From: Segetibacter sp. 3557_3
GTDB taxonomy: Bacteria; Bacteroidota; Bacteroidia; Chitinophagales; Chitinophagaceae
Direction of reading: 5' to 3'
Assembly (NCBI RefSeq): GCF_004354985.1
Contig: NZ_SMSK01000008.1
Location: forward strand, 186,001 to 250,000
Length of the DNA: 64,000 nucleotides
The notes under the pieces are model-generated. The model saw only the letters and a program-made list of their open reading frames with translations, made no database searches and was not told the DNA's origin. Shown piece after piece: positions 1-64,000 of this stretch. Position 1 is the first letter of the stretch; every line of letters begins with the position of its first letter. A program made the position numbers and the translations under genes.

Positions 1-291
1 AGAAGCTTCAACGAGTTCATCAATCATGCCCCGTCAATTAGGGAATTCACGATTAAAGAAGAGGGCACAAAAGTTCTTTTGTACGACGATCAGGGCCAAT
101 CCATCTCGCATGTATTTGGCTTCTCAGACGGCTCCGATTTATGGGTGTTCAGGGGTGCTTATTGTGCCCCGCTTATTCGGGTTGGTAATGGTTTCGAGTT
201 TTTTGTAACCGTATACATGGTAAGGAGGTATGCCACAACTACCAGGAAATATTTGCTGGCACTAAATATGGAAACGGGTCGGGTGGATTAA
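1..291 (+). CDS. C-terminal part of an unknown protein
   Basis: The frame is open from base 1 and ends at TAA 289-291, so about 96 C-terminal residues are visible and the start lies outside the window. The peptide begins RSFNEFINHAPSIREF and ends NMETGRVD. I see no membrane segment, cofactor motif or recognisable domain. A hairpin with a T-run lies about 60 bases downstream and probably ends this transcript. Function unknown. Confidence 0.6.
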   Translation, partial: RSFNEFINHAPSIREFTIKEEGTKVLLYDDQGQSISHVFGFSDGSDLWVFRGAYCAPLIRVGNGFEFFVTVYMVRRYATTTRKYLLALNMETGRVD

Positions 292-352
292 CCTGGTATA
301 ACTGCATACATACAGCAAATTAACGTGATCATCTACACAAACTTTGGGTGCT

Positions 353-376
353 ACCGGGTAACCACCCCGGTTTTTT
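353..376 (+). terminator. Rho-independent terminator after the first partial gene
   Basis: ACCGGG (353-358) pairs with CCCGGT (366-371) across a 7-base loop, and a run of six T follows directly. It lies 60 bases after the stop codon at 291 and is correctly oriented to end that plus-strand transcript. Most of 377-589 shows nothing else I can name. Confidence 0.6.
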
Positions 377-589
377 AGGTCGCTTTGTTAGGCATCAGCG
401 TCAACTTTCAAAACGGGAAGATCCGTTCATGCGCTACTCAAACCGCTTGTATAAACAGCATCAACTTTGCCGTTAATTGATTAGTTTAGTTGTCTGCTTC
501 AACTATTTCCCCCGCTTCAACCATTCACGGGAACAACAGGTTTATCAAACCGATAATTGCCTGGCAATTAAACTACAAAAAACGCCGAA

Positions 590-970
590 ATGAAACAGCT
601 ACGGGCTTCATGTTATGTGCTGCTGTGTATCGCAGCAACCTCCTGCATGCGGCATAACAATAATGTTGATATCTCTTACAACGAAACCGACGATTATTAC
701 CTGATGCGAGCAGAATTCAACAGGGCAAAGTCAAGAGCAGTCGAACGCTATATTGATCGGGAATTTGGTCCGGGAAGCAATGTTTCCTTGTCCAGTACAC
801 GCATCGATGCGACAATCTCGCTCGACGATCATACCCGCTTTTACATGAAGAAGTCTCCCGGCAGCCTACACATTAAGTTAAACAAAGACGATAATTCCCG
901 CACGGCTTACCTGAGAGTTAAAAAAATTTGCGAAGGGGTAAAGGGGGTTGTGCTTGGGGAGCAACAATAA
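590..970 (+). CDS. Small predicted lipoprotein, function unknown
   Basis: This is a 126-residue protein with a lipoprotein signal: a charged start (MKQLR), a hydrophobic stretch (CYVLLCIAA) and a lipobox-like ATSC with the cysteine near residue 19. After lipidation the mature part would be about 107 residues, mixed charged and polar, with no recognised domain. It stands alone: the upstream gene ends with a terminator, and 971-1630 holds no convincing gene. Expected location is an outer-membrane- or periplasm-facing lipid anchor. The signal peptide is the main evidence that it is a real gene. Confidence 0.5.
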   Translation: MKQLRASCYVLLCIAATSCMRHNNNVDISYNETDDYYLMRAEFNRAKSRAVERYIDREFGPGSNVSLSSTRIDATISLDDHTRFYMKKSPGSLHIKLNKDDNSRTAYLRVKKICEGVKGVVLGEQQ

Positions 971-1630
971 TGCTGATGGTTTTAGATTGCTTGTCCTTGT
1001 TCGGGTCGATCTACAATTTTCATGCGACAAGGGGAACAGGACACTTTACACCAGTAATTTAAAACAAGCGCTGGCTGCGGCTAAGCACCGGAGAATCAAT
1101 AATACATCCGCAAAGCAATTCCGGGCAAAATAGGTAAGGGAACAAGCTATGCAGTAAAGAGCATTCCGACACCGGACAACCCTGTTGTTATAGAAAAACT
1201 TTTTGTTGTTGACCAGCCGCATAGCTTTGGTGAATCATCGTTGCTACGTCCTCCCGGCGGGCCATTCGGACGGGCTCAGTTCAAGTCTTGGTTATAATGA
1301 TATCAAGTGATCGACTCGTCATTAAGCATTAGCTTATAAACGTGTTTGACTCAACTCCAATGTGCAGGACATAAGCCTATCTTTATGACGTCGATTATTC
1401 ATTAACATGGTTCCGCATTCAGTGAGCTTCCGTTATCACCGAAACTTCAGCTGTCCACCAGTTTTTCTACTGCGGAAACCGGGATTGCATAATCGCGATT
1501 CTTGTTTTGTGCATGCAATAAGTATAAGGTACCTCTACATGCACAATCCGACAAGTGCTTGGTACACTATAAATCATTCGATTAATTGTTCCCGCGTTTG
1601 TCCGGTAATGTTTGTAACGTTCCACAATAG
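971..1630. other. Gene-poor stretch with a repeat-core fragment
   Basis: No convincing gene is seen here. At about 1225-1285 the sequence (CATCGTTG followed by a GC-rich CCCGGCGGG...TCGGACGGG block) matches the core of the interspersed element described at 4396-4584, without its inverted ends. A 65-codon frame (1103-1297) reads into this repeat core and is probably decay product, not a gene. Confidence 0.4.
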
Positions 1631-1990
1631 AATGCTGAATTATTATTTACCATATTAGAGAAATCCGAAGCTGATTACTCGCCGACAACTTTGTACCAAG
1701 ATTATGCTGTTAATGATTACATCTTTCATTGGCAGTCTCAGCATTCGTCAAGCGCAAATAGTGGAAAGGGAAAGACATATGTTGACCAGCGACATAATGG
1801 AAAAAAGATCTTATTGTTCGTTAGAGAAAGAAACAATGATGAATATAACAATACAATGGGTTATGTCTTTTTAGGCGAAGTAAATTATTTAGCGCATGAA
1901 GGTGCAAAGCCCATGAATATTAAATGGCAATTGAATGAGCCAATCCCAGCTTATCTATGGCAAGACACCGCGAAAATGGCTGTAGCTTAA
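1631..1990 (+). pseudogene. Fragment of a DUF3427-type helicase protein (C-terminus only)
   Basis: The frame between the stop at 1628-1630 and the stop at 1988-1990 encodes about 119 residues containing EKSEADYSPTTLYQDYA, FHWQSQ, ILLFVRE, FLGEVNY, HEG and PMNIKW. These are hallmark strings of the DUF3427 domain, normally the C-terminal module of large Bacteroidota DEAD/DEAH-box restriction-helicase-like proteins. No ATG precedes the conserved part; the only in-frame start is TTG 1691, in the middle of the domain. No helicase motors or nuclease domain are found upstream. I read it as the surviving 3' end of a deleted gene. Confidence 0.75.
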
Positions 1991-2685
1991 TGAAGAAATA
2001 CATACTTGTAATATGAAGGCGCAAATACAATAACAAGATTATATCGTGTGAGCATAACCGTCTTACTTTCTCGAACTCGGAGGAACAGCGTATAGCCTTT
2101 CTTAATGAATGTAATAATGATGTGCTTTGCTCGTCCTTGCTGTTAAAATTGAATTCAGTTCTTGCTTACTTGATGTTTAAAAAGCTTACTCTTTTGACCC
2201 CTGTTCAATTAGGCCGAATAGCGCCCCCAAGGTACAAGAGTGCGACGCAACGGCTGCTTCATAGTAGCTCTATTGCCGGGTACAAAAAAAGAATTCAAAG
2301 TTTACAGCAGACCCGTTCTGATACGTGTAGTACCGTTGACCAAATAAACTGATCAACCTTTCTCTTACGATGCGGTGGAAGAAAATGTAAAAGGGCGTGA
2401 CCCGGTTTTCTCAATACCCCTTTCAAACCCGCTGAATCATTCTGCCCGTCCCGTTCTCTGCGGTAAAGAAAACAAAAGTCACAATCGAACTTCCGCAAGT
2501 AGCGTGTCTGTTGCGCTGAAATAATGGATAAAATGAGAAACCCGTTCCGAAAAGTTAAAGAGCGTTTCCGATTTTCCAATACCTCAATACCCAATACCTT
2601 AATACCCGTCCCCTCAATCCGCAATTCGCTGATCCGTAATACGCTAATTAACATCCTCAGCCTCTCCCGTTCTCTTTTGTGATCA
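1991..2685. other. Intergenic stretch with a repeat fragment and low-complexity text
   Basis: No supported gene. Around 2196-2290 the string GGTACAAGAGTGCGACGCAACG region is the reverse complement of the interspersed-element core (compare copy at 12293-12427). From about 2570 to 2655 the DNA is built of short variants of CAATACC, CCGCAATTC and GATCCGTAATACGC. This is the reverse-strand form of the GGATTGCGGATT/GGTATTGAGG text that also fills 31.1-31.7 kb and 52.9-53.9 kb. Confidence 0.45.
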
Positions 2686-2910
2686 CTAAATCAATTCCGG
2701 GTGCCTGTCAATCAGTGCACCAAGTTCCTGCGCCCTTACTGTTGCACCTGCACCAACTTCAATCCAATATTGTTCACCAACTTCGTTTAACTCTTTTTCA
2801 AGCAAAACCGGCTGGTCAAAATTCACCCTGAACTGCACGTCGCCGTCTGCAATAATGGGCTCTATCGTTACTTGCTCTTCCTGGTAGTGAATGGTGATAA
2901 TATGTGCCAT
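2686..2910 (-). CDS. Small conserved-looking protein, function unknown
   Basis: This 74-residue protein starts at ATG 2910 (MAHIITIHYQEEQVTIEP) and ends IDRHPELI. It is soluble and acidic, has no cysteine and no membrane segment, and looks like a small beta-rich domain. The upstream DNA on its strand is A+T-rich, as expected for a Bacteroidota leader. It is divergent from the DinB-like gene at 3097. Nothing in the sequence indicates a function. Confidence 0.5.
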   Translation of the reverse strand: MAHIITIHYQEEQVTIEPIIADGDVQFRVNFDQPVLLEKELNEVGEQYWIEVGAGATVRAQELGALIDRHPELI

Positions 2911-3075
2911 TTTTAAATTGGTTATTATGAGTTGCTTTAAAGGAATTTCGCCACAATGAACAACTTAAACAAGTTAGGGTTTTATGGTGGTGCGGACAAT
3001 TTCTCCTGGCCGGCGATTACATAATTAACTCTTCATCGCCGGTGTTCTTTCTGGTATTGGTACTTGAAGCCGGCT

Positions 3076-3083
3076 TAGTTTTG
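3076..3083 (+). promoter_or_regulatory. Possible Bacteroidota -7 box upstream of the DinB-like gene
   Basis: TAGTTTTG matches the TAnnTTTG -7 consensus of Bacteroidota primary sigma factors. A TTGG lies at 3057-3060, slightly closer than the usual -33 spacing. The box ends 13 bases before ATG 3097, consistent with a very short leader. Confidence 0.35.
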
Positions 3084-3096
3084 TAGAAACTGCTTT

Positions 3097-3588
3097 ATGC
3101 GAACAAATCCATCTTCCCACAATCCGGTTGTTCAGCAACTCATTTCCTTGCTCACCGAAGGGCAGGCGCATGCAACTATCGAACACATCTTAAAGGATCT
3201 GCCGTTTGAACATGCCGGCATTGTACCTGATGGTTTACCGTATAGCATCTGGCAACTTGTTGAACACATCCGTATCGCACAATGGGACATACTTGAGTTT
3301 TCGAGAGATGCCAAGCATCAATCACCTAAGTGGCCGGATGAATATTGGCCGGCTGAAACCGCTCCAACTGATGAGCAAACCTGGCACTATGCTATCGCTA
3401 TGATCAAACGGGATCGCGACACTTTTATAAGCCTGCTTACCGAGCCCAATGTTGACCTTTACACCCCTTTTGAACACGGTTCTGGGCAAAACCTGTTTCG
3501 CGAAGCTCTGCTGATCGCTGACCATAACAGCTATCACTTAGGCCAACTGGTAATCTTACGCAGGCTGTTACAAGATTGGCAGCAATAA
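3097..3588 (+). CDS. DinB/DUF664-like four-helix protein
   Basis: This 163-residue protein looks like the DinB-like metal-binding four-helix-bundle superfamily. It has an N-terminal helix, the QLVEHIRIAQWDILEF segment with the first conserved histidine, and a C-terminal DHNSYHLGQLV segment carrying the paired histidines that usually complete the three-histidine metal site. Family members include thiol-dependent transferases and many stress proteins of unknown substrate. It is cytoplasmic, with no signal or membrane segments. It stands between the divergent small gene at 2910 and the channel gene 69 bases downstream. Substrate cannot be told from sequence. Confidence 0.8.
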   Translation: MRTNPSSHNPVVQQLISLLTEGQAHATIEHILKDLPFEHAGIVPDGLPYSIWQLVEHIRIAQWDILEFSRDAKHQSPKWPDEYWPAETAPTDEQTWHYAIAMIKRDRDTFISLLTEPNVDLYTPFEHGSGQNLFREALLIADHNSYHLGQLVILRRLLQDWQQ

Positions 3589-3657
3589 TTAGCCTAAAGG
3601 TTCTATAATATTTTCCTTTGTAAAGTTCGGTGATTATCCCGGGCAAATGATCGCACT

Positions 3658-4296
3658 ATGACATACGAACTGCTCAAACTTATTGATGTGCTGGGAACGG
3701 TATTATTTGCCATTTCAGGGGTGTTCGCAGCCATGCAAAAAAGACTGGATGTTTTTGGCATCCTCATCATCGCGTTTATTACGGCAATTGGTGGCGGAAC
3801 ACTAAGGGATATGATGATCGGCGACTTTCCGGTTAGCTGGATCCGAAACATCAACTATAGCATTATCATCCTCGTCAGTTCGGTAATAGCAATGGTATTC
3901 AATAAAACCATCAGGAACCTTCATCGAACCTTGCTGGTGTTCGACTCCCTCGGGCTTGGCTTTTTCACTGTCCTGGGTATACAAAAAGCATTGGCATTTG
4001 GCTTACATCCCGGCATTTGTGTTGCCATCGGAATGGTGACCGGATGTTTTGGTGGAGTGATCCGCGACATCGCACTGAATAATATTCCGCTGATCTTTCA
4101 AAAAGAAATTTACGCCACAGCCTGTATCACTGGTGGTGTCGTGTACTTCCTGTTATTAAAAACGGGCCTGCAACGGGATTGGCTGGAGGTAATTTGCATT
4201 GGTGGAATATTTGCCATCCGAATGATTGCTGTTCATTACCGGCTCGCACTCCCCGGGATCGATGGAGCGAAGCGGGAAAAGAGCGGTGAAACGTAG
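3658..4296 (+). CDS. TRIC/YadS-family membrane channel (UPF0126)
   Basis: This 212-residue protein has about seven hydrophobic segments and two copies of the family repeat. The first contains DVLGTVLFAISGVFAA and AIGGGTLRDM; the second contains GVVTG-like and FGGVIRDIALN. The paired GGxxRD motifs are characteristic of UPF0126, the prokaryotic homologues of trimeric intracellular cation channels. It would sit in the inner membrane, and the ion carried is not evident. It follows the DinB-like gene on the same strand after 69 bases, so co-transcription is possible. Confidence 0.85.
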   Translation: MTYELLKLIDVLGTVLFAISGVFAAMQKRLDVFGILIIAFITAIGGGTLRDMMIGDFPVSWIRNINYSIIILVSSVIAMVFNKTIRNLHRTLLVFDSLGLGFFTVLGIQKALAFGLHPGICVAIGMVTGCFGGVIRDIALNNIPLIFQKEIYATACITGGVVYFLLLKTGLQRDWLEVICIGGIFAIRMIAVHYRLALPGIDGAKREKSGET

Positions 4297-4395
4297 AATT
4301 ATTTTGAAGGTTGTATGAATGTTGTATGTGTTACGCCTTGTGATGATGATGAGATATGAGTGATTAGACGTGATGGGTTATTTCAATTGTTGAAT

Positions 4396-4584
4396 CAATG
4401 TCATTTACTTAAGAGAAATCTTTGGTGACCAGCTGTGGGAATTCTATTTGCCATCGTTGCCCGCCCGGATGAACCCCGTTCGGACGCCCGCCCGGATGAA
4501 CCGGTTCGGACGGGGGTATCACTCCCTTGTACCGCATCACTTTATTCTCCAATTTTTGCCACTCACCTTAAGTAAACGACATTG
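4396..4584. mobile_element. MITE-like element, copy A (both inverted ends present)
   Basis: The left end CAATGTCATTTACTTAAG (4396-4413) is the near-perfect reverse complement of the right end CTTAAGTAAACGACATTG (4567-4584). The 189-bp interior has no ORF. It holds the family core (CATCGTTGC ... CACTCCCTTGTAC) and two tandem copies of a GC-rich insert at about 4460-4485 and 4486-4516. There is no transposase, so if mobile it would depend on one supplied elsewhere. The rest of 4297-4842 holds nothing else recognisable. Confidence 0.7.
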
Positions 4585-4842
4585 GATGTTAAATGTTTAA
4601 TGGGTCAAGTGATGAGACGTGAAGAATTATGTTGAATACTGCATGTCAAATACGGGAAATCGACTAAGAAATTAATTGTGATGAGCTGAGCTTTATGTGT
4701 ACGTTCAGACTATGTTCCTTGTGCTAGTAAAATAATTGGCAATAAAGATTAACGCCCAGGATCACCACCCTGTTCTCCTCGACGTGGATCATGTAGTTGT
4801 TATTACGCGCCAAACAAAGCTTTGCCAGGAGGACCTTTCTGG

Positions 4843-5613
4843 TTAGAGACTCATGCCTCCTGAAACTTCGATTCGCTGTCCATTAATCCAGCCCGCATCA
4901 TCACTGCACAGGAATGCGACTACACCGCCGATATCTTCCGGTTTGCCTACCCGTCCAAGGGCCGACATTGAAGCAAGGAACTTTTTCCGCTCAGGAATAT
5001 CGCGGTTACCACCGTTATTGAAATCCGTCTCGACAGGCCCCGGTGCAACAACGTTTGCTGTTATACCCCTTGCTCCAATTTCCTTTGCGAGATAACGGGT
5101 AAACGTTTCCACCGCGCTTTTCATAGAAGCATAAACCGAATAGCCAGGTACCCCCACCCGTGTGGTACCCGTGGAGATGTTTATGATCCGCCCATGATCA
5201 TTGATTACCGGCAGAAGGGCTTGGGTAAGAAAATAAACGCTCTTGAAATGAATATTCAGGAATAAGTCGAAGTCGTGCGCTGTTACCTGTTCAAAGGGAA
5301 TGGTTGCGCCGATCCCGGCATTATTAATTAAAAAGTCAATTCGGTTTGTTTGCCAGGTGGAGGAGAGTTCAGACTTCACTTGCTCAACAAATGTGGAGAT
5401 CGACCCAAAATCAGCGGCATCAAAAGGAAGCGCTGCAGCCTTACGACCACTATCTTGAATTTGCCTTACCACTTCGTTGGCCGCTTCCTTTTTGGTTTGG
5501 TATGTAAGGATAACATCGTGCCCATGATCTGCCAATCGTAAGGCCATATCCTTGCCAAGCCCGCGACTACCACCGGTTACCAGCCCTATTTTTGTTGCTG
5601 CTGTATTTTCCAT
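4843..5613 (-). CDS. Short-chain dehydrogenase/reductase (FabG-like)
   Basis: This 256-residue classical SDR has the nucleotide-binding TGGSRGLG near residues 13-20, NNAGIG in the middle, a catalytic serine in INISTG, and YASMK as the Tyr-x-x-x-Lys pair. The C-terminal DIGGVVAFLCSDDAGWINGQ segment is typical of 3-oxoacyl-ACP-reductase-like SDRs. It should be a cytoplasmic NAD(P)H-dependent ketone/alcohol reductase. No fatty-acid or polyketide genes are near, so the substrate is unknown. It is followed on the same strand by the DUF4126 gene in the reverse gene block 4.8-15.9 kb. Confidence 0.85.
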   Translation of the reverse strand: MENTAATKIGLVTGGSRGLGKDMALRLADHGHDVILTYQTKKEAANEVVRQIQDSGRKAAALPFDAADFGSISTFVEQVKSELSSTWQTNRIDFLINNAGIGATIPFEQVTAHDFDLFLNIHFKSVYFLTQALLPVINDHGRIINISTGTTRVGVPGYSVYASMKSAVETFTRYLAKEIGARGITANVVAPGPVETDFNNGGNRDIPERKKFLASMSALGRVGKPEDIGGVVAFLCSDDAGWINGQRIEVSGGMSL

Positions 5614-5655
5614 CTTTTGTTAACTAACGTACTTCGAATATTGATCATCAGCCTG

Positions 5656-6135
5656 CTAAAGGTTTTGCACCGCATGTCTGCCGGTTGCAAGTGCAATGGC
5701 ATCTTCAACCCCTCCGCTAATACTGTCTTTCACTTTTCCTGAGCGACCGACCTGCAGCCTCAAATAGAAAAACGCGTAAGTTGAAGCGAGCGCAGCGGCC
5801 CCACCGATCAGTGCTCCATTAACAGGGTTCCTGTCATCGGCTTTAAATACAACAGCTCCGGCAAATGCACCTGAGGCCATACGAGCTAAAAGTTGTGGAA
5901 CTTCAATCCTGTCGGGTGCACCCGGAACTTTGTCGCCGGCAAGCTCGGCCACACTCAACACTTTCATAACCCGGGCAGGCCATGGCGATTGGATAAACTT
6001 CAGGCGTGAACTTTTAAGACGTTCCGATTTCCTGTTGTTGAGCTGATGGCTGAGTAACGCAACTGGCATCATTGCGCGCATTCCGGCTACCATGCCGAGC
6101 TCAAGCACGCTTAAAATTGTATTCTTTTTTAACAT
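5656..6135 (-). CDS. DUF4126-family membrane protein
   Basis: I choose ATG 6135, giving about 159 residues beginning MLKKNTILSVLELGMVAGMR. The longer frame back to 6276 adds an atypical N-terminus. The GMRAMMPVALLSH start, the DKVPGAPDRIEVPQLLAR segment and the glycine/alanine-rich hydrophobic half match the DUF4126 family of small inner-membrane proteins. About four hydrophobic segments are visible. Function is unknown for the family. It lies upstream of the SDR gene on the same strand. Confidence 0.65.
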   Translation of the reverse strand: MLKKNTILSVLELGMVAGMRAMMPVALLSHQLNNRKSERLKSSRLKFIQSPWPARVMKVLSVAELAGDKVPGAPDRIEVPQLLARMASGAFAGAVVFKADDRNPVNGALIGGAAALASTYAFFYLRLQVGRSGKVKDSISGGVEDAIALATGRHAVQNL

Positions 6136-6332
6136 AGTAAGAGCGTTTTGTTGATCATTCTTCCAATTGATTCTAATAATTACTATGCCAGCGGGCCACA
6201 CGATCATATACACATCAGGTTTGGATTTCAGCAAAAGGCGGGTGAAGCAGTGTAAGAGTATGATGACAGGTGCCAAAGCAGAACCAGCCCGCTAACGGGT
6301 TGTTCGAAATGTGTTACCCGGCTGGGATAATG

Positions 6333-7013
6333 TTAGTGCCGGTTACTTGTCACTTCGGCTGCCGGGGGTTGTTGTGGTAGGAGCAAAACAGCAATGCAAA
6401 AAACAAGCAGTTGGCCTAACACCATCAGCAGCGAATTGAAGGCAGCACCGGAATAGTTCCCTACAAGCCAGAAGTAACAAATCGCCGCAATTGAACACAC
6501 CGAGGCGACAACAAATATGATCCATTTCAATAATTGTAGCCGAAGATAGATGCGATGATTTGCTTTGGACGGAAGCTGAGTGTTTGGTTTAAGTTTACGC
6601 AGGAGAAAGACATTTGCCGACATATCGACCAGCAAACATAGGGGCTGAAGCAAACCGAGGAAGGTGTAAAATTGGCGCGCCGGTTCTAGCGATATCTTAT
6701 CGGCTACACGCCAACATAACATAAAAACGATCGCATAAGTCAGCGGCATAAATAAGAAATCCGTAAACAGTTGTCTTCTTACCGCCTCGATTGAAATCCG
6801 CCGTTGCCTTGCATCAAGTTGAAACAATCCTGCAATCACGTTGTATAGCGATGCAGGCGTTGCTGGTAGCTTTAGTTCCATAATGCTGAACTTACGAACA
6901 ACCAGTTCCTTGGTATAGAAGCGCCTGCTCTGGCCGATCATTATAAATCCCAGTACCTGGAACACTCCAAAAACAAAGTTGAAAAAGTACCAGTTATAAA
7001 CAAGGTATTCCAT
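6333..7013 (-). CDS. Unknown multi-pass membrane protein beside a patatin gene
   Basis: This 226-residue protein has hydrophobic segments near residues 8-26, 90-105, 120-135, 165-185 and 195-215, separated by basic loops (ARQRRISIEAVRRQ, LRKLKPNTQ). No catalytic motif or known domain is recognised. It follows the patatin-like gene after only 33 bases on the same strand, so the two are probably co-transcribed. It could be a membrane partner of the phospholipase, but that rests only on proximity. Confidence 0.55.
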   Translation of the reverse strand: MEYLVYNWYFFNFVFGVFQVLGFIMIGQSRRFYTKELVVRKFSIMELKLPATPASLYNVIAGLFQLDARQRRISIEAVRRQLFTDFLFMPLTYAIVFMLCWRVADKISLEPARQFYTFLGLLQPLCLLVDMSANVFLLRKLKPNTQLPSKANHRIYLRLQLLKWIIFVVASVCSIAAICYFWLVGNYSGAAFNSLLMVLGQLLVFCIAVLLLPQQPPAAEVTSNRH

Positions 7014-7046
7014 TAGTGATCTTTCCGGTGAGATGGTGATAGTCCA

Positions 7047-8618
7047 TTAGGTTTTCGCTGCTTCAAGTTCCTGTTTCATAACAACTCGTTCCTGCTTGTA
7101 TTGCTCCCAGTCAAATGCATCAAGAAACTTTTCCGCCGCTTTTGCACCCAAAACAAACATCTCTATTTTATCCTCGTCGCTGAGGAAGAAATTGAGCCAG
7201 CCGAAGCCTTTTAACGGTATTGTTCCGATTCCTTTTTTAAAGAAAGCATTTTTGATCAGGAAGTCTTTATCGTAGTAAAACCGGATGGTATTGAACATTC
7301 TCAACAGGTATCCCCCAAGACTCCAGTTGAGTGCATTGGTACTGGTGTCGTCAACAACCATTCCCGTTTGGTTTTTTGCTTCGAGATTAGGATTGACGGG
7401 TTGATCCAACACTTTCTCCGGCGCTAACGCATCATCAAGGTCAATACCTATTGACGGCAACCTCGGTATCGTAACATTTGGGTTATAGAAGATGTTAATT
7501 GGAAAGTTGGATAAGATTCCGCCATCAACAAACCTCGCGATGCAGGGCGGCTCGGTTGTTCCAAGTGCCTGCCATGCTTTTTTAACTTGAGGCTCGTCGC
7601 AGGGAATGTTGTTGATAAAATAGGATTCAAAAAACAATGGAATTGACATAGACGCGCGTACAAATCCGGCTGGCTGCAACTGGTCGATGTGCCTGGCAAA
7701 CAGGGGCCACATCTTTGGAAATTCGATTTTGTTTTGTGTTACCAATTCGGAAGCAATGAAAGTGACGTCGCCTTGTAGCCCCCTTGTTTTTTCAGGGTGA
7801 TCAGCTCTTAGATACAGGTCAGGAACAGGAGTAGATGCAGCGCTAACCAGGTCGGAAACCGTGTGTACGTGATGTTCTTTCATCTGCGCCTCCACCCAAT
7901 TGTAGAGGTAGTCGCCAGGATTAATTCCAAAGCCCGAGTCCTTTAGCCGTTTTAGTAGAAATCGGAAGTAAAAGATGAGTATAGTAGCGGTAACATAAGC
8001 AAAGCCGGTAAGTAGAAAAAAGAATTGCAACAGTCTTGATGCCCAGGCTAGCTGGTGATGAAGTCCAAATAAGAAGAGGTCAATTACCGGGAGAGCAATC
8101 AAGATGAAGATCCCACCGGTGATCCAGGAAGCCAGCTTTGCGGTAAAATCTTTGTGCGAAATAAATTTCCTGATCAGCCAACGTGCAACAGGGTGACCAT
8201 CCACAAAATCAAAAAAATTCAGCTCGCAGATCGCTTTTAAGATCAGGTTTGATTTTGCGATCTTTTTATTGCCCTTGATGGTACGTCCAGTGAGTGAAAG
8301 CTCTTCACCCGTTGCGGGGTTTGAACCAATCACAGCCATCAGTGCAGCATTAATGGCTCCGGCACTGGTACCTGCGTGGCGGATAAACCGTATACCCATC
8401 GCTTCCAGTATATAGGTGTAACCCACCAGGGCTATCGCCAATACTCCGCCACCTTTTTGAACCAGGTCAACATATTGATGGCCATCGGTATCCAATACAT
8501 CTGAAATGATCAGATTTTTTCCGCCCTGCCCAAACTTGTTTTCCAGCTTTCGGATACATTCCTGCACAGCCTGATGCTCCGTAAAACGCTCAACAGATAA
8601 ACCTGTTGTCTTAGCCAT
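7047..8618 (-). CDS. Patatin-like phospholipase with an internal membrane hairpin
   Basis: This 523-residue protein has the patatin hydrolase elements in order: an oxyanion-hole GGG at residues 56-58, nucleophile Ser85 in GTSAG, and catalytic Asp365 in VDGGILSNFP. Between nucleophile and aspartate, at roughly residues 160-225, are two hydrophobic helices (FILIALPVIDLFLFG and LLQFFFLLTGFAYV) that would anchor the enzyme in the inner membrane. The expected activity is acyl hydrolysis of lipids. ATG 8618 opens the frame just upstream of the domain. The unknown membrane protein follows within 33 bases. The membrane insertion is unusual for short bacterial patatins. Confidence 0.85.
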   Translation of the reverse strand: MAKTTGLSVERFTEHQAVQECIRKLENKFGQGGKNLIISDVLDTDGHQYVDLVQKGGGVLAIALVGYTYILEAMGIRFIRHAGTSAGAINAALMAVIGSNPATGEELSLTGRTIKGNKKIAKSNLILKAICELNFFDFVDGHPVARWLIRKFISHKDFTAKLASWITGGIFILIALPVIDLFLFGLHHQLAWASRLLQFFFLLTGFAYVTATILIFYFRFLLKRLKDSGFGINPGDYLYNWVEAQMKEHHVHTVSDLVSAASTPVPDLYLRADHPEKTRGLQGDVTFIASELVTQNKIEFPKMWPLFARHIDQLQPAGFVRASMSIPLFFESYFINNIPCDEPQVKKAWQALGTTEPPCIARFVDGGILSNFPINIFYNPNVTIPRLPSIGIDLDDALAPEKVLDQPVNPNLEAKNQTGMVVDDTSTNALNWSLGGYLLRMFNTIRFYYDKDFLIKNAFFKKGIGTIPLKGFGWLNFFLSDEDKIEMFVLGAKAAEKFLDAFDWEQYKQERVVMKQELEAAKT

Positions 8619-8819
8619 AGAAATGTTGAATATTACGGAAATATACAGCAGAAAATAGTAGGGCCATCAGAAATGAAAACAGCCAAACTCCGCGAAGAAT
8701 TTGGCTGAAAGCAGCAGATATTTCCGGTAGGAATTCAAGACCTCCATTGGCTGGGTTGGGAACCGGGACTCCATCATTGAGACATTCCGGTCCGCCTGTA
8801 TCCTCAATCCAAGTATCAA

Positions 8820-9410
8820 AGTCTATTTAATCCAATCATCCGTGTTCCATTTCAAACAAGAACACTATTGCTCCGGGCGTAAACCTTTTATTCCACATCT
8901 AAATACGGCCGTTGCTTATCAATCCATAAACACTCATTCGATCCCTTCATCCGTGTTCCATTCTAAACAATAACATTCACTCCGGGCGTAAACTGTTTAT
9001 TCCACATCTAAATCCAGCCGCCGCCTACCAATTCATAAACATCCAATCGATCACTTCATCCGTGTTCCACTGTAAACAATAACATTATTCATCGAAACAT
9101 AAACTGTTTATCCTACATCTAAATCCAGCCCGCCCTATCCAATCCATAAACACCCATTCGATCCATTCATCCGTGTTCTGTTTTAAAAAGAACATTATTG
9201 CTCCGGGCATAAACTGTTTATTCCAAATCTAAATCCGGCCCCCGTCTATCCAATCCATAAACATCCATTCGATCCCTACATCCGTGTTCTGTTTTAAAAA
9301 GAACATCATTACTCCGGGCGTAAACTGTTTATTCCACATCTATATCTGGCCCCGGCTATTCAATCCGTCAACATCCATTGGATCCGTTCATCCGTGTTCC
9401 ATTGTTTCCT
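8820..9410. repeat. Tandem array of about 110-bp units, about five copies
   Basis: The string ATCCGTGTTC recurs at about 8838, 8949, 9058, 9169, 9280 and 9389, a spacing of 109-111 bases. Each unit also carries AACAATAACATT, CTCCGGGCGTAAACTGTTTATTCC-type and AATCCATAAACATCCATTCGATC-type text with scattered substitutions. No frame stays open across it. It abuts the 3' end of the FtsX-type gene (stop at 9418). It fills most of the 799-bp gap before the patatin gene's start. Confidence 0.8.
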
Positions 9411-9417
9411 GATCCAT

Positions 9418-11853
9418 TTACTCGGTTCGTAAGCTCTTCACGGGGTTAGCAAGTGCCGCTTTGATGGCCTGGAAACTCACCGTTAGCAATGCAATCAATA
9501 TTGCAACAACACCCGCACTGAGGAATATCCACCAGCTAATGTTTACCCGGTACACAAAATCCTGCAACCATTTGTTCATTGCCCACCAGGCAATCGGGGA
9601 AGCAATCACAAACGCGATGATTACCAGTTTCAGAAAGTCTTTTGACAGCAACGTACTCACCTGGCCAACTGATGCACCCAATATTTTGTGTATGCTGATT
9701 TCCTTGCGTCGCTGTTCAGCCATAAAGGCCGATAATGCAAATAATCCAAGACAGGCAATCACAATGGCCAGCAAGGCAAAACTGGTAAAGATCCGGCCCA
9801 TCCGTTGTACATCAGCATACATTGCCGCAAAGCTATCGTCCAGGAATGTATAGCGGATTGGCTGACCAGGAACGAACTTTTTCCAAAGGGCAGATACGGC
9901 ACTCAGCATACTGCTCATATCGCCGGTGTTGGTCTTTATGGAAACAACAGAAGAACTGCTGCCAAGCTGCATACAAAGCGCCTCGATATTGTTTCGCATG
10001 GATTGAAAATGGAAGTCTTCAACAACCCCGATTATGGTAAATACATTGCCTCCATTGGTTATTCGGTTACCAACAGGCTGTTTAAGATTGAGCTTATTTG
10101 CGAGTGTCTGGTTGATCACCACAGCTTGCGAGTCGGATGCAATCTGCGGCGAGAAATTTTTACCTGCCGCCAGGTTAATACCCAGTGTTTTAAAATAGTC
10201 TTCATCAACAATCCAAAATTGTCCGTTCACCGCGCTTTCCGTTGTGACCTTTCCGTCGTTCCAGAAACCATTTCCGTTTCGCTTAGAACCTTCTACCGGC
10301 AGGTAATCGCTTATGCTTACACTTTTCACCTGTGTGAGCTTTTGCAGTTCCGATTTAAACTGTTGTACATTTTTACCAAGTGAATTTGCACCTTCCACGA
10401 TCAAAACCTGCTCCTTGTCGAAACCAAGTTTTTTGTTTAGTATGTATTGCATTTGGTTGTATATCACAAACGTGCCGATAATCAGGATAATCGATGTGGT
10501 AAACTGGAAAACAACCAGGCCGTTTCTTAGGCCCGAACTTTTGCTGCCGCGACTCAACTGCCCTTTAAGTACGTTAATGGGCTTGAAACCTGAAAGGTAA
10601 AACGACGGGTAAAGTCCTGCAATAAACCCGATGGCAATTGCAGCTGCAACCATGCCGGGGAAAAACCACCATTCATCCCATGGTATCGTTAATGATTTTG
10701 CAGCAAGCTCATTGAAATACGGCAATAGTAGCCAGGCTAGCACAATACCCGAAGCAAGGGATAGCAAACTAAACACGAAAGACTCCGTTAGAAACTGGTG
10801 TATAAGGCTGCTTCGGACTGAACCGACGACTTTTCGAAGACCAACTTCTTTTGCGCGATTGGCTGATTTTGCCGTGGAGAGATTTACGAAATTGATGCAT
10901 GCGATTACGAGGATAAAACACGCAATGGAACCAAACAACCATACAAAACGCATGTCGCCATGCTTGGTAAAACTTTCCCGGATGTCGAATGATTGCAGGT
11001 GTATAGCTGTGACCGGTTGCAGTAATAAACGCGCAGATGTTAGTACGGTTTGAATGTCCGTACTACCCGCCTGCTTCATGCTCGGCACAATATAATTCTG
11101 GAGCACTGTTGCGGTTAGCTTTCGCTCAAATTGTTCCACGTTAACACCCGGCCTTAATTTTACATAAACGCCATAGTTGCTGGCCTGCCAGGTATCTTGC
11201 TCACCTTCCCAAAACGACACTCCGGCAAGAGAAAGAAAAAACCGGTATTGCAGGTGCGATGCCTCAGGAAAGTCTCCCATTACTGCACTAATCTTTATGG
11301 GGGTATTCATGTTATTATCGAGGTAAACAACTTTGCCCACAGGCTCCTCATTTGGATAGTACTTATCAGCAACGCTTTTTGAAACGACCATGCTGTTGGG
11401 TTCTGTAAGTGCATGACTTTTATCGCCACGTACAATCGGAATCTCCAGTATGTCAATGATTGATTGATCGGCGAAGCAAAAGCCATCCTCAAACGTGTTC
11501 TCGTTATATCCTTCCTTTTTTAACTGGTTGCTTCCGGCACCGGCAAATAAGGTATTCGGCATAATCCGACCAGCTTCTTCAACCTCCGAAAAATCGTTTA
11601 ACAACACTTTTGACATCGGTGCCTGGAAGCTTACACCTTTGTTTGCGACCCCCTGCCGTTTAATTTCACCCACCAGCCTGAACACCCGATCACCGTGTTC
11701 GATATGACGATCGTAGCTCAATTCATTTTTTATGTATAAAGTAATGAGCAAACAGGCAGCAATACTTAAGGCAAGTCCGCCGATCTTAATTGCGGAATAC
11801 ATTTTTTGCTTTATCAGCAGTCGTGTTGCAATAAGCAAATAGTTACGAAACAT
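9418..11853 (-). CDS. FtsX/MacB-core ABC transporter permease
   Basis: This 811-residue protein has the Bacteroidota double-permease layout. A first membrane helix at about residues 20-42 (KIGGLALSIAACLLITLYI) is followed by a MacB-type periplasmic core. Three membrane helices at about 285-440 contain the FtsX signature KEVGLRKVVG. A second periplasmic core and a final three-helix FtsX domain (RRKEISIHKILGAS) close the protein. Such proteins work with a cytoplasmic ATPase in export or envelope mechanotransmission. No ATPase gene is found nearby. A paralogue lies upstream at 12664-15045 on the same strand, the two separated by three MITE-like elements. Confidence 0.9.
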   Translation of the reverse strand: MFRNYLLIATRLLIKQKMYSAIKIGGLALSIAACLLITLYIKNELSYDRHIEHGDRVFRLVGEIKRQGVANKGVSFQAPMSKVLLNDFSEVEEAGRIMPNTLFAGAGSNQLKKEGYNENTFEDGFCFADQSIIDILEIPIVRGDKSHALTEPNSMVVSKSVADKYYPNEEPVGKVVYLDNNMNTPIKISAVMGDFPEASHLQYRFFLSLAGVSFWEGEQDTWQASNYGVYVKLRPGVNVEQFERKLTATVLQNYIVPSMKQAGSTDIQTVLTSARLLLQPVTAIHLQSFDIRESFTKHGDMRFVWLFGSIACFILVIACINFVNLSTAKSANRAKEVGLRKVVGSVRSSLIHQFLTESFVFSLLSLASGIVLAWLLLPYFNELAAKSLTIPWDEWWFFPGMVAAAIAIGFIAGLYPSFYLSGFKPINVLKGQLSRGSKSSGLRNGLVVFQFTTSIILIIGTFVIYNQMQYILNKKLGFDKEQVLIVEGANSLGKNVQQFKSELQKLTQVKSVSISDYLPVEGSKRNGNGFWNDGKVTTESAVNGQFWIVDEDYFKTLGINLAAGKNFSPQIASDSQAVVINQTLANKLNLKQPVGNRITNGGNVFTIIGVVEDFHFQSMRNNIEALCMQLGSSSSVVSIKTNTGDMSSMLSAVSALWKKFVPGQPIRYTFLDDSFAAMYADVQRMGRIFTSFALLAIVIACLGLFALSAFMAEQRRKEISIHKILGASVGQVSTLLSKDFLKLVIIAFVIASPIAWWAMNKWLQDFVYRVNISWWIFLSAGVVAILIALLTVSFQAIKAALANPVKSLRTE

Positions 11854-12095
11854 GTGATTATATTTTAGTAGCCAGCAGGCGTCTTATTGTCTCCGGTTGA
11901 ACGCACGAATGAACCGGTTTAAACAAGATCACTCACTTTAGCAATAGCAATTACAGGAGGTTATATTATTTCAGACCCTGAAAAATATTGCAGGCTTATG
12001 AGTCAATATTTAGATAATAGAATAGCCTTAATGTTTTTATTCCCTTGATGGTTTCCAAACACTACTTATCATCAGGAACATCAAGAATTATAATT

Positions 12096-12250
12096 CAATG
12101 TCGTTTACTTAAGCTTGTTGCCGGAAGTCCGGTGAATGAAGTTATTCGGTACAAGGGAGTGACACCGGTCCGAACGGAGTTCATCCGGGCGGGCAACGAT
12201 GTCGAATGAAGATCTTCCGTTCGCTACCAAAAAGCTCCAAACCGAACGAC
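12096..12250. mobile_element. MITE-like element, copy B (one clear end)
   Basis: The left end CAATGTCGTTTACTTAAG (12096-12113) is exact. The interior carries the family core in the opposite orientation to copy A (ACAAGGGAGTGAC ... GGGCAACGATG) with one GC-rich insert at about 12165-12194. The right end, near 12230-12250, is degenerate (CCGAACGAC). It has no ORF. First of three elements arrayed between the two FtsX-type permease genes. Confidence 0.55.
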
Positions 12251-12292
12251 AGTAATTCTGCATTCATCATTTTGCATTCATAACTCTGCATT

Positions 12293-12427
12293 CAATGCCG
12301 TTTACTTAAGCAAATTTTTATGGACCCGGCCACAGGAATTCTATAGGACATCGTTGCGTCGCACTCTTGTACGATTGAAAGTAGCTGGGCAAACTAATTA
12401 CATAATCGGCTTAACTAAACGACATTG
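12293..12427. mobile_element. MITE-like element, copy C (no GC-rich insert)
   Basis: CAATGCCGTTTACTTAAG (12293-12310) and CTTAACTAAACGACATTG (12410-12427) form the inverted ends of a 135-bp element. The core reads CATCGTTGCGTCGCACTCTTG with no GC-rich insert, so it probably shows the uninterrupted form of the family. Between copies B, C and D are short runs of CATTCATCATT and CATAACTCTG text. Confidence 0.7.
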
Positions 12428-12493
12428 ACTCTGTATTTATCATTCAAACTTCCGCATTCATCATTCATACTTCATCATTCATAACTCTGCATT

Positions 12494-12651
12494 CAATGTC
12501 GTTTAGTTAAGAACCTTTTTTTTGCCAAACTGCAGTGTTCCTATTAAGCATCGTCCAGCCCGGATGAACCGGGGTCGGGCGGTCGCACTCTTGTACTATG
12601 GTTACAATACGCAACTTTAGTGCACTGCAAAAGCTTGACGAAACGACATTG
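12494..12651. mobile_element. MITE-like element, copy D, at the 3' end of a permease gene
   Basis: CAATGTCGTTTAGTTAAG (12494-12511) and CTTGACGAAACGACATTG (12634-12651) form the ends of a 158-bp element. One GC-rich insert sits at about 12556-12582 within the core. The right end is 12 bases from the stop codon of the 12664-15045 gene, so the element may supply that gene's 3' untranslated region. Confidence 0.7.
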
Positions 12652-12663
12652 CTTCATAAAAAC

Positions 12664-15045
12664 TTATTCCGATCTAAGGCTTTGCGCCGGGTTAACCAGT
12701 GCGGCGCTCACGGCTTTAAGGCTAACCGTAAGCAACGCAATGAAAAAGGTTACAAGTGCCGCTACCAGGAAGACCCAAAAATCGAGACTTGTTCGATAGG
12801 CAAAATTTTGCAACCAATTGAACATGGCATAATAGGCCAATGGTATCGCGATTACGGTTGCAATCAATACTGGTTTTAGTAACTCTTTCGACAGCAGCAA
12901 CACGATATTGTTAGCGCTTGATCCGAGAACTTTACGCACCCCAATTTCTTTTGTCCGTTTATTGGCAATAAACGACGCAAGTCCAAATAAGCCCAGGCAG
13001 GCAATAAATATTGCGAGGCCCGAAAATATGGTTAGTATATTTTGTTGCCGGATATCTGTTCTATAAGTTGTCTCAAATTTTTGATCGAGAAACGTATATT
13101 CCAGCGGGTATACAGGCGCTACCTTGCTGTAGGCACTTTGCACAGCTTTTACACCATCTTCAATCCTACCAGGTTTAAGTTTAATTACGGCCACCCGCCT
13201 GTCTTGTAAGGGCGAGATCACAAGCGCATCCATATTTTCTTTTAGCGACAGGAAGTTGAAGTCCTCTACTACACCAACAATTTTTCGCGGTAAGCTGTCG
13301 CGTATGGCATTACGGAGCGGGGTGCCAAGGGCCTGTTGCGGGCTCAACCCCAGTTTATTTACCGCAGTTCTGTTTACCAATACTGCTTCTGTACTGTCGG
13401 TTCCAAACTGCTGCGAAAAGTCGCGGCCGGCAGTGAGCTTTAATCCCAGTGTTTTTACAAAATCGAAATCAGCAAATTCGGTTCGAAACCGCATAACTTC
13501 ACTTTTTCCCTGTGCTTCAAAATTTTGAACGTCGAAAAAGCCACCTGGCTCGCCCGACATCAACGATACCGCAGCGATGTTGCTGTTGTTAAGCAGGTTG
13601 TTTTTGAATGCATTTCGGTTTGAGAAAATGTCTTCGTTATTAAGCTTGATGATCAGGGTTTGCTCATCGTCGTAACCCAACGCTTTCGACTTTACATAGT
13701 GCATCTGGTTCATGATAACGATGGTTCCAATAATAAGAAAAACCGTAATGCTGAACTGAACCACCACGAGTGCCTGCCTGAATAATGAACCGCCTTTACC
13801 CAGCCGAAGCTTGCCTTTGAGGGCTTCAATGGGTGAAAATGCAGACAAGAAAAATGCAGGATAACTTCCGGCCAAAAAGCCGACAATGATAATAATTGCT
13901 AGGAGAAATAAGTATAACGGCCAGGTTGTCCACGAGACCAGTAAACTATAGCCCAACAATTCATTGTAGACCGGCAACAACATCAGCATTAAAGCAACTG
14001 AAAGAGCACAGCTGATCAGCGTGATTAAGATAGACTCCCCGATAAATTGCCAGACCAGGAACTTGCGAAGGGCGCCAAGAACCTTTCTCAAGCCAACCTC
14101 TTTTGAACGTTCCACTGCCCTGATGGTGGAAAGGTTCATAAAGTTGATACAGCCGATCAATAAGATAAGCACAGCAATCGAAAGAAAAATATACACCACG
14201 TTTTTATTGCCATGTTTTACGTTGTCGAAAGCCGACGCCGGCTCGAAGTAAATATCTGTGAGCGGGGTGAGTGCAAGGTCAAAACGGGTTCCTACCTGCG
14301 CCATAACGCTGCCCAGGTATTTATCCATAAACTGTGGAAACCGCTTTTCCAACCCTGCTTTGGAAGTGCCTTGATTAAGCAGTACATAGGTGAATAGGTT
14401 ATTATTCATCCATCCAGAAAAAAATGGGAATTGCGCATAGTTGGATAGTGGAACGACCGCGTCGAAATCGAGGTGGCTATTTGGCGGAACATTTTGTGCA
14501 ATGCCGGTTACCGTTAGCCGGAGACTCTTGTCAAGCGTAAGGAACTTACCAATGGCATTTTCAGCATTGCCAAAGTATTTCGTTGCCGTGGCTTCGCTTA
14601 GAACGATACTTAAAGGGTCCTTCAATACCGTTGCCGGGTTGCCTTTGATCAGCGGAAAGGAAAACAAGCTGAAGAACTCCGCATCGGCGAGGTAGAGTTT
14701 GTTTTCGTTGAAGGCTTCGTTGCCAAAGGAAATCAGTCCGTTTGATGGCATCACCCTTACAGCAGACTTTATTTCTGATGGGTAATCGTTTAAAAGCGCC
14801 GTGGCATAGGGCGGCGAAAGGTAGGGCACGCGTTCATTTTTGCCTTTTGAGTCGAAGCCTCGCATAACCCGGTAAATGTTATCCCGGCGGGTATGAAACT
14901 TGTCGAAGCTGAATTCATTAAGAATAAACAGGAATATCATCAGGCATACCGTGATGCCAAGTGTGAGTCCGAGAATATTGATCAGCGAAAAAACTTTATT
15001 CTTTGTAAGGTTTCGCCAGGCGACCTTCACATAATTCTTAAACAT
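12664..15045 (-). CDS. FtsX/MacB-core ABC transporter permease (paralogue)
   Basis: This 793-residue protein has the same architecture as the gene at 9418-11853: N-terminal membrane helix (INILGLTLGITVCLMIFLF), MacB-type periplasmic core, FtsX block with RSKEVGLRKVLGA, second periplasmic core, and C-terminal FtsX block with RTKEIGVRKVLGSS. The two proteins are clearly related but well diverged, so the duplication is old. No ATPase partner lies nearby, as is common for orphan FtsX-type permeases in Bacteroidota. The substrate is unknown. Confidence 0.9.
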   Translation of the reverse strand: MFKNYVKVAWRNLTKNKVFSLINILGLTLGITVCLMIFLFILNEFSFDKFHTRRDNIYRVMRGFDSKGKNERVPYLSPPYATALLNDYPSEIKSAVRVMPSNGLISFGNEAFNENKLYLADAEFFSLFSFPLIKGNPATVLKDPLSIVLSEATATKYFGNAENAIGKFLTLDKSLRLTVTGIAQNVPPNSHLDFDAVVPLSNYAQFPFFSGWMNNNLFTYVLLNQGTSKAGLEKRFPQFMDKYLGSVMAQVGTRFDLALTPLTDIYFEPASAFDNVKHGNKNVVYIFLSIAVLILLIGCINFMNLSTIRAVERSKEVGLRKVLGALRKFLVWQFIGESILITLISCALSVALMLMLLPVYNELLGYSLLVSWTTWPLYLFLLAIIIIVGFLAGSYPAFFLSAFSPIEALKGKLRLGKGGSLFRQALVVVQFSITVFLIIGTIVIMNQMHYVKSKALGYDDEQTLIIKLNNEDIFSNRNAFKNNLLNNSNIAAVSLMSGEPGGFFDVQNFEAQGKSEVMRFRTEFADFDFVKTLGLKLTAGRDFSQQFGTDSTEAVLVNRTAVNKLGLSPQQALGTPLRNAIRDSLPRKIVGVVEDFNFLSLKENMDALVISPLQDRRVAVIKLKPGRIEDGVKAVQSAYSKVAPVYPLEYTFLDQKFETTYRTDIRQQNILTIFSGLAIFIACLGLFGLASFIANKRTKEIGVRKVLGSSANNIVLLLSKELLKPVLIATVIAIPLAYYAMFNWLQNFAYRTSLDFWVFLVAALVTFFIALLTVSLKAVSAALVNPAQSLRSE

Positions 15046-15422
15046 CTTACAAGTGTTTTAGTCCCGGCAGGTTGGAACGGCTCATGTTCGACGACTTGCC
15101 CGCAATAGCAATCAGCTATCTGCAACTATGCCGGTGAGTATCGGACATCACGGAGTGAAATTTATGCCATGCGCATAACGGCTTGACTTTCAACCGGCAG
15201 TGTTCAAGAATGTGGGAGTGAATGTACGTTTTTGATACACCGGCTGCGTGTTTTAGATACATGGCACCACTGCATCGGGAGCTTCATGAGTTGACCAAAG
15301 ATCGGCGGGGGATTGCCGGAAGAGTAAGGCATGGCAACCGGGGTTAATAACCAGGTCACATCAAATAGCCTCGTACGGAGTGGTAACCCGTGTTACGTTC
15401 ATCAAGGTAGTTGGACGAACCA
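15046..15422. other. Intergenic stretch, nothing recognised
   Basis: About 375 bases lie between the permease start and the end of the DUF1003 gene. They should contain the promoter of the permease gene, but I see no clear -7/-33 pair, hairpin or repeat. Confidence 0.3.
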
Positions 15423-15977
15423 TTATGGTTTTATTGGATGATTGTCGGCGGTTGCTTTTTTATGTCGCTCCATCGTATCCATAACCTTTTCGGGTCGAAC
15501 GTCGTGTGCCAATTCATCAATCTCAGGATGATAGGCTTCACTGATATCCATCTTTTTCGCAATTTCCCTGACCATAGTGATTAGTCTTGTTACCTCGTGT
15601 TCGGTTAGTAAACTCACCTGTAGGTCGAGTTCTGCCCTTTTATCTGCTTGTGCATTCATCCGGTTCTGGCTGATGAGCACAAAGGTCGAAAGAAAGATCG
15701 CTTCAACGGATGCAAACATGGCAAGTACCACAAACGACGGATCGAAGGGCTTTAAACCGATTACACCCACGTTCCAAATGATCCAAACACCAAAAAGCAC
15801 CAGGTGGATGTAAACAAACAACATGCTTCCCGTAAATCGGGTGACCTTGTCGGCCAATTTTTCTTCAAGCTTTTTGTTTTTCTCTGCAACAGTTTGTCGC
15901 TCTAACAGGGCAGCAATGTTTCTTTCCACAATTTTCGCCATTCCCTTCATTTCACCATGTGCACCCTCGTTGTTCAT
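15423..15977 (-). CDS. DUF1003-family membrane protein
   Basis: This 184-residue protein has an N-terminal charged coiled segment (VAEKNKKLEEKLADKVTRF) and two closely spaced membrane helices (FVYIHLVLFGVWIIWNVG and FVVLAMFASVEAIFLSTFVL). A conserved QNRMNAQADKRAELDLQVSL stretch and a cytoplasmic C-terminal helix region follow. This is the DUF1003 pattern, a small two-helix inner-membrane family of unknown function. ATG 15977 is the first in-frame start. It is the last gene of the long minus-strand block, divergent from the glycosidase gene at 16131. Confidence 0.85.
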   Translation of the reverse strand: MNNEGAHGEMKGMAKIVERNIAALLERQTVAEKNKKLEEKLADKVTRFTGSMLFVYIHLVLFGVWIIWNVGVIGLKPFDPSFVVLAMFASVEAIFLSTFVLISQNRMNAQADKRAELDLQVSLLTEHEVTRLITMVREIAKKMDISEAYHPEIDELAHDVRPEKVMDTMERHKKATADNHPIKP

Positions 15978-16130
15978 GCCCGTATTGCTTTCCTGAAACT
16001 ATAAGAGAACCATGCCACCCTTGTGTCTGTTCATATAAGAATAAAAAAGGAAGTTCAAGCGTAGCACCCCGGGGCAACATTTTTGCAAACAGGATTAGGC
16101 TGTTTTAATTAAGTTAGCGTTTTATCAGGA

Positions 16131-17636
16131 ATGGATATGTTTGAAACATTGAGTCAACCAGGCGGGATACAGATCAACATGAACTTCGAAAGAGAAGAAC
16201 CTGGTACCGTTCGAAAACCTGCCGGGGGAATGCCGTGGGTGAGCGTAGCCGCAAACGCTCCTTACTTCATCACAGAAGATGGTGCAAACTGGACCCCCAT
16301 TGGTCAGAATGATGCAATTACATGGCCCGACCTGGAAGGTATATTCCGGAATAAAGACATGGCTACGGTTGAAAGTTATTTGAAACTTCTGGTAGACCAT
16401 GGCGTAACCTGCCTGAGGCTAATGCTTGAGTACTGCCATGGCGAAAGCCGTTATTTCGAAAAACCTGTGGGCCGGTTTCAGCCCAATATGATCCGGCTCT
16501 GGGACGACATGTTTGCCCTATGCGAAAAATACGGTTTAAGAATTTTACTCACGCCTTACGATACTTTCTGGATGTGGCTGCGTTGGTCAAAGCATCCATA
16601 CAAAAAGGTCAACGGTGGCCCTTGCGGCAAACGTTCGCAATGGTTGTTGTGTGCCGAAACGCGAAAGGTGATCAAACAGCGTCTCGCATTTGCAACGGAA
16701 AGGTGGGGCTCTAGTGGTGCCCTTTTCGCCTGGGATCTCTGGAATGAAATACATCCGGCACATGCAGGCGACAGTATCGATACGTTCTCCGAATTTATTG
16801 ATGACATCGGTTCGTTTCTCAGGGAAGAAGAGGTCCGTTTGCATGGTAGGGCCCATCCGCAAACAGTGTCACTATTTGGACCGGTGTTGCGCACCCATCC
16901 AGGTGTTGCAGACTCAGTTTTCCGGCACCCTGCCCTTGACTTTGCCTCTATCCATTTCTACGAAAGCGGAACCATTGATCATCCCCGAAATACGGTAGAT
17001 GCTGCCATTAGTACGGGCAGACTTACCCGGGAAGCCATTTTGCATACCACTGCAGGCCGACCTTTTTTCGACAGCGAACATGGACCAATCCACACCTACA
17101 AGGATCACCATAAAACGCTGCCGCAACCTTTTGATGATGAATATTTCCGGCACATGCAGTGGGCACATTTCGCATCCGGAGGAGCTGGCGGGGGGATGCG
17201 TTGGCCAAACCGAAAACCGCATTCGCTTACTTTGGGCATGCGAAAGGCGCAATTGGCATTGAACAGATTTCTTCCACTTATTAACTGGAAACAGTTTGAA
17301 CGAAGAAACCTGAACGAGGAAATTAAAGTCTCTATACAAGGATTAGCTGCTTTCGGCTGTGCCGACGATCAGCAGGCGATTTTATGGCTTCTGCGCACCG
17401 ATAACCTTGACAAAAACGGGATGCTCCGGCACGATGTTGAGCCTGTTCAGGGTTGTGTGCACATTCCCGGCTTAAGCTATGGCCACTACCAGGTCACCGC
17501 CTGGGACACTGCCGGGGGCCACGTGATCAGAACCTTCGAGGTGCAACACGAAACAGGAGAGCACCTGTGTATTGCTATTCCGCCGTTGGTTACCGACATA
17601 GCGTTTGCCATAAGTGCAAATGCAGGCAAAATATAA
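16131..17636 (+). CDS. Intracellular clan GH-A glycoside hydrolase (GH5/cellulase-like)
   Basis: This 501-residue protein has no signal peptide. A (beta/alpha)8 barrel spans about residues 55-400, with LRLMLEY early, WDLWNE ending in Glu206 (position of the acid/base) and FDSEHG with Glu316 (position of the nucleophile). This pair is the clan GH-A pattern seen in GH5 cellulase/mannanase-like enzymes. The last 100 residues form a small beta-rich domain. The expected reaction is retaining hydrolysis or transglycosylation of a beta-glycoside. Cytoplasmic location and the biosynthetic genes downstream suggest processing of a glycan intermediate, not polymer degradation. Exact specificity is unclear. 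Confidence 0.75.
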   Translation: MDMFETLSQPGGIQINMNFEREEPGTVRKPAGGMPWVSVAANAPYFITEDGANWTPIGQNDAITWPDLEGIFRNKDMATVESYLKLLVDHGVTCLRLMLEYCHGESRYFEKPVGRFQPNMIRLWDDMFALCEKYGLRILLTPYDTFWMWLRWSKHPYKKVNGGPCGKRSQWLLCAETRKVIKQRLAFATERWGSSGALFAWDLWNEIHPAHAGDSIDTFSEFIDDIGSFLREEEVRLHGRAHPQTVSLFGPVLRTHPGVADSVFRHPALDFASIHFYESGTIDHPRNTVDAAISTGRLTREAILHTTAGRPFFDSEHGPIHTYKDHHKTLPQPFDDEYFRHMQWAHFASGGAGGGMRWPNRKPHSLTLGMRKAQLALNRFLPLINWKQFERRNLNEEIKVSIQGLAAFGCADDQQAILWLLRTDNLDKNGMLRHDVEPVQGCVHIPGLSYGHYQVTAWDTAGGHVIRTFEVQHETGEHLCIAIPPLVTDIAFAISANAGKI

Positions 17637-18454
17637 AGAGCGCAAACAACAGGATATGATTTTCTAGCGGATCGCCGGTAAGCATGGCTTACAATTGCGC
17701 GGTGTTACGCAGTAGACCCGCTAACCCCAACTTATCCACACCCATTACAGCTCACCCCAAAAGCGAAGCGCTGCATGCTCAAGTATAGTATTTTTACGAT
17801 ATAGGTTGTTCCTGGCATTTTGGCGCTTACTATACTGAAGCGGGTGTTAGTTGTTTCCTGGCTTACCATAGTGTATCATCAATTACGGGTTCGGCTTAAG
17901 GTTTTGCAGGTTGGAGTTGACATCTATGTGAGGGTAAACGCGCTTTCCATCCTGGAAGACAGGTATTGTAAATTCATTCGGTGTACCATTGGCAAAATCC
18001 TGTTAGGAAGAGTACAGGTAAAGAACGGAAAAACAGTATAACGGAGGCTTTGGCGTGAGTTTTCTTACATAATGACAAGTAATTTGATAATAAATGCCTT
18101 GTCGACGAGGTTTGTAGCTGCTCATATGCTTTTTTTTGCAGGTTTGTTGTAGCTTGTCGCTTTGCCCGGAGTGCGAACCAACGTTCCGGGCACTTTTCGA
18201 GGTATTTGGGAGTTGCCGGAGGCTTTTTAATCGAGGGAAAGCCGCAAATGGGCTGCAGGTTTGTAGCTGCCCGATTGCGGGTCCAGGTTGGAGAATTGTG
18301 GTTGTTTTACCAGCAACTGCGCTTAAAAAACGCAGTGCAAGGGTCAACCAAAGGGATTTGATTGTTTGTTGCAACGGTGTGTTTTATATGATATTTCGTA
18401 CCCGGTGGAACAATTTTTTTGTAAAAGTTATTTCATTATTAAACACTTGCATTG
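17637..18454. other. Long intergenic region before the glycan genes
   Basis: About 820 bases without a supported gene. Short frames exist on both strands but none has a recognisable product. The last 80 bases before ATG 18455 are A+T-rich (ATATGATATTTCG, TTTTTTTGTAAAAG) and probably hold the promoter of the epimerase operon, but no consensus box is convincing. Confidence 0.3.
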
Positions 18455-19573
18455 ATGAAGAAAAAAGTTTTGATCACCGGCGGTGCCGGGTTTATTGGAT
18501 CGCATTTGGCAGATGAACTTTTAGAAAATGGTTACGAAGTACGGGTGCTCGACAATCTTAGTGAACAGGTTCATGGCAAAAACGTAACCAGGCCAGATTA
18601 TCTGAATGACGATGTTGAACTGGTGATTGGCGATGTAAGAGACCCTAAAAAGGTGAAAGAAGCTTTGAAAGGTATCGATGCTGTTTATCACTATGCTGCT
18701 ATGGTAGGCGTTGGCCAGAGCATGTATGAAATAAAGGAATATACCGACGTAAACAATATGGGAACAGCTGTTCTCCTCGAAGCACTCAGCAAAAATCCGG
18801 TTGAAAAATTGGTTGTTGCTTCAAGTATGAGTATTTACGGTGAAGGCTTATACAAAGATTCCAATGGTGTTATTAAAGCCGGAGTAGAACGTACGCTGGA
18901 GCAATTGAAAACCGGCGACTGGGAAATGTATGATGCAAACGGCAACGTACTAACCCCTTATCCCACGCCTGAAACAAAAACACCCTCTCTCTCTTCCATA
19001 TATGCCCTTTCGAAATACGACCAGGAACGCATGAGCCTTATGATTGGCAAAGCTTACGGGATACCGACTGTAGCCCTGCGCTTTTTTAATGTTTATGGTA
19101 CCCGGCAGTCGTTATCTAATCCATATACCGGGGTATTAGCTATTTTCGCCTCCCGCTTACTAAATAATAACCCGGTTCTAATTTTCGAAGACGGAAATCA
19201 AAAGCGCGATTTCGTTAGCGTATTGGATATTGCCCGGGCTTCAAGGCTGGCACTGGAGACTCCTGAAGCGGCTTATGATGTGTTCAATATAGGAAGCGGC
19301 AATGCTTACACGATCAATGAAATAGCAGGAAAGATGGCAGAAATTCTTGGAAAAGAAGACATTCTCCCAGATATCTGTGGCAAGTACCGGGTAGGTGATA
19401 TCAGGCATTGCTCATCCGACATATCAAAGGCAAAGCAGATCCTGGGCTATGAACCGAGAGTTACATTAGAGCAGGGATTGATTGAACTTGCAGAGTGGCT
19501 CGAAGGGCAAACTGCAGAAGATAAGGTCAGCGAGATGCGAAATGAATTGGCGGTAAGAGGACTTACAGTTTAA
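18455..19573 (+). CDS. NAD-dependent sugar-nucleotide epimerase/dehydratase
   Basis: This 372-residue extended SDR has TGGAGFIG at residues 8-15 for NAD binding, DNLSE after the second strand, and YALSK with Tyr183 and Lys187 as the catalytic pair. RFFNVYGTRQ and a substrate-binding C-terminal half follow. It resembles UDP-glucose 4-epimerase-like enzymes that interconvert nucleotide sugars. I use ATG 18455; the TTG directly before it extends the frame by one codon only. The fusion gene follows 22 bases later on the same strand, so the two are likely co-transcribed. The product sugar cannot be told. Confidence 0.85.
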   Translation: MKKKVLITGGAGFIGSHLADELLENGYEVRVLDNLSEQVHGKNVTRPDYLNDDVELVIGDVRDPKKVKEALKGIDAVYHYAAMVGVGQSMYEIKEYTDVNNMGTAVLLEALSKNPVEKLVVASSMSIYGEGLYKDSNGVIKAGVERTLEQLKTGDWEMYDANGNVLTPYPTPETKTPSLSSIYALSKYDQERMSLMIGKAYGIPTVALRFFNVYGTRQSLSNPYTGVLAIFASRLLNNNPVLIFEDGNQKRDFVSVLDIARASRLALETPEAAYDVFNIGSGNAYTINEIAGKMAEILGKEDILPDICGKYRVGDIRHCSSDISKAKQILGYEPRVTLEQGLIELAEWLEGQTAEDKVSEMRNELAVRGLTV

Positions 19574-19595
19574 GAAACGAAATCGAATAAATACA

Positions 19596-21647
19596 ATGGT
19601 GGCAAATCAATCCTTTAATGACCGTAAAATGGAGGACAAAAAAGAGCTAGTTGGTTTAGTGCAGTGGTTCCAGGTGGGCGAATACGAGGCGGTAGAAAAA
19701 GCAATCAGCGATTTTAAAAGATTAGGGTTAACAGCAATACGAACCAATTTTTCATGGGCCGACTGGCGTTCGGAAGGGGGGAAAACCTGGTATGACTGGT
19801 TGTTCCCAACATTAGCAAAAGACTTTCAGATATTACCTTGCCTGTTTTATACTACGCCTTTTACCGGAACCAAACCTAACATCCCTGCCGAGCCACAGAC
19901 GCCAAAAGACTATGCTGAATTTATCGATTCGATGCTGGAAAAATATGGTGATCATTTTGAATACTTAGAACTATGGTACGGTCAAAACAAAAAAGGTCCT
20001 CATAATTATACTGCCGATGAAAAGTTCAATGCCTTTTGCGAGATAGCTGGAAATGCGGCGGCACGGATCAGGAATAATGGAAAAAAGACTGTTCTGGGTG
20101 GGATTTGTGCAGAAAACTTTGGTTGGCTTCCGGGCTTATTTAGTAAGAAGCTCATGCAGTATATCGATGTTTTGGGATTCCAGTTTCTTGCAGACGACCT
20201 GGAAAACCGGGGCGAAAACATCAACACCGTAGTTAGCCGGCTTCGCGAGATGCTGGAACTTTACAATTCACCTGCGCAAATATGGATTACTGAGGCGGGC
20301 TGCTCAACCTGGCAGAAGACAGGTTCAGTTCAGGTCCGCGAATTTATTGCAGCACTGCATGCACCATGCGACAGGTTATACTGGTACGCGCTAAACGACG
20401 TTTCGCCCGCGCTGTTTGGGGGTGACGTATCAAAGAGTGAATATTATTTTGGCATGAAGGACAGCAGCGGATCTCCGAAACTGCTATATACATTATTGGC
20501 TTCAAAAGGGCTTGATTTGATAGATGAATATGGATGGATAACGGAAGACGTCATCGGCCGATCCTCACGTAATAACAACGATCAATACACATTAATAACC
20601 GGCGGCTCTGGCTTTGTTGGGGTTAACCTTGCAGATCGTTTGCTTAGTGAGGGAAAAAAGGTGATGGTTTTCGATAACCTGTCCCGTTCAGGAGTTGAGA
20701 ACAACCTGTTTTGGCTTAAAGACAAGTATAAGCAGAACCTGCAAATCATGATTGCAGACATCCGGGATAAGGCAGCCGTAAATGCAGCAGTAGCTAATGC
20801 CGACCAGGTGTTCCATTTTGCTGCACAGGTCGCAGTTACTTCCAGCCTCGAAAATCCCTTTTACGATTTTGAAGTGAACGCCCAGGGCACCCTCAACCTA
20901 CTTGAAGCGATACGCAACACAACCCATCAACCTCCTGTTGTTTTTACCTCAACCAATAAAGTTTATGGTGGGCTGGATGATCTTGGTATCGTAATGAACG
21001 GCACCCGTTATTACCCGGAGAATACCTTATACCGTCAGAACGGAATTAGCGAAAACAGGAACCTTGAATTTCACAGTCCTTATGGCTGTACAAAGGGTGT
21101 TGCTGACCAATATATGTTAGACTATGCCCGGACCTTTGGTTTAAAAACGGTGGTGTTCCGGATGAGTTGTATCTACGGTCCTCACCAGTTTGGAACGGAG
21201 GACCAGGGTTGGGTTGCCCATTTCCTGATTCAGGCTATGAAGAACAAGCCTATAACCTTGTATGGAGACGGAAAGCAGGTTCGCGACGTTCTATTTGTTG
21301 AAGACCTGGTAAATGCCTTCATCCTTGCTATGGATAACATTGACGTTGTTTCAGGCCAGGCGTTCAACATGGGTGGTGGTGTAAACAATACCGTTAGTCT
21401 GCTCGAGTTGTGTGACCTGATTGGAGACATCGCCGGTAAAAAGCCCGAAGTCAGGTTCGACGACTGGCGCCCGAGCGATCAAAAATATTATGTTTCTGAT
21501 TTTACCAAGTTCAACGGCGTAACCGGTTGGGCACCAAACATCGACAGCAATGAAGGTGTTCAGCGCCTATACCACTGGCTGATAGAAAATGCGGGTATTC
21601 CGGTAGTGAATAAAACCAGGAAACAAAAAATCATAACCCCGGCTTAG
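19596..21647 (+). CDS. Fusion of a degenerate glycosidase-like barrel and a CDP-paratose-epimerase-like SDR
   Basis: The protein has 683 residues in two parts. Residues about 20-315 form a clan GH-A-like barrel beginning GLVQWFQVGEYEAV. At the acid/base site it reads WYGQ (residues 127-130) where active relatives have WNEP, so the glutamate is replaced by Gly129. The nucleophile-position Glu233 in WITEAG remains. Residues about 330-675 form an extended SDR with ITGGSGFVG, YGCTK (Tyr496, Lys500) and QFGTEDQGWVAHF, the last typical of CDP-paratose 2-epimerase-like enzymes. The barrel may bind the glycan substrate without cleaving it. The barrel's homologue at 36571-37458 is circularly permuted relative to it. 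Confidence 0.8.
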   Translation: MVANQSFNDRKMEDKKELVGLVQWFQVGEYEAVEKAISDFKRLGLTAIRTNFSWADWRSEGGKTWYDWLFPTLAKDFQILPCLFYTTPFTGTKPNIPAEPQTPKDYAEFIDSMLEKYGDHFEYLELWYGQNKKGPHNYTADEKFNAFCEIAGNAAARIRNNGKKTVLGGICAENFGWLPGLFSKKLMQYIDVLGFQFLADDLENRGENINTVVSRLREMLELYNSPAQIWITEAGCSTWQKTGSVQVREFIAALHAPCDRLYWYALNDVSPALFGGDVSKSEYYFGMKDSSGSPKLLYTLLASKGLDLIDEYGWITEDVIGRSSRNNNDQYTLITGGSGFVGVNLADRLLSEGKKVMVFDNLSRSGVENNLFWLKDKYKQNLQIMIADIRDKAAVNAAVANADQVFHFAAQVAVTSSLENPFYDFEVNAQGTLNLLEAIRNTTHQPPVVFTSTNKVYGGLDDLGIVMNGTRYYPENTLYRQNGISENRNLEFHSPYGCTKGVADQYMLDYARTFGLKTVVFRMSCIYGPHQFGTEDQGWVAHFLIQAMKNKPITLYGDGKQVRDVLFVEDLVNAFILAMDNIDVVSGQAFNMGGGVNNTVSLLELCDLIGDIAGKKPEVRFDDWRPSDQKYYVSDFTKFNGVTGWAPNIDSNEGVQRLYHWLIENAGIPVVNKTRKQKIITPA

Positions 21648-21673
21648 GTTCTTAATTCCGAACGCTAGTTAAT

Positions 21674-21706
21674 GCCAGGCTGTTGAATATAACATTCAGT
21701 CCTGGC
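21674..21706 (+). terminator. Hairpin after the fusion gene
   Basis: GCCAGG (21674-21679) pairs with CCTGGC (21701-21706). The inner bases CTGTTGAAT and ATTCAG extend the stem. No T-run follows, so it may be an attenuating or mRNA-stabilising hairpin instead of a true terminator. The next gene starts at 21867. Confidence 0.35.
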
Positions 21707-21866
21707 CGCTATTTCACGGCAGCAATCCAGTGACGGCGTTCTTTTATCCTGTTAGCAACCCTAAGTAGCTGCTACTTTCCATTTTAAATCAATGATCGCT
21801 AAAAATTGAAGAAGCAACAGTCATGTTAGCCTATCCAAGACCAACGATAAAATAAGTGTAACCTCA

Positions 21867-22820
21867 ATGATCGCAGCTGTACTGGAAAAACCAAAAACAT
21901 TTATCATAAAAGAAACGGCCATTCCCAACATCAGTAATGATGAAATAAAGATACGTGTTGAGGGATGTGGGATTTGTGCTTCCAGCATACCTGTTTGGGA
22001 AGGCAGAGAATGGTTTAACTATCCAATGGAAGGAGGCTCCCCCGGACATGAAGGATGGGGTATTGTTGAAGAAGCGGGTACCGAAATTACAAAGGTGAAA
22101 AAAGGCGATCGCGTAGCGTTTTTGTCCTTTCATGCATACGCAGAATACGATGTTGCAAAAGAGTCTTCATTTGTCAAACTCCCGCCACAATTAGCCAACC
22201 AGCCCTTTCCCGGCGAACCCCTTGGTTGTGCCTTAAACATTTTCAACCGAAGCGATATATCAAAAGACGATGTAGTTGCAATCATTGGGATAGGCTTCCT
22301 GGGAGCACTTCTTTGCCAGTTGGCAAAAGAACGTGGTGCGAAAGTCATTGCCATTTCCCGAAGGAGTTATTCCCTTGGTTTTGCTGAAAAGTATGGTGCA
22401 GATGAGGTAATCCCGCTAACCAGCACCTGGGAGGTTGCAAACAAAGTAGCAGAACTGACCGGCAACGCTTTTTGCTCCAGGGTTATCGAAGCTACGGGCA
22501 AACAGGAGGCTATAGATATCGCTACCGAAATTGTTGCTGAAGGTGGTAAAATGATAATCGCTGGTTACCACCAGGACGGACTCAGGCAGGTGAACCTTCA
22601 AAAATGGAACTGGAAAGGCATTGACGTAATTAACGCACATGAACGCGACCCCAGAAAATACCTTTCAGGAATGCAGGACGCTGTAGAAGCTGTTGTAAAC
22701 GGTCAGATGGATCCTGAACTTTTGTACACCGATATTCTTTCGATTGATGAACTGAACAAAGGATTTGAAATGACGCGTAGCCGGCCCGATGGTTTCATGA
22801 AGGCATTAATCAAATTTTAA
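21867..22820 (+). CDS. Medium-chain (zinc-type) dehydrogenase
   Basis: This 317-residue MDR-superfamily protein has an N-terminal GroES-like half with GCGICASS (the catalytic-zinc cysteine region) and SPGHEGWGIV (the GHE motif). A Rossmann half carries VVAIIGIGFLGALLCQLA. It lacks the long four-cysteine structural-zinc lobe. It should oxidise an alcohol or reduce a ketone on a polyol or sugar using NAD(P). The Gfo/Idh/MocA oxidoreductase gene follows 10 bases downstream, and the pair may act successively on one sugar or cyclitol. Inositol is a candidate because inositol-3-phosphate synthase is encoded at 29576-30898, but this is inference. Confidence 0.8.
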   Translation: MIAAVLEKPKTFIIKETAIPNISNDEIKIRVEGCGICASSIPVWEGREWFNYPMEGGSPGHEGWGIVEEAGTEITKVKKGDRVAFLSFHAYAEYDVAKESSFVKLPPQLANQPFPGEPLGCALNIFNRSDISKDDVVAIIGIGFLGALLCQLAKERGAKVIAISRRSYSLGFAEKYGADEVIPLTSTWEVANKVAELTGNAFCSRVIEATGKQEAIDIATEIVAEGGKMIIAGYHQDGLRQVNLQKWNWKGIDVINAHERDPRKYLSGMQDAVEAVVNGQMDPELLYTDILSIDELNKGFEMTRSRPDGFMKALIKF

Positions 22821-22830
22821 AATTGTAGTA

Positions 22831-23835
22831 TTGGAAACAGTGGTAACAAAACCAAAACTGGGATTTGCCGGTGTAGGTTGGATCGGAAGAAGCAGGTTGA
22901 AAGCTGTTGTAGAAAGTGATCTTGCAAGCATAAGCCGCTTAAACGATCCTTCGGAAACCTGTTTAGACGAAGCCCTCAAAATCGCTCCCGGGAGTGTTAC
23001 CGGATCCGAGTTCGAAGAGCTTGTGTCCGACGCAAACCTTGATGCAGTTGTAATTGCTACTCCAAGTGCCCTTCATATGCAACAAGCCGTAGCGGCTTTC
23101 GAAAGTGGCAAAGCCGTATTTTGTCAAAAGCCACTCGGGCGGAACCTGGAAGAAGTAAAGGCGGTTGTTGATGCAGCAAGAAAAAGCAACCGGTTATTGG
23201 GTGCCGACTTTTCTTACCGGTATACTACTGCTTTTCAAAAGATCCATACGGTTATTAAGTCTGGTGAGCTGGGTAAAATATTTGCTGTCGACTTAAAATT
23301 TCATAATGCTTATGGGCCCGACAAGCCATGGTTCTACGACCTTTCACTTTCGGGTGGCGGTTGTGTTCTCGATCTTGGTATTCACCTGATTGATCTAATG
23401 CTTTTTGCCCTTGACTTCCCGGAAGTAAAAACGGTTTCGCGCAGCCTGCTGGCAAAAGGGGTTTCCGTTAAAGGCAGAAACGAGGTTGAAGATTATGCAA
23501 ACGTTTTCATGGAGTTGGACAACGACGCAACAGCACAACTTGCCTGCTCCTGGAACTTGTCGGCAGGCTGTGAAGCGGTTATAGAAGCTTCTTTTTTTGG
23601 AACAAACGGTGGTGTTTCCATCAAAAATGTATCCGGTTCTTTTTACGATTTTGAAGCAAGCCGTTACTACGGCACTAACACTGAAGTGCTTGCAGGACCC
23701 CCTGACGACTGGGGTGGAAGAGCATTGGTTGACTTCATCCAACGGCTATCGCGCACCAACGAATACAACAGGGAAGCCGACGAATACCTAAAATCGGCAG
23801 CCGTTCTCGACAAAATTTATGGCCGGATCAGTTGA
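22831..23835 (+). CDS. Gfo/Idh/MocA-family oxidoreductase
   Basis: This protein of about 334 residues has an N-terminal Rossmann fold (GFAGVGWIGRS), a QKPLGR segment at the place of the usual EKP motif, and a C-terminal substrate domain with GGGCVLDLGIHLIDL, the conserved Gly-rich/Asp/His stretch that includes the catalytic histidine region. The family covers NAD(P)-dependent sugar, aminosugar and inositol dehydrogenases. The frame has no ATG at its beginning: TTG 22831 or GTG 22840 must serve. It ends 17 bases inside the next gene, indicating translational coupling with the GT4 glycosyltransferase. Confidence 0.8.
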   Translation: METVVTKPKLGFAGVGWIGRSRLKAVVESDLASISRLNDPSETCLDEALKIAPGSVTGSEFEELVSDANLDAVVIATPSALHMQQAVAAFESGKAVFCQKPLGRNLEEVKAVVDAARKSNRLLGADFSYRYTTAFQKIHTVIKSGELGKIFAVDLKFHNAYGPDKPWFYDLSLSGGGCVLDLGIHLIDLMLFALDFPEVKTVSRSLLAKGVSVKGRNEVEDYANVFMELDNDATAQLACSWNLSAGCEAVIEASFFGTNGGVSIKNVSGSFYDFEASRYYGTNTEVLAGPPDDWGGRALVDFIQRLSRTNEYNREADEYLKSAAVLDKIYGRIS

Positions 23836-24940
23836 TCATAAACCATTGCGTATACTGATGACTGCCGATACTGTTGGTGGCGTGTGGACCTATGCAATTC
23901 AGTTATGCTCATCACTAAGCGATTCCAATGTGCACTTTCATCTGGTCACCACCGGAGCTCCCATGCAGGCTTCCCAAAAACTGGAAGCGGAGAGCCTGGC
24001 AAATGTTACTGTTTACGACGCTGGCTTTCAACTTGAGTGGATGGAGGAACCTTGGGAGAGCATTGCAGAAGGTGGTAAGTGGTTGTTGCAATTGGAGAAG
24101 GATTTGCAACCTGACCTCATTCATTTGAACTGTTATGCTTATGGTGCGCTTGCATGGCAGGCGCCGGTAATTGTGGTAGCGCATTCGGATGTCTACTCAT
24201 GGTGGCATTCGGTAAATAATAGCGCCCCGCCCGCATCATGGGATAAATATTATCAAAATGTAAGGTCAGGTCTCATGGGTGCAAACTACCTGGTTGCTCC
24301 GTCGGCAACCATGATGAAGTATATCCGCGAGTTATACGGTATCAATAAGCCCGGTCAGGTAGTTTACAACGGAACAAGCGCAGAAAGCTTTTTTCCGGAT
24401 GCCGATAAAGAGCGTCATATTTTTAGCATGGGGCGGTTATGGGACCAGGCAAAAAATATACAGTTGTTGGTAGCTGCTGCACCAGCGATTGATTACCCCA
24501 TAAAGCTGGCCGGAGATGCAAGTTTCGCCGGCAACCATGGTGCAAGTTCGGGCACAAACATTACCTACATGGGCCGGTTGTCATCAGCGGTAATTGCAAA
24601 ACAACTTATAGCGGCTGCGGTGTATGTACTGCCAGCTAAATACGAACCCTTTGGCTTATCCATACTTGAAGCAGCCTTAAGTGGTTGTGCGTTGATATTA
24701 GGTGACATCAGTTCGCTAAGAGAAATCTGGAACGACTCGGCATTCTTCGTTGATACAAGCGATGCGGGCGGTCTTGCCGACACAGTGAATTATCTTATGG
24801 TGGATGAAGCCGTTCGTATCGAGTATGTCCAGCGCTCCAGGCGCCAGGCAAAACAGTATACCGCATCGGTTATGGGTGGCAAGTATTTCAACCTATATCA
24901 ACAATTGGTAAGTAGGCCAGCTGCGGCAATGGCTTACTAA
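23819..24940 (+). CDS. GT4-family glycosyltransferase
   Basis: This 373-residue GT-B fold protein has an N-terminal acceptor half starting LRILMTADTVGGVWTYA, with the loop glycines of GT4 enzymes. The C-terminal donor half has FSMGRLWDQAKN and KYEPFGLSILEAALSG, the E-x7-E nucleotide-sugar-binding region. It would transfer a sugar from a nucleotide donor at the cytoplasmic face. It starts 17 bases before the stop of the preceding oxidoreductase gene. An intergenic stretch with a degenerate repeat separates it from the CgeB-like genes. Confidence 0.85.
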   Translation: MAGSVDHKPLRILMTADTVGGVWTYAIQLCSSLSDSNVHFHLVTTGAPMQASQKLEAESLANVTVYDAGFQLEWMEEPWESIAEGGKWLLQLEKDLQPDLIHLNCYAYGALAWQAPVIVVAHSDVYSWWHSVNNSAPPASWDKYYQNVRSGLMGANYLVAPSATMMKYIRELYGINKPGQVVYNGTSAESFFPDADKERHIFSMGRLWDQAKNIQLLVAAAPAIDYPIKLAGDASFAGNHGASSGTNITYMGRLSSAVIAKQLIAAAVYVLPAKYEPFGLSILEAALSGCALILGDISSLREIWNDSAFFVDTSDAGGLADTVNYLMVDEAVRIEYVQRSRRQAKQYTASVMGGKYFNLYQQLVSRPAAAMAY

Positions 24941-25004
24941 GTTTCAAATGGAACGATATTCTTTATTGGACATAAGTGCACCATTGAGCCGAGTTTATAC
25001 AAGC

Positions 25005-25125
25005 TATGGCTTTTAGGTAAGGAAGTTTTGGTGGCGAGCTGAGGAATAAAATTGAACATCGTCACTCCCTTGTACGGTAATAATGCTATTCGGCAAGTAT
25101 CAGTAACAATTATACATTAAGGTTA
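25005..25125. repeat. Degenerate copy of the MITE-like family (copy E)
   Basis: TTAGGTAAGGAAGTTTTGGTGGCGAGCTG followed by ATCGTCACTCCCTTGTACGG parallels the interior of copy A (AAATCTTTGGTGACCAGCTG ... TATCACTCCCTTGTACCG). Neither inverted end is intact and the GC-rich insert is absent. It lies in the 309-bp gap between the GT4 gene and the first CgeB-like gene. Confidence 0.45.
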
Positions 25126-25249
25126 ATAACAGATGGCTAAAGTCGCTTTGCACTAACTTACCAGGAAACTCATTATCACAATTAAGAACAAGAATTAACT
25201 ATTTAGCTGATGGATTGCAGCCATCAATCACAAACCTGGGAACTAACTA

Positions 25250-26362
25250 ATGAACATCGTACTTTTTTATCATTCACTGCTGTCCGACTGGAACCATGGC
25301 AATGCGCATTTTCTTCGTGGAATTGCCACAGAATTAATTTCAAGAGGAAACCAGGTTACCATATACGAACCAAAAGGTGGCTGGAGTTTAGCTAATCTCA
25401 TTAAAGAAAAAGGTGAGCAAGCGATTGAAGAATTTTACCAATACTACCCACTCCTAAAATCGGTACAATATCATCCTGACCTAAACCTTGATACTGCTTT
25501 AGCCGATGCCGACTTGGTAATCGTACACGAATGGAGCGAACACGACTTGGTGAAAAAGATTGGCGAAAAACGAAAATCACTTCCGTTTAAACTACTCTTT
25601 CACGATACCCATCACCGGGCTGCTACAGAAATCGACAGTATGAAAGCTTATGACCTTTCAGCTTACGATGGGGTATTAGCCTATGGCCAGGTAATCAGTG
25701 ATATCTATCTGAGGGAAAACTGGACAAAAAGAGCCTGGACCTGGCATGAGGCTGCTGATACAAGAATATTCAAGCCAATGCCCGCGAATGGTTATGAAGG
25801 CGACCTTGTTTGGATAGGCAATTGGGGAGATGAGGAACGAACAAAAGAACTTTTTGAGTTCCTGATTGAGCCCGTAAAAGAGCTAAAATTAAAGGCCACC
25901 ATATACGGGGTTCGTTATCCGGAACATGCCTTGAAAGCTTTAGAAGAGGCAGGTATCACTTATGGGGGATGGTTACCCAATTACAAGGCTCCGGAAGTTT
26001 TTGCGCGCTATCGCTTTACCGCACACGTACCTCGCGGACCATACGTGCGATCGCTGCCAGGCATCCCAACCATCCGGCCGTTTGAAGCCCTTGCTTGTGG
26101 GATCCCATTGCTCTCTTCGCCCTGGAACGACTCGGAAAATCTTTTCACACCCGGTAAAGACTTTGTGTTTGCCCGGAATAAAGAAAAAATGAAAACCCTG
26201 ATGCAAAGGGTGCTAGAGGATGAAGGCTTTGTAAGCCAGCTCAAGCAAAATGGTCTCACAAGCATTCAGCAAAGGCATACCTGTTCGCACCGGGTAGATG
26301 AACTCTATAAGATCTGCGGCGAGCTTGGTGTAAACAACTTAACTCAACAAAACATTGCTTAA
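25250..26362 (+). CDS. CgeB-like glycosyltransferase 1 of 3
   Basis: This 370-residue protein has a GT-B-like layout. The N-terminal half starts MNIVLFYHSLLSDWNHGN. The C-terminal half contains YGGWLPNYKAPEVFARYRF and RPFEALACGIPLL, the donor-site motif of the Glyco_trans_1_2/CgeB group. It should use a nucleotide sugar in the cytoplasm. It is the most divergent of three tandem related genes and is followed by the next one after a single base. The donor and acceptor are unknown. Confidence 0.75.
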   Translation: MNIVLFYHSLLSDWNHGNAHFLRGIATELISRGNQVTIYEPKGGWSLANLIKEKGEQAIEEFYQYYPLLKSVQYHPDLNLDTALADADLVIVHEWSEHDLVKKIGEKRKSLPFKLLFHDTHHRAATEIDSMKAYDLSAYDGVLAYGQVISDIYLRENWTKRAWTWHEAADTRIFKPMPANGYEGDLVWIGNWGDEERTKELFEFLIEPVKELKLKATIYGVRYPEHALKALEEAGITYGGWLPNYKAPEVFARYRFTAHVPRGPYVRSLPGIPTIRPFEALACGIPLLSSPWNDSENLFTPGKDFVFARNKEKMKTLMQRVLEDEGFVSQLKQNGLTSIQQRHTCSHRVDELYKICGELGVNNLTQQNIA

Positions 26363-26363
26363 T

Positions 26364-27452
26364 ATGAAGTTTGCTTTTTTTGGCTCCAGCCTGGTTTCAG
26401 CTTACTGGAACGGCGCGGCTACGTACTATCGTGGTATCATCCGGGCCATGCAGGAAAGGGGTCATGAGATTACCTTTTATGAACCTGATGCATACGACCG
26501 GCAGAAGAACCGCGATATGGACGATCCAGAATGGGCCAGGATCAAAGTGTATGCAGCTACAGAGGCCGAGATGTATAAAGCCCTGGAAGATGCCAGGCAT
26601 GCAGACGTAATTATAAAAACAAGTGGAGTAGGCGTTTTTGATGAGTTGCTGGAAAAGGAAGTGCTGAAGTTTAAGCTGCAGAACAAGTATGTGATTTTTT
26701 GGGATGTTGATGCACCGGCAACCCTCGACCGGGTAAATGACGCATCGGGTGACTACTTTCAAGAGCTGATTCCACAATATGACCTGATCCTTACTTATGG
26801 AGGGGGCGACCCTGTTGTTAACGCCTACCGAAAACTCGGTGCAAAAAACTGCTTCCCGATTTACAATGCACTTGATCCTTCAACACATCACCCCGTTGTT
26901 CGCGAAGAACGATTTGATGCTGACCTTGCCTTTTTAGGTAACCGCCTGCCCGACCGTGAAAAACGGGTTGAAGACTTCTTTCTTACACCTGCTGCGCAAA
27001 TGCCTGAATGCCGTTTTATTTTAGGCGGCAATGGTTGGCACGATAAGCCAATGTCGGCAAACATCAACTATATCGGCCACGTATTTACAAGGGATCACAA
27101 CGCGTTGAACTGCTCGCCTAAAGCAGTGCTAAACATTAGCCGCGACAGCATGGCGAAATATGGGTTTTCGCCCGCAACCCGGGTATTTGAAGCCGCCGGT
27201 GCCGGCGCCTGCATTATCACCGATTATTGGATCGGTATAGAAACGTTTTTCGAACCCGGTAAAGAGATCCTGGTTGCACGCAGCGGGGACGAAGTAAAAG
27301 AAATACTCGCCGGTCTTTCAAAGGAACAGGCAGAAGCTATCGGGCAGGCCGCACTAAAGAAAGTCTTGGCTGAACATACGTATACCCATCGTGCAGCAGA
27401 ACTGGACCGCATATTAAGAAACCAATTTGTGTTAGCAACAGCCGTGGTATGA
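26364..27452 (+). CDS. CgeB-like glycosyltransferase 2 of 3
   Basis: I choose ATG 26364, one base after the preceding stop, giving 362 residues. A TTG three codons earlier is less likely. The start MKFAFFGSSLVSAYWNGAAT resembles the third gene's GLSVTSSWGNGHAT. The C-terminal TRVFEAAGAGACIITDYW and FEPGKEILVA mark the Glyco_trans_1_2/CgeB donor domain. It overlaps the next gene by four bases (ATGA), so the three genes form one operon. Genes 2 and 3 are more similar to each other than to gene 1. Confidence 0.75.
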   Translation: MKFAFFGSSLVSAYWNGAATYYRGIIRAMQERGHEITFYEPDAYDRQKNRDMDDPEWARIKVYAATEAEMYKALEDARHADVIIKTSGVGVFDELLEKEVLKFKLQNKYVIFWDVDAPATLDRVNDASGDYFQELIPQYDLILTYGGGDPVVNAYRKLGAKNCFPIYNALDPSTHHPVVREERFDADLAFLGNRLPDREKRVEDFFLTPAAQMPECRFILGGNGWHDKPMSANINYIGHVFTRDHNALNCSPKAVLNISRDSMAKYGFSPATRVFEAAGAGACIITDYWIGIETFFEPGKEILVARSGDEVKEILAGLSKEQAEAIGQAALKKVLAEHTYTHRAAELDRILRNQFVLATAVV

Positions 27453-28540
27453 GTCAATCGAACCTGAACATTGTTATTCTTGGTTTGTCTGTTACCTCAT
27501 CATGGGGCAATGGGCATGCAACTACCTTTCGTGGTCTCATTCGCGAACTTGATAAAAACGGCCACCGGGTCACTTTTCTTGAGCGCGATGTACCCTGGTA
27601 TGCGTCTAACCGCGACATGCCAAATCCTCCTTTCTGTACAACGATCCTCTACAGCAACATCGAAGAGCTTAGTAACAAATATGGGTCACTGGTCGCCGGT
27701 GCTGACCTCGTGATTGTTGGTTCGTATGTACCCGAAGGTGTCCAGGTTGGCGAATTTGTAACCTCAACAGCGCAGGGTATCACTGCCTTTTACGATATCG
27801 ACACCCCCGTCACCCTCGCAAAAATTGAAAGGGGCGACTTCGAATACCTTCACCCCGATTTGATCGCTAAATACAACCTATACCTCTCCTTTACCGGCGG
27901 CCCAACTCTGAAACGGATCGAACAACATTATGGTTCTCCCGCTGCGCGACCGTTTTATTGCTCTTTTGACCCGGAGCTTTATTTCGCTGAGCCGCAACAA
28001 CTGAATTGCGATCTGGGCTACCTGGGAACGTATAGTGATGATCGCCAGCCTCCGTTACAAAAGCTCATGTTGGATGCAGCCAAACTTTTGCCCCAACAAC
28101 GCTTTGTGGTTGCGGGACCGCAATATCCTAATGATATCTTGTGGGGAGCAAACGTAAATCGTATAGAACACCTGCCGCCATCGGAGCACCGGGCTTTTTA
28201 CAACAGCCAACGATTTGCAATGAATATCACACGCGCCGACATGATCAAAGCGGGCTATTCGCCAAGTGTGCGCCTGTTTGAAGCAGCGGCCTGCGGCACG
28301 CCGATCATGAGTGATTACTGGGATGGAATTGAGAGCATCTTTGAAATCGGTTCCGAGATCCTGATTTCCTATACTGCAGAGGATACCGTGAACTATTTGA
28401 CTACGATCAGCGACGGGGAGCGAAAAGCCATGGGCGAGAAAGCACGCCGGAAAGTATTGGCCCACCATACCGCCGCCCATCGCGCCACCGAACTCGAGTC
28501 TTATTACCAAGAGGCGATGGCCATGAAGGTTGGGGTTTAA
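27449..28540 (+). CDS. CgeB-like glycosyltransferase 3 of 3
   Basis: This 363-residue protein begins MSQSNLNIVILGLSVTSSWG. The donor-domain motif VRLFEAAACGTPIMSDYWDG and the following FEIGSEILISY align with gene 2. TFLERDVPWYASNRDMPNP in the N-terminal half parallels gene 2's TFYEPDAYDRQKNRDMDDP. The start codon overlaps the upstream stop in ATGA. It is the last gene of the plus-strand glycan operon and is followed at once by the 69-bp tandem array. Confidence 0.75.
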   Translation: MSQSNLNIVILGLSVTSSWGNGHATTFRGLIRELDKNGHRVTFLERDVPWYASNRDMPNPPFCTTILYSNIEELSNKYGSLVAGADLVIVGSYVPEGVQVGEFVTSTAQGITAFYDIDTPVTLAKIERGDFEYLHPDLIAKYNLYLSFTGGPTLKRIEQHYGSPAARPFYCSFDPELYFAEPQQLNCDLGYLGTYSDDRQPPLQKLMLDAAKLLPQQRFVVAGPQYPNDILWGANVNRIEHLPPSEHRAFYNSQRFAMNITRADMIKAGYSPSVRLFEAAACGTPIMSDYWDGIESIFEIGSEILISYTAEDTVNYLTTISDGERKAMGEKARRKVLAHHTAAHRATELESYYQEAMAMKVGV

Positions 28541-28579
28541 TGTCCGGCAACGACAATGCTAAATCACGATTGTAGCTTT

Positions 28580-29430
28580 CGTCATTGCGACGAAGGAAGC
28601 AATCCAACGATTGGAAGACAAAACATTATGCGATACGGGATCACCCTTTGTCATTGCGATTAAGGAAGCAATCCAACGATTGGAAGACAAAACATCATGC
28701 AATACGGGATCACCCTTCGTCATCGCGACGAAGGAAGCAATCCCAAGGATTGGAAGAGAAAACATCATCTTGTGCGGATCACGATTCGTCATTGCGACGA
28801 AGGAAGCAATCCAACGATTGGAAGACAAAACATTATGTAATTCGGGATCCCCCTTCATTGCGACAAAGGAAGCAATCCCAATAAAAGGAAGAGAAAACAC
28901 TTTGCGCTGCGAAATCGCGCTTCGTCATGGCGACGAAGGAAGCAATCCCAAGGATTGGAAGATAAAACATCATCCCGTACGGATCACCATTCGTCATTGC
29001 GACGAAGGAAGCAATCCCAATGGTTAGAAGACAAACCATTTTTGCAATGCGGAACCGCCCTTCGTCATTGCGACTAAGGAAGCAATCCCAAGGATTGGAA
29101 GACAGAACGTTATGCAATGCGGAGTCATACTTCGTCATTGCGACGAAGGAAGCAATCCCAATAATTGGAAGAGAAAACACTATGCGATGCGAAATCGCGC
29201 TTCGTCATTGCGACGAAGGAAGCAATCCCAAGGATTGGAAGATAAAACATCATCCCGTACGGATCACCATTCGTCATTGCGACGAAGGAAGCAATCCAAC
29301 GATTGGAAGACAAAACATTATGCAATTCGGGATCCCCCTTCATTGCGACTAAGGAAGCAATCCCAAGGATTGGAAGAGAAAACATCATCCCGTGCGGATC
29401 ACGCATCGTGCTTTAGACGAAGGAAGTACC
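28580..29430. repeat. Tandem array of about 69-bp units, about 13 copies
   Basis: CGTCATTGCGACGAAGGAAGCAATCC-type text recurs at about 28580, 28649, 28718, 28787, 28853, 28923, 28992, 29063, 29133, 29203, 29272, 29338 and 29406, a spacing of 66-71 bases. Each unit contains a small inverted repeat (CAATCC ... GGATTG) and a variable part ending near GGATCAC. Beyond it, at about 29440-29515, inverted pieces (GATTGCTTCGTTG) occur. Most spacings are multiples of three, which is why long false frames appear on both strands. It separates the CgeB-like operon from the convergent inositol-synthase gene. Confidence 0.85.
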
Positions 29431-29575
29431 CGATGCTACAATAAGAGATTGCTTCGTTGCACTCGCATTGACGGTGCCACCAAGGGATTGCTTCGTTGCC
29501 GAAGGAAGCAACCGACCTACAATAAAGTATTTATTCCGTGCGCTCCCAACTACCACTTTAAAACCTGACCCCTAC

Positions 29576-30898
29576 CTACAGAGTTTCAACCTCCTGCTGG
29601 TAATCCGCACCATCTGGGGTAAACAGCTCTTCACCCATCATATGCCGAAGGGTATTGTGCAATACGATCAGCTGCTTGAAGATGTCGTGTTCAGGCCGCA
29701 GGCCGGGAGCGGTTTGGGGAGACTTAAAATAAAACGACAACCAGTCCTGTATCCCGGACATGCCCGCTCTTTTAGCCAAATCACTAAACAAAGCAAGGTC
29801 AAGGACGAGTGGTGCCGCAAGTATTGAGTCGCGACACAGGAAGTTGATCTTGATCTGCATGGCGTAACCCAGCCAACCGAAAATGTCGATATTATCCCAG
29901 CTTTCTTTGTTGTCGCCATGCGGCGGATAATAGTTGATCCTGACTTTGTGATAGATCTCACCATACAGCTCAGGATTGATTTCCGGCTGAAGGATGTCTT
30001 CCAATACACTCAGCTTTGAAACTTCTTTGGTTTTAAAATTATCCGGGTTGTCGAGCACGTAGCCGTCGCGATTGCCAAGGATGTTTGTAGAAAACCAACC
30101 TGTTACCCCAAGCGCCCTCGCCTGCAAGCCCGGCGCAAGAATGGTTTTCATGAGCGTTTGGCCGGTCTTAAAATCTTTGCCGCCGATGGGTGTACTGGTT
30201 TGCATCGACAATTCGATCAGGGCCGGAATATCGCAGGTCAGGTTGGGTGCACCATTCATGAACGGAACGCCAAGCTTGATCGCTGCATAAGCATAAATCA
30301 TGGAAGGGGCGATAAAAGGATCATTGTTTCTTAAGCCTTCCTCAAAGTTTGCAATGGTCTCGTGCACCGAAGATGACTCTAAATATTTTTCAGTTGAGCC
30401 ACACCAAACCATCACAAGGCGTGAGCAGTCGTTTGCTTCTTTAAACGTTTCGATGTCATCCATAACCGACTTAGCCAGGTCTGCTTTTGTTGGTGCTTCT
30501 TTGATGTTGTCGCCGTGGAGGTTCGCAACGTACCATTGGTCGAATACCGCTTTCATGGGTCTGACAACCTCGAGTTCCTGACGAACGGCATGCAACATCA
30601 TCGGCTCAAGCACCTTTGCTTTCATGGCGGCCTCAAAAACATTATCGCTGTAAACGTCCCATCCGCCAAAAACAATGTCGGTTAAACTTGCAAGGGGTAC
30701 AAAATCCTTTATGGCAGTGTTTCGCGCTTCAATTGGTTTGCCCAGGCGAATGTTGCCCATCTGGGTTAAAGCCCCAACGGGCTGCGCAAGGTTTTTCTTT
30801 ACGGCCTCCACCCCTGCGATGAGCGTGGTGGCGACAGCCCCAAGACCCGGAATAAGTATACCTAATTTGCCTTCGGCTTTTGCTACAGTATTGTTCAT
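29576..30898 (-). CDS. ino1: Inositol-3-phosphate synthase
   Basis: This 440-residue protein is of the myo-inositol-1-phosphate synthase family, which converts glucose 6-phosphate to inositol 3-phosphate with NAD. Visible motifs are the nucleotide-binding GILIPGLGAVATTLIAG at the N-terminus, VWCGSTEKY, the conserved PFMNGAPNLTCDIPAL, and TPIGGKDFKTGQTLMKT. Length and motifs fit bacterial members that feed inositol lipids or inositol glycans. It is convergent with the CgeB-like operon across the repeat array. Its position inside the glycan region suggests inositol may be an acceptor or a modified residue there, which is inference. Confidence 0.9.
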   Translation of the reverse strand: MNNTVAKAEGKLGILIPGLGAVATTLIAGVEAVKKNLAQPVGALTQMGNIRLGKPIEARNTAIKDFVPLASLTDIVFGGWDVYSDNVFEAAMKAKVLEPMMLHAVRQELEVVRPMKAVFDQWYVANLHGDNIKEAPTKADLAKSVMDDIETFKEANDCSRLVMVWCGSTEKYLESSSVHETIANFEEGLRNNDPFIAPSMIYAYAAIKLGVPFMNGAPNLTCDIPALIELSMQTSTPIGGKDFKTGQTLMKTILAPGLQARALGVTGWFSTNILGNRDGYVLDNPDNFKTKEVSKLSVLEDILQPEINPELYGEIYHKVRINYYPPHGDNKESWDNIDIFGWLGYAMQIKINFLCRDSILAAPLVLDLALFSDLAKRAGMSGIQDWLSFYFKSPQTAPGLRPEHDIFKQLIVLHNTLRHMMGEELFTPDGADYQQEVETL

Positions 30899-31189
30899 GG
30901 ATGTCGTTTGGATGAATGTTTGGATGTGGTTTTCTGAAAATCACCACTTATTCCTGTTTGCTACAAGCTAAGTACCAGCTAAAACACCATGTAATCCCAG
31001 ACAATATGGTGAAGTGATTTCACACGTATTCGAAACTGAGCAATTTTATAACCAATTGTCTTTCAATCATCTACATAGAAGAAGAAGATGCTTGGGTGGT
31101 GTTGGATGAGCGAATTGCGAATTGGCGGATGCCGGATTAGTTATTGGGTATTGAGGTATTGGGTATTAAGGTATTTGATTGGCGGATTT

Positions 31190-31660
31190 CGAATTGGCGG
31201 ATTACTTTAGGTTGGGAATAACGTTTAGTGCAGCCTCCGTTTCCTTTTTAAATTTTGCATTTTACATTTTACATTTTGAAGCCGCAGAGAAGGGGAGAAG
31301 CGGAGTTTACGCAGAGGGGTCTTTGGATTTACGAATTGTGAATTGGCGGATGGCGGATTAGTTTTAGATCGGGAATAACGTTTAGTGCAGCCTGCGTTTC
31401 CTTTTAATTTTTCCATTTTTCATTTTACATTTTGAAGCCGCAGAGAAGGGGGAGAAGCGGAGTTTACGAGAGGGGTTTTTGGATGAACGAATTTCGAATG
31501 GCGGATTACGGATTAGTTTTAGATCGGGAATAACGTTTAGTGCACCCTACTTTTCCTTTTTTAAATTTTGCATTTTTCATTTTACATTTTGAAGCCGCAG
31601 AGAAGGGGAGAAGCGGAGTTTACGCAGAGGGGTTCTTGGATGAACGAACTGCAGATTGAG
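31190..31660. repeat. Triplicated intergenic block of about 156 bp
   Basis: GGGAATAACGTTTAGTGCA occurs at about 31214, 31371 and 31526. Each copy is followed by TTTTTAAATTTTGCATTTTACATTTTG-type text, then GAAGCCGCAGAGAAGGGGAG and TTTACGCAGAGGGG. The stretch 31080-31200 before it is made of GCGAATTGGCGGAT and GGTATTGGGTATTGAGG words. The same vocabulary fills 52.9-53.9 kb. No coding sequence is supported in 30899-31740. Confidence 0.75.
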
Positions 31661-31740
31661 GAATGAGCTATTCAATTCACAAACCCACTTTCTGGTTGGA
31701 AGTTTTTACTTTTACTTTTGAATTTTGACTTTATTTCCCG

Positions 31741-32343
31741 TCAGCCAGCGATCGATCCGGTGTGATTAATCACCAGTATCCGTACAGTCTCATCGTAAAC
31801 TTCCACGATACTCACCGATGCCGGGCTGATCTCCAGCCGCTGAAACATATCGAGATGAATGCCCGCATAATAGGCCAGGGTGGCTTTTATCAGGTCTGAA
31901 TGACTAATAATTGCCACAGTTTCGCCCCTATGTTTGGCTCTTAGTTGCTCAAGACCTGCAATCATTCGCGCCTGCGCTTCGGTCATAAGCTCACCACCAG
32001 GTATCCGGGTGCAACTCCTGAACGAATTGAAGTGCTTGAAAACAGGTTCATCCCGGAGATCTTCGATCTTTCGCCCGGTCCATTCGCCAAAATCGACTTC
32101 CAGGAAATGTTCATCCACCCCCGTTTGCACCCCAACACGCCTTGAAATTGCTTGCGCGGTCTCCATTGTACGTTGTAAAGGACTGCTGTAAATGGCATCT
32201 ATTGCTAAGCCGGCTAAGCGGTTAGCAAGTTCTTCGGCCTCGGCATAACCCTTTTCGTTAAGTGAAACACCTTCCATCCTCCCGGCCAGTACTTTGCCTA
32301 CCATATCGGTTGTAGCATGTCGTATCAGTACAAATTTGGTCAT
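31741..32343 (-). CDS. Histidine phosphatase (phosphoglycerate-mutase-like)
   Basis: This 200-residue protein of the histidine phosphatase superfamily has the catalytic LIRHATTD at residues 6-13, YSSPLQRTMETAQ with the second arginine, a glutamate in the FLEVDFGEWTG segment, and ISHSDLIKA with the second histidine. It should be a soluble phosphomonoesterase or mutase. Its neighbours are inositol-3-phosphate synthase on the same strand and the pyruvyltransferase-family gene on the other. Dephosphorylation of a sugar or inositol phosphate is possible but not shown by sequence. Confidence 0.85.
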   Translation of the reverse strand: MTKFVLIRHATTDMVGKVLAGRMEGVSLNEKGYAEAEELANRLAGLAIDAIYSSPLQRTMETAQAISRRVGVQTGVDEHFLEVDFGEWTGRKIEDLRDEPVFKHFNSFRSCTRIPGGELMTEAQARMIAGLEQLRAKHRGETVAIISHSDLIKATLAYYAGIHLDMFQRLEISPASVSIVEVYDETVRILVINHTGSIAG

Positions 32344-32668
32344 CAGCTTCGTTTTATAATGTTGGTTCCTGTTTATCTTTTATATTGCCCCTTATCTGAT
32401 TCTTTACCCGGTTGATAAACCAGGAGACGACTTTGGTATGGCACCTTATTTATGTAATCACAAGCGAAAGCAGACTTTTAAGTAAGCCTACACCCAGGCT
32501 TTGCTTAGCATGCTTTGAAGCAAAGCATTGCAGCTCCGGGTAAACAGCAAACGGTTACGCAATTGAATGCAATCCTTTAGCCAACTGACCCTCCATAACA
32601 AAGGGTTGCCGTGCAAAGAAAACCCGGAAGAACAGCCTAACGAAAAAATATAACCCGATCTAAGTTTC
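32344..32668. repeat. Divergent intergenic region with an inverted repeat at 32498-32526
   Basis: GCTTTGCTT (32498-32506) and AAGCAAAGC (32518-32526) are perfect 9-base inverted arms around an 11-base loop. They lie between the divergent phosphatase and pyruvyltransferase-family genes. They could be an operator or an mRNA leader hairpin of the plus-strand operon. No clear -7 box was found. Confidence 0.35.
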
Positions 32669-33787
32669 ATGATCTACGAACCAGCTCCTTCAAATAACAA
32701 TACCGGCCTTAAAATCGGTGTGCTTACTTTTCACAGGTGTATAAATTATGGCAGCTACTGGCAGGCACGTGCTCTAACAGAAGGCCTGCAGGCAGGTGGA
32801 AACCATGCGGTGTTACTCGACCATGAGTCGCGCCGCGTGAACTTTGCCGAATGGAAATGTGCTTTCCAACCGGTTTTGCCGACAGCCGTTCCGCCATCAG
32901 ACAGGCCGCTTTACCGCGAAAAGGTGATCAAGTTTTTTAAAACTTTTCAAACAATGCCGTTATCACCCCGGTTTGAACTCGATCACCCCGACGCTATGGA
33001 AGAGTACGATGTGGTTGTTGTTGGAAGCGATGAGGTATGGAACTTATTCCATCCCTGGTATGGCAAGTGCCCCTTGTTTTATGGTGATGGCTTAAAAGCA
33101 AAACGCCTGGTGTCGTATGCTGCAAGTTTTGGCAACCAGCCGGCTGATTACGGACTTGACCCGTTATGGGCAGCTAAACTCAGGAACTTCGACCTGATAT
33201 CCGTTCGCGACGATAATTCAAAGAAAATCATACAAGATGCACTTGGCATTGATCCGCCGATGGTGCTCGATCCATGCCTGCAGTTCGACTTTGCACCCGA
33301 CCCACGTGAGCATACCCATTTGCAGGAACCCTATGTAGCCGTTTATGGCCATAACTTTACTGACGCTTTTGCACGTCAGATACGTTCATGGGCCAGTGAT
33401 AAAGGACTTCCGTTAGTAAGTATTGGCTATAGAAATGACTGGGCAGATGAACAGTGGCTCACTGCTGACCCGCATGACTTTGCACATTTTATGGCCAATG
33501 CACAGGTAGTTGCAACAAACTTTTTTCATGGTTGTGTATTTGCACTGCGTAATGCAAAACCTTTTGTTTGCGAAACAACACCTTACCGCACCAATAAACT
33601 AAAAGGATTGATGTCAAAGATCGGTGGTGAACATCACCTGCTGCCAGAAGATGCACCGGCAGCGAACTTTGCGGCCCGTTTGGGTGAGCCGCTGAACCCT
33701 GAAATATTAACCCAGATTAATCGCCTTCGCCAAGCTTCAAACGCGTACCTACAAAAGGCGGGGCTGCTTGAATGTTTACCCGCATGA
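32669..33787 (+). CDS. Polysaccharide pyruvyltransferase-family protein
   Basis: This 372-residue protein matches the PF04230 family. The N-terminal segment KIGVLTFHRCINYGSYWQA is the family's opening strand and loop. VVVGSDEVWN lies mid-protein and VATNFFHGCVFALRN near the C-terminus, the latter being the conserved xxFHGxxFA donor-site region. Members transfer pyruvyl groups or act as glycosyltransferase-like enzymes in exopolysaccharide synthesis. It overlaps the next gene by four bases (ATGA at 33784), so the two are translationally coupled, a common pairing in exopolysaccharide loci. Confidence 0.85.
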   Translation: MIYEPAPSNNNTGLKIGVLTFHRCINYGSYWQARALTEGLQAGGNHAVLLDHESRRVNFAEWKCAFQPVLPTAVPPSDRPLYREKVIKFFKTFQTMPLSPRFELDHPDAMEEYDVVVVGSDEVWNLFHPWYGKCPLFYGDGLKAKRLVSYAASFGNQPADYGLDPLWAAKLRNFDLISVRDDNSKKIIQDALGIDPPMVLDPCLQFDFAPDPREHTHLQEPYVAVYGHNFTDAFARQIRSWASDKGLPLVSIGYRNDWADEQWLTADPHDFAHFMANAQVVATNFFHGCVFALRNAKPFVCETTPYRTNKLKGLMSKIGGEHHLLPEDAPAANFAARLGEPLNPEILTQINRLRQASNAYLQKAGLLECLPA

Positions 33788-35166
33788 ATAAACTGGTAAG
33801 TCCTAAAGATATTGTTGACTCTGGTTTGTGTATAGGATGCGGCAGTTGTGTTGCCCAGGCCGCTGTACGGGGTACTTACATGGACTTTGATCCAATTGGC
33901 CAGCTAAAGCCGCATGGACCGGCGGAGTGGTATCGATCGCGTACAGAACAGTTTACGCAAACCTGCCCGTTTTCGCCGGGAGCGAAAAACGAAGACCAGC
34001 TGGCAGCGTTGAATTTCCCGGGGGCAGAACATAAGGACAATGCTGTTGGCCGCTACCAGACTGCCTATGTAGGTTATGTTGCCGAAGAAGACTTTAGAAC
34101 CCACGGTAGCTCGGGTGGAATGGTGAGCTGGGTTGCCACCGAATTGCTCCGCCAGGGTTTAATCGACGGGGTTGCTCATGTAGTTGCAACCCAAAACCCC
34201 CAGGAGGATGGGCGTTTTTTTCGCTATCGCATTTCGCGAACCGAAGCCCATATTCGCGAAGGAGCCAAGTCCCGTTACTATCCAATTGACCTTTCTGAGA
34301 TACTTGCACTAATCCGCGCTGTTCCGGGCCGGTATGCTGTGGTAGGTATTCCTTGTTTTATCAAAGCTATTCACCTGCTTCGGAGCGAGGACCCCAACAT
34401 CCGGGAACGTATACCTTTTACGCTGGGTCTTTTTTGCGGGCATATGAAAAGCGCACGATTTGTGGAAAGCTTCGCCTGGCAAATGAATGTTCCGGTAACC
34501 GAGGTAAGCCGGGTAGAGTTCCGCCAAAAGGATCCAAACCGGCCGGCAAACTGGTATAATGCCAAGCTCACCCTGCGGAATGGACAAACGGTTGACAAAG
34601 ATTGGTGGAACCTTGCCGACGGTGATTGGGGAGCCGGGTTTTTTATGAATTCAGCCTGTAACTTTTGCGACGATGTCGTTGGCGAAACGGCCGACATATC
34701 TTTTGGTGACGCCTGGGTTGAACCATATTCTTCTGATCCACGAGGAACCAACGTTGTGGTGGTTCGTTCGACGGTGATAGAAAACTTTATACAAGACGCT
34801 ATACAACAGGGGCGGCTGCAATTGGAAAATGTAGACGCAAAATTCGTTGAGCAAACACAGGCTGCCGGGTTCAGGCAGCGCCGCGAAGGCCTTGCTTACC
34901 GCTTAACCTGGTGGCGAAAAGGGATCCGGTTACCCAAACGTGTTGCACCCGACGCAAAATCTCCGACAAGACAACGGAAGTTGATCTACCGTTTACGGTT
35001 CCAGATTTCGGCCTGGGGTCACCGTGTGTTCCGGTTTGCACGTGCGGTTAACCAACCAAAGGTGTATATTCTCTGGGGCAGAATGGCAGGGGCTGTTTAT
35101 TACGGCTGGGCGTATCACAAGGGTAAATGGGGTGAAATATTCAAGCGGTTTACCGGCAGGTTTTAA
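33784..35166 (+). CDS. F420-hydrogenase/dehydrogenase beta-subunit-like iron-sulfur protein
   Basis: I start at ATG 33784 (MNKLVSPKDIVDSGLCIGCG), which overlaps the upstream stop as ATGA and gives 460 residues. The N-terminus carries LCIGCGSC plus a later TCPFSP cysteine, together the likely 4Fe-4S ligands. The FrhB-type middle contains HGSSGGMVS and GIPCFIKAI. CNFCDD and ADISFGDAW follow near residue 300. Homologues accompany pyruvyltransferase-family proteins in exopolysaccharide loci, and their electron donor and substrate are generally unknown. A basic C-terminal tail follows. Confidence 0.85.
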   Translation: MNKLVSPKDIVDSGLCIGCGSCVAQAAVRGTYMDFDPIGQLKPHGPAEWYRSRTEQFTQTCPFSPGAKNEDQLAALNFPGAEHKDNAVGRYQTAYVGYVAEEDFRTHGSSGGMVSWVATELLRQGLIDGVAHVVATQNPQEDGRFFRYRISRTEAHIREGAKSRYYPIDLSEILALIRAVPGRYAVVGIPCFIKAIHLLRSEDPNIRERIPFTLGLFCGHMKSARFVESFAWQMNVPVTEVSRVEFRQKDPNRPANWYNAKLTLRNGQTVDKDWWNLADGDWGAGFFMNSACNFCDDVVGETADISFGDAWVEPYSSDPRGTNVVVVRSTVIENFIQDAIQQGRLQLENVDAKFVEQTQAAGFRQRREGLAYRLTWWRKGIRLPKRVAPDAKSPTRQRKLIYRLRFQISAWGHRVFRFARAVNQPKVYILWGRMAGAVYYGWAYHKGKWGEIFKRFTGRF

Positions 35167-35363
35167 CGCCGGGATCCCGGATTTGCGAATTCCGGATCAG
35201 CGGATTTGCGGATTCCGTATGCAAAATTTGAAATTTTCATGCTACGTGGTAACACCGGCTTCAATGGTTCAAGCCAGCCAGGCTGCTGACGGGTTCTACC
35301 ACTAGTGTTTATTTCTTGTCGCCGGCTGTTTTAGTTGTTGAGCGTTTATTTTTTTCGTAGGTC

Positions 35364-35500
35364 ATGCGCAAGGGATTGAAGCCCCCGCCCGGCCGCGCCA
35401 GTCGGACGGGGGCTACCCCGCTGAAGCCTTGCGGTATAGCTTTGTGGCGGAGTAGTAGCGAAAAGCCCGACCCCTTGCGGAGCTTGGGGTTGCGCCCAAA
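35364..35500. repeat. Interspersed repeat R2, copy a, with GC-rich insert
   Basis: The ends GCGCAAGGGATTGAAGC and AAGCCCGACCCCTTGCG form an imperfect inverted pair. The interior has TACCCCGCTGAAG and GGCGGAGTAGTAGCG. A GC-rich insert of about 31 bases (CCCCGCCCGG...GTCGGACGGGGG) interrupts it at 35382-35412. A second copy at 47383-47516 has a similar insert at a different place. It lies between convergent genes and has no ORF of its own. Confidence 0.7.
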
Positions 35501-35600
35501 CAATCACCACCGTACCATAATCGAAGCAAGGGCATCCTTACAGCACTCCTTTGACGTTTACTTCATCCTTTTTTAGACCGAGATTAAGCATATACCTGCA

Positions 35601-36524
35601 TCAATATGCCTTCGAACTTAGATCATCAAGTTCAACCTTAACACGACTGATCACTTCATCCCAGTCGCCTGCTGTTCTTTGCCGGAATATCCGCATGGTC
35701 GGGTACCACGGGCTGTCTTCACGATCATCCATCCACCGCCAGTCGGCTTTTGTATGTAACAGGTTCCATACCGGGGTGCCTATTGCGCCTGCAAGGTGCG
35801 CCGGCATAGAGTCAACGGTAATCAAAATGTCGAGGCTACGAATGAACCGGGCATAATTAAAAAGGTCCATCGAACCTGGGTTTATGCCGAAGCCCTCGCG
35901 CCAACCTGCGTCTGCGGCACCGCCCTGAAGAATATACAGGTCCACCCCGGGGATTTCCGCAAGGGGAGAAAGTGCTTGAAACAGGATACCTCTTCGTTGA
36001 TCCCAGTCACCAGCTTTCCAGACCAGTCCGACAGAAAACCCATTTTTACCTGGTAAGTCCGTGGGGTGAACGTGCAGGTAGGGAATGGCAGCAGGTAAGC
36101 TATTGATGTTGGTTCGAAAGAGGTGCGAGAGCTCCATAATTTCAACATCCATATCATAAGCAACTTCAGGGCTGCCATTGTGTAAGGGCAATAGTTGATC
36201 GATGCCGGGGGCTGTTTGTAATAAGGGGATCAGATCAGGCTGCGCCCAAACAATCACTTCTTTTGCAACGCTTTTCAGCATGGGCATAAAGCGGATAAAC
36301 TGTATGGTATCGCCAAGCCCATGGTAACAGCGGACCAATACGCGCTTACCCTCAGGTGAGGAGCCATCCCAAACATATTGCAGGTGCCGCGGCAGGTGCC
36401 AGCATGGGGTACCTGCCCGCGACTGTAAAACTTCATCGCTAAACTTCCACGCTTCTTCGAATTGCCCGCGTCGCATATACGTCATCCAGTCGGGACGCGT
36501 TTCTACCTGTTGTTCGCTGCGCAT
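35601..36524 (-). CDS. GT9-like glycosyltransferase (ADP-heptose-transferase-like)
   Basis: This 307-residue protein has RVLVRCYHGLGDTIQFIRF, the GLGD motif at the start of a GT9-like domain, and ILITVDSMPAHLAGAIGTPVW, the conserved donor-site D-S/T-x-x-x-H-L-A-G region. The N-terminal 50 residues look helical (MTYMRRGQFEEAWKFSDEVL), like a single tetratricopeptide repeat. Such TPR/GT9 proteins are common in glycan loci. It is the last gene of a minus-strand operon: methyltransferase, permuted glycosidase, then this gene 46 bases later. Confidence 0.8.
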   Translation of the reverse strand: MRSEQQVETRPDWMTYMRRGQFEEAWKFSDEVLQSRAGTPCWHLPRHLQYVWDGSSPEGKRVLVRCYHGLGDTIQFIRFMPMLKSVAKEVIVWAQPDLIPLLQTAPGIDQLLPLHNGSPEVAYDMDVEIMELSHLFRTNINSLPAAIPYLHVHPTDLPGKNGFSVGLVWKAGDWDQRRGILFQALSPLAEIPGVDLYILQGGAADAGWREGFGINPGSMDLFNYARFIRSLDILITVDSMPAHLAGAIGTPVWNLLHTKADWRWMDDREDSPWYPTMRIFRQRTAGDWDEVISRVKVELDDLSSKAY

Positions 36525-36570
36525 GCAAATGGCTTTAATTCACTTTGGTTAGCTACAATAAGATGGGTTA

Positions 36571-37458
36571 TCACCTGGCGTACCGGCGCATCATGGTTAC
36601 ACAAAAATCGGCAAACTCGTTCACGTCTTTCGGGGGGCTGGTGTGGTGTGGTTCTATGCCTTTAGCCTCTGGTGTAAAACAAAAGGTTATGGTAAGGTCG
36701 AATTCAGCTAGTGCTTTCATCATACGGTCGAACCATTGCTCAGCGTTTGGCCGGTACCAGTCGGCCCAGCTTAAGCCTGTACGCAAGCGCTTGACGCCCA
36801 GCTTACGCAACCACTCAACAGCGGAGTCGAGGCGATGATCTTCGAAATGAAACCACTGGCAAATGCCAAACTCGGGGGTATAATCGGCAAAGATTTTTGC
36901 CGCCAGTTTTGGTGAACCATCTTCGCGGAGTAATCCCATATGGAAGTGACGGTAATAAGAAGAGCCTTCCGCTTCGCGGTGGCGGGTGGTAGCCTCCCAT
37001 GCTTTTGGAAGGTCGTACAGGCTGTACCAATGGATGCGATCAACACGACCCGTAAGCAGTTCAGCAGTACGGCGAAGACCAAACTCCTGCACCTCTTCCG
37101 CGCCAAAAGATGAAACCCCAACCTCGGTTACCCACACCGGTAAATCCGTAACAGCCTCTATCTCGGCAATCTTATCGCTCCATTCGTGAATTTGCCACAG
37201 GTTCCAGTCAAGCGGGAAGCCATGTACAGCTACCGCATCCAGGTCGTCGAGTGCGTTATAAGATTTAAGCCGGTTAATAAAAGTGGGATCAATCGGCGAT
37301 ATACCGCCAAGCACGCGCAAAATATCGGGACTCTCAGCTTTAACAGCTTTTGCGGCTACCTTAACCATTTCCCCGAAAATTTTCCACTCAGGGTCTGCTT
37401 CAAAAATCCAGTGCGATTTGTTATTGGGTTCGTTCCAGAACTTAACTGCTTCAATCAT
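36571..37458 (-). CDS. Circularly permuted clan GH-A glycosidase-like protein
   Basis: This 295-residue protein begins MIEAVKFWNEPNN: the acid/base Glu10 of WNEP lies at the extreme N-terminus instead of mid-barrel. Glu112 in WVTEVG is the nucleophile position. Residues 1-197 align with residues about 120-315 of the fusion protein at 19596-21647. Residues 198-295 (GICQWF, LRTGLSWADW, PPKDVNEFADF) align with its residues about 20-118. The order of the two segments is reversed, so the barrel is circularly permuted. Both catalytic glutamates are kept, so activity is plausible. There is no signal peptide. It starts 14 bases after the methyltransferase stop. Confidence 0.75.
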   Translation of the reverse strand: MIEAVKFWNEPNNKSHWIFEADPEWKIFGEMVKVAAKAVKAESPDILRVLGGISPIDPTFINRLKSYNALDDLDAVAVHGFPLDWNLWQIHEWSDKIAEIEAVTDLPVWVTEVGVSSFGAEEVQEFGLRRTAELLTGRVDRIHWYSLYDLPKAWEATTRHREAEGSSYYRHFHMGLLREDGSPKLAAKIFADYTPEFGICQWFHFEDHRLDSAVEWLRKLGVKRLRTGLSWADWYRPNAEQWFDRMMKALAEFDLTITFCFTPEAKGIEPHHTSPPKDVNEFADFCVTMMRRYAR

Positions 37459-37472
37459 ATTTTACGCTTTGC

Positions 37473-38249
37473 TTATTGTTTTGGTGGGTATACGGCGCGG
37501 GGCTGTTTGTCTTTTATCTCGCCTTTCCGGGTAATGTAGACTTCCTTTTCGGGGTGGGCGGTAATCTCGAAACCGGCGCTGCGGAGCATTGCCTCCATAC
37601 CGGCCTGGTTTGGTATCCACCAGTTGGTTGGATCGTTAGAGTAGCGGTTTTCGATAAAATACATCACCGGGAAACCTGGACTATTAAAAATGTCGGTCTC
37701 CCAAAAGTCGTAGTCATATTCCAGTGTATCAACCTGGTCGCTGCCACGCTGCATCGATTGAAAGATGAGTACATCTTTCACAACATTTTCGTACAGGAGG
37801 TCAAGTGCCAAAAGAGGATGTCGAAGATGATACAATACACCCATAAAGATCACTACGTCGAACTTTTCGTTGAGGCCGGCCACTTCGTACACCGACATAT
37901 TCTTAAACTCAATTTCTGCCCCGAGCACTTCTGCCGCAAACCGCGCCTGCGCCAGGTAACGCTCATCGGAGTCGATACCAACGACCCTGGCAGCACCACG
38001 GCGTTTCATTTCGATGGAGTAAAAACCGGCATTACAGCCTATGTCGAGTACTGTTTTGCCGGTGAGGTCCTGCGGTATCGCATTCGCGAATCCCTGGAAC
38101 TTCACCCTCGGGTAGTCGCCTAGAAAATGATCAGGCGCGGTTTGTACCCCACCTAAATCAATATTATGGAACCATTTACCAAGTTTCTGAACAGTTGCGC
38201 TAATCTCGTCAGCAGTTAACGCCGTAATAGCATTAAGTGGGGTGCTCAT
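37473..38249 (-). CDS. SAM-dependent methyltransferase (CmoB/DUF1698-like)
   Basis: I choose ATG 38249 (MSTPLNAITALTADEISATV), giving 258 residues. The frame back to 38366 adds an unlikely N-terminus. The class I Rossmann motif is VLDIGCNAGFYSIEM, followed by VVGIDSDERYL and FDVVIFMGVLYHLRHPL. The WFHNIDLGGVQTAP start and overall layout resemble CmoB-type methyltransferases, but the gene sits in a glycan operon, so a sugar or glycolipid is a more likely target than tRNA. First gene of the minus-strand operon with the permuted glycosidase and the GT9-like protein. Confidence 0.8.
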   Translation of the reverse strand: MSTPLNAITALTADEISATVQKLGKWFHNIDLGGVQTAPDHFLGDYPRVKFQGFANAIPQDLTGKTVLDIGCNAGFYSIEMKRRGAARVVGIDSDERYLAQARFAAEVLGAEIEFKNMSVYEVAGLNEKFDVVIFMGVLYHLRHPLLALDLLYENVVKDVLIFQSMQRGSDQVDTLEYDYDFWETDIFNSPGFPVMYFIENRYSNDPTNWWIPNQAGMEAMLRSAGFEITAHPEKEVYITRKGEIKDKQPRAVYPPKQ

Positions 38250-38515
38250 TTTACAAGTTAATTTTGGTGATCTACAAATCTTCCCGTTTCTGCAAGCAGC
38301 AAGTGCTTGGTCTACTATGCTCAAAAACTCCCGTGAGTAGCCCGCCAAAAAGCTAGGCGTGGGCACCGGCGCTGTTTACTTATTGTTCTGCTGGTGGTAC
38401 CATAAAAATTATTCCCGGGTACGCGTACCAACCTCAGGGTTGCAAATGTAGCCGTTCAAATGATTGTTCCTTAATATGCCAGGGCATAAATCTGTGGTTC
38501 AGGACTGATGCTTTA

Positions 38516-38989
38516 TTAATCGGGCTGCTCACTTCGCAGTTCTTCTACGAGCTTCTCCATCCTGTTGTAGTGCGAGCCTTTCCAATAATGCCTGCAGCAA
38601 TGGCTACATTCCCAAAATGTGTTCATGTACCTGGCCGTGTTTGCCGGAAGCACGTTCAATATCTTTTCCACCGGCACTAAGATTAGTTTGCCATTACAAA
38701 CCAGGCACCTTGTAAACGGCGCAATTAAAGGGATCAGGCCTATACCATGCAGCACCTGCTTTACCTGTTCGTCCGGTTGCTCACTAATGATTCGCAGGCT
38801 TGGCGCAACAGACCCACAAAGTGATCCACTTCTTGAAAGCAAGATCCTGTTTTCGCTGGCCGAGGTTTGCGCCAGGGTATGCGGCGAACTATCCTTGTCA
38901 TACAACACATCAAAGCCCAGCATTCGCATAAGTCGGGAGAGCTTGCCAAGATGAACATCTGCAATAAATGATGGGTTTAAATTTTCCAC
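38516..38989 (-). CDS. Mut7-C RNase-domain protein
   Basis: This 157-residue protein is a stand-alone Mut7-C domain. The N-terminal half is the PIN-like part, with FIADVHLGKLSRLMRMLGFD. The C-terminal half is a zinc-ribbon with CLVCN and CSHCCRHYWKGSH. The N-terminal ubiquitin-like domain seen in longer homologues is absent. Predicted to be a cytoplasmic ribonuclease of unknown target. It lies alone between the glycan operon and the NRAMP-like gene. The family call is from motifs and length. Confidence 0.8.
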   Translation of the reverse strand: MENLNPSFIADVHLGKLSRLMRMLGFDVLYDKDSSPHTLAQTSASENRILLSRSGSLCGSVAPSLRIISEQPDEQVKQVLHGIGLIPLIAPFTRCLVCNGKLILVPVEKILNVLPANTARYMNTFWECSHCCRHYWKGSHYNRMEKLVEELRSEQPD

Positions 38990-39062
38990 CGGCTTTCGGA
39001 TTACCAGGCTGTCTGGCGCCTGGCGCTTAGTTGTTCATTAACGTAATCTATCGACAGGTGTA

Positions 39063-40262
39063 TTACAATTTGTGCAGCGTATCAACAATGGTTTTGTACC
39101 CGAGCACAACCATTAATGCAACAACCAGCCATCCGGCAATGGTCATCCAGATTGGGTGCCGGTAAGTGCCCACCAGCCGCCTGTTATAGGCAGCAACCAA
39201 CATAACCGAAAGTGCAATCGGCAAGATGAGTCCATTGATGGCACCAACGGCAACCAGCACTTTTACCGGTTGACCGATCCGGGCAAAAACCATTGTAGAA
39301 AATAAAATGAAAGCCGTAGTGAGCCCCCGGTAGTTGCGGTTGGCCCATGGATGAAGGGTTCGTAAAAACGACACCGAAGTGTATGCAGAGCCAATAACAG
39401 AAGTAATTGCTGCGGACCACATGACAAGCCCGAAAAAGTAATAACCCATATTTCCTGCTGCAATGCGGAATACATCGGCAGGAGGGTTCTTTGCGTTCAA
39501 CAACACCCCCGTTGCAACAACTCCAAAAGAAGCGAGAAACAGGATGTATCGCATAATGGAAGTTATCAGAATACCTGTAACTGCGCTCCGGGTTACCTGG
39601 GGTAGAGCTGCCTGGCCTTTTATACCGGCATCAAGTAACCGGTGCCCCCCTGCAAAGCTGATGTATCCTCCCACAGTACCACCTACAATCGTGATAATTG
39701 CCGCAGTGCTGATCTGATCCGGCACAAAGGTTTGCCTTATGGCGGTTAACATGGGTGGCTGCGAGCTTATCGATACATAAATGGTTACCAGGATCATGAG
39801 CATGCCCAGGAGTTTTGCAAACGTGTCCATTGCCTTTCCTGCTTCTTTCATCCAAAACACCATGATGGCAATTGCACAACTGATGACTGCACCCCAGGCT
39901 GGTTCTATACCCGTGAGCACATTTAATCCCAGGCCCGTGCCCCCCATGTTGCCGATGTTGAACGCGAGCCCGCCCATTACAATCAGGGTTGCAAGCACAT
40001 AGCCGAGCCCGGGCAGCATGGAGTTTGCCAGGTCCTGGGCCTTAAGACCCGTTATCGCAAGAATGCGCCAGATGTTTAGCTGCGCACCGATATCAAGCAG
40101 GATCGACACCAGGATAACGAAGCCAAAGCTACCATAGAGTTGACTGGTAAACACGGTGGTTTGCGTCAGGAACCCCGGCCCAATTGCGGAAGTTGCCATG
40201 AGAAATGCGGCACCAAGACCAACACTAGTCCACGGGGTTTTTGCAGGCTGATTTGATTTCAA
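39063..40262 (-). CDS. NRAMP-like transporter linked to 5-oxoprolinase genes
   Basis: The protein has about 11 membrane segments, starting TSAIGPGFLTQTTVF. In canonical NRAMP metal transporters this first helix carries DPGN; here it reads GPGFLTQ, so the metal-binding Asp-Asn pair is missing. The relatives linked to pxpA (for example ycsG beside ycsF in Bacillus) have been proposed to carry something other than divalent metals. The start is uncertain: TTG 40262 limits the overlap with pxpA to 38 bases, while ATG codons at 40313 and 40358 are also in frame. Last gene of the pxpBCA operon, possibly an importer of 5-oxoproline. Confidence 0.75.
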   Translation of the reverse strand: MKSNQPAKTPWTSVGLGAAFLMATSAIGPGFLTQTTVFTSQLYGSFGFVILVSILLDIGAQLNIWRILAITGLKAQDLANSMLPGLGYVLATLIVMGGLAFNIGNMGGTGLGLNVLTGIEPAWGAVISCAIAIMVFWMKEAGKAMDTFAKLLGMLMILVTIYVSISSQPPMLTAIRQTFVPDQISTAAIITIVGGTVGGYISFAGGHRLLDAGIKGQAALPQVTRSAVTGILITSIMRYILFLASFGVVATGVLLNAKNPPADVFRIAAGNMGYYFFGLVMWSAAITSVIGSAYTSVSFLRTLHPWANRNYRGLTTAFILFSTMVFARIGQPVKVLVAVGAINGLILPIALSVMLVAAYNRRLVGTYRHPIWMTIAGWLVVALMVVLGYKTIVDTLHKL

Positions 40263-40983
40263 TATGCTGTTGTTGTAATTGAGTATGGATGCGTTTTGCA
40301 AAAGCCACTGCATGGGTGCCATCGCCATGAACACAAATCGTGTCTGCCTTAATCGCAACCAGGTTGCCCGACAAACTGGTTACCACTCCGCTGCTCACCA
40401 TCTGCAGCACCTGCCGGATGGCACTGTCTTCGTCCTCTACAAGGGCATTGTGTTGCGAGCGGGGGGTAAGCAAGCCGTTGTCGCCATAGGTTCGATCGGC
40501 AAAAACTTCGCTGAATGTTTTTAAACCCGCTGCTTCAGCTTGTTTTACCAGTTCACTATTGCTTAGCCCGTAGAACACGAGATCCGGATTAATGTTAAAC
40601 ACCGCAGCGGCGATTGCCCTTGCTGTGTCAGCATCCTTTGCCGCCATATTATATAAGGCCCCGTGTGGTTTTACGTGACATAACGTTGCGTTTGCCGCGC
40701 TACAAACCTTTAGCATTAGCTGCACCTGTGTAGAAACCAGTTCATAGATTTCTGCAGGCGAAAGCCGGATTTCGGTTCGTCCAAAGTTTTGTTTGTCGTC
40801 GAAACCGGGGTGGGCACCAATGGCCACCTGGTGTTGTAATGCAAGCGCAACCGTTTTCTGCATCAGCGCCTCGTCGCCCGCATGGTAACCACAGGCAATA
40901 TTGGCCGAACTGATGTACGGCATAAGCGCTTCATCGTTCGGCATGCCTTCACCCATATCGCAGTTGATGTCTACTGATATCAT
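40225..40983 (-). CDS. pxpA: 5-oxoprolinase subunit A (LamB/YcsF family)
   Basis: This 252-residue protein begins MISVDINCDMGEGMPNDEAL, the hallmark of the LamB/YcsF family. It continues with ANIACGYHAGD, VAIGAHPGFDD and HVKPHGALYN, all conserved. With PxpB and PxpC it forms the ATP-dependent 5-oxoprolinase that opens 5-oxoproline to glutamate. It follows pxpC on the same strand after 209 bases that include a repeat-core fragment. It overlaps the NRAMP-like gene at its 3' end. Confidence 0.92.
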   Translation of the reverse strand: MISVDINCDMGEGMPNDEALMPYISSANIACGYHAGDEALMQKTVALALQHQVAIGAHPGFDDKQNFGRTEIRLSPAEIYELVSTQVQLMLKVCSAANATLCHVKPHGALYNMAAKDADTARAIAAAVFNINPDLVFYGLSNSELVKQAEAAGLKTFSEVFADRTYGDNGLLTPRSQHNALVEDEDSAIRQVLQMVSSGVVTSLSGNLVAIKADTICVHGDGTHAVAFAKRIHTQLQQQHIEIKSACKNPVD

Positions 40984-41029
40984 ATGTGCTGTTTTGGTTG
41001 AGGTTTTTTTTTGCTACCAGCAGTGGTAG

Positions 41030-41075
41030 GCATGGCAGCATCGTTGCCACGCTCGCTTGTACGGCAACACATTAT
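41030..41075. repeat. MITE-family core fragment inside the pxp operon (copy H)
   Basis: GCATCGTTGCCACGCTCGCTTGTACGG followed by ACACATTATTCGG parallels the element core (CATCGTTGCGTCGCACTCTTGTACG in copy C). Neither inverted end is recognisable. It fills part of the 209-bp gap that splits pxpC from pxpA, genes that in many genomes are almost contiguous. Confidence 0.4.
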
Positions 41076-41192
41076 TCGGCCTGCATGCCCTGGGGCCCAA
41101 AAGGTAAACCCAATCCATATGGACAACGACCCGGTAGCCGAAGGGTGCTGTTCTAAAGGCAATCCTAAGTCCCGAATGCGTTTGCCTGAGCT

Positions 41193-42170
41193 TCAATTTC
41201 CAAATGCCGCTGCCAGCCGGAAGTTACAGGCATTTTTGAGCTGCAACAAATGCCGGTGTTGAATTAAAAGAGCTTGTTCAGCCGTGGCGATGTCCACAAA
41301 TTCGAACTGAACCGCTTCACCCGCACGCTTTTGTGCGAGGGAGGGCAAATCGGCCCTAATCACATGGGCGATCCTTGGGTAGCCACCTGTTGTCTGGTGA
41401 TCGGCCATCAGTACAATCAGCCTGCCGTTTGGAAGAAGTTGAATGGTTCCCCCTGTTACACCTGTGGAGATGAGACTGGTATCTACTTGAACTGAAAGTG
41501 GAGGGCCTTCAAGCTGGTAACCCATTCTGTCGCTTCGCCCGGTAATGGCAAATGAACCCCGATCAAGGTTTTGCCTGGCTGCAGGGGTAAGCAAATCATA
41601 CTCGGCTCCTGCTACACACCGGATGTTGCCCCTGTTGTACAATGCTGAAACGTTCGCACGCCAGGAACCCGCGCCTGACTTGCCGCCCAGGTGGTTCGGC
41701 AAGGAATTAGCAAAGGGGAGAACGTCGCCGGTAAGGAGTGCCCGGCCGGCAAAACCACCTGCACCTGCTTTCAGGTTGGTGCTTTTAGACGCTAACCAAG
41801 GCTTTACGGCAAACCCGCCCCTTACCGCAAGACAGGCACACACTCCCCAAACCTGCCCGGCAAACCTGAGTATGCTTCCTGCTTTTATAAGGATCGTACA
41901 ATCATTTTCAACGTCAGTATCATTAAGCAAAGGGGTAAAGTTTGCGCCTGAAATAGCTATCATGCAATCCGTCAGAAACTGAATTTGCGGCGCGGGATAA
42001 TGCATTTCAAGTACCGGTTCTCCTGCAACATTTCCAACCAGAGCATTAGCAACATAATGTGCTACCGGGTCCGAAACGCCACCCGGATTTATACCCAGAT
42101 GCTGGAAACCAAACCGGCCCCCATCCTGGATGGTATCGAGCAGGCCCTTTCTAATGATGCGGAGGCTCAT
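41193..42170 (-). CDS. pxpC: 5-oxoprolinase subunit C (biotin-dependent carboxyltransferase family, KipA-like)
   Basis: This 325-residue protein has the KipA/PxpC layout: GLLDTIQDGGRFGFQHLGINPGG at the N-terminus, CLAVRGGF in the middle and TGGTIQLLPNGRLIVLMADHQTTGGYPRI in the C-terminal half. It works with PxpB and PxpA to hydrolyse 5-oxoproline with ATP. The start overlaps the pxpB stop by four bases (ATGA), showing translational coupling. Confidence 0.92.
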   Translation of the reverse strand: MSLRIIRKGLLDTIQDGGRFGFQHLGINPGGVSDPVAHYVANALVGNVAGEPVLEMHYPAPQIQFLTDCMIAISGANFTPLLNDTDVENDCTILIKAGSILRFAGQVWGVCACLAVRGGFAVKPWLASKSTNLKAGAGGFAGRALLTGDVLPFANSLPNHLGGKSGAGSWRANVSALYNRGNIRCVAGAEYDLLTPAARQNLDRGSFAITGRSDRMGYQLEGPPLSVQVDTSLISTGVTGGTIQLLPNGRLIVLMADHQTTGGYPRIAHVIRADLPSLAQKRAGEAVQFEFVDIATAEQALLIQHRHLLQLKNACNFRLAAAFGN

Positions 42171-42880
42171 GCTTTCAGGTGGTTGAATTCCTGCAGTGAT
42201 ATGGAGTAGAACTGCACCTGGTCGCCAGGTGACAAGGCTACGGGCTGCTCGCCGTCTGGTTTAAACATCTGAACCGGTGTTTGACCGATCAGCTGCCAGC
42301 CACCGGGCGAAGGCAGCGCATAGATGCCCGTCTGCTCACCTGCAATGCCGACGCTTCCGGCTGGTACGAGCTTTCGGGGCTGTGCTTTCCGGGGAGTTGC
42401 AATTTTGGGATGAACAGTTGCCAGGTAGGGAAAACCCGGCAGAAAGCCAAGCATATACACCCGGTAAACGTGGGCAGTATGAAGGGTAATAACTTCGTTG
42501 GTAGTTAGTTGATGGGTGCTTGCAACATAGTCAAGGTCGGGGGCTAAAGATGGGGCATAACAAACCGGTATTCTTTTGAGTGAACCGGCAGGGCGATATG
42601 CATCGGTAAGGTGACTTAACCGGTTGAGCACATCAGCTTTGATCCATTCGCTTGCGGAACGTTGTTGTTGAACCTGCCATATGCTTACGATATCGTACAC
42701 GATGGTTAAAGAAGCATAAGCCGGAATGAGGTCGACTACGCATGGGATGGGATTTGCCTTAAGCTCATCGAAAAAGTTGATGACAAGCCCGTTTATGTGG
42801 GCATCGATCTCATTGCCAAATGCTACAGTGATGGCATGATCGCCAACCTGAAAGATTTCATAAGGGTTAGTCAATGTCAT
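42167..42880 (-). CDS. pxpB: 5-oxoprolinase subunit B (KipI-like)
   Basis: This 237-residue protein has the PxpB/KipI features: DHAITVAFGNEID near the N-terminus, RIPVCYAPSLAPDLDYVA in the middle, YMLGFLPGFPYLATVHP, and PSPGGWQLIGQTPVQMF near the C-terminus. First gene of the pxpB-pxpC-pxpA-transporter operon, read on the minus strand, with a four-base overlap onto pxpC. Its promoter should lie in the short gap before the SNF2 gene. Confidence 0.92.
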   Translation of the reverse strand: MTLTNPYEIFQVGDHAITVAFGNEIDAHINGLVINFFDELKANPIPCVVDLIPAYASLTIVYDIVSIWQVQQQRSASEWIKADVLNRLSHLTDAYRPAGSLKRIPVCYAPSLAPDLDYVASTHQLTTNEVITLHTAHVYRVYMLGFLPGFPYLATVHPKIATPRKAQPRKLVPAGSVGIAGEQTGIYALPSPGGWQLIGQTPVQMFKPDGEQPVALSPGDQVQFYSISLQEFNHLKA

Positions 42881-42933
42881 AGCATATCACTATTGCAAAA
42901 TCGAAAACCCTTAGCAATACCCACCCTGTTTCC

Positions 42934-45900
42934 CTAACTGAATAAGTACTCAAGGTCTTCTCTCGTCAGGTTCTTAACAAACCCACTGTCATCGGTAATA
43001 AGGTCGGCTGCGAGCGCACGTTTTTTATCCTGCAGTTTTAATATTTTGTCTTCAACGGTGTCTTTACAAATCATCCGGTAAGCGAAGATGTTTTTTGTTT
43101 GGCCAATACGGTGTGTACGGTCGATCGCCTGTTGTTCAACAGCAGGGTTCCACCATGGGTCGACGATGTAAACGTAGTCTGCTGCAGTAAGGTTTAAACC
43201 AACACCACCAGCCTTAAGCGAGATAAGGAATACCCTGCAGCTATCGTCGTTTTGAAAACTTTGGATCGCCTTCTCACGGTCCGGGGCCGTAGTGCTACCA
43301 TCAAAGTATTCGTATTTGATCCCCATTTCTTCCAAACGCTCGCGAATGAGTGCAAGCATTCCAAGAAACTGTGAGAACACGAGTGCTTTATGGTTACTGA
43401 TGTTTTCGGTGATTTCCCTTACCAGTTCATCCAGCTTGATGGATACATTTGGAAACTTCTCCTGTTCCTTCATGATGGCGGGGCTATCGCAAATCTGGCG
43501 CAGCTTCATAAGGCCCTGCAAGATGGTAAGCTGCGATTTTGAAATACCCTGCTGTTCTACAACACCCAGGATCTTGTCGCGGAAGTCGTTGCGGTAAGCA
43601 TCGTAGATTTTTCGCTGCTCGTCGCCCATTTCGCAGAACAGGATCATTTCGGTTTTATCCGGCAGGTCTTTGGCAACCTGTTCCTTTGTTCTGCGTAGTA
43701 TAAACGGGTATAGCAATTTTCTAAGGTGTTCTTTCTGCTCCTGTTCGCCAAACTTGTCGATCGGAACAGCAAACTCCTGTTTAAAAAACTCCATGCTGCC
43801 CAGCATGCCCGGGTTTAGAAAATTCATCTGGGCAAATACGTCGAAAGTATTGTTCTGTAACGGAGTACCACTGAGGCACAACCTGTTTTTTGCGCGCAAA
43901 AGACTTGCTGCCTTGGTTACCTTACTTGACGGATTTTTTATCGCCTGGCTTTCATCGAGGATGATGTAGTCAAATTCGACATCTACAAATACTTTGATGT
44001 CGCTCCTCAGGGTGCCGTACGTGGTAATGATCACGTCTACAGCCGGATCTTTTACGGTATCGCGAGTACGTGCGCCGCCGTGGTGAATATAATAGGTGAG
44101 CGTGGGTGTAAATTTCTTGATCTCATTTTCCCAGTTGTACATCAGTGTGGTTGGACAAACAACCAGCGCTTTCAGGCTGTGGTTGGTATGCCGCAGGTGG
44201 TGTAAAAATGAGAGCGCCTGTATGGTTTTACCAAGACCCATGTCGTCGGCCAGGATACCGCCCCATTTAACCTCGCTAAGGTAGTTGAGCCAATGAAAAC
44301 CAGACTCCTGGTATGGACGTAAAATGGGCTTAAGGTGTGCAGGAGCTTCAATAGGCTCAATCTTGCTGAATTCTTTGAGCTTATCGTAGCGTTCTTCAAG
44401 CTGGAAAAAAAGTTCCTCTTCATCACGGGCTTCGTAAAGTTCTTCGATGACACTGAAGTGGTAACGGCTTAGCTTCATTTTTTCAGCCTTGCCTTCTCCA
44501 ACCCTAAACAGGAGTGCATATTTTTTGATCCATTCTTCTGGTAAGATACCGAGGGAGCCATCCTGCAATTGCACAAACTGTTGTTTGTTTGCAAGCGCTT
44601 TTTTTACGTCGGCAACCGTAATCTTTTGCTCACCAAAATGGATCTCCACCTTTGCATCGAACCAGTCGGTGTGACTACTGATGTAAATTTTGGTGGAGGG
44701 TTTAGATGTGTTAAAGCGAAAATTCTTCAGTGCTTCAAAGCCATGAACCGGGATCTCCATTTCCTTCATTGCATCAACGAAAAGGAAAAACCAGTTGTTC
44801 TTTAGTACATCACTTCCCTTTAGCACCAGGCTGTTTGAATCATCGGGGTGCATAAACTGGGAGTGCAGCTTTTCGATCTTGTCGATAAAAGCTTTCTCTT
44901 CCTCCTGGTTTCTTTGGATTACCAACAGCCTGTCCTGCTGGGGAATAATAATTTTTTCTTTATCGTTAGGCTTGATCTCGTAGCCGTTGTATATAAAAAT
45001 GGGTTGAAAAAGGAGGTATTCGCCTTTTTCGCGCAACATGAGTTTTACGTCGGGTTTCAGGTCCTTTACTTCCTCGCGCTTAACGTTGTTGAACTGTACG
45101 TTGTATTCCGTTGCAAGCGGCAGTATGAACTTCTGCAGCTGCTGGGCCCACTCTTTTTCCTCTATTACGATTTTGCCGGTAGGCATAAACTTCTCTACCA
45201 GCAGAATATCTTTTGGGTTCTGCCAGAGGTGGTAAGTGTTATCGTACAGGAATAGGAGAGAGGTGTGGCTCGCATTATCACCCAGGGGCAATTCGGCGTG
45301 GTTTACTTTTACAAAACATTCTACCTCGTAGCGCCCATCTTTGTAAATGATGTTGATGTTAACCACCGCAGGGTCGGGCGACATGTGCACATCCTGCAGG
45401 TTGGCGGTATTAAAAGGCTTCCGTAACGGCAGGTAAAATGCAAAATGGGTGTTTGCCTCCGTGATGATCTTTTTATACTTGGGGTGCAGGTATTCAACAA
45501 TCAGGTGCCGGGTCTCTTCGGGCAACTCATCGTTGTGTTGCTGAATGATGTTTTCCCAGATACCACTGAAAGGAGAGTTGCGGTTTAAGTAGCGGCTTAC
45601 CTCTGTTGGTTGCAGTTTCCGGAGCTGCTGCACCATCATTTTGTCATCCTCGCTAAAGACGTCGGTATTGATGTATTTGCCCAGGTCGAGCCTTTCTATC
45701 TTACCCACATAAGCAGTTTGTTCGTCGTTGGTTTGACCCTGAACGGCTTCAACGGAAATAAATGGGTACTGTTCGTCGTTTTCGGTGAACACCAAACCCA
45801 ATTGCATGGCTGCAGGTTTGGGCAGCTCTTCTTCTTCAGCAATAGTGGATGCTACGGGCACTTCGACAGGCTTCGGACGCAGCCCGTTCATGGTTGGTGC

Positions 45901-46692
45901 AATCCGCTTGATAGAAGTATCAAGAACCCTTAAAAATGGCTTGTTGTCTTTATAGGCAAACTCGAATTTCCCTTTTAAATCGTCGGTTAAAGAAAAGCCA
46001 TAAGCTTCAAGCAATTTGTTTTTTTCTTTATCCCAGTTGCGAATACTATCAAAGTAGCTTACCCCGTATTTGCTGAGCAGGTATACAAACAATACCGTTT
46101 TATGAACACATAGCGGGTGTTTATCATCGCTGTTGCAATTGCAGCTGGTATCGAAATTCCGCTCTTCGTTTTTTTGTATCAGTACCTTGTACAACTCGTT
46201 GTCGTACGTTAGTTCAGCTTTAACCTTCTCGTCTTTAGCCTCAAGAATGGTGGGTTGATTGTTCCGGAGGTATTCTTCAGCATCGGTGTAGGACTGTTGT
46301 GCGGCCAATAGCCTGATCATTTTAAGATCAAGCTGTTTCATCTTCACCACCGTATGCTTTTGGTCGTAAACGACTTCTTTTTCGCCCAGCATGTTGCGGT
46401 CGAGCATTTCCTGGAGTTGGAATAGCGCACCAGCTTCGTGCCGGCATATTTCGCCCAGGTTATAAGGGCAGGAGCAGCGTATGGAGAGGTTATTGGCTTC
46501 TTTGAATTTGTTAATCTGCACCTTGTAGTAGGTGGAGTACATATCGTCCTTTACCCTGAAAACAACTGCTCCGAGAAGGTCGTCGTATTCAATGAGTTCA
46601 ACATTGCCGGTCGAGTGAATTTTTTTCCCGCGTCGTATTACTTCGTCGGTTCCGTTATTGTATACGTGTTTAATCAGGTGTGGTAAAGCCAT
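42934..46692 (-). CDS. SNF2-family helicase with two SWIM-like zinc motifs
   Basis: This 1,252-residue protein has an N-terminal SWIM motif with Cys73, Cys75, Cys83 and His85 (CSCPYNLGEICRH) and a second one at Cys184, Cys186, Cys195 and His197 (CNCNSDDKHPLCVH). A long middle region of unknown fold follows. The C-terminal third is a SNF2 motor: DDMGLGKTIQAL (Walker A), IILDESQAIKNP (motif II, DESQ), LSGTPLQNN, and LISLKAGGVGLNLTAADYV with QAIDRTHRIGQT. Such proteins translocate on double-stranded DNA and may remodel nucleoprotein. Widespread in Bacteroidota; partner unknown. Confidence 0.9.
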   Translation of the reverse strand: MALPHLIKHVYNNGTDEVIRRGKKIHSTGNVELIEYDDLLGAVVFRVKDDMYSTYYKVQINKFKEANNLSIRCSCPYNLGEICRHEAGALFQLQEMLDRNMLGEKEVVYDQKHTVVKMKQLDLKMIRLLAAQQSYTDAEEYLRNNQPTILEAKDEKVKAELTYDNELYKVLIQKNEERNFDTSCNCNSDDKHPLCVHKTVLFVYLLSKYGVSYFDSIRNWDKEKNKLLEAYGFSLTDDLKGKFEFAYKDNKPFLRVLDTSIKRIAPTMNGLRPKPVEVPVASTIAEEEELPKPAAMQLGLVFTENDEQYPFISVEAVQGQTNDEQTAYVGKIERLDLGKYINTDVFSEDDKMMVQQLRKLQPTEVSRYLNRNSPFSGIWENIIQQHNDELPEETRHLIVEYLHPKYKKIITEANTHFAFYLPLRKPFNTANLQDVHMSPDPAVVNINIIYKDGRYEVECFVKVNHAELPLGDNASHTSLLFLYDNTYHLWQNPKDILLVEKFMPTGKIVIEEKEWAQQLQKFILPLATEYNVQFNNVKREEVKDLKPDVKLMLREKGEYLLFQPIFIYNGYEIKPNDKEKIIIPQQDRLLVIQRNQEEEKAFIDKIEKLHSQFMHPDDSNSLVLKGSDVLKNNWFFLFVDAMKEMEIPVHGFEALKNFRFNTSKPSTKIYISSHTDWFDAKVEIHFGEQKITVADVKKALANKQQFVQLQDGSLGILPEEWIKKYALLFRVGEGKAEKMKLSRYHFSVIEELYEARDEEELFFQLEERYDKLKEFSKIEPIEAPAHLKPILRPYQESGFHWLNYLSEVKWGGILADDMGLGKTIQALSFLHHLRHTNHSLKALVVCPTTLMYNWENEIKKFTPTLTYYIHHGGARTRDTVKDPAVDVIITTYGTLRSDIKVFVDVEFDYIILDESQAIKNPSSKVTKAASLLRAKNRLCLSGTPLQNNTFDVFAQMNFLNPGMLGSMEFFKQEFAVPIDKFGEQEQKEHLRKLLYPFILRRTKEQVAKDLPDKTEMILFCEMGDEQRKIYDAYRNDFRDKILGVVEQQGISKSQLTILQGLMKLRQICDSPAIMKEQEKFPNVSIKLDELVREITENISNHKALVFSQFLGMLALIRERLEEMGIKYEYFDGSTTAPDREKAIQSFQNDDSCRVFLISLKAGGVGLNLTAADYVYIVDPWWNPAVEQQAIDRTHRIGQTKNIFAYRMICKDTVEDKILKLQDKKRALAADLITDDSGFVKNLTREDLEYLFS

Positions 46693-47382
46693 AAAATATT
46701 TACTGTTGAAATCGGGTACCGGACAAGTAATATTTCAGACTAAAACCGGCAAACGTTCAGAAAAGGTCAATTTGCAAAAGTAACGGAAAAGCGGCCAAAT
46801 TGGAGGAGAAAAAAGGGCGGGAAATGAAGAGTTTGTTAAGCTTTGGAGGTTATTTACGTGCGCATATAAGACCGGAAAACAGTAAGGAGTAGTAAGGGAC
46901 GTAATCCTGCCCTGGCTTATTGTTATAACATGGGTTGCAGCGGCTTTTCGCGAATAGACACTTGTTGGGCAATATAGCCCTAAAATCGCGTAGCTAAAAA
47001 CAAGTGTAGAGAAGGACGGATAAGCACGTGTAAGAAATTGTTTAGTTAACCTCCAATCGTTTTTCACATTAAGTTGGTAGGAAATTGGACCCTTTTGTGA
47101 AGGGAGATGAACCCTGAACAACCGACGGTTGATGGTTATCTGCGGGCTAGAGCAGGCGAATAAACCGCTCAATTCCTTGCTTAATAAGGCCGTACAGTTG
47201 GTTTTCCTGCGGCTAACTTGCTCTTTTTTGTAACTGCGTTCCGTTGCTTTGACCTGGAGTCCGGCAAAGAACTTTAAAACCGGTACAGGACGGCTGTTTA
47301 ACAACGCAGCCTGCGGGTAGAATATTTTTTAAATTGCTTGTTTGCCTTAGTTAGGCTGAGCACTTTTTATTGGCTGAATTGC
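46693..47382. other. Intergenic stretch upstream of the SNF2 gene
   Basis: About 690 bases with no supported gene. A minus-strand frame (46735-47304) has no recognisable product and I do not call it. The DNA just upstream of ATG 46692 on the minus strand is A+T-rich (AACAGTAAATATTTT) and should hold the SNF2-gene promoter. Confidence 0.3.
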
Positions 47383-47516
47383 TGCGCAAGGGATTGAAGC
47401 GGTTACCCCGCTGAAGGCCCGCCCGGATGCCCGCTCGACGGGGACTGCAGTTTGGGCCTTCGGCGGAGTAAGAGCGGAAAGCCCGACCCCTTGCGCAGCT
47501 TGGGGATGCGCCCAAA
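47383..47516. repeat. Interspersed repeat R2, copy b, with insert at another site
   Basis: It shares with 35364-35500 the ends GCGCAAGGGATTGAAGC and AAGCCCGACCCCTTGCG plus the tail GATGCGCCCAAA, and the interior TACCCCGCTGAAG and GGCGGAGTA. The GC-rich insert (GCCCGCCCGGATG...CGACGGGG) sits at 47417-47443, after TACCCCGCTGAAG, whereas in copy a it sits before it. No ORF. Confidence 0.7.
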
Positions 47517-47617
47517 AAACATTACCCCATTTGGACGGCAACATCACTCATGTTATTCCGCGTGTGAATAATTAGCATTCTAATCCTGTGCAAAAGGACC
47601 AGGCCCGGGCAATGTTG

Positions 47618-50600
47618 TTACAATTGTTCGGTATAAATGCTGCTTAGCAAACCCGTAAGTATTGCATTTAGCAAAAAGTTTTGGTCGTTAGCGGGGCCAT
47701 TTGTTTTGATGGTCCCGTCGAGATTGATGTCCTCCGGCGCGTATTGACGATTCTGAACCAGGCTCAGTGATCCGCCCAATTTGATGTTCTGGATACGGTC
47801 CTGGTCGTTTTGTGGGCCATTGTATTTTACGTTGTTGTTTCCGTTAGCATTACCCGCCCGCATTGCCCATACGCCAGCCATAGACACGGTTGAAGTATAG
47901 GGTTGATTTTGAAAGCACTTATCTGCCGCAGTTGTAAAGTCGTAACCGGCAGAGCCTGAAGTAAAATCAAGAGGAGTTGCGGAGCGAATGCCCAAATGGT
48001 TCCGGTGCCTTATGGAAACGTGGTATTCACCGGGCAGAAAGCCCTGGAAGGTAATGCCCGGCGTAACTCCATCGATATCTACAAGGGTTCCGTTTTGTGT
48101 TAAAAGCGCAGCTCTTCTGCCCAATACTAATGAAGGGCTTGAAGTGCTCCTCAGCTCTACCAGCACCCAGTCTACAATGCCAGGTCTCGCTTTAAAAACG
48201 TCGGGGGTAGCATGCTCTGTTCCGGAGTATTTCAATAGCATATCATTAAAAGGCTGTGATTTTGCGGAGTCGGCTAAGATGCCTAGTGTATTCAGCGAGT
48301 TGGTCATGTTACCGGTGAGCGCATTGAAATTGCCCTGGAGGAACACCTTGCCATTGAAGGTGATGGCATTAGCGGCATTATTGATCTTGTAAACATGAAG
48401 CTCCTGTGGTATCCACGTTGTTGAGAAAAGCTCCGGAATGCCATCCCCATCCACGTCACCACTTTCTAAAGTTGACACGGTTGCGTTGAAGTCTACCGGA
48501 TAAGCCAACGAGTTGGTTGTTATGGACCCTGGTACCGAGGTGTTTCGCATAAGTGCAATTTTTGAATTGCAGCTAATCGCAAGATCTGGTTTACTGTCGC
48601 CATCGAAATCGTCGAAGGTGAATGACCAGGGCTCATAAGGCGTAAAAAATTCAACAGGCGGAGAAAAGGACGCCGTAGTAATGTTGCCCGGTGATGCAAC
48701 ATTATGGGAAATGAGGATTCTGCCACTGATCTGGCCATCGGGGGACAGCCTGGAATCTGTTATACAAACAAAATCCATCTTACCATCCTGGTCGACATCA
48801 GCAATATCAAAACTCTTTACTCTGGTAAGGTTCAGATTGACCGGTGGCTGGAAAGATGTAGCGTTTATCACCCCCCGGACGGAGTTGTTCCTGAACACAT
48901 TTACGACCCCCGTATGAGTGATAATGTCGGGTTTGCCGTCGCCATCAACATCGGTGACTTTCGTGACCGCTCTCCATAACTCATTCAAAGGCAAACCGGA
49001 GAAAATGATCTGTTCGTAAAAAGAACCCGGGTCTATTAAGCCCTTAATTGTACGGTTGCTGAATACCGACAGGGTTGTTCTTGTTAGAGCCACAATGTCG
49101 GGTCTGCCATCTCCATCCAGGTCTGAAACGGCGAGTGCCTCCACCTTGCCGTTAACCGGATATTCAATTTTTGCAGCAAATGAAGCCGGGGTTATTCCGC
49201 CCGGGGTAGAGGTATTTCTAAATACCGCAATTCTTGCGTCATTGTGGTTTCCAACGATAATGTCCAGCTTACCATCGCCGTCGACATCGGCAAGGAATAA
49301 GTTCTGGTAGTTAACATTGTAATTTACCGGGAAGTTCACAGCAGGTTCAAAAGCGGACGCACCCAGTGTAGTACTACCCGCAGTAGTGATGTTGCGAAGT
49401 ATTCTTACCGCACCTGAGCCAAGGGTTACAACTTCTGCTTTGCCGTCGCCGTCGAGGTCGCCAATTGCAACCGACCGGTCTGACCCGGTTAGCAGATCTG
49501 ATTTAGGTTGGAAGAAATTCGCCGGTAAACCGGTGGTGAAAGGGTTGTTGAATGTTGGCACAAAAAACCGGGTAGAACTGCCGCTTAGCCCATTATCGTG
49601 GTTGAGAACAGTAATGGGTTTATGGATGCTTCCGGTTGGTACGGACACTGTTAAACTTGTTGGCGAGGCGTTACTTACGTGTGCTCTAACAGCCCCGAAA
49701 TACACAACGTTCCCCGAGGTTGCTTGGTTGAAGTTTGTGCCGGATACTTCAATGCTTGTACCCTTCGGAGCTGCGATCGGAGAAACCGAGGTGATCACAG
49801 GGGCCTCGGCGAGGATACCGGGGGCAAGTTCAAATATTTTATACGCCGTATCGCTATCTGCATGGCCATCATTCACCACAAAGCTCATGGTAAGCTGACG
49901 GGCGGCGGGACTTATCGTAATAGATTGGTGGTAAACTGATCTTAAGGCATTTTGCCATTGGACCAGGGTGGCCGTGGCCCCGTTTGAAACGAGTGAAAGC
50001 ACACCCGATCCACTGTTATAAGTTGATGTAATATTTCCGTGCAAATTGGTACCGCCATAGGCAAATCCCAACTGGTCGGATTCGGCTGAAAAGTTTTTAC
50101 TGATAGCGATTGTTGCCGAAGCAAGCGTGGTATTGTTGACATCAGCAATCGAAACCAGGGTATCAACAAGGTTTGTGGCTGCTGAATTTGTGATACCTGC
50201 GGAAGTCGTGAGTATGGGTTTTTCATTTTGTGGTTCAGGCAGCGGAACGCTCCAAAAGCCCCGGCCATAAGTACCAACAACCAATTGCTTATGGTAGCGA
50301 TCGAGTTGAATTTCATTAATCCCCACGTATGGGAGACCTGTTCCATAAACCGACCAGCTATTATCACTCAAGGCCTTGTATGCAATCCCGTTATCTGATG
50401 ATACGTACATTGTTTTTGCAGGCGACTCAAAATCGATTACGATTGAATTGTACGTTCCGTAAGGAAGATTATAGCTGATATCCTGCCAGCTTACTCCCCC
50501 GTTATCCGAAAAGAACACTTTACCATTATATGGATGTCCATTGGTTACCCACATTTTGTCGAAGTCTGTAGGATCAACCACTACGGATGCGAACCGCCAC

Positions 50601-52570
50601 ATGAGTTCCTGGTTCAGCCCGGTTGCCGCCACCCATGAGTTTCCGCCGTTGGTGGTTCTTAGAAAACGGTAGCCATCGGATACAATGATTTTTGATGAGT
50701 CAACAACAGTTAAGATTTTAGGGATAATAGATGGATAGTTGTTTGGCAGGCGTCGCCAGGTCGTGCCTTTATTCATCGACTTCCAAATGCCATTGGCATA
50801 CCCCAGGTATACGCTTGCCGGCTGAGTTGGAGAGGTTCGAAACGACGTATCCAGCGCGATCGGGGTAACCCAATCACCCGTTGGGCGGCCGCCGGGAATG
50901 TTGTTAGAAATATACTCGTAATTATTATTCGCCTGGTCTGATCTCACGAAAACCCCGTTCTGGTACGAAGTATAGCAGGTATTGCTGTTTACCGGGTCAA
51001 TCTGACTATCCATTCCATCGCCGCCCAGTTGATCAAACCAGTTTCCATTATCCTGAAGAATCTTTGTGCCATTATCCTGGGTACCGATGATGTGGTAAGG
51101 ATTTGTAGCATTTGCATGTGGCGTACTTACCCGGTAGATTTCGCTTGTAACCAGTCCATTGCTGATGTTCGTCCAGGTAGTTCCGTTATTTAAACTCCGG
51201 TAGATCCCGCCATCATTACATTCATACAGCTTTGTGAGGTCGAATGGGTTGTACTTCAGGAAGTGTTTATCAGCATGGGTTACCGATGCCCCAACGTTCA
51301 TATTGTACCAGGTAGTAAGTATCTGCCAGGTCAAGCCTCCATCGTTACTGCGGTAGTTATTGATGGAACCACAAAAGTGTTGGTTTGGGTTGAGTGGATT
51401 GATTTCATACGTAAATCCCCACCAGGCTTGTCCGTTCATACTAAATGATGGATAATCGGGACTGAATAAATTACCCGATGGCGTAGCGGTATAAGTTTTA
51501 GCGAATGTGGAACCCCCATCGGTTGACTTGTAAATGCCCTCCAGTGCCGCCCCGTTTGATACACAAACCATTACCAGGTTGGGGGCGGTTGGGCATACAG
51601 CCACACGAGCGGACCCAACAGCAATTTGCGCCGTAGCCGTCCACGTAAGGCCCCCATCAATACTGCGTACGAAATAGAGGGGGTCCCACCCTAATGTACC
51701 ATACAGCACCTTCCCGTTTGACCCGGGCCGGACCATTAGGTTGGTTATTCCACCGTTTACATTTGGGCCAATCGGACCTGACCTGAGGTATGTTCTTCCA
51801 CCATCTTCACTTCGGTGCAGATGATTGTTTTCCACCAGAAACCATTGGTTCGGTTTGTCGGGGTTTTGGTAGAGGTCTTGAAAGCCAGACACCCATGGCG
51901 AGTCGATGATGTGCCAGGTAGCACCGCCGTCCAGTGACTCATATATCTCGCGGCCCGTATTCTTGATGAAAACCAGCCTATCGGGATTTTGCTGGTCCAC
52001 AATGAGTTTCACGATATACATGGCCGGAAGAAAATCGGTCAGTGAGACGTAATTCAATCCTCCGTTGGTGGTTTTCCATACGTGACCTCCATTGGAAACT
52101 GCATAGAAAATATTTGGATTCGTTGGGTGAAATGCAATTTGTCTCATGTGCCCTAGTCCCCCATAGCCACCCGGGTGAGAGGTTGGCCCCTTTGAAGTAA
52201 AAGCAGGGCTATTTGCCATACCCCTTGCTGCGCCATTACTGGTTTGTTCAAAAGCCTTCCATTCCTTAAACGCTCTTTGCTCGTCGGGATAGTTTCCGTT
52301 TTGATCAACGCGTTGTTCCCAAAACCATTTGTAGCGCCTGAAGATTTTTTCTCCACCTTTTCCTTCGCCATCTTCCTTGCCTTCAGGGCCGGATTTGCGA
52401 ACGGTGAGGTTATCGGCGGCGACCCTTGCCTGTTCTTTTTCAAATGCCTGCACCACCTCACGAAAAGTAAATCGACGGTGATCTTTCATCATTTCTGTCC
52501 AGTGTTGAGCAAAAGTGGGTTTGAGAAAAACCGTGAGAAAAAACACTAAGAGTAAAGGGTTGCGTTTCAT
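47618..52570 (-). CDS. Large secreted protein: Asp-box propeller, TIG, FG-GAP repeats and dockerin-like end
   Basis: This protein of about 1,650 residues starts MKRNPLLLVFFLTVFLKPTFAQ, a clear signal peptide (the ATG three codons earlier is also possible). Residues about 130-770 hold many Asp-box motifs (SLDGGATW, SEDGGRTY, SIDGGLTW, SNDGGLTW), a sortilin/sialidase-like beta-propeller. Next come a cadherin-like domain (about 790-910), a TIG-like domain (VITSVSPIAAPKGTSIEVSG) and at least five FG-GAP/VCBS calcium motifs (DLDGDGKAE, DVDGDGKLD). The C-terminus has two dockerin-like segments (NDQDRIQNIKLGG, EDINLDG). Probably an exported surface or adhesion protein. No catalytic residues are recognised. 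Confidence 0.85.
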   Translation of the reverse strand: MKRNPLLLVFFLTVFLKPTFAQHWTEMMKDHRRFTFREVVQAFEKEQARVAADNLTVRKSGPEGKEDGEGKGGEKIFRRYKWFWEQRVDQNGNYPDEQRAFKEWKAFEQTSNGAARGMANSPAFTSKGPTSHPGGYGGLGHMRQIAFHPTNPNIFYAVSNGGHVWKTTNGGLNYVSLTDFLPAMYIVKLIVDQQNPDRLVFIKNTGREIYESLDGGATWHIIDSPWVSGFQDLYQNPDKPNQWFLVENNHLHRSEDGGRTYLRSGPIGPNVNGGITNLMVRPGSNGKVLYGTLGWDPLYFVRSIDGGLTWTATAQIAVGSARVAVCPTAPNLVMVCVSNGAALEGIYKSTDGGSTFAKTYTATPSGNLFSPDYPSFSMNGQAWWGFTYEINPLNPNQHFCGSINNYRSNDGGLTWQILTTWYNMNVGASVTHADKHFLKYNPFDLTKLYECNDGGIYRSLNNGTTWTNISNGLVTSEIYRVSTPHANATNPYHIIGTQDNGTKILQDNGNWFDQLGGDGMDSQIDPVNSNTCYTSYQNGVFVRSDQANNNYEYISNNIPGGRPTGDWVTPIALDTSFRTSPTQPASVYLGYANGIWKSMNKGTTWRRLPNNYPSIIPKILTVVDSSKIIVSDGYRFLRTTNGGNSWVAATGLNQELMWRFASVVVDPTDFDKMWVTNGHPYNGKVFFSDNGGVSWQDISYNLPYGTYNSIVIDFESPAKTMYVSSDNGIAYKALSDNSWSVYGTGLPYVGINEIQLDRYHKQLVVGTYGRGFWSVPLPEPQNEKPILTTSAGITNSAATNLVDTLVSIADVNNTTLASATIAISKNFSAESDQLGFAYGGTNLHGNITSTYNSGSGVLSLVSNGATATLVQWQNALRSVYHQSITISPAARQLTMSFVVNDGHADSDTAYKIFELAPGILAEAPVITSVSPIAAPKGTSIEVSGTNFNQATSGNVVYFGAVRAHVSNASPTSLTVSVPTGSIHKPITVLNHDNGLSGSSTRFFVPTFNNPFTTGLPANFFQPKSDLLTGSDRSVAIGDLDGDGKAEVVTLGSGAVRILRNITTAGSTTLGASAFEPAVNFPVNYNVNYQNLFLADVDGDGKLDIIVGNHNDARIAVFRNTSTPGGITPASFAAKIEYPVNGKVEALAVSDLDGDGRPDIVALTRTTLSVFSNRTIKGLIDPGSFYEQIIFSGLPLNELWRAVTKVTDVDGDGKPDIITHTGVVNVFRNNSVRGVINATSFQPPVNLNLTRVKSFDIADVDQDGKMDFVCITDSRLSPDGQISGRILISHNVASPGNITTASFSPPVEFFTPYEPWSFTFDDFDGDSKPDLAISCNSKIALMRNTSVPGSITTNSLAYPVDFNATVSTLESGDVDGDGIPELFSTTWIPQELHVYKINNAANAITFNGKVFLQGNFNALTGNMTNSLNTLGILADSAKSQPFNDMLLKYSGTEHATPDVFKARPGIVDWVLVELRSTSSPSLVLGRRAALLTQNGTLVDIDGVTPGITFQGFLPGEYHVSIRHRNHLGIRSATPLDFTSGSAGYDFTTAADKCFQNQPYTSTVSMAGVWAMRAGNANGNNNVKYNGPQNDQDRIQNIKLGGSLSLVQNRQYAPEDINLDGTIKTNGPANDQNFLLNAILTGLLSSIYTEQL

Positions 52571-52969
52571 ATGGTACATTTTACATGTTTGCTGAGCGGT
52601 AAAGGGTTACGGTTCCGGGAGTTCTTCAATAATATCCCGGCAATGCAGGCTCTTAGGCCTGGCTGAGAGGACACGCAAATGGATTAATGGCGGGTACGGT
52701 GCATGGGGGCAGCATACGGGTAACCGCAGGACAGAAGAATTGCAATGATGATTTCTCTGGGGAGAGCAGTTCTGAAAGATATTGGATAAAAGCGGCGGGA
52801 GTGTTATGACCTTTATAGGTAACCTTGCTGATGTGGAAATTCCTGTCGCAAACAGGGTTAGCCTACCATGTTTGTCTTGCCGGGTTTAAATATACCTAAA
52901 TAAAGGTATGTTCCTATGGTGTTGAGCTGGTATTTAAAAGATTGTTTGGGAGGATACTTGCGGATTGCG

Positions 52970-53960
52970 GATTTGAACCGCAGAGAAGGGGAGAAGGAGA
53001 GGATACGCAGAGGTGGTTGGTTGAAGTTGATTCGGATTTGCGGATTAGCGTATTACGGATTAGCGGATGGCGAATGATTTGAAAAGCAAGGGGATTCGCG
53101 GGGGTTTCGGACTTACCGAAATAAAAAATCCCGCGGTTAGGCGGGATCAATCTTTTGTGTTTCGGTTGCCATTGGTTTTCAGCGGCAAAGGCAACACGTG
53201 GTTTTGGATAGTTGGATATGGTTTTTCAGAAAGGCTATAGGATAATTGGATAGGACAAAACTACGGTGCGTTATAGTATGTATATAAGCGTTGAAGTTTT
53301 TGGAATGACCGGATGGGACGGGAGTTGGGTGTATTGACGTATTAGGTATTTGCGGAGTGAATTAGGTATTGAGGTATTGGGGTATTAAGGATGAGCGGAT
53401 TGGTGGATTGCGATTGAGTTAGGTATTGAGGTATTAAGGGAGAGCGGACTGGTGGATTTGCAGATTGAACCGCAGAGAAGGGGGAGAAGGAGGATGCGCG
53501 GAGGTGGTTGTTTGAAGCTGACTCGGATTTGCGGATGGCGAATTGCGAATTTCAAATGATTTCAAAAAGCTGAAGGGAACTAATGTTTTGGGGCTTACCC
53601 TAAATAAAAATATCCCGCGGTTAGGCGGGATCAATCTTTTGTGTTTCGGTTGCTATTGGTTTTCAGCGGCAAAGGCAACACGTGGTTTTGGATAGTTGGA
53701 TATGGTCTTTCAGAAAGGCTAAAGGATAATTGGATGGGACAAAACTACGGTGCGTTATAGTATGTATATAAGCGTTGAAGTTTTTGCAATGACCGGATGG
53801 GACGGGAGTTGGGTGGTATTGCCATATGACGTATTTGCGGAACGGAGAGAGGTATTGAGGTATTGGGTATTGAGGGAGCGGATTGCGGATTGCGGATTGG
53901 CGGATTGCGGATTTGAACTGCAGAGAAGGGAGAGGGAGAGGTTGCTCCGAGGTGGTTGTT
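52970..53960. repeat. Duplicated intergenic block (period about 484 bp) with a hairpin
   Basis: The segment 53119-53335 recurs at 53603-53819 with few changes, including ATCCCGCGGTTAGGCGGGAT, a hairpin followed by CAATCTTTT that could act as a terminator, and AACACGTGGTTTTGGATAG. Each copy is preceded by GAACCGCAGAGAAGGGG-type text and GGATTTGCGGAT words. A third partial copy begins near 53880. The region 52571-54138 has no supported gene; frames here belong to the repeats. Confidence 0.75.
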
Positions 53961-54138
53961 TAACAGGTGAGGGGAGGTATCAGGTAGGGCTTTGCGGATG
54001 GTAGAAGTTGGATCATGGAGAAGTGCAGATCAGCGAAGGCCCGGAGGTATCAGTGGTTTTCCGGAACGAGCTGTTAATAAAGATAAACATTCAGGAACAT
54101 CAGATACCCTTGTCAACAGTATTCAACCAATTCCAAAG

Positions 54139-54513
54139 TTATAACCCCGGCTCCTTACGTTTCACCAGCAGGTACCAATCGGCTTCGAGTGGCAAATAGC
54201 CGTATTCATAACAGAAATAATACGTGTTGCCTTTTTTATTGGTATAGGTATGGGTGATGTATTTAAATATGAAACCCTTTTCAAATAATTTGTTGCGTGT
54301 TGTCTTTACCATCTCCTCTGATCCTGGCAGGAGTTCTTCCAATATCCGACGATTTTTTCGAAGAATGTTATTCAGGTTGCGGACATAAGCGTTTGAGTCG
54401 CTGTTCAACTTGTTATTGTAGCTGTTCCGGCAGAAGTCGTCACAAAACTTCTTATCTGTTCTACCCTTTAAGGTTTTGCCACATTCCCGGCAAAGCTTTG
54501 GTTCCTCCTGCAT
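54139..54513 (-). CDS. Small zinc-ribbon protein, function unknown
   Basis: This 124-residue protein begins MQEEPKLCRECGKTLKGRTDKKFC, with CRECG and FCDDFCRNSYNN forming a four-cysteine zinc ribbon in the first 30 residues. The rest is helical, then a beta-rich C-terminus (FIFKYITHTYTNKKGNTYYF). The ribbon pattern is common in small Bacteroidota proteins of unknown role, possibly nucleic-acid binding. It is divergent from ssb at 54689. Function not established. Confidence 0.65.
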   Translation of the reverse strand: MQEEPKLCRECGKTLKGRTDKKFCDDFCRNSYNNKLNSDSNAYVRNLNNILRKNRRILEELLPGSEEMVKTTRNKLFEKGFIFKYITHTYTNKKGNTYYFCYEYGYLPLEADWYLLVKRKEPGL

Positions 54514-54688
54514 ACACGGTTATTTATGCGTTTCCACGTCAATGTACACAATCTATTAACCATTTACAAACGCCTACAAACACCTAGATACGGGATTAAA
54601 TGGTTAAAAACCGTCTTTGCCTTCTCGCCCATCGCAGCTTTGCATAGGGTTGACAAACAAATACGTAAATCATTCAAAATCTACCATT

Positions 54689-55024
54689 ATGAACACGATG
54701 AGGAACAAAGTACAACTGATCGGACACCTGGGTGCAAGACCTGAAATCAAAATCATTGAAGGCGGGAAAAAGCTTGCAAAAATCAACCTCGCCACTAACG
54801 AAACCTATAGTAACGCAAAGGGCGAAAAAGTGGAGGAAACCCAGTGGCACAGCATAATCGCCTGGGGTAAAACCGCAGAAATCGCGGAAAAGTATTTCAA
54901 TAAAGGTCAACAGGTGATTATCGAAGGCAAACTGGTGAACCGGAATTACGAGGATAAAGAAGGCAATAAAAAGTATGTAACCGAAATCCATGCATATGAT
55001 CTGATGGTGTTGTCGAAAAAATAG
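54689..55024 (+). CDS. ssb: Single-stranded DNA-binding protein
   Basis: I use ATG 54689 (MNTMRNKVQLIGHLGARPEI), giving 111 residues. It is an OB-fold SSB with LATNETYSNAKGEKVEETQWH and KYFNKGQQVIIEGKLVNRNYED. There is no acidic C-terminal tail of the DDDIPF type: it ends at AYDLMVLSKK. This is the short kind of SSB seen as a second copy or mobile-element copy in Bacteroidota. The longer frame from 54617 adds an unconvincing N-terminus. Its last 57 bases are part of a 184-bp tandem duplication. Confidence 0.9.
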   Translation: MNTMRNKVQLIGHLGARPEIKIIEGGKKLAKINLATNETYSNAKGEKVEETQWHSIIAWGKTAEIAEKYFNKGQQVIIEGKLVNRNYEDKEGNKKYVTEIHAYDLMVLSKK

Positions 55025-55335
55025 TATCCTTTTTCAGGCAAAGCATTATAGCCGTCTGGTATTCTGAGGGCCGCTACGGAGAGGCGGCCCTTATTCCCAA
55101 AACCGGCTTTGGGCGGCGAGTTCCCTTCTTTCCTGGCTGTCGATCGGCGCCAAAAAGTATGTAACGGAAATCCATGCATATGATCTGATGGTGATGTTGA
55201 AAAGCTAGAATTAGTTTTCGTCAAAGCATTACAGGCGTCTGGTGTTCTGAAGGGCTGCTGGGCAGAGAGGATCCTTATTCCCAAAACTTGGTTAGTGCGG
55301 CGGGTGCCTTCTTTCCGGGCTGTCGATCGGGGCTC
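54968..55335 (+). repeat. Tandem duplication of the ssb 3' end and downstream DNA (184 bp)
   Basis: Copy 1 (54968-55151) runs from AAAAAGTATGTAAC in the ssb C-terminus to CTGTCGATCGG. Copy 2 (55152-55335) repeats it with about 15-20% change by eye. Copy 2 still reads KKYVTEIHAYDLMV followed by MLKS and a stop, a truncated SSB tail without the rest of the gene. Confidence 0.8.
55067..55091 (+). terminator. Hairpin after ssb
   Basis: AGGGCCGC (55067-55074) and GCGGCCCT (55084-55091) form a perfect 8-base stem with a 9-base loop, about 43 bases after the ssb stop. Only a weak T-run follows. In the second copy of the duplication the stem is degenerate. Confidence 0.5.
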
Positions 55336-55661
55336 ACTGATGTGGGCGCATTTTAGTTAATGGAGTTACTGTTCCAAAACCCTTTTTGTGGCTGGTTTGC
55401 CGCCACCCTGCCGTTTACTTTTAAGGCGGTAAATATGGAACCTGCCGTAACTCCTTCCTGCGAGATGTCCAACCTCCGGCAATGACGGAAACACTCCATA
55501 TGCAGCATACATTGCATCTGGACCAGCGAGGATAAGAATAGTGAGCTTTACATCTTGAGACACGATAGTTGTGCTATGATGGTTGACCGCGAGAAGAGGA
55601 GCGTTAAACGGGGATCATCATGGTTTTACGGTTCAACCCGTGGTCCTATCTTTGCCAGCTT
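55336..55661. other. Intergenic stretch before the comB-like gene
   Basis: About 325 bases with no supported gene. A 65-codon minus-strand frame (55366-55563) has no recognisable product and no plausible promoter. TATCTTTG at 55647-55654 is a possible -7 box, listed separately. Confidence 0.3.
55647..55654 (+). promoter_or_regulatory. Possible -7 box for the comB-like gene
   Basis: TATCTTTG matches the TAnnTTTG Bacteroidota -7 consensus and ends 7 bases before ATG 55662, which would give an almost leaderless mRNA. No good -33 element is seen. The box argues for the ATG at 55662 over the earlier frame start at 55620. Confidence 0.35.
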
Positions 55662-56387
55662 ATGAATAACAAACCCACCCTTTTTACCGCGCTTACGCCT
55701 GCACTTTTGCACCTGTATGATCTTAAAGACTCAATCGTCGTGATCATCGATGTTTTTAGGGCGACATCGACCATCTGTACCGCGTTGTACAATGGAGCAG
55801 CTAAGGTAATACCAGTTGCAGGTGTTGAAAACTGCATCGCAATGGGTAAGCAGATCGTGGGCAGCATTACGGCAGGTGAAAGAGATGGTAAGGTGATCGA
55901 AGGCTTGCAATATGGTAATTCACCGGCGGAATACCCGCGAAGCTTCATTCAAGGAAAAACACTTGTGCTAACTACTACTAATGGAACCAAGCTGTTGCAT
56001 ATGGCACTGGAAAGCGGTTGCTCAGAGGTGATTACAGGATCTTTCCCAAACCTTTCTGCTGTTTGCGCCCATTTGTTGAAGGAGAACAAAAATGTTGTAC
56101 TGGGCTGTTCAGGCTGGAAAGATCGTTTTAACCTCGAAGACACTTTATTCGCAGGAGCAGTCATCCGCGAAGTAAAAGAACACTTTACCATTCATTGCGA
56201 TAGCAGCCTTATGGCAGAAAGCATGTACGATCGGCATAAAGATGACATGTTCGAATTTATTCAAAAAACAACCCACTGGCACCGGCTTTCTGCATACGGA
56301 CTCGAAAAGGATCTTCAGTATTGTGTGACTCCCGACATCGCCAACGTTGTGCCCATTTATCGCGACGGTGAACTCCTTGCTTTGTAA
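55662..56387 (+). CDS. comB: 2-phosphosulfolactate phosphatase-like protein (ComB family)
   Basis: I use ATG 55662 (MNNKPTLFTALTPALLHLYD), giving 241 residues. IDVFRATSTI, TAGERDG, GNSPAEY and LTTTNGTKLL are typical of the ComB family, named for removal of phosphate from 2-phosphosulfolactate in archaeal coenzyme M synthesis. Many bacterial homologues have no demonstrated sulfolactate pathway, and no other coenzyme M-like genes are near, so the substrate here is open. Monocistronic in this window. Confidence 0.85.
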   Translation: MNNKPTLFTALTPALLHLYDLKDSIVVIIDVFRATSTICTALYNGAAKVIPVAGVENCIAMGKQIVGSITAGERDGKVIEGLQYGNSPAEYPRSFIQGKTLVLTTTNGTKLLHMALESGCSEVITGSFPNLSAVCAHLLKENKNVVLGCSGWKDRFNLEDTLFAGAVIREVKEHFTIHCDSSLMAESMYDRHKDDMFEFIQKTTHWHRLSAYGLEKDLQYCVTPDIANVVPIYRDGELLAL

Positions 56388-56859
56388 TTTCGAAATTCAA
56401 AGCAGAACTTTGCATAGCACGCAACACACGGGAAACTGGCACTGGTTAAAGGAGCAATAAGGTTATAGCGTACAAGTGAGTGACACTCGACCGAACTGGT
56501 TCATCCGGGCGGACAACCGGAGCCCAATATTGTTCCCTGGCTGGCTAGCAAAAAAAACCAGAAGGTAGCACTGGACTCTTGTTCGATCCAGGAAAGAATG
56601 CATGGATAGATAAGTAGATAACAGTGAATAGCCATCAGTTTCGGACAGCGCACCAATGATTTCGCAGCTACCGGGACGCTTAAACAGATTGCCTGGGCAT
56701 TGGACCAAAAAACGGAACCACATTGGCATGTATTTAAACAGAATGTACGTTTACCAGGTTGAAGCTGCGCTTCTTTGCCAGGTCAAGATTCTAAGTACAA
56801 TGAACAAGTTTTCTAACCACCTTGCAGTAAAAATGAGGTAATATAGTAGCGATTGGCAA
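56388..56859. other. Intergenic stretch with a repeat fragment (copy G)
   Basis: At about 56470-56515 the DNA reads TACAAGTGAGTGACACTCG then a GC-rich GAACTGGTTCATCCGGGCGG, the reverse-strand form of the interspersed-element core with its insert (compare 12150-12200). No inverted ends are found. No gene is supported here. The last 60 bases are A+T-rich and lead into the helicase gene. Confidence 0.4.
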
Positions 56860-58680
56860 ATGAAATTAACTGCAGAACAAGAAGCAATCGTTAACTCCAC
56901 CGGCAACATTAAGATCAATGCTGTTGCGGGATCAGGCAAAACAACAACGATTATTCAATACGCCAAATCTCGTCCGGCAAGCGCCCGCATATTGTATCTC
57001 GCGTTTAATAAATCGGTGAAACTAGAGGCTGCCAAAAAATTTGCCGAGCTGGGAATGACTAATGTGCATGTTGAAACGGCTCATTCAATAGCATTCAGGT
57101 ATGTTGTCGCCCGCAGCAACTACAAGGTGAGGGCGCATGGTTATCGAACCCATGAAATTGCGGGTCTGCTTGGCCTTGAAGGAACCGGTGAAAAACATGC
57201 TGAGTACATCGCTGCTAATCACATCAGTAAGTTTATTACATACTTCTGCAACAGCGATAAACAACGCGTAAGCGAGTTGAATTACCTTGATGTCGTATCA
57301 GATGCCAAAGCACGCATCTTTGTATCTGCTTTCTATAGTTATATTGAACGACAGGCGCGGATACTGTTGGCTAAAATGGAAAAACAGGAAATTGAGATCA
57401 CACACGATTTTTACCTGAAGAAATTTCAACTTCAAAACCCCGCCCTACCGTACGAATACATTCTCTTTGATGAAGGCCAGGATGCCTCTTCTGCAATGCT
57501 GGACATCTTTCTAAAACAGGACGCCACAAAAGTTATTGTAGGCGATACGCATCAACAAATTTATGGCTGGCGGTACGCCGTTAACTCACTTGAAAAAGTT
57601 GACTTCAAAACCTATAACCTAACAACGAGTTTCCGCTTCAGGCAGGATATCGCAGATCTGGCTGCTTCGGTTCTCAATTGGAAATCGCACCTCGAAGACT
57701 ACAGACCGATTCCAATTACGGGTAGTGGCAATAGCAGTTCTGCACAAACTAAAGCGGTTCTGGGGAGAACCAACCTGGGCGTCCTGCTTAAGGCCATCCA
57801 ATACACAACCGAACGGAAGGACCTTAAACACCTTTACTTCGAAGGAAACATAAGTTCCTACACCTATGCCGATGAAGGGGCATCGCTCTACGACGTGCTA
57901 AACCTGCACACCGGCTCACGAAACCTTATCAGAGATGAGCTCATTAAAGCAATGGGCAACATGGATGAACTTGAAGAATACATCGAAAAAACCGAAGATG
58001 TTCAGCTGGGAATGATGGTGGAGATCGTAAAAGAGTATGTTAAAGAAATACCGCAAATCATCAGGAACATAAAAGAGAAACATGTGCCAAACGATGAGAA
58101 GGAAAAAGCTGAGATGATCTTCACCACCGTGCATCGGTGTAAGGGAATGGAGTATGATGCGGTGCAACTCGTAAGTGATTTCATCACCGAAGAGCGGCTG
58201 GAAAAAGCAGTAAACGAAAACAAAGAAGAAAATAACAAAGCCCGTCTGCGGGAAGAAGTGAACTTGTTATATGTTGCCATTACCCGAACCCGGAAAATAC
58301 TACATATTCCGGAAGCACTTTTGCCGGACAACTACGTTTCAGCCTCTCCTGATATCCATGTGTTGAAGAAACCTGAACCAGAGCGGAAAAAATCGAATGT
58401 GACTTATGAGTACGATAGCTATGACAAGAATAGTTATTATACAAAGAGAGAATTGGGAACACCTAAGTTTAAGGTTATCAAAGGAAATAAAACGGGAACT
58501 CCGAAGGGCAAAGAAAATAGTGCCGGACAGCCCTGGACAGCAGCGGATGATGCAGAACTAACGAATATGTACCTGTCGGGAGAAAGTATATTCAGCATTG
58601 CAAAATGGCTAAGCCGTACCCATGGTTCAATCAATGCAAGAATCAAAAAATTACGCTTAAAAGACCAGGCTGAAGATTAA
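56860..58680 (+). CDS. UvrD/FBH1-like superfamily 1 helicase with C-terminal HTH-like domain
   Basis: This 606-residue protein has the SF1 motifs in order: AVAGSGKTT (Walker A, about residues 26-34), FDEGQD (motif II), GDTHQQIYGWR (motif III), TSFRFRQDIA (motif IV), FTTVHRCKGMEYDAV (motif V) and LLYVAITRTRK (motif VI). It is shorter than UvrD and most resembles the FBH1-like group of 3'-5' DNA helicases. The last 50 residues (WTAADDAELTNMYLSGESIF ... INARIKKL) look like a Myb/SANT-type DNA-binding helix bundle. Its 3' end overlaps the convergent rlpA-like gene by 24 bases. Confidence 0.88.
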   Translation: MKLTAEQEAIVNSTGNIKINAVAGSGKTTTIIQYAKSRPASARILYLAFNKSVKLEAAKKFAELGMTNVHVETAHSIAFRYVVARSNYKVRAHGYRTHEIAGLLGLEGTGEKHAEYIAANHISKFITYFCNSDKQRVSELNYLDVVSDAKARIFVSAFYSYIERQARILLAKMEKQEIEITHDFYLKKFQLQNPALPYEYILFDEGQDASSAMLDIFLKQDATKVIVGDTHQQIYGWRYAVNSLEKVDFKTYNLTTSFRFRQDIADLAASVLNWKSHLEDYRPIPITGSGNSSSAQTKAVLGRTNLGVLLKAIQYTTERKDLKHLYFEGNISSYTYADEGASLYDVLNLHTGSRNLIRDELIKAMGNMDELEEYIEKTEDVQLGMMVEIVKEYVKEIPQIIRNIKEKHVPNDEKEKAEMIFTTVHRCKGMEYDAVQLVSDFITEERLEKAVNENKEENNKARLREEVNLLYVAITRTRKILHIPEALLPDNYVSASPDIHVLKKPEPERKKSNVTYEYDSYDKNSYYTKRELGTPKFKVIKGNKTGTPKGKENSAGQPWTAADDAELTNMYLSGESIFSIAKWLSRTHGSINARIKKLRLKDQAED

Positions 58681-59064
58681 GGAACCTGCCTTTCTTTTTT
58701 TGTATTTGAGGCGCACGTTTTCGACCCCTTTTTGTACCATGCCCAGCTTTCGGGCGGCTTTTTTACTCAGGTCTATAATGCGACCACCTGCAAATGGTCC
58801 GCGATCATTGATGCGAACCTTTACTGTTCTGCCATTTGAAAGATTCTTGACCTTAACCCTCGTTCCAAAAGGAAGGGTTTGATGTGCAGCCGTTCTCTTG
58901 CGCTGGCGGAAAATCTCACCGTTTGCGGTTTTCCTGCCAACGAACTTGTCGGCATAATACGAAGCCCGTCCCGTTTGTACCACTGATCTTCCACATGACG
59001 ATACCAGTATCAACAAGAATAATAGAGCAAATATGTGCAGTGATTGGTTAGCAGCTACCCGCAT
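58657..59064 (-). CDS. RlpA-like double-psi beta-barrel lipoprotein
   Basis: This 135-residue protein has a lipoprotein signal (LLFLLILVSSC, lipobox cysteine at about residue 24), then a DPBB domain with ASYYADKFVGRKTANGE, FGTRVKVKNL and VRINDRGPF, the last carrying the conserved aspartate. RlpA proteins are septal or cell-wall lytic transglycosylases in some bacteria. The C-terminal SPOR domain is missing here, as in many short homologues. Convergent with and overlapping the helicase gene. Confidence 0.88.
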   Translation of the reverse strand: MRVAANQSLHIFALLFLLILVSSCGRSVVQTGRASYYADKFVGRKTANGEIFRQRKRTAAHQTLPFGTRVKVKNLSNGRTVKVRINDRGPFAGGRIIDLSKKAARKLGMVQKGVENVRLKYKKRKAGSLIFSLVF

Positions 59065-59090
59065 GATTGTATAAGTATTTAGAAAAGAAG

Positions 59091-59115
59091 AGCCCGGGTT
59101 TGTTCCCCCGGGGCT
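59091..59115 (-). terminator. Terminator-like hairpin after the SRPBCC gene
   Basis: Read on the minus strand, AGCCCCGG and CCCGGGCT pair around GGGAACAAA with one bulged base, then CTCTTCTTTTCT follows. It starts four bases after the SRPBCC gene stop (59119) and precedes the rlpA-like gene, so it probably separates the two transcripts. Confidence 0.5.
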
Positions 59116-59118
59116 TGG

Positions 59119-59592
59119 TTACCAAAGTAACTCCTTCCACTTGTCGGATTCTGCATATTGTTTAATTACCCGGTTCCTGGTTTTGAGGAGGTTGCGCATA
59201 TATCTACGGAGAAAGAGAACATTAGCGATTTGTCCGAGTACACCATACGGCGTTGTAAATGTAAAAACGTCCTTCATCAGCGTGCCGGAAGGTGTTTTGG
59301 AGAAAAAGTGCCCATGGCAAGCGGATACGAAGTCACCCTCGACCATCCGGTCTTCGAAGTAATCATAAGGATCAAATGCCGTTATCTTGCTGGTAAATGT
59401 CCGCAGCTTAAAAAGGTGCTTCGCCTGCCAGGTAACGGTTTCATTGAGCCAAATTAAACCCGTGGTAATTCCGCCAATGGCTTTTTCTGATGTATGGCGC
59501 ATACTACGCTGGTGAAGGTCGATGTTGCGCGATAAGTCGAATACAACACTCATTGGAGCATTAATATGGGTAGATAACCTGATGGTTGGCAT
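59119..59592 (-). CDS. SRPBCC (START-like) family protein
   Basis: This 157-residue protein begins MPTIRLSTHINAPMSVVFDLSRNIDLH, a typical START/Bet v 1-like cyclase-dehydrase opening. It continues with a beta-sheet core (LFKLRTFTSKITAFDPYDYFED) and a C-terminal long helix (LLKTRNRVIKQYA). The fold has a hydrophobic cavity for lipids or other small molecules. The ligand is unknown. It lies between the terminator at 59091-59115 and gcvT, 46 bases from the gcvT stop, so co-transcription with gcvT is possible. Confidence 0.8.
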   Translation of the reverse strand: MPTIRLSTHINAPMSVVFDLSRNIDLHQRSMRHTSEKAIGGITTGLIWLNETVTWQAKHLFKLRTFTSKITAFDPYDYFEDRMVEGDFVSACHGHFFSKTPSGTLMKDVFTFTTPYGVLGQIANVLFLRRYMRNLLKTRNRVIKQYAESDKWKELLW

Positions 59593-59638
59593 AAGGGTTC
59601 ACCATGATCTTTAGAACGGAAAAGTAAAAAGCCAGTGG

Positions 59639-60721
59639 CTAAGCAAATGGAAATTTGGCTACCCTCGCTTGCACCTGCTTATCCCGGATTTTTATATAGA
59701 TCAAAGCGTCTATAGGGGTATATTCTTTTGTTACATATCCGAGGCCAACTGCTTTCGACAGTGAAGGTGCCTGGGTTCCACTGGTCACCACACCAATCTT
59801 TTCGCCCGCAGCATTTACAATATCATAGCCATGACGCGGAATCCCTTTTTCCAGCATCTCAAAGCCAACCAGTTTACGGCTGACACCTTGTGCCTTCTGT
59901 TGCTCCAGAATATCGCGTGCGGTAAAATTTTTTGTAAACTTAGTGATCCATCCAAGACCGCCCTCTAGCGGGCTGGTAGTATCGTCGATATCCATGCCGT
60001 ATAAGCAATAACCCATTTCAAGCCGAAGGGTATCACGCGCACCAAGACCGATCGGCTTCAATCCTTGTGGTGTACCCGTTTCGAATATGGCGTTCCAGAT
60101 TTTTTCAGCATCCCCGTTTTTATCTTCAAAGTAAATTTCAACTCCGCCACTTCCGGTATACCCGGTTGCACTTACCAATACATTTTCAACCCCTGCAAAC
60201 CTGCCTTTGACAAACGTATAATATTTAAGATTCATGATGTCCATGTCGGTCAGCGGCTGCAAAATCCGGGTTGCATTAGGCCCCTGGATTGCCAAAAGAC
60301 ATGTCTTTTCACTGATGTTATGCATTTCAACTTTGTCGTGGTTAAAACTGCTGATCCAGTTCCAGTCTTTGTCGATATTGCTTGCATTAACCACAAGCAT
60401 ATACACTTTGTTTTCTTCCACACAGTACACGATAAGGTCATCTACAATACCGCCCTGTTCATTAGTGAGTGCACTGTATTGCGCCTTTCCCGAGGTTAAC
60501 TTAGACGCATCGTTTGTTGTTACTCTTTGAATAAGGTCAACGGCCTTATCGCCCTTCAAAATAAATTCACCCATATGGCTCACGTCAAAAACGCCGGCAT
60601 TGTTGCGCACCGTGGCGTGTTCATCGTTAATTCCACTGTAGCTAATGGGCATATAGTGTCCGGCAAACTCCGCCATCTTAGCGCCGGCAGCAATATGTTT
60701 ATCCGTAAACGGAGTATTCTT
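59639..60721 (-). CDS. gcvT: Aminomethyltransferase of the glycine cleavage system (T protein)
   Basis: I choose ATG 60721 ([22 protein letters not shown]), giving 360 residues. The frame back to 60781 would cross a good -7 box (60741-60748). The protein has [25 protein letters not shown] and [15 protein letters not shown] at the N-terminus, [15 protein letters not shown] in the middle, and [16 protein letters not shown] then LGWITKF. It transfers the methylene carbon of glycine to tetrahydrofolate, releasing ammonia. P, H and L protein genes are not in this window. Confidence 0.95.
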
Positions 60722-60740
60722 CATAGTAACGATGTTTGGG

Positions 60741-60748
60741 CAAAAATA
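60741..60748 (-). promoter_or_regulatory. Likely -7 box for gcvT
   Basis: On the minus strand TATTTTTG matches TAnnTTTG. A TTG occurs 14 bases upstream (60763-60765 region), closer than the ideal -33 spacing. It ends 19 bases before ATG 60721 and lies inside the longer frame, supporting the shorter start. Confidence 0.4.
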
Positions 60749-61196
60749 GGAGAAAGAATTAGCAAGCATGGTTGCTTTCATGAAATCATTGTTCAGGGTG
60801 TAAACACATGATCATTGCTGGTGTCCAGGCGCCTGATACAATTAACCGTGCAGCAAAACGCCGATTGTTTAAATGGGAAGAGCAGGTTGCTAGGTAACTG
60901 AAGACCGAGCTAAACCTGGGTTTTATCTTTTGGTGACCGGCAGTAAAGCACTGATGAAGCTTTGCTTGCGACGCTCCGTTCAACGACCGTTCTTTGAGGA
61001 TCAGATCCGGTGCTGTCATGAAGTTAACTGCCCGGAACAGCGGCTTAAGCAACTTGTTTGTTGTTAATGATTGGGTCAGCGAAGATGTTTGACCCGGCCT
61101 AAGTAAACTTGTATTTCGGCGTATGGTGGTATAGATTTTACACATACCAAATTGGATCATGGACATTAGTTTTATAACTTAGATACAAAATCACAT
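60749..61196. other. Divergent intergenic region between gcvT and a small gene
   Basis: About 450 bases. The minus-strand frame at 60786-61166 has no recognisable product and I do not call it. Promoters for the two divergent genes should lie here; only the gcvT -7 box beside this region is convincing. Confidence 0.3.
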
Positions 61197-61427
61197 ATGA
61201 AACACGACTTCCCGATGGAGTTTACGCTCGAAAGCGGTACCCACGTTAAAGTAACGCAAACTGATCCGGGCACCTATGCATTTTCGTTATTGAACACCGA
61301 TAAAGTTGCCGACAACTTTGTATACGTAGAAGACGACCGGTCGCGTGACGAGATCGAGGAAGGCCTGGATTTTGACCAATTAAATGCTCTTCGCACATTT
61401 TGGTTAAAAACCACAGAAGTGATCTAA
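61197..61427 (+). CDS. Small acidic conserved-looking protein, function unknown
   Basis: This 76-residue protein begins MKHDFPMEFTLESGTHVKVTQ and ends FWLKTTEVI. It is acidic (YVEDDRSRDEIEEGLDFDQ), soluble, and has no signal or cysteine. The upstream DNA is A+T-rich and a strong terminator follows 43 bases after its stop, so it appears to be an independent expressed gene. Role unknown. Confidence 0.6.
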   Translation: MKHDFPMEFTLESGTHVKVTQTDPGTYAFSLLNTDKVADNFVYVEDDRSRDEIEEGLDFDQLNALRTFWLKTTEVI

Positions 61428-61469
61428 TCGTCGGAAATCTGTCATCTCTTTACGGCTTTGAAGCCGGCC

Positions 61470-61498
61470 ATCCGTAGTATTTAACTACGGATTTTTTT
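61470..61498 (+). terminator. Strong Rho-independent terminator
   Basis: ATCCGTAGT (61470-61478) and ACTACGGAT (61484-61492) form a perfect 9-base stem with a 5-base loop, followed directly by TTTTTTG. It ends the small gene at 61197-61427. Confidence 0.85.
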
Positions 61499-61574
61499 GT
61501 CTATAACAGTGCCAATTCGAAGTGCATTCATCAATTTGATGGTGTTTGTCTACCACCTAAATCATACGCTCTAT

Positions 61575-61960
61575 CCACACTCAAATCTTAACTGATAACT
61601 CCTTGTTCCTTCTACGCCTTTAATTCAACCCTTCCCCCGATGTAAAAATTGTTCCGCGCTATTCCCCGGATTTCATCCTAGGCTATTGAAGTGCAACCCC
61701 TTCAGGGTTGGGTGTGATTAATTCATAACTCGAACACATTAGCATGCAGGTTTAGCATTCAATATAACACGACGACTCATAATGCTCGAATCTTAACTGA
61801 TACCACCTCGTTCCATCTACGCTTTTTTAATTCAACCCCTACCCAATTGTAAAAAATGTTTTTGCTATTCCCCGGATTTCATCCGGGGCTATTCAAATTC
61901 AACCCCTTCAGGGTTGGGTGTGATTGGTTCATAAACAGAATACATTGGCATTCGACATTT
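61575..61960. repeat. Two tandem intergenic units of about 205-209 bp with paired hairpins
   Basis: CTTAACTGATA recurs at 61587 and 61792, and CCTTCAGGGTTGGG at about 61698 and 61907. The second unit has two perfect hairpins: CCCCGGAT-TTC-ATCCGGGG (61872-61890) and CAACCC-CTTCA-GGGTTG (61902-61918). In the first unit the first hairpin is decayed (ATCCTAGG). They lie between the terminator at 61498 and the Rhs gene start. No coding sequence is supported in 61428-62123. Confidence 0.75.
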
Positions 61961-62123
61961 CTCATTTAAGGTTTTGCGTTCAACAGCAATCTAATCGCAG
62001 CTCATATCACATTTCTCTTCGGAGGCCCCATACAACATTCAACATACAACATTCAACATAAACTAACGCTCTTGCATTTCTCAGCCCTTTTTGTATTTTA
62101 CTATACACCACAAACCCTCGTGT

Positions 62124-64000
62124 ATGCTTCCTGCCAACAGACACCTCCTTCCTGTTATCGGCATCGACATACACATTGTTTTGATCGGGGGTGTACCTGT
62201 CCCGGTTCCCTATCCCTTTATCGGGCTGGTGCTGGATATATCGGACTACATTCCTTTTATCGGTTCCACCATCAACGTCAATGGCCTGCCCAGGGGTAAC
62301 TCCTCGGTTAGTGGTATGCTTGCACTTCGTGCGCATATACCCATGGGTGGACCCTTTGCAATGCCCTTTTTGATCGGACATGATTCGGTAAACTTCTTTG
62401 GCAGCCTGACGGTAAAGGCGCAGGATGCCCTCTTTAGTGCAGCGGGCTATATGGTGATGAGTTGCAGCGATATTGGTCTGCCCCTTACGGTATCTCCAGG
62501 CAAGAAGCTATGGAACCTTGTGCCCCACTTGTACCTGCCCACTTCTACGGTCATTCCCATTCCTGCAGGTAATCCCGTAATGGTAGGCGGACCCTATGTG
62601 CCCGACTTTGAAAGTATGCAGCGAACGCTTGCCATGTCCTTTGGCTTTGGTGCACTGCTTAAAGGTGCAGGCAGGGCACTAAACAAGATCAGCCGGAGGT
62701 TCAACTGCACAAGGGGACTTGCCGATCACCTGTGCAAAACGGGCTTTGAACCCGTTGACCTGGTTACCGGAAGGGTGATCTATGAGGGTAGCGACTTTGA
62801 ACTTGCAGGTCCCCTGCCGGTCAGTTGGCAAAGAAGCTGGTACTCCGACTCGGGCTATGAAGGACCAATGGGCCATGGTACCCACTGCTGCTACGACCTG
62901 TCGCTGGTTGCAGACGAAGTTGAACAACAGGTCGCAGTGGTACTCCCAGATGGCAGAGAAACGGCTTTCCCGCTGATCCCCGATGGACAAAGCACTTACA
63001 ACCGCCCTGAAAAACTTACCCTCACCCGCCGGGGAAAGACTTACGAGCTGACGGACCATAAGGCACAGCGGACCTGGGTATTTGAACCTGTAACCCCAGA
63101 TCTCTATAAGCCAACAAGGCTCTTTGACAGGGCAGGCTTTAGCATCGCTTTCTTCTATAATGCCCAAGGCACTTTGGAAAAGATGGTAGACCCTGTAGGC
63201 AGAGATATCCTGATCAGCCTTGATCAAGAGCAGCGGATCACCGAGATTGTTGCGGTATACCGTGGTGAAACAAGAAAGCTGGTCCGGTATGATTATAACG
63301 ACGATGGGGACCTGTGTGCCATTACCGATGCACTGGGTAAAACCACCCATATTGTCTATCGTAACCACCTGATGGTAAAAAAGACCGACCGTAATGGCCA
63401 GGCATTCTACTGGGAATACGACGCCCTTTCAACAGGTGCCCGGTGTGTGCACACCTGGGGAGATGGGGGACTGCTGGAAGGCTGGATATCCTACCACCAG
63501 GATCATAACAGGGTCACCAACTCTCTTGGCGAAACATCGGTCTACGCCTATAACGAACTAAACCTCTGTACAAGCCTCACCGATCCCCTTGGCGGAACAA
63601 CCCAGTATGTTTATACCCCCGATATGGAGCTCTACCGCGAGGTGGACCCCGAAGACAACATCACCGGCTATACCTATGATGACAGGGGTAACATGGCAAC
63701 AATGGAAGGGGCCGATGGGTCCACCACCACCTGGCTGTACAATAGGGATGACCAGCTGCAGCTGAAAATGGATGCAGAGGATCAGGTAACCGTATACACC
63801 TATAACAAACAGGGGCTACTATCCTCGGTTACCTCACCGGACAAAAGCGTGACCTCCTTTAAGTACAACCCCAATAACCTGGTTGCAGCAATCAGCAACG
63901 AAAAGGACCAGCAAACCCTGTTTGAATACGATCCCGATTATAACCTCACTGCGGTGGTGCAGCCCGGGGGTGCACGTGCCCGATACGGGTACGACAACTG
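62124..64000 (+). CDS. PAAR-like/Rhs YD-repeat protein, N-terminal part (runs off the window)
   Basis: The frame is open from ATG 62124 to the window end with no stop, about 625 residues. The first 190 residues are hydrophobic and glycine/proline-rich in a PAAR-like manner (IVLIGGVPVPVPYPF, AHIPMGGPFAMPF, PIPAGNPVMVGGPY). A linker region (GFEPVDLVTGRVIYEGSDFE, ELAGPLPVSWQRSWYS) resembles the DUF6531-type start of Rhs cores. At least seven YD repeats follow (RYDYNDDGDLCAITDALGKT, YTYDDRGNMATMEG). The toxin-bearing C-terminus and any immunity gene lie beyond 64000. Probably a contact-dependent or secretion-system effector. Confidence 0.85.
   Translation, partial: MLPANRHLLPVIGIDIHIVLIGGVPVPVPYPFIGLVLDISDYIPFIGSTINVNGLPRGNSSVSGMLALRAHIPMGGPFAMPFLIGHDSVNFFGSLTVKAQDALFSAAGYMVMSCSDIGLPLTVSPGKKLWNLVPHLYLPTSTVIPIPAGNPVMVGGPYVPDFESMQRTLAMSFGFGALLKGAGRALNKISRRFNCTRGLADHLCKTGFEPVDLVTGRVIYEGSDFELAGPLPVSWQRSWYSDSGYEGPMGHGTHCCYDLSLVADEVEQQVAVVLPDGRETAFPLIPDGQSTYNRPEKLTLTRRGKTYELTDHKAQRTWVFEPVTPDLYKPTRLFDRAGFSIAFFYNAQGTLEKMVDPVGRDILISLDQEQRITEIVAVYRGETRKLVRYDYNDDGDLCAITDALGKTTHIVYRNHLMVKKTDRNGQAFYWEYDALSTGARCVHTWGDGGLLEGWISYHQDHNRVTNSLGETSVYAYNELNLCTSLTDPLGGTTQYVYTPDMELYREVDPEDNITGYTYDDRGNMATMEGADGSTTTWLYNRDDQLQLKMDAEDQVTVYTYNKQGLLSSVTSPDKSVTSFKYNPNNLVAAISNEKDQQTLFEYDPDYNLTAVVQPGGARARYGYDN

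Follow-up and report, generated by a model that had tools for sequence, protein, structure and literature searches.

A probable natural circular permutant among GH39-like glycosidase barrels of clan GH-A

In glycosidases of clan GH-A, which act by a retaining mechanism, the glutamate on strand 4 of the barrel is the acid/base and that on strand 7 the nucleophile. Natural circular permutations of glycosidase barrels are, to our knowledge, few: the well-known case is that of the GH70 glucansucrases, which are permuted with respect to GH13. A usual genetic route to a permutation is duplication and trimming. As for other barrels, the CE4 deacetylase domain of PgaB is described as a natural permuted barrel (PMC13366581), transaldolase and class I aldolase are discussed as a case of non-sequential alignment (PMC2213659), and designed barrels such as sTIM11 are reported to show that the fold tolerates permutation (PMC8250049, PMC13105402). 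None of the open-access titles and abstracts listed in our searches describes a permuted enzyme of clan GH-A or of GH39.

The gene described here lies on the minus strand at positions 36571–37458 of the window, i.e., of the whole 64-kb stretch of Segetibacter sp. 3557_3 DNA that was analysed. Profile searches, an AlphaFold2 (AF2) model, and residue conservation make it very probable that its 295-residue product is a GH39/PslG-like glycosidase of clan GH-A whose (beta/alpha)8 barrel has undergone natural circular permutation. The reading frame opens with an ATG, at the WNEP strand as the initial annotation had it. The protein begins with MIEAVKFWNEPNN and ends with ...FADFCVTMMRRYAR; its first barrel strand is strand 4 (WNEPNN), and its last element is helix 3. 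Residues 1 to ~190 would make up strands 4–8, and residues ~191–295 strands 1–3. The new N-terminus (residues 1–10; 37429–37458, minus strand) holds strand 4 with its WNEP acid/base motif. A short linker at about residues 186–196 (36874–36903 on the minus strand, for residues ~186–195), placed by the rotation-score peak and the AF2 secondary structure, would join the old C-terminus (helix 8) to the old N-terminus (strand 1). In this arrangement, the chain would be open at the boundary of helix 3 and strand 4 and not ahead of strand 1, giving the order b4-a4 ... b8-a8-b1-a1-b2-a2-b3-a3. The new break, like the junction of the old ends, would fall in a helix-to-strand loop; in such barrels, these loops face away from the active site.

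Might a missing upstream segment restore the linear order, as the initial annotation had cautioned? An in-frame stop lies two codons 5' of the ATG, and the methyltransferase ORF on that side stops at 37473, leaving a gap of 14 nt; hence there is no such segment. A truncated or frame-broken gene was rejected on these grounds together with conservation, and a chance match was rejected on the E-values and the conservation of the family. The same genome holds a second permuted copy on a different contig (L002, contig C17), 77% identical over residues 1–294. That copy adjoins, on the opposite strand, an ORF that looks metallo-beta-lactamase-like by inspection.

The initial annotation had compared the protein with the product of a fusion gene in the same window (19596–21647, plus strand; 683 aa), in which a linear GH39-like barrel is fused to an NAD-dependent epimerase/dehydratase. 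BLASTP reproduced the swapped match: residues 3–198 aligned with residues ~122–313 of the fusion (24% identity, E 5e-7 to 7e-7) and residues 198–294 with residues ~20–118 (27% identity, E 9e-11), the numbering of the fusion allowing for the 13 codons that separate its stop from its ATG. A genome search returned the same two pieces at E 1.5e-4 and 3.3e-12, respectively. The claim that start and stop fall at one junction of the barrel also stood, in that the first and last residues of the chain correspond to neighbours in the linear fusion protein. What had gone unremarked is that this fusion has itself lost the acid/base glutamate (LWYGQN vs. LWNEPN in other fusions), while keeping the nucleophile motif WITEAG; it is therefore not the cleanest reference for the permuted protein. 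Higher scores against the permuted family, up to 114 + 76 bits, come from other linear fusions.

A profile of the permuted family (A1), built from 46 of the 82 permuted sequences, matched 13 of 16 linear relatives as two clear pieces in swapped order. The L093 protein and the L068 fusion also gave swapped pieces, one of them weak in each, and L120 was matched over the strand 4–8 part only. For a rotation scan, the alignment was restarted at every seventh position and at nine further starts near the linker, the profile was rebuilt each time, and the best single-domain scores were summed over the 16 linear proteins. The sum was 1035 bits in the native order, with a minimum of 838 at start 22 and a maximum of 1756 at start 190; the latter belongs to a plateau of 1735–1756 bits (starts 155–197), and the peak coincides with the linker of the old ends. 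Peaks for single proteins were scattered over the plateau, some of them earlier (L088 at 141–148), and the L068 fusion was non-discriminating (18.6 in native order vs. 18.8 at start 190).

PslG gave a similar picture. Against the native-order single sequence it scored 14.0 bits (E 0.18) in separate pieces, vs. 30.2 bits (E 2.1e-6) in one stretch against the rotated sequence (query 10–256 to chain 25–299); with the native-order profile, its two pieces summed to E 1.3e-6. The rotated sequence also reached the GH39 beta-xylosidases (E 0.005–0.11). In the reverse test, a profile of eight linear fusions aligned with the permuted gene in two swapped pieces in every one of 50 genomes, and with the linear GH39-like proteins of eight other genomes in one stretch each. 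By the rotation scan and the PslG alignment, then, the protein is collinear with its relatives only after rotation.

Is this order peculiar to one genome? A scan of one genome per species found at least 577 stretches encoding some relative (E 1e-3). Of these, the best 80 were taken further; together with the two copies of the own genome, they constitute the 82 permuted sequences. In the best 80 of the at least 577, the query was covered from residue 1 to at least residue 286 at 70–84% identity, and all were in permuted order; an order common to these relatives across phyla is not a local accident. The homologue search that the initial annotation had proposed thus finds the permuted order in all 82 close relatives examined, and this, with the swapped pieces in linear relatives, supports its reading of the gene as a circular permutation. 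Eight or more phyla are represented (Bacteroidota, Pseudomonadota, Acidobacteriota, Verrucomicrobiota, Myxococcota, Chloroflexota, Nitrospirota, and Thermodesulfobacteriota), although each of the last three only through a single metagenome-assembled genome; one Actinomycetota metagenome assembly also has the gene, which may be contamination. All 82 sequences begin at the same residue (M in 71, V in 11, followed by [IV][ED][AS]), and their C-terminal extensions amount to 0–26 residues. An upstream in-frame stop occurs within 5 codons in 19, within 20 in 33, and within 95 in 57, so the last leave no room for the ~100 absent residues of a three-strand segment. With dozens of relatives sharing the shifted order, this appears to be an old rearrangement that has been retained, rather than a broken gene.

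A plasmid collection yielded 146 matching records, 97 of them at 60–80% identity. Among the near matches listed, those with annotation were called “beta-xylosidase”, “glycosyl hydrolase” or “hypothetical protein”; the far matches listed (31–34%) were mostly epimerase fusions, aligned in two or three pieces. The wide spread of the permuted order, the “beta-xylosidase” annotation of its relatives, and the frequent TIGR04290 gene upstream (see below) all go beyond the initial annotation. The distribution is patchy, and the gene is rare among near relatives of Segetibacter sp. 3557_3. When the own genome and near relatives, 59 in all, were searched with the single protein, two matched, namely the own genome and G003, in which the linear fusion is the only form present. 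Seven of 296 genomes drawn from the phylum matched, with the permuted gene only in the own genome and linear relatives in the other six. Transfer of the permuted gene between phyla is a likely, if putative, part of its history. Two isolated permuted genes, from Legionella wadsworthii (L032) and a Williamsia metagenome assembly (L024), are placed near Bacteroidota/Lysobacteraceae sequences with weak support; the placements suggest transfer or, for the latter assembly, contamination.

Asn9, Glu10, His79, Glu112, Trp144, Trp202, Arg226, Trp231, and Cys260 are identical in all 82 sequences examined, as are Glu162, Glu164, Ser166, Tyr168, Tyr169, and His171 after strand 8; the mean column identity is 80% in the 46-row permuted alignment. 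The two glutamates that the initial annotation had singled out as catalytic, Glu10 and Glu112, are therefore present here and in every permuted sequence examined. Counted along the chain, Asn9-Glu10 and Glu112 lie on the first and the fourth strand; homology equates these with barrel strands 4 and 7. The protein thus has the Asn-Glu at the end of strand 4 and the Glu at the end of strand 7 that mark clan GH-A; the clan's order of strands 1 to 8 along the chain is replaced by 4–8, then 1–3. By clan homology, the protein would be a retaining hydrolase or transglycosidase that works by double displacement, with Glu10 as acid/base and Glu112 as nucleophile. As for family, homology to a solved GH39 member was found with PslG once the sequence was rotated. 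PF01229 (GH39) matched neither the native nor the rotated order, nor any of 46 family members; the linear secreted relative L088 does match PF01229, and 34 of 46 family members match Pfam Glyco_hydro_cc at E 0.001. Since it combines GH39-type residues with no Pfam GH39 match and the wrong strand order, we file the protein as a permuted variant. Judged by its residues, it should function as clan GH-A enzymes of the GH39 type do.

Could the permuted barrel instead be a pseudo-glycosidase, i.e., a non-catalytic protein for sugar binding or scaffolding? Among linear fusion barrels, a catalytic glutamate (acid/base, nucleophile or both) has been lost in 8 of the 24 examined: the window copy (WYGQ), L118, L151, L153, L154, L155, L157, and L068, whose alignment is gapped there. 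The wider lineage thus tolerates the loss, which speaks for such a reading. In the permuted family, however, Asn9, Glu10, His79, Glu112, Trp144, and Arg226 are among the residues that never vary, and the high column identity argues likewise; we consider a pseudo-glycosidase rather unlikely. The difference in glutamate loss between fusions (8/24) and permuted sequences (0/82) has a Fisher p of 2.4e-6, which is only indicative because the sequences are related.

Linear fusions were present in 15 of 50 permuted-gene genomes in the fusion-profile search, which covered 50 of 60 chosen genomes, and in 5 of 20 genomes in the permuted-profile search, which missed at least the L068 fusion. Twenty-two of the 24 fusions come from genomes that also have the permuted gene, and 14 of those 22 keep both glutamates; both are also kept in the fusion of G003, a genome with no permuted match, and in that of the R. 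etli plasmid. The L068 fusion lies ~1.3 kb from its permuted gene and is the only one within the flanks of the 80 loci, since three of the four “fusion” matches there are the permuted gene itself. The pattern of loss suggests that the permuted enzyme has taken over from the linear fusion. We advance only tentatively, as one possible account, the broader proposal that this is a widespread cytoplasmic clan GH-A family permuted before its spread across phyla, with the permuted protein as the working copy and the linear fusion drifting toward a pseudoenzyme. The Rhizobium etli p42b cluster (L129) has a linear fusion and a TIGR04290 gene, with no permuted gene within 8 kb; there, the fusion may stand in for the permuted enzyme.

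The initial annotation had called for structure predictions of both proteins. That of the permuted protein, made by AF2 from the 46-row alignment of the permuted family, succeeded (mean pLDDT 86.1, pTM 0.87); that of the linear fusion barrel, made from two sequences, was poor (pLDDT 57.7). The permuted model has strands at residues 2–7, 47–50, 75–79, 108–113, 142–145, 197–200, 224–230, and 254–260, alternating with helices; these eight strand-helix units predict the (beta/alpha)8 barrel of clan GH-A, and by homology the strands would be 4–8 followed by 1–3. Residues 157–167 have a pLDDT of <50, though invariant residues fall there. The stretch RHREAEGSSYYRH (residues 159–171), with residues identical in all 82 sequences examined and mostly very low model confidence, may be a substrate-binding lid.

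A sequential fold search with the model returned largely barrels; four matches were at E 0.001 or better, with a TM to query of at most 0.41. Among 50 of 1,420 matches, the best TM to query was 0.50, for a designed barrel; near-full-length alignments had an rmsd of at least 5.5 and a TM to query of at most 0.50; FMN-binding beta-glucuronidases aligned over 175–204 columns at 4.2–5.4 A; and PslG was absent from these 50. This pattern is suggestive of a barrel that is only partly usable by sequential alignment. The order of the sequence alone would suit equally a domain-swapped dimer, in which strands 1–3 of one chain complete strands 4–8 of another. That the single-chain model is confident renders this arrangement distinctly unlikely, and points to a barrel that would close within one chain.

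Phylogenetic trees bear on which order came first. In a 97-row quick tree (without L093), the permuted rows lay on one side of a branch with a support of 15. In a more careful 40-row tree (29 of the 82 permuted sequences, 6 of 8 fusions, and 5 of 8 other linear proteins), they formed one clade in 0% of 200 bootstrap trees, and the fusion clade fell inside them. Taken at face value, this topology would favour the permuted order as the original one, with the linear fusion barrel as a re-permuted derivative. However, the fusions sit on a long branch (5.45 changes per column), which makes their placement unsure; forcing the permuted rows together cost 4.36 log-likelihood units, and a single permuted clade was not rejected (p-AU 0.395); and PslG, the GH39 xylosidases, and the secreted GH39-like relatives are all linear, so that the linear order is ancestral by outgroup. 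A permuted-first history is thus highly improbable.

A single ancient event is most likely as the simplest reading, although the trees do not establish a single origin; the permutation would have arisen once, long ago, with duplication and trimming of a linear barrel as the likeliest route. The initial annotation had set loss of flanking copies from a tandem duplicate against permutation, but such loss is a genetic route to a permutation and no rival structure. Its suggestion of a search for a tandem ancestor produced neither a tandem intermediate nor a leftover half-barrel at 80 loci, for which flanks of up to 5 kb were searched; tandem duplication may have served as the ancient route. That the gene is a recent local remnant of two linear copies and no established protein, a reading left open by the initial annotation and agreeable to a usual route, is scarcely credible in view of the identical ends in 82 of 82 relatives examined from many phyla, the invariant catalytic residues, the paralogue of the same order in its own genome, and the flanks of the 80 loci, where, apart from the permuted gene's own tails, barrel sequence turned up only in the separate L068 fusion gene.

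The surroundings of the gene were also scrutinized. Directly upstream, across the 14-nt gap, is a TIGR04290-family SAM methyltransferase gene (37473–38366, minus strand; 386 bits vs. a cut-off of 300). Downstream is a 307-aa ORF (35601–36524, minus strand) with homologues in 40 of 80 related loci, no Pfam match at E 1e-5, and no NCBIfam match at E 1e-10; “GT9-like” is a working name, given by inspection only. An FrhB/FdhB-like (coenzyme F420 hydrogenase beta) protein (33772–35166, plus strand) and a polysaccharide pyruvyl transferase family protein (32654–33784, plus strand) have homologues in 26 of the 80 loci each. A histidine-phosphatase-like stretch (31765–32340, minus strand) is 45% identical to a protein of the Azospirillum cluster, and an NAD-dependent epimerase/dehydratase (18452–19573, plus strand), which adjoins the fusion gene, is 54% identical to the SDR of that cluster. 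A 501-aa ORF at 16131–17636 appears glycosidase-like by eye and has no Pfam match at E 1e-5.

Flanks of up to 5 kb were examined in 80 loci, 68 of them with full flanks. In 38 of the 80 (the best 80 of at least 577), the permuted gene is immediately preceded on its own strand by a TIGR04290 gene, whose stop overlaps the start of the permuted gene by 4 nt in 23 loci and by 8 nt in 3; one outlying gap value, 1011, was taken as a stop-search artefact. At E 1e-12, flank homologues numbered 57 for the histidine phosphatase, 40 for the 307-aa ORF, 39 for the methyltransferase, 35 for inositol-3-phosphate synthase, 34 for the Glyco_trans_1_2 glycosyltransferase, 30 for the nucleotidyltransferase, 26 each for the FrhB/FdhB-like protein and the pyruvyl transferase, 23 for the SDR, 17 for a zinc-binding dehydrogenase, 16 for Gfo/Idh/MocA, and 6 for the TIGR04295 radical SAM protein, counts in which large families may be over-represented as cluster members. 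Inositol-3-phosphate synthase, the nucleotidyltransferase, and TIGR04295 (at E 1e-5) had no match within the window, where the adjacent TIGR04290 gene is thus not accompanied by a TIGR04295 gene. The latter is present in the clusters of Azospirillum and Bradyrhizobium. The annotated clusters of these two and of S. meliloti pSymB have overlapping gene sets, with no TIGR04290 gene among the annotations of the pSymB stretch.

By its gene content, the setting is a polysaccharide or oligosaccharide biosynthesis cluster. In the open-access literature, we found nothing on TIGR04290 or on an inositol-phosphate synthase/radical SAM exopolysaccharide cluster; the one paper matched by S. meliloti locus tags concerns an unrelated sugar-binding protein (PMC12542648). 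Since a barrel strand comes right at the start of the chain, we infer that there is no signal peptide and that the permuted enzyme is probably cytoplasmic. It would act on a glycoside intermediate of the polysaccharide or oligosaccharide pathway, for which the window encodes a methyltransferase, epimerases, and glycosyltransferases, and related clusters also inositol-3-phosphate synthase.

The occurrence of linear and permuted homologues in the same genome makes the evolution of the fold, its folding order, and the reason for its retention directly testable. If the permuted protein is indeed the working copy and the linear one a pseudoenzyme, the two would form a natural before-and-after pair for the effect of permutation on a (beta/alpha)8 enzyme. 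There is also a consequence for annotation: “beta-xylosidase” proteins on S. meliloti pSymB and on Azospirillum and Bradyrhizobium plasmids are permuted, and bear that name by annotation only. Sequential structure searches and single-sequence searches cope poorly with permuted proteins.

How does the permuted protein compare with known systems? Designed permuted barrels such as sTIM11 are man-made and have no catalytic history. PgaB and the aldolase pair are not clan GH-A glycosidases, and the PgaB barrel is seven-fold. The GH70 glucansucrases belong to clan GH-H and are extracellular multidomain enzymes of unrelated chemistry. The GH39 beta-xylosidases (PDB 1px8/1uhv, 2bs9, and 1w91) match weakly from helix 3 to strand 5 once the sequence is rotated (E 0.005–0.017), and differ in being linear chains of ~500 aa. 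PslG of Pseudomonas aeruginosa, reportedly an endo-beta-glucanase to go by the title of PMC11912335, is the best match among solved structures. This protein (PDB 5bx9 and 4zn2; filed with GH39) aligns over both segments, shares the WNEPN and TE motifs, and likewise comes from an exopolysaccharide system; in contrast, it is a linear chain of 416 aa, and the similarity after rotation is only 30 bits. The closest relatives of all are the SDR-fused linear proteins (19596–21647 in the window, L005, L115–L119, L143–L157, and that of R. etli p42b). They occur in comparable clusters, of which that of R. etli has a TIGR04290 gene, and are set apart from the permuted protein by their normal strand order, their epimerase/dehydratase fusion, and the loss of catalytic glutamates in a third of those examined.
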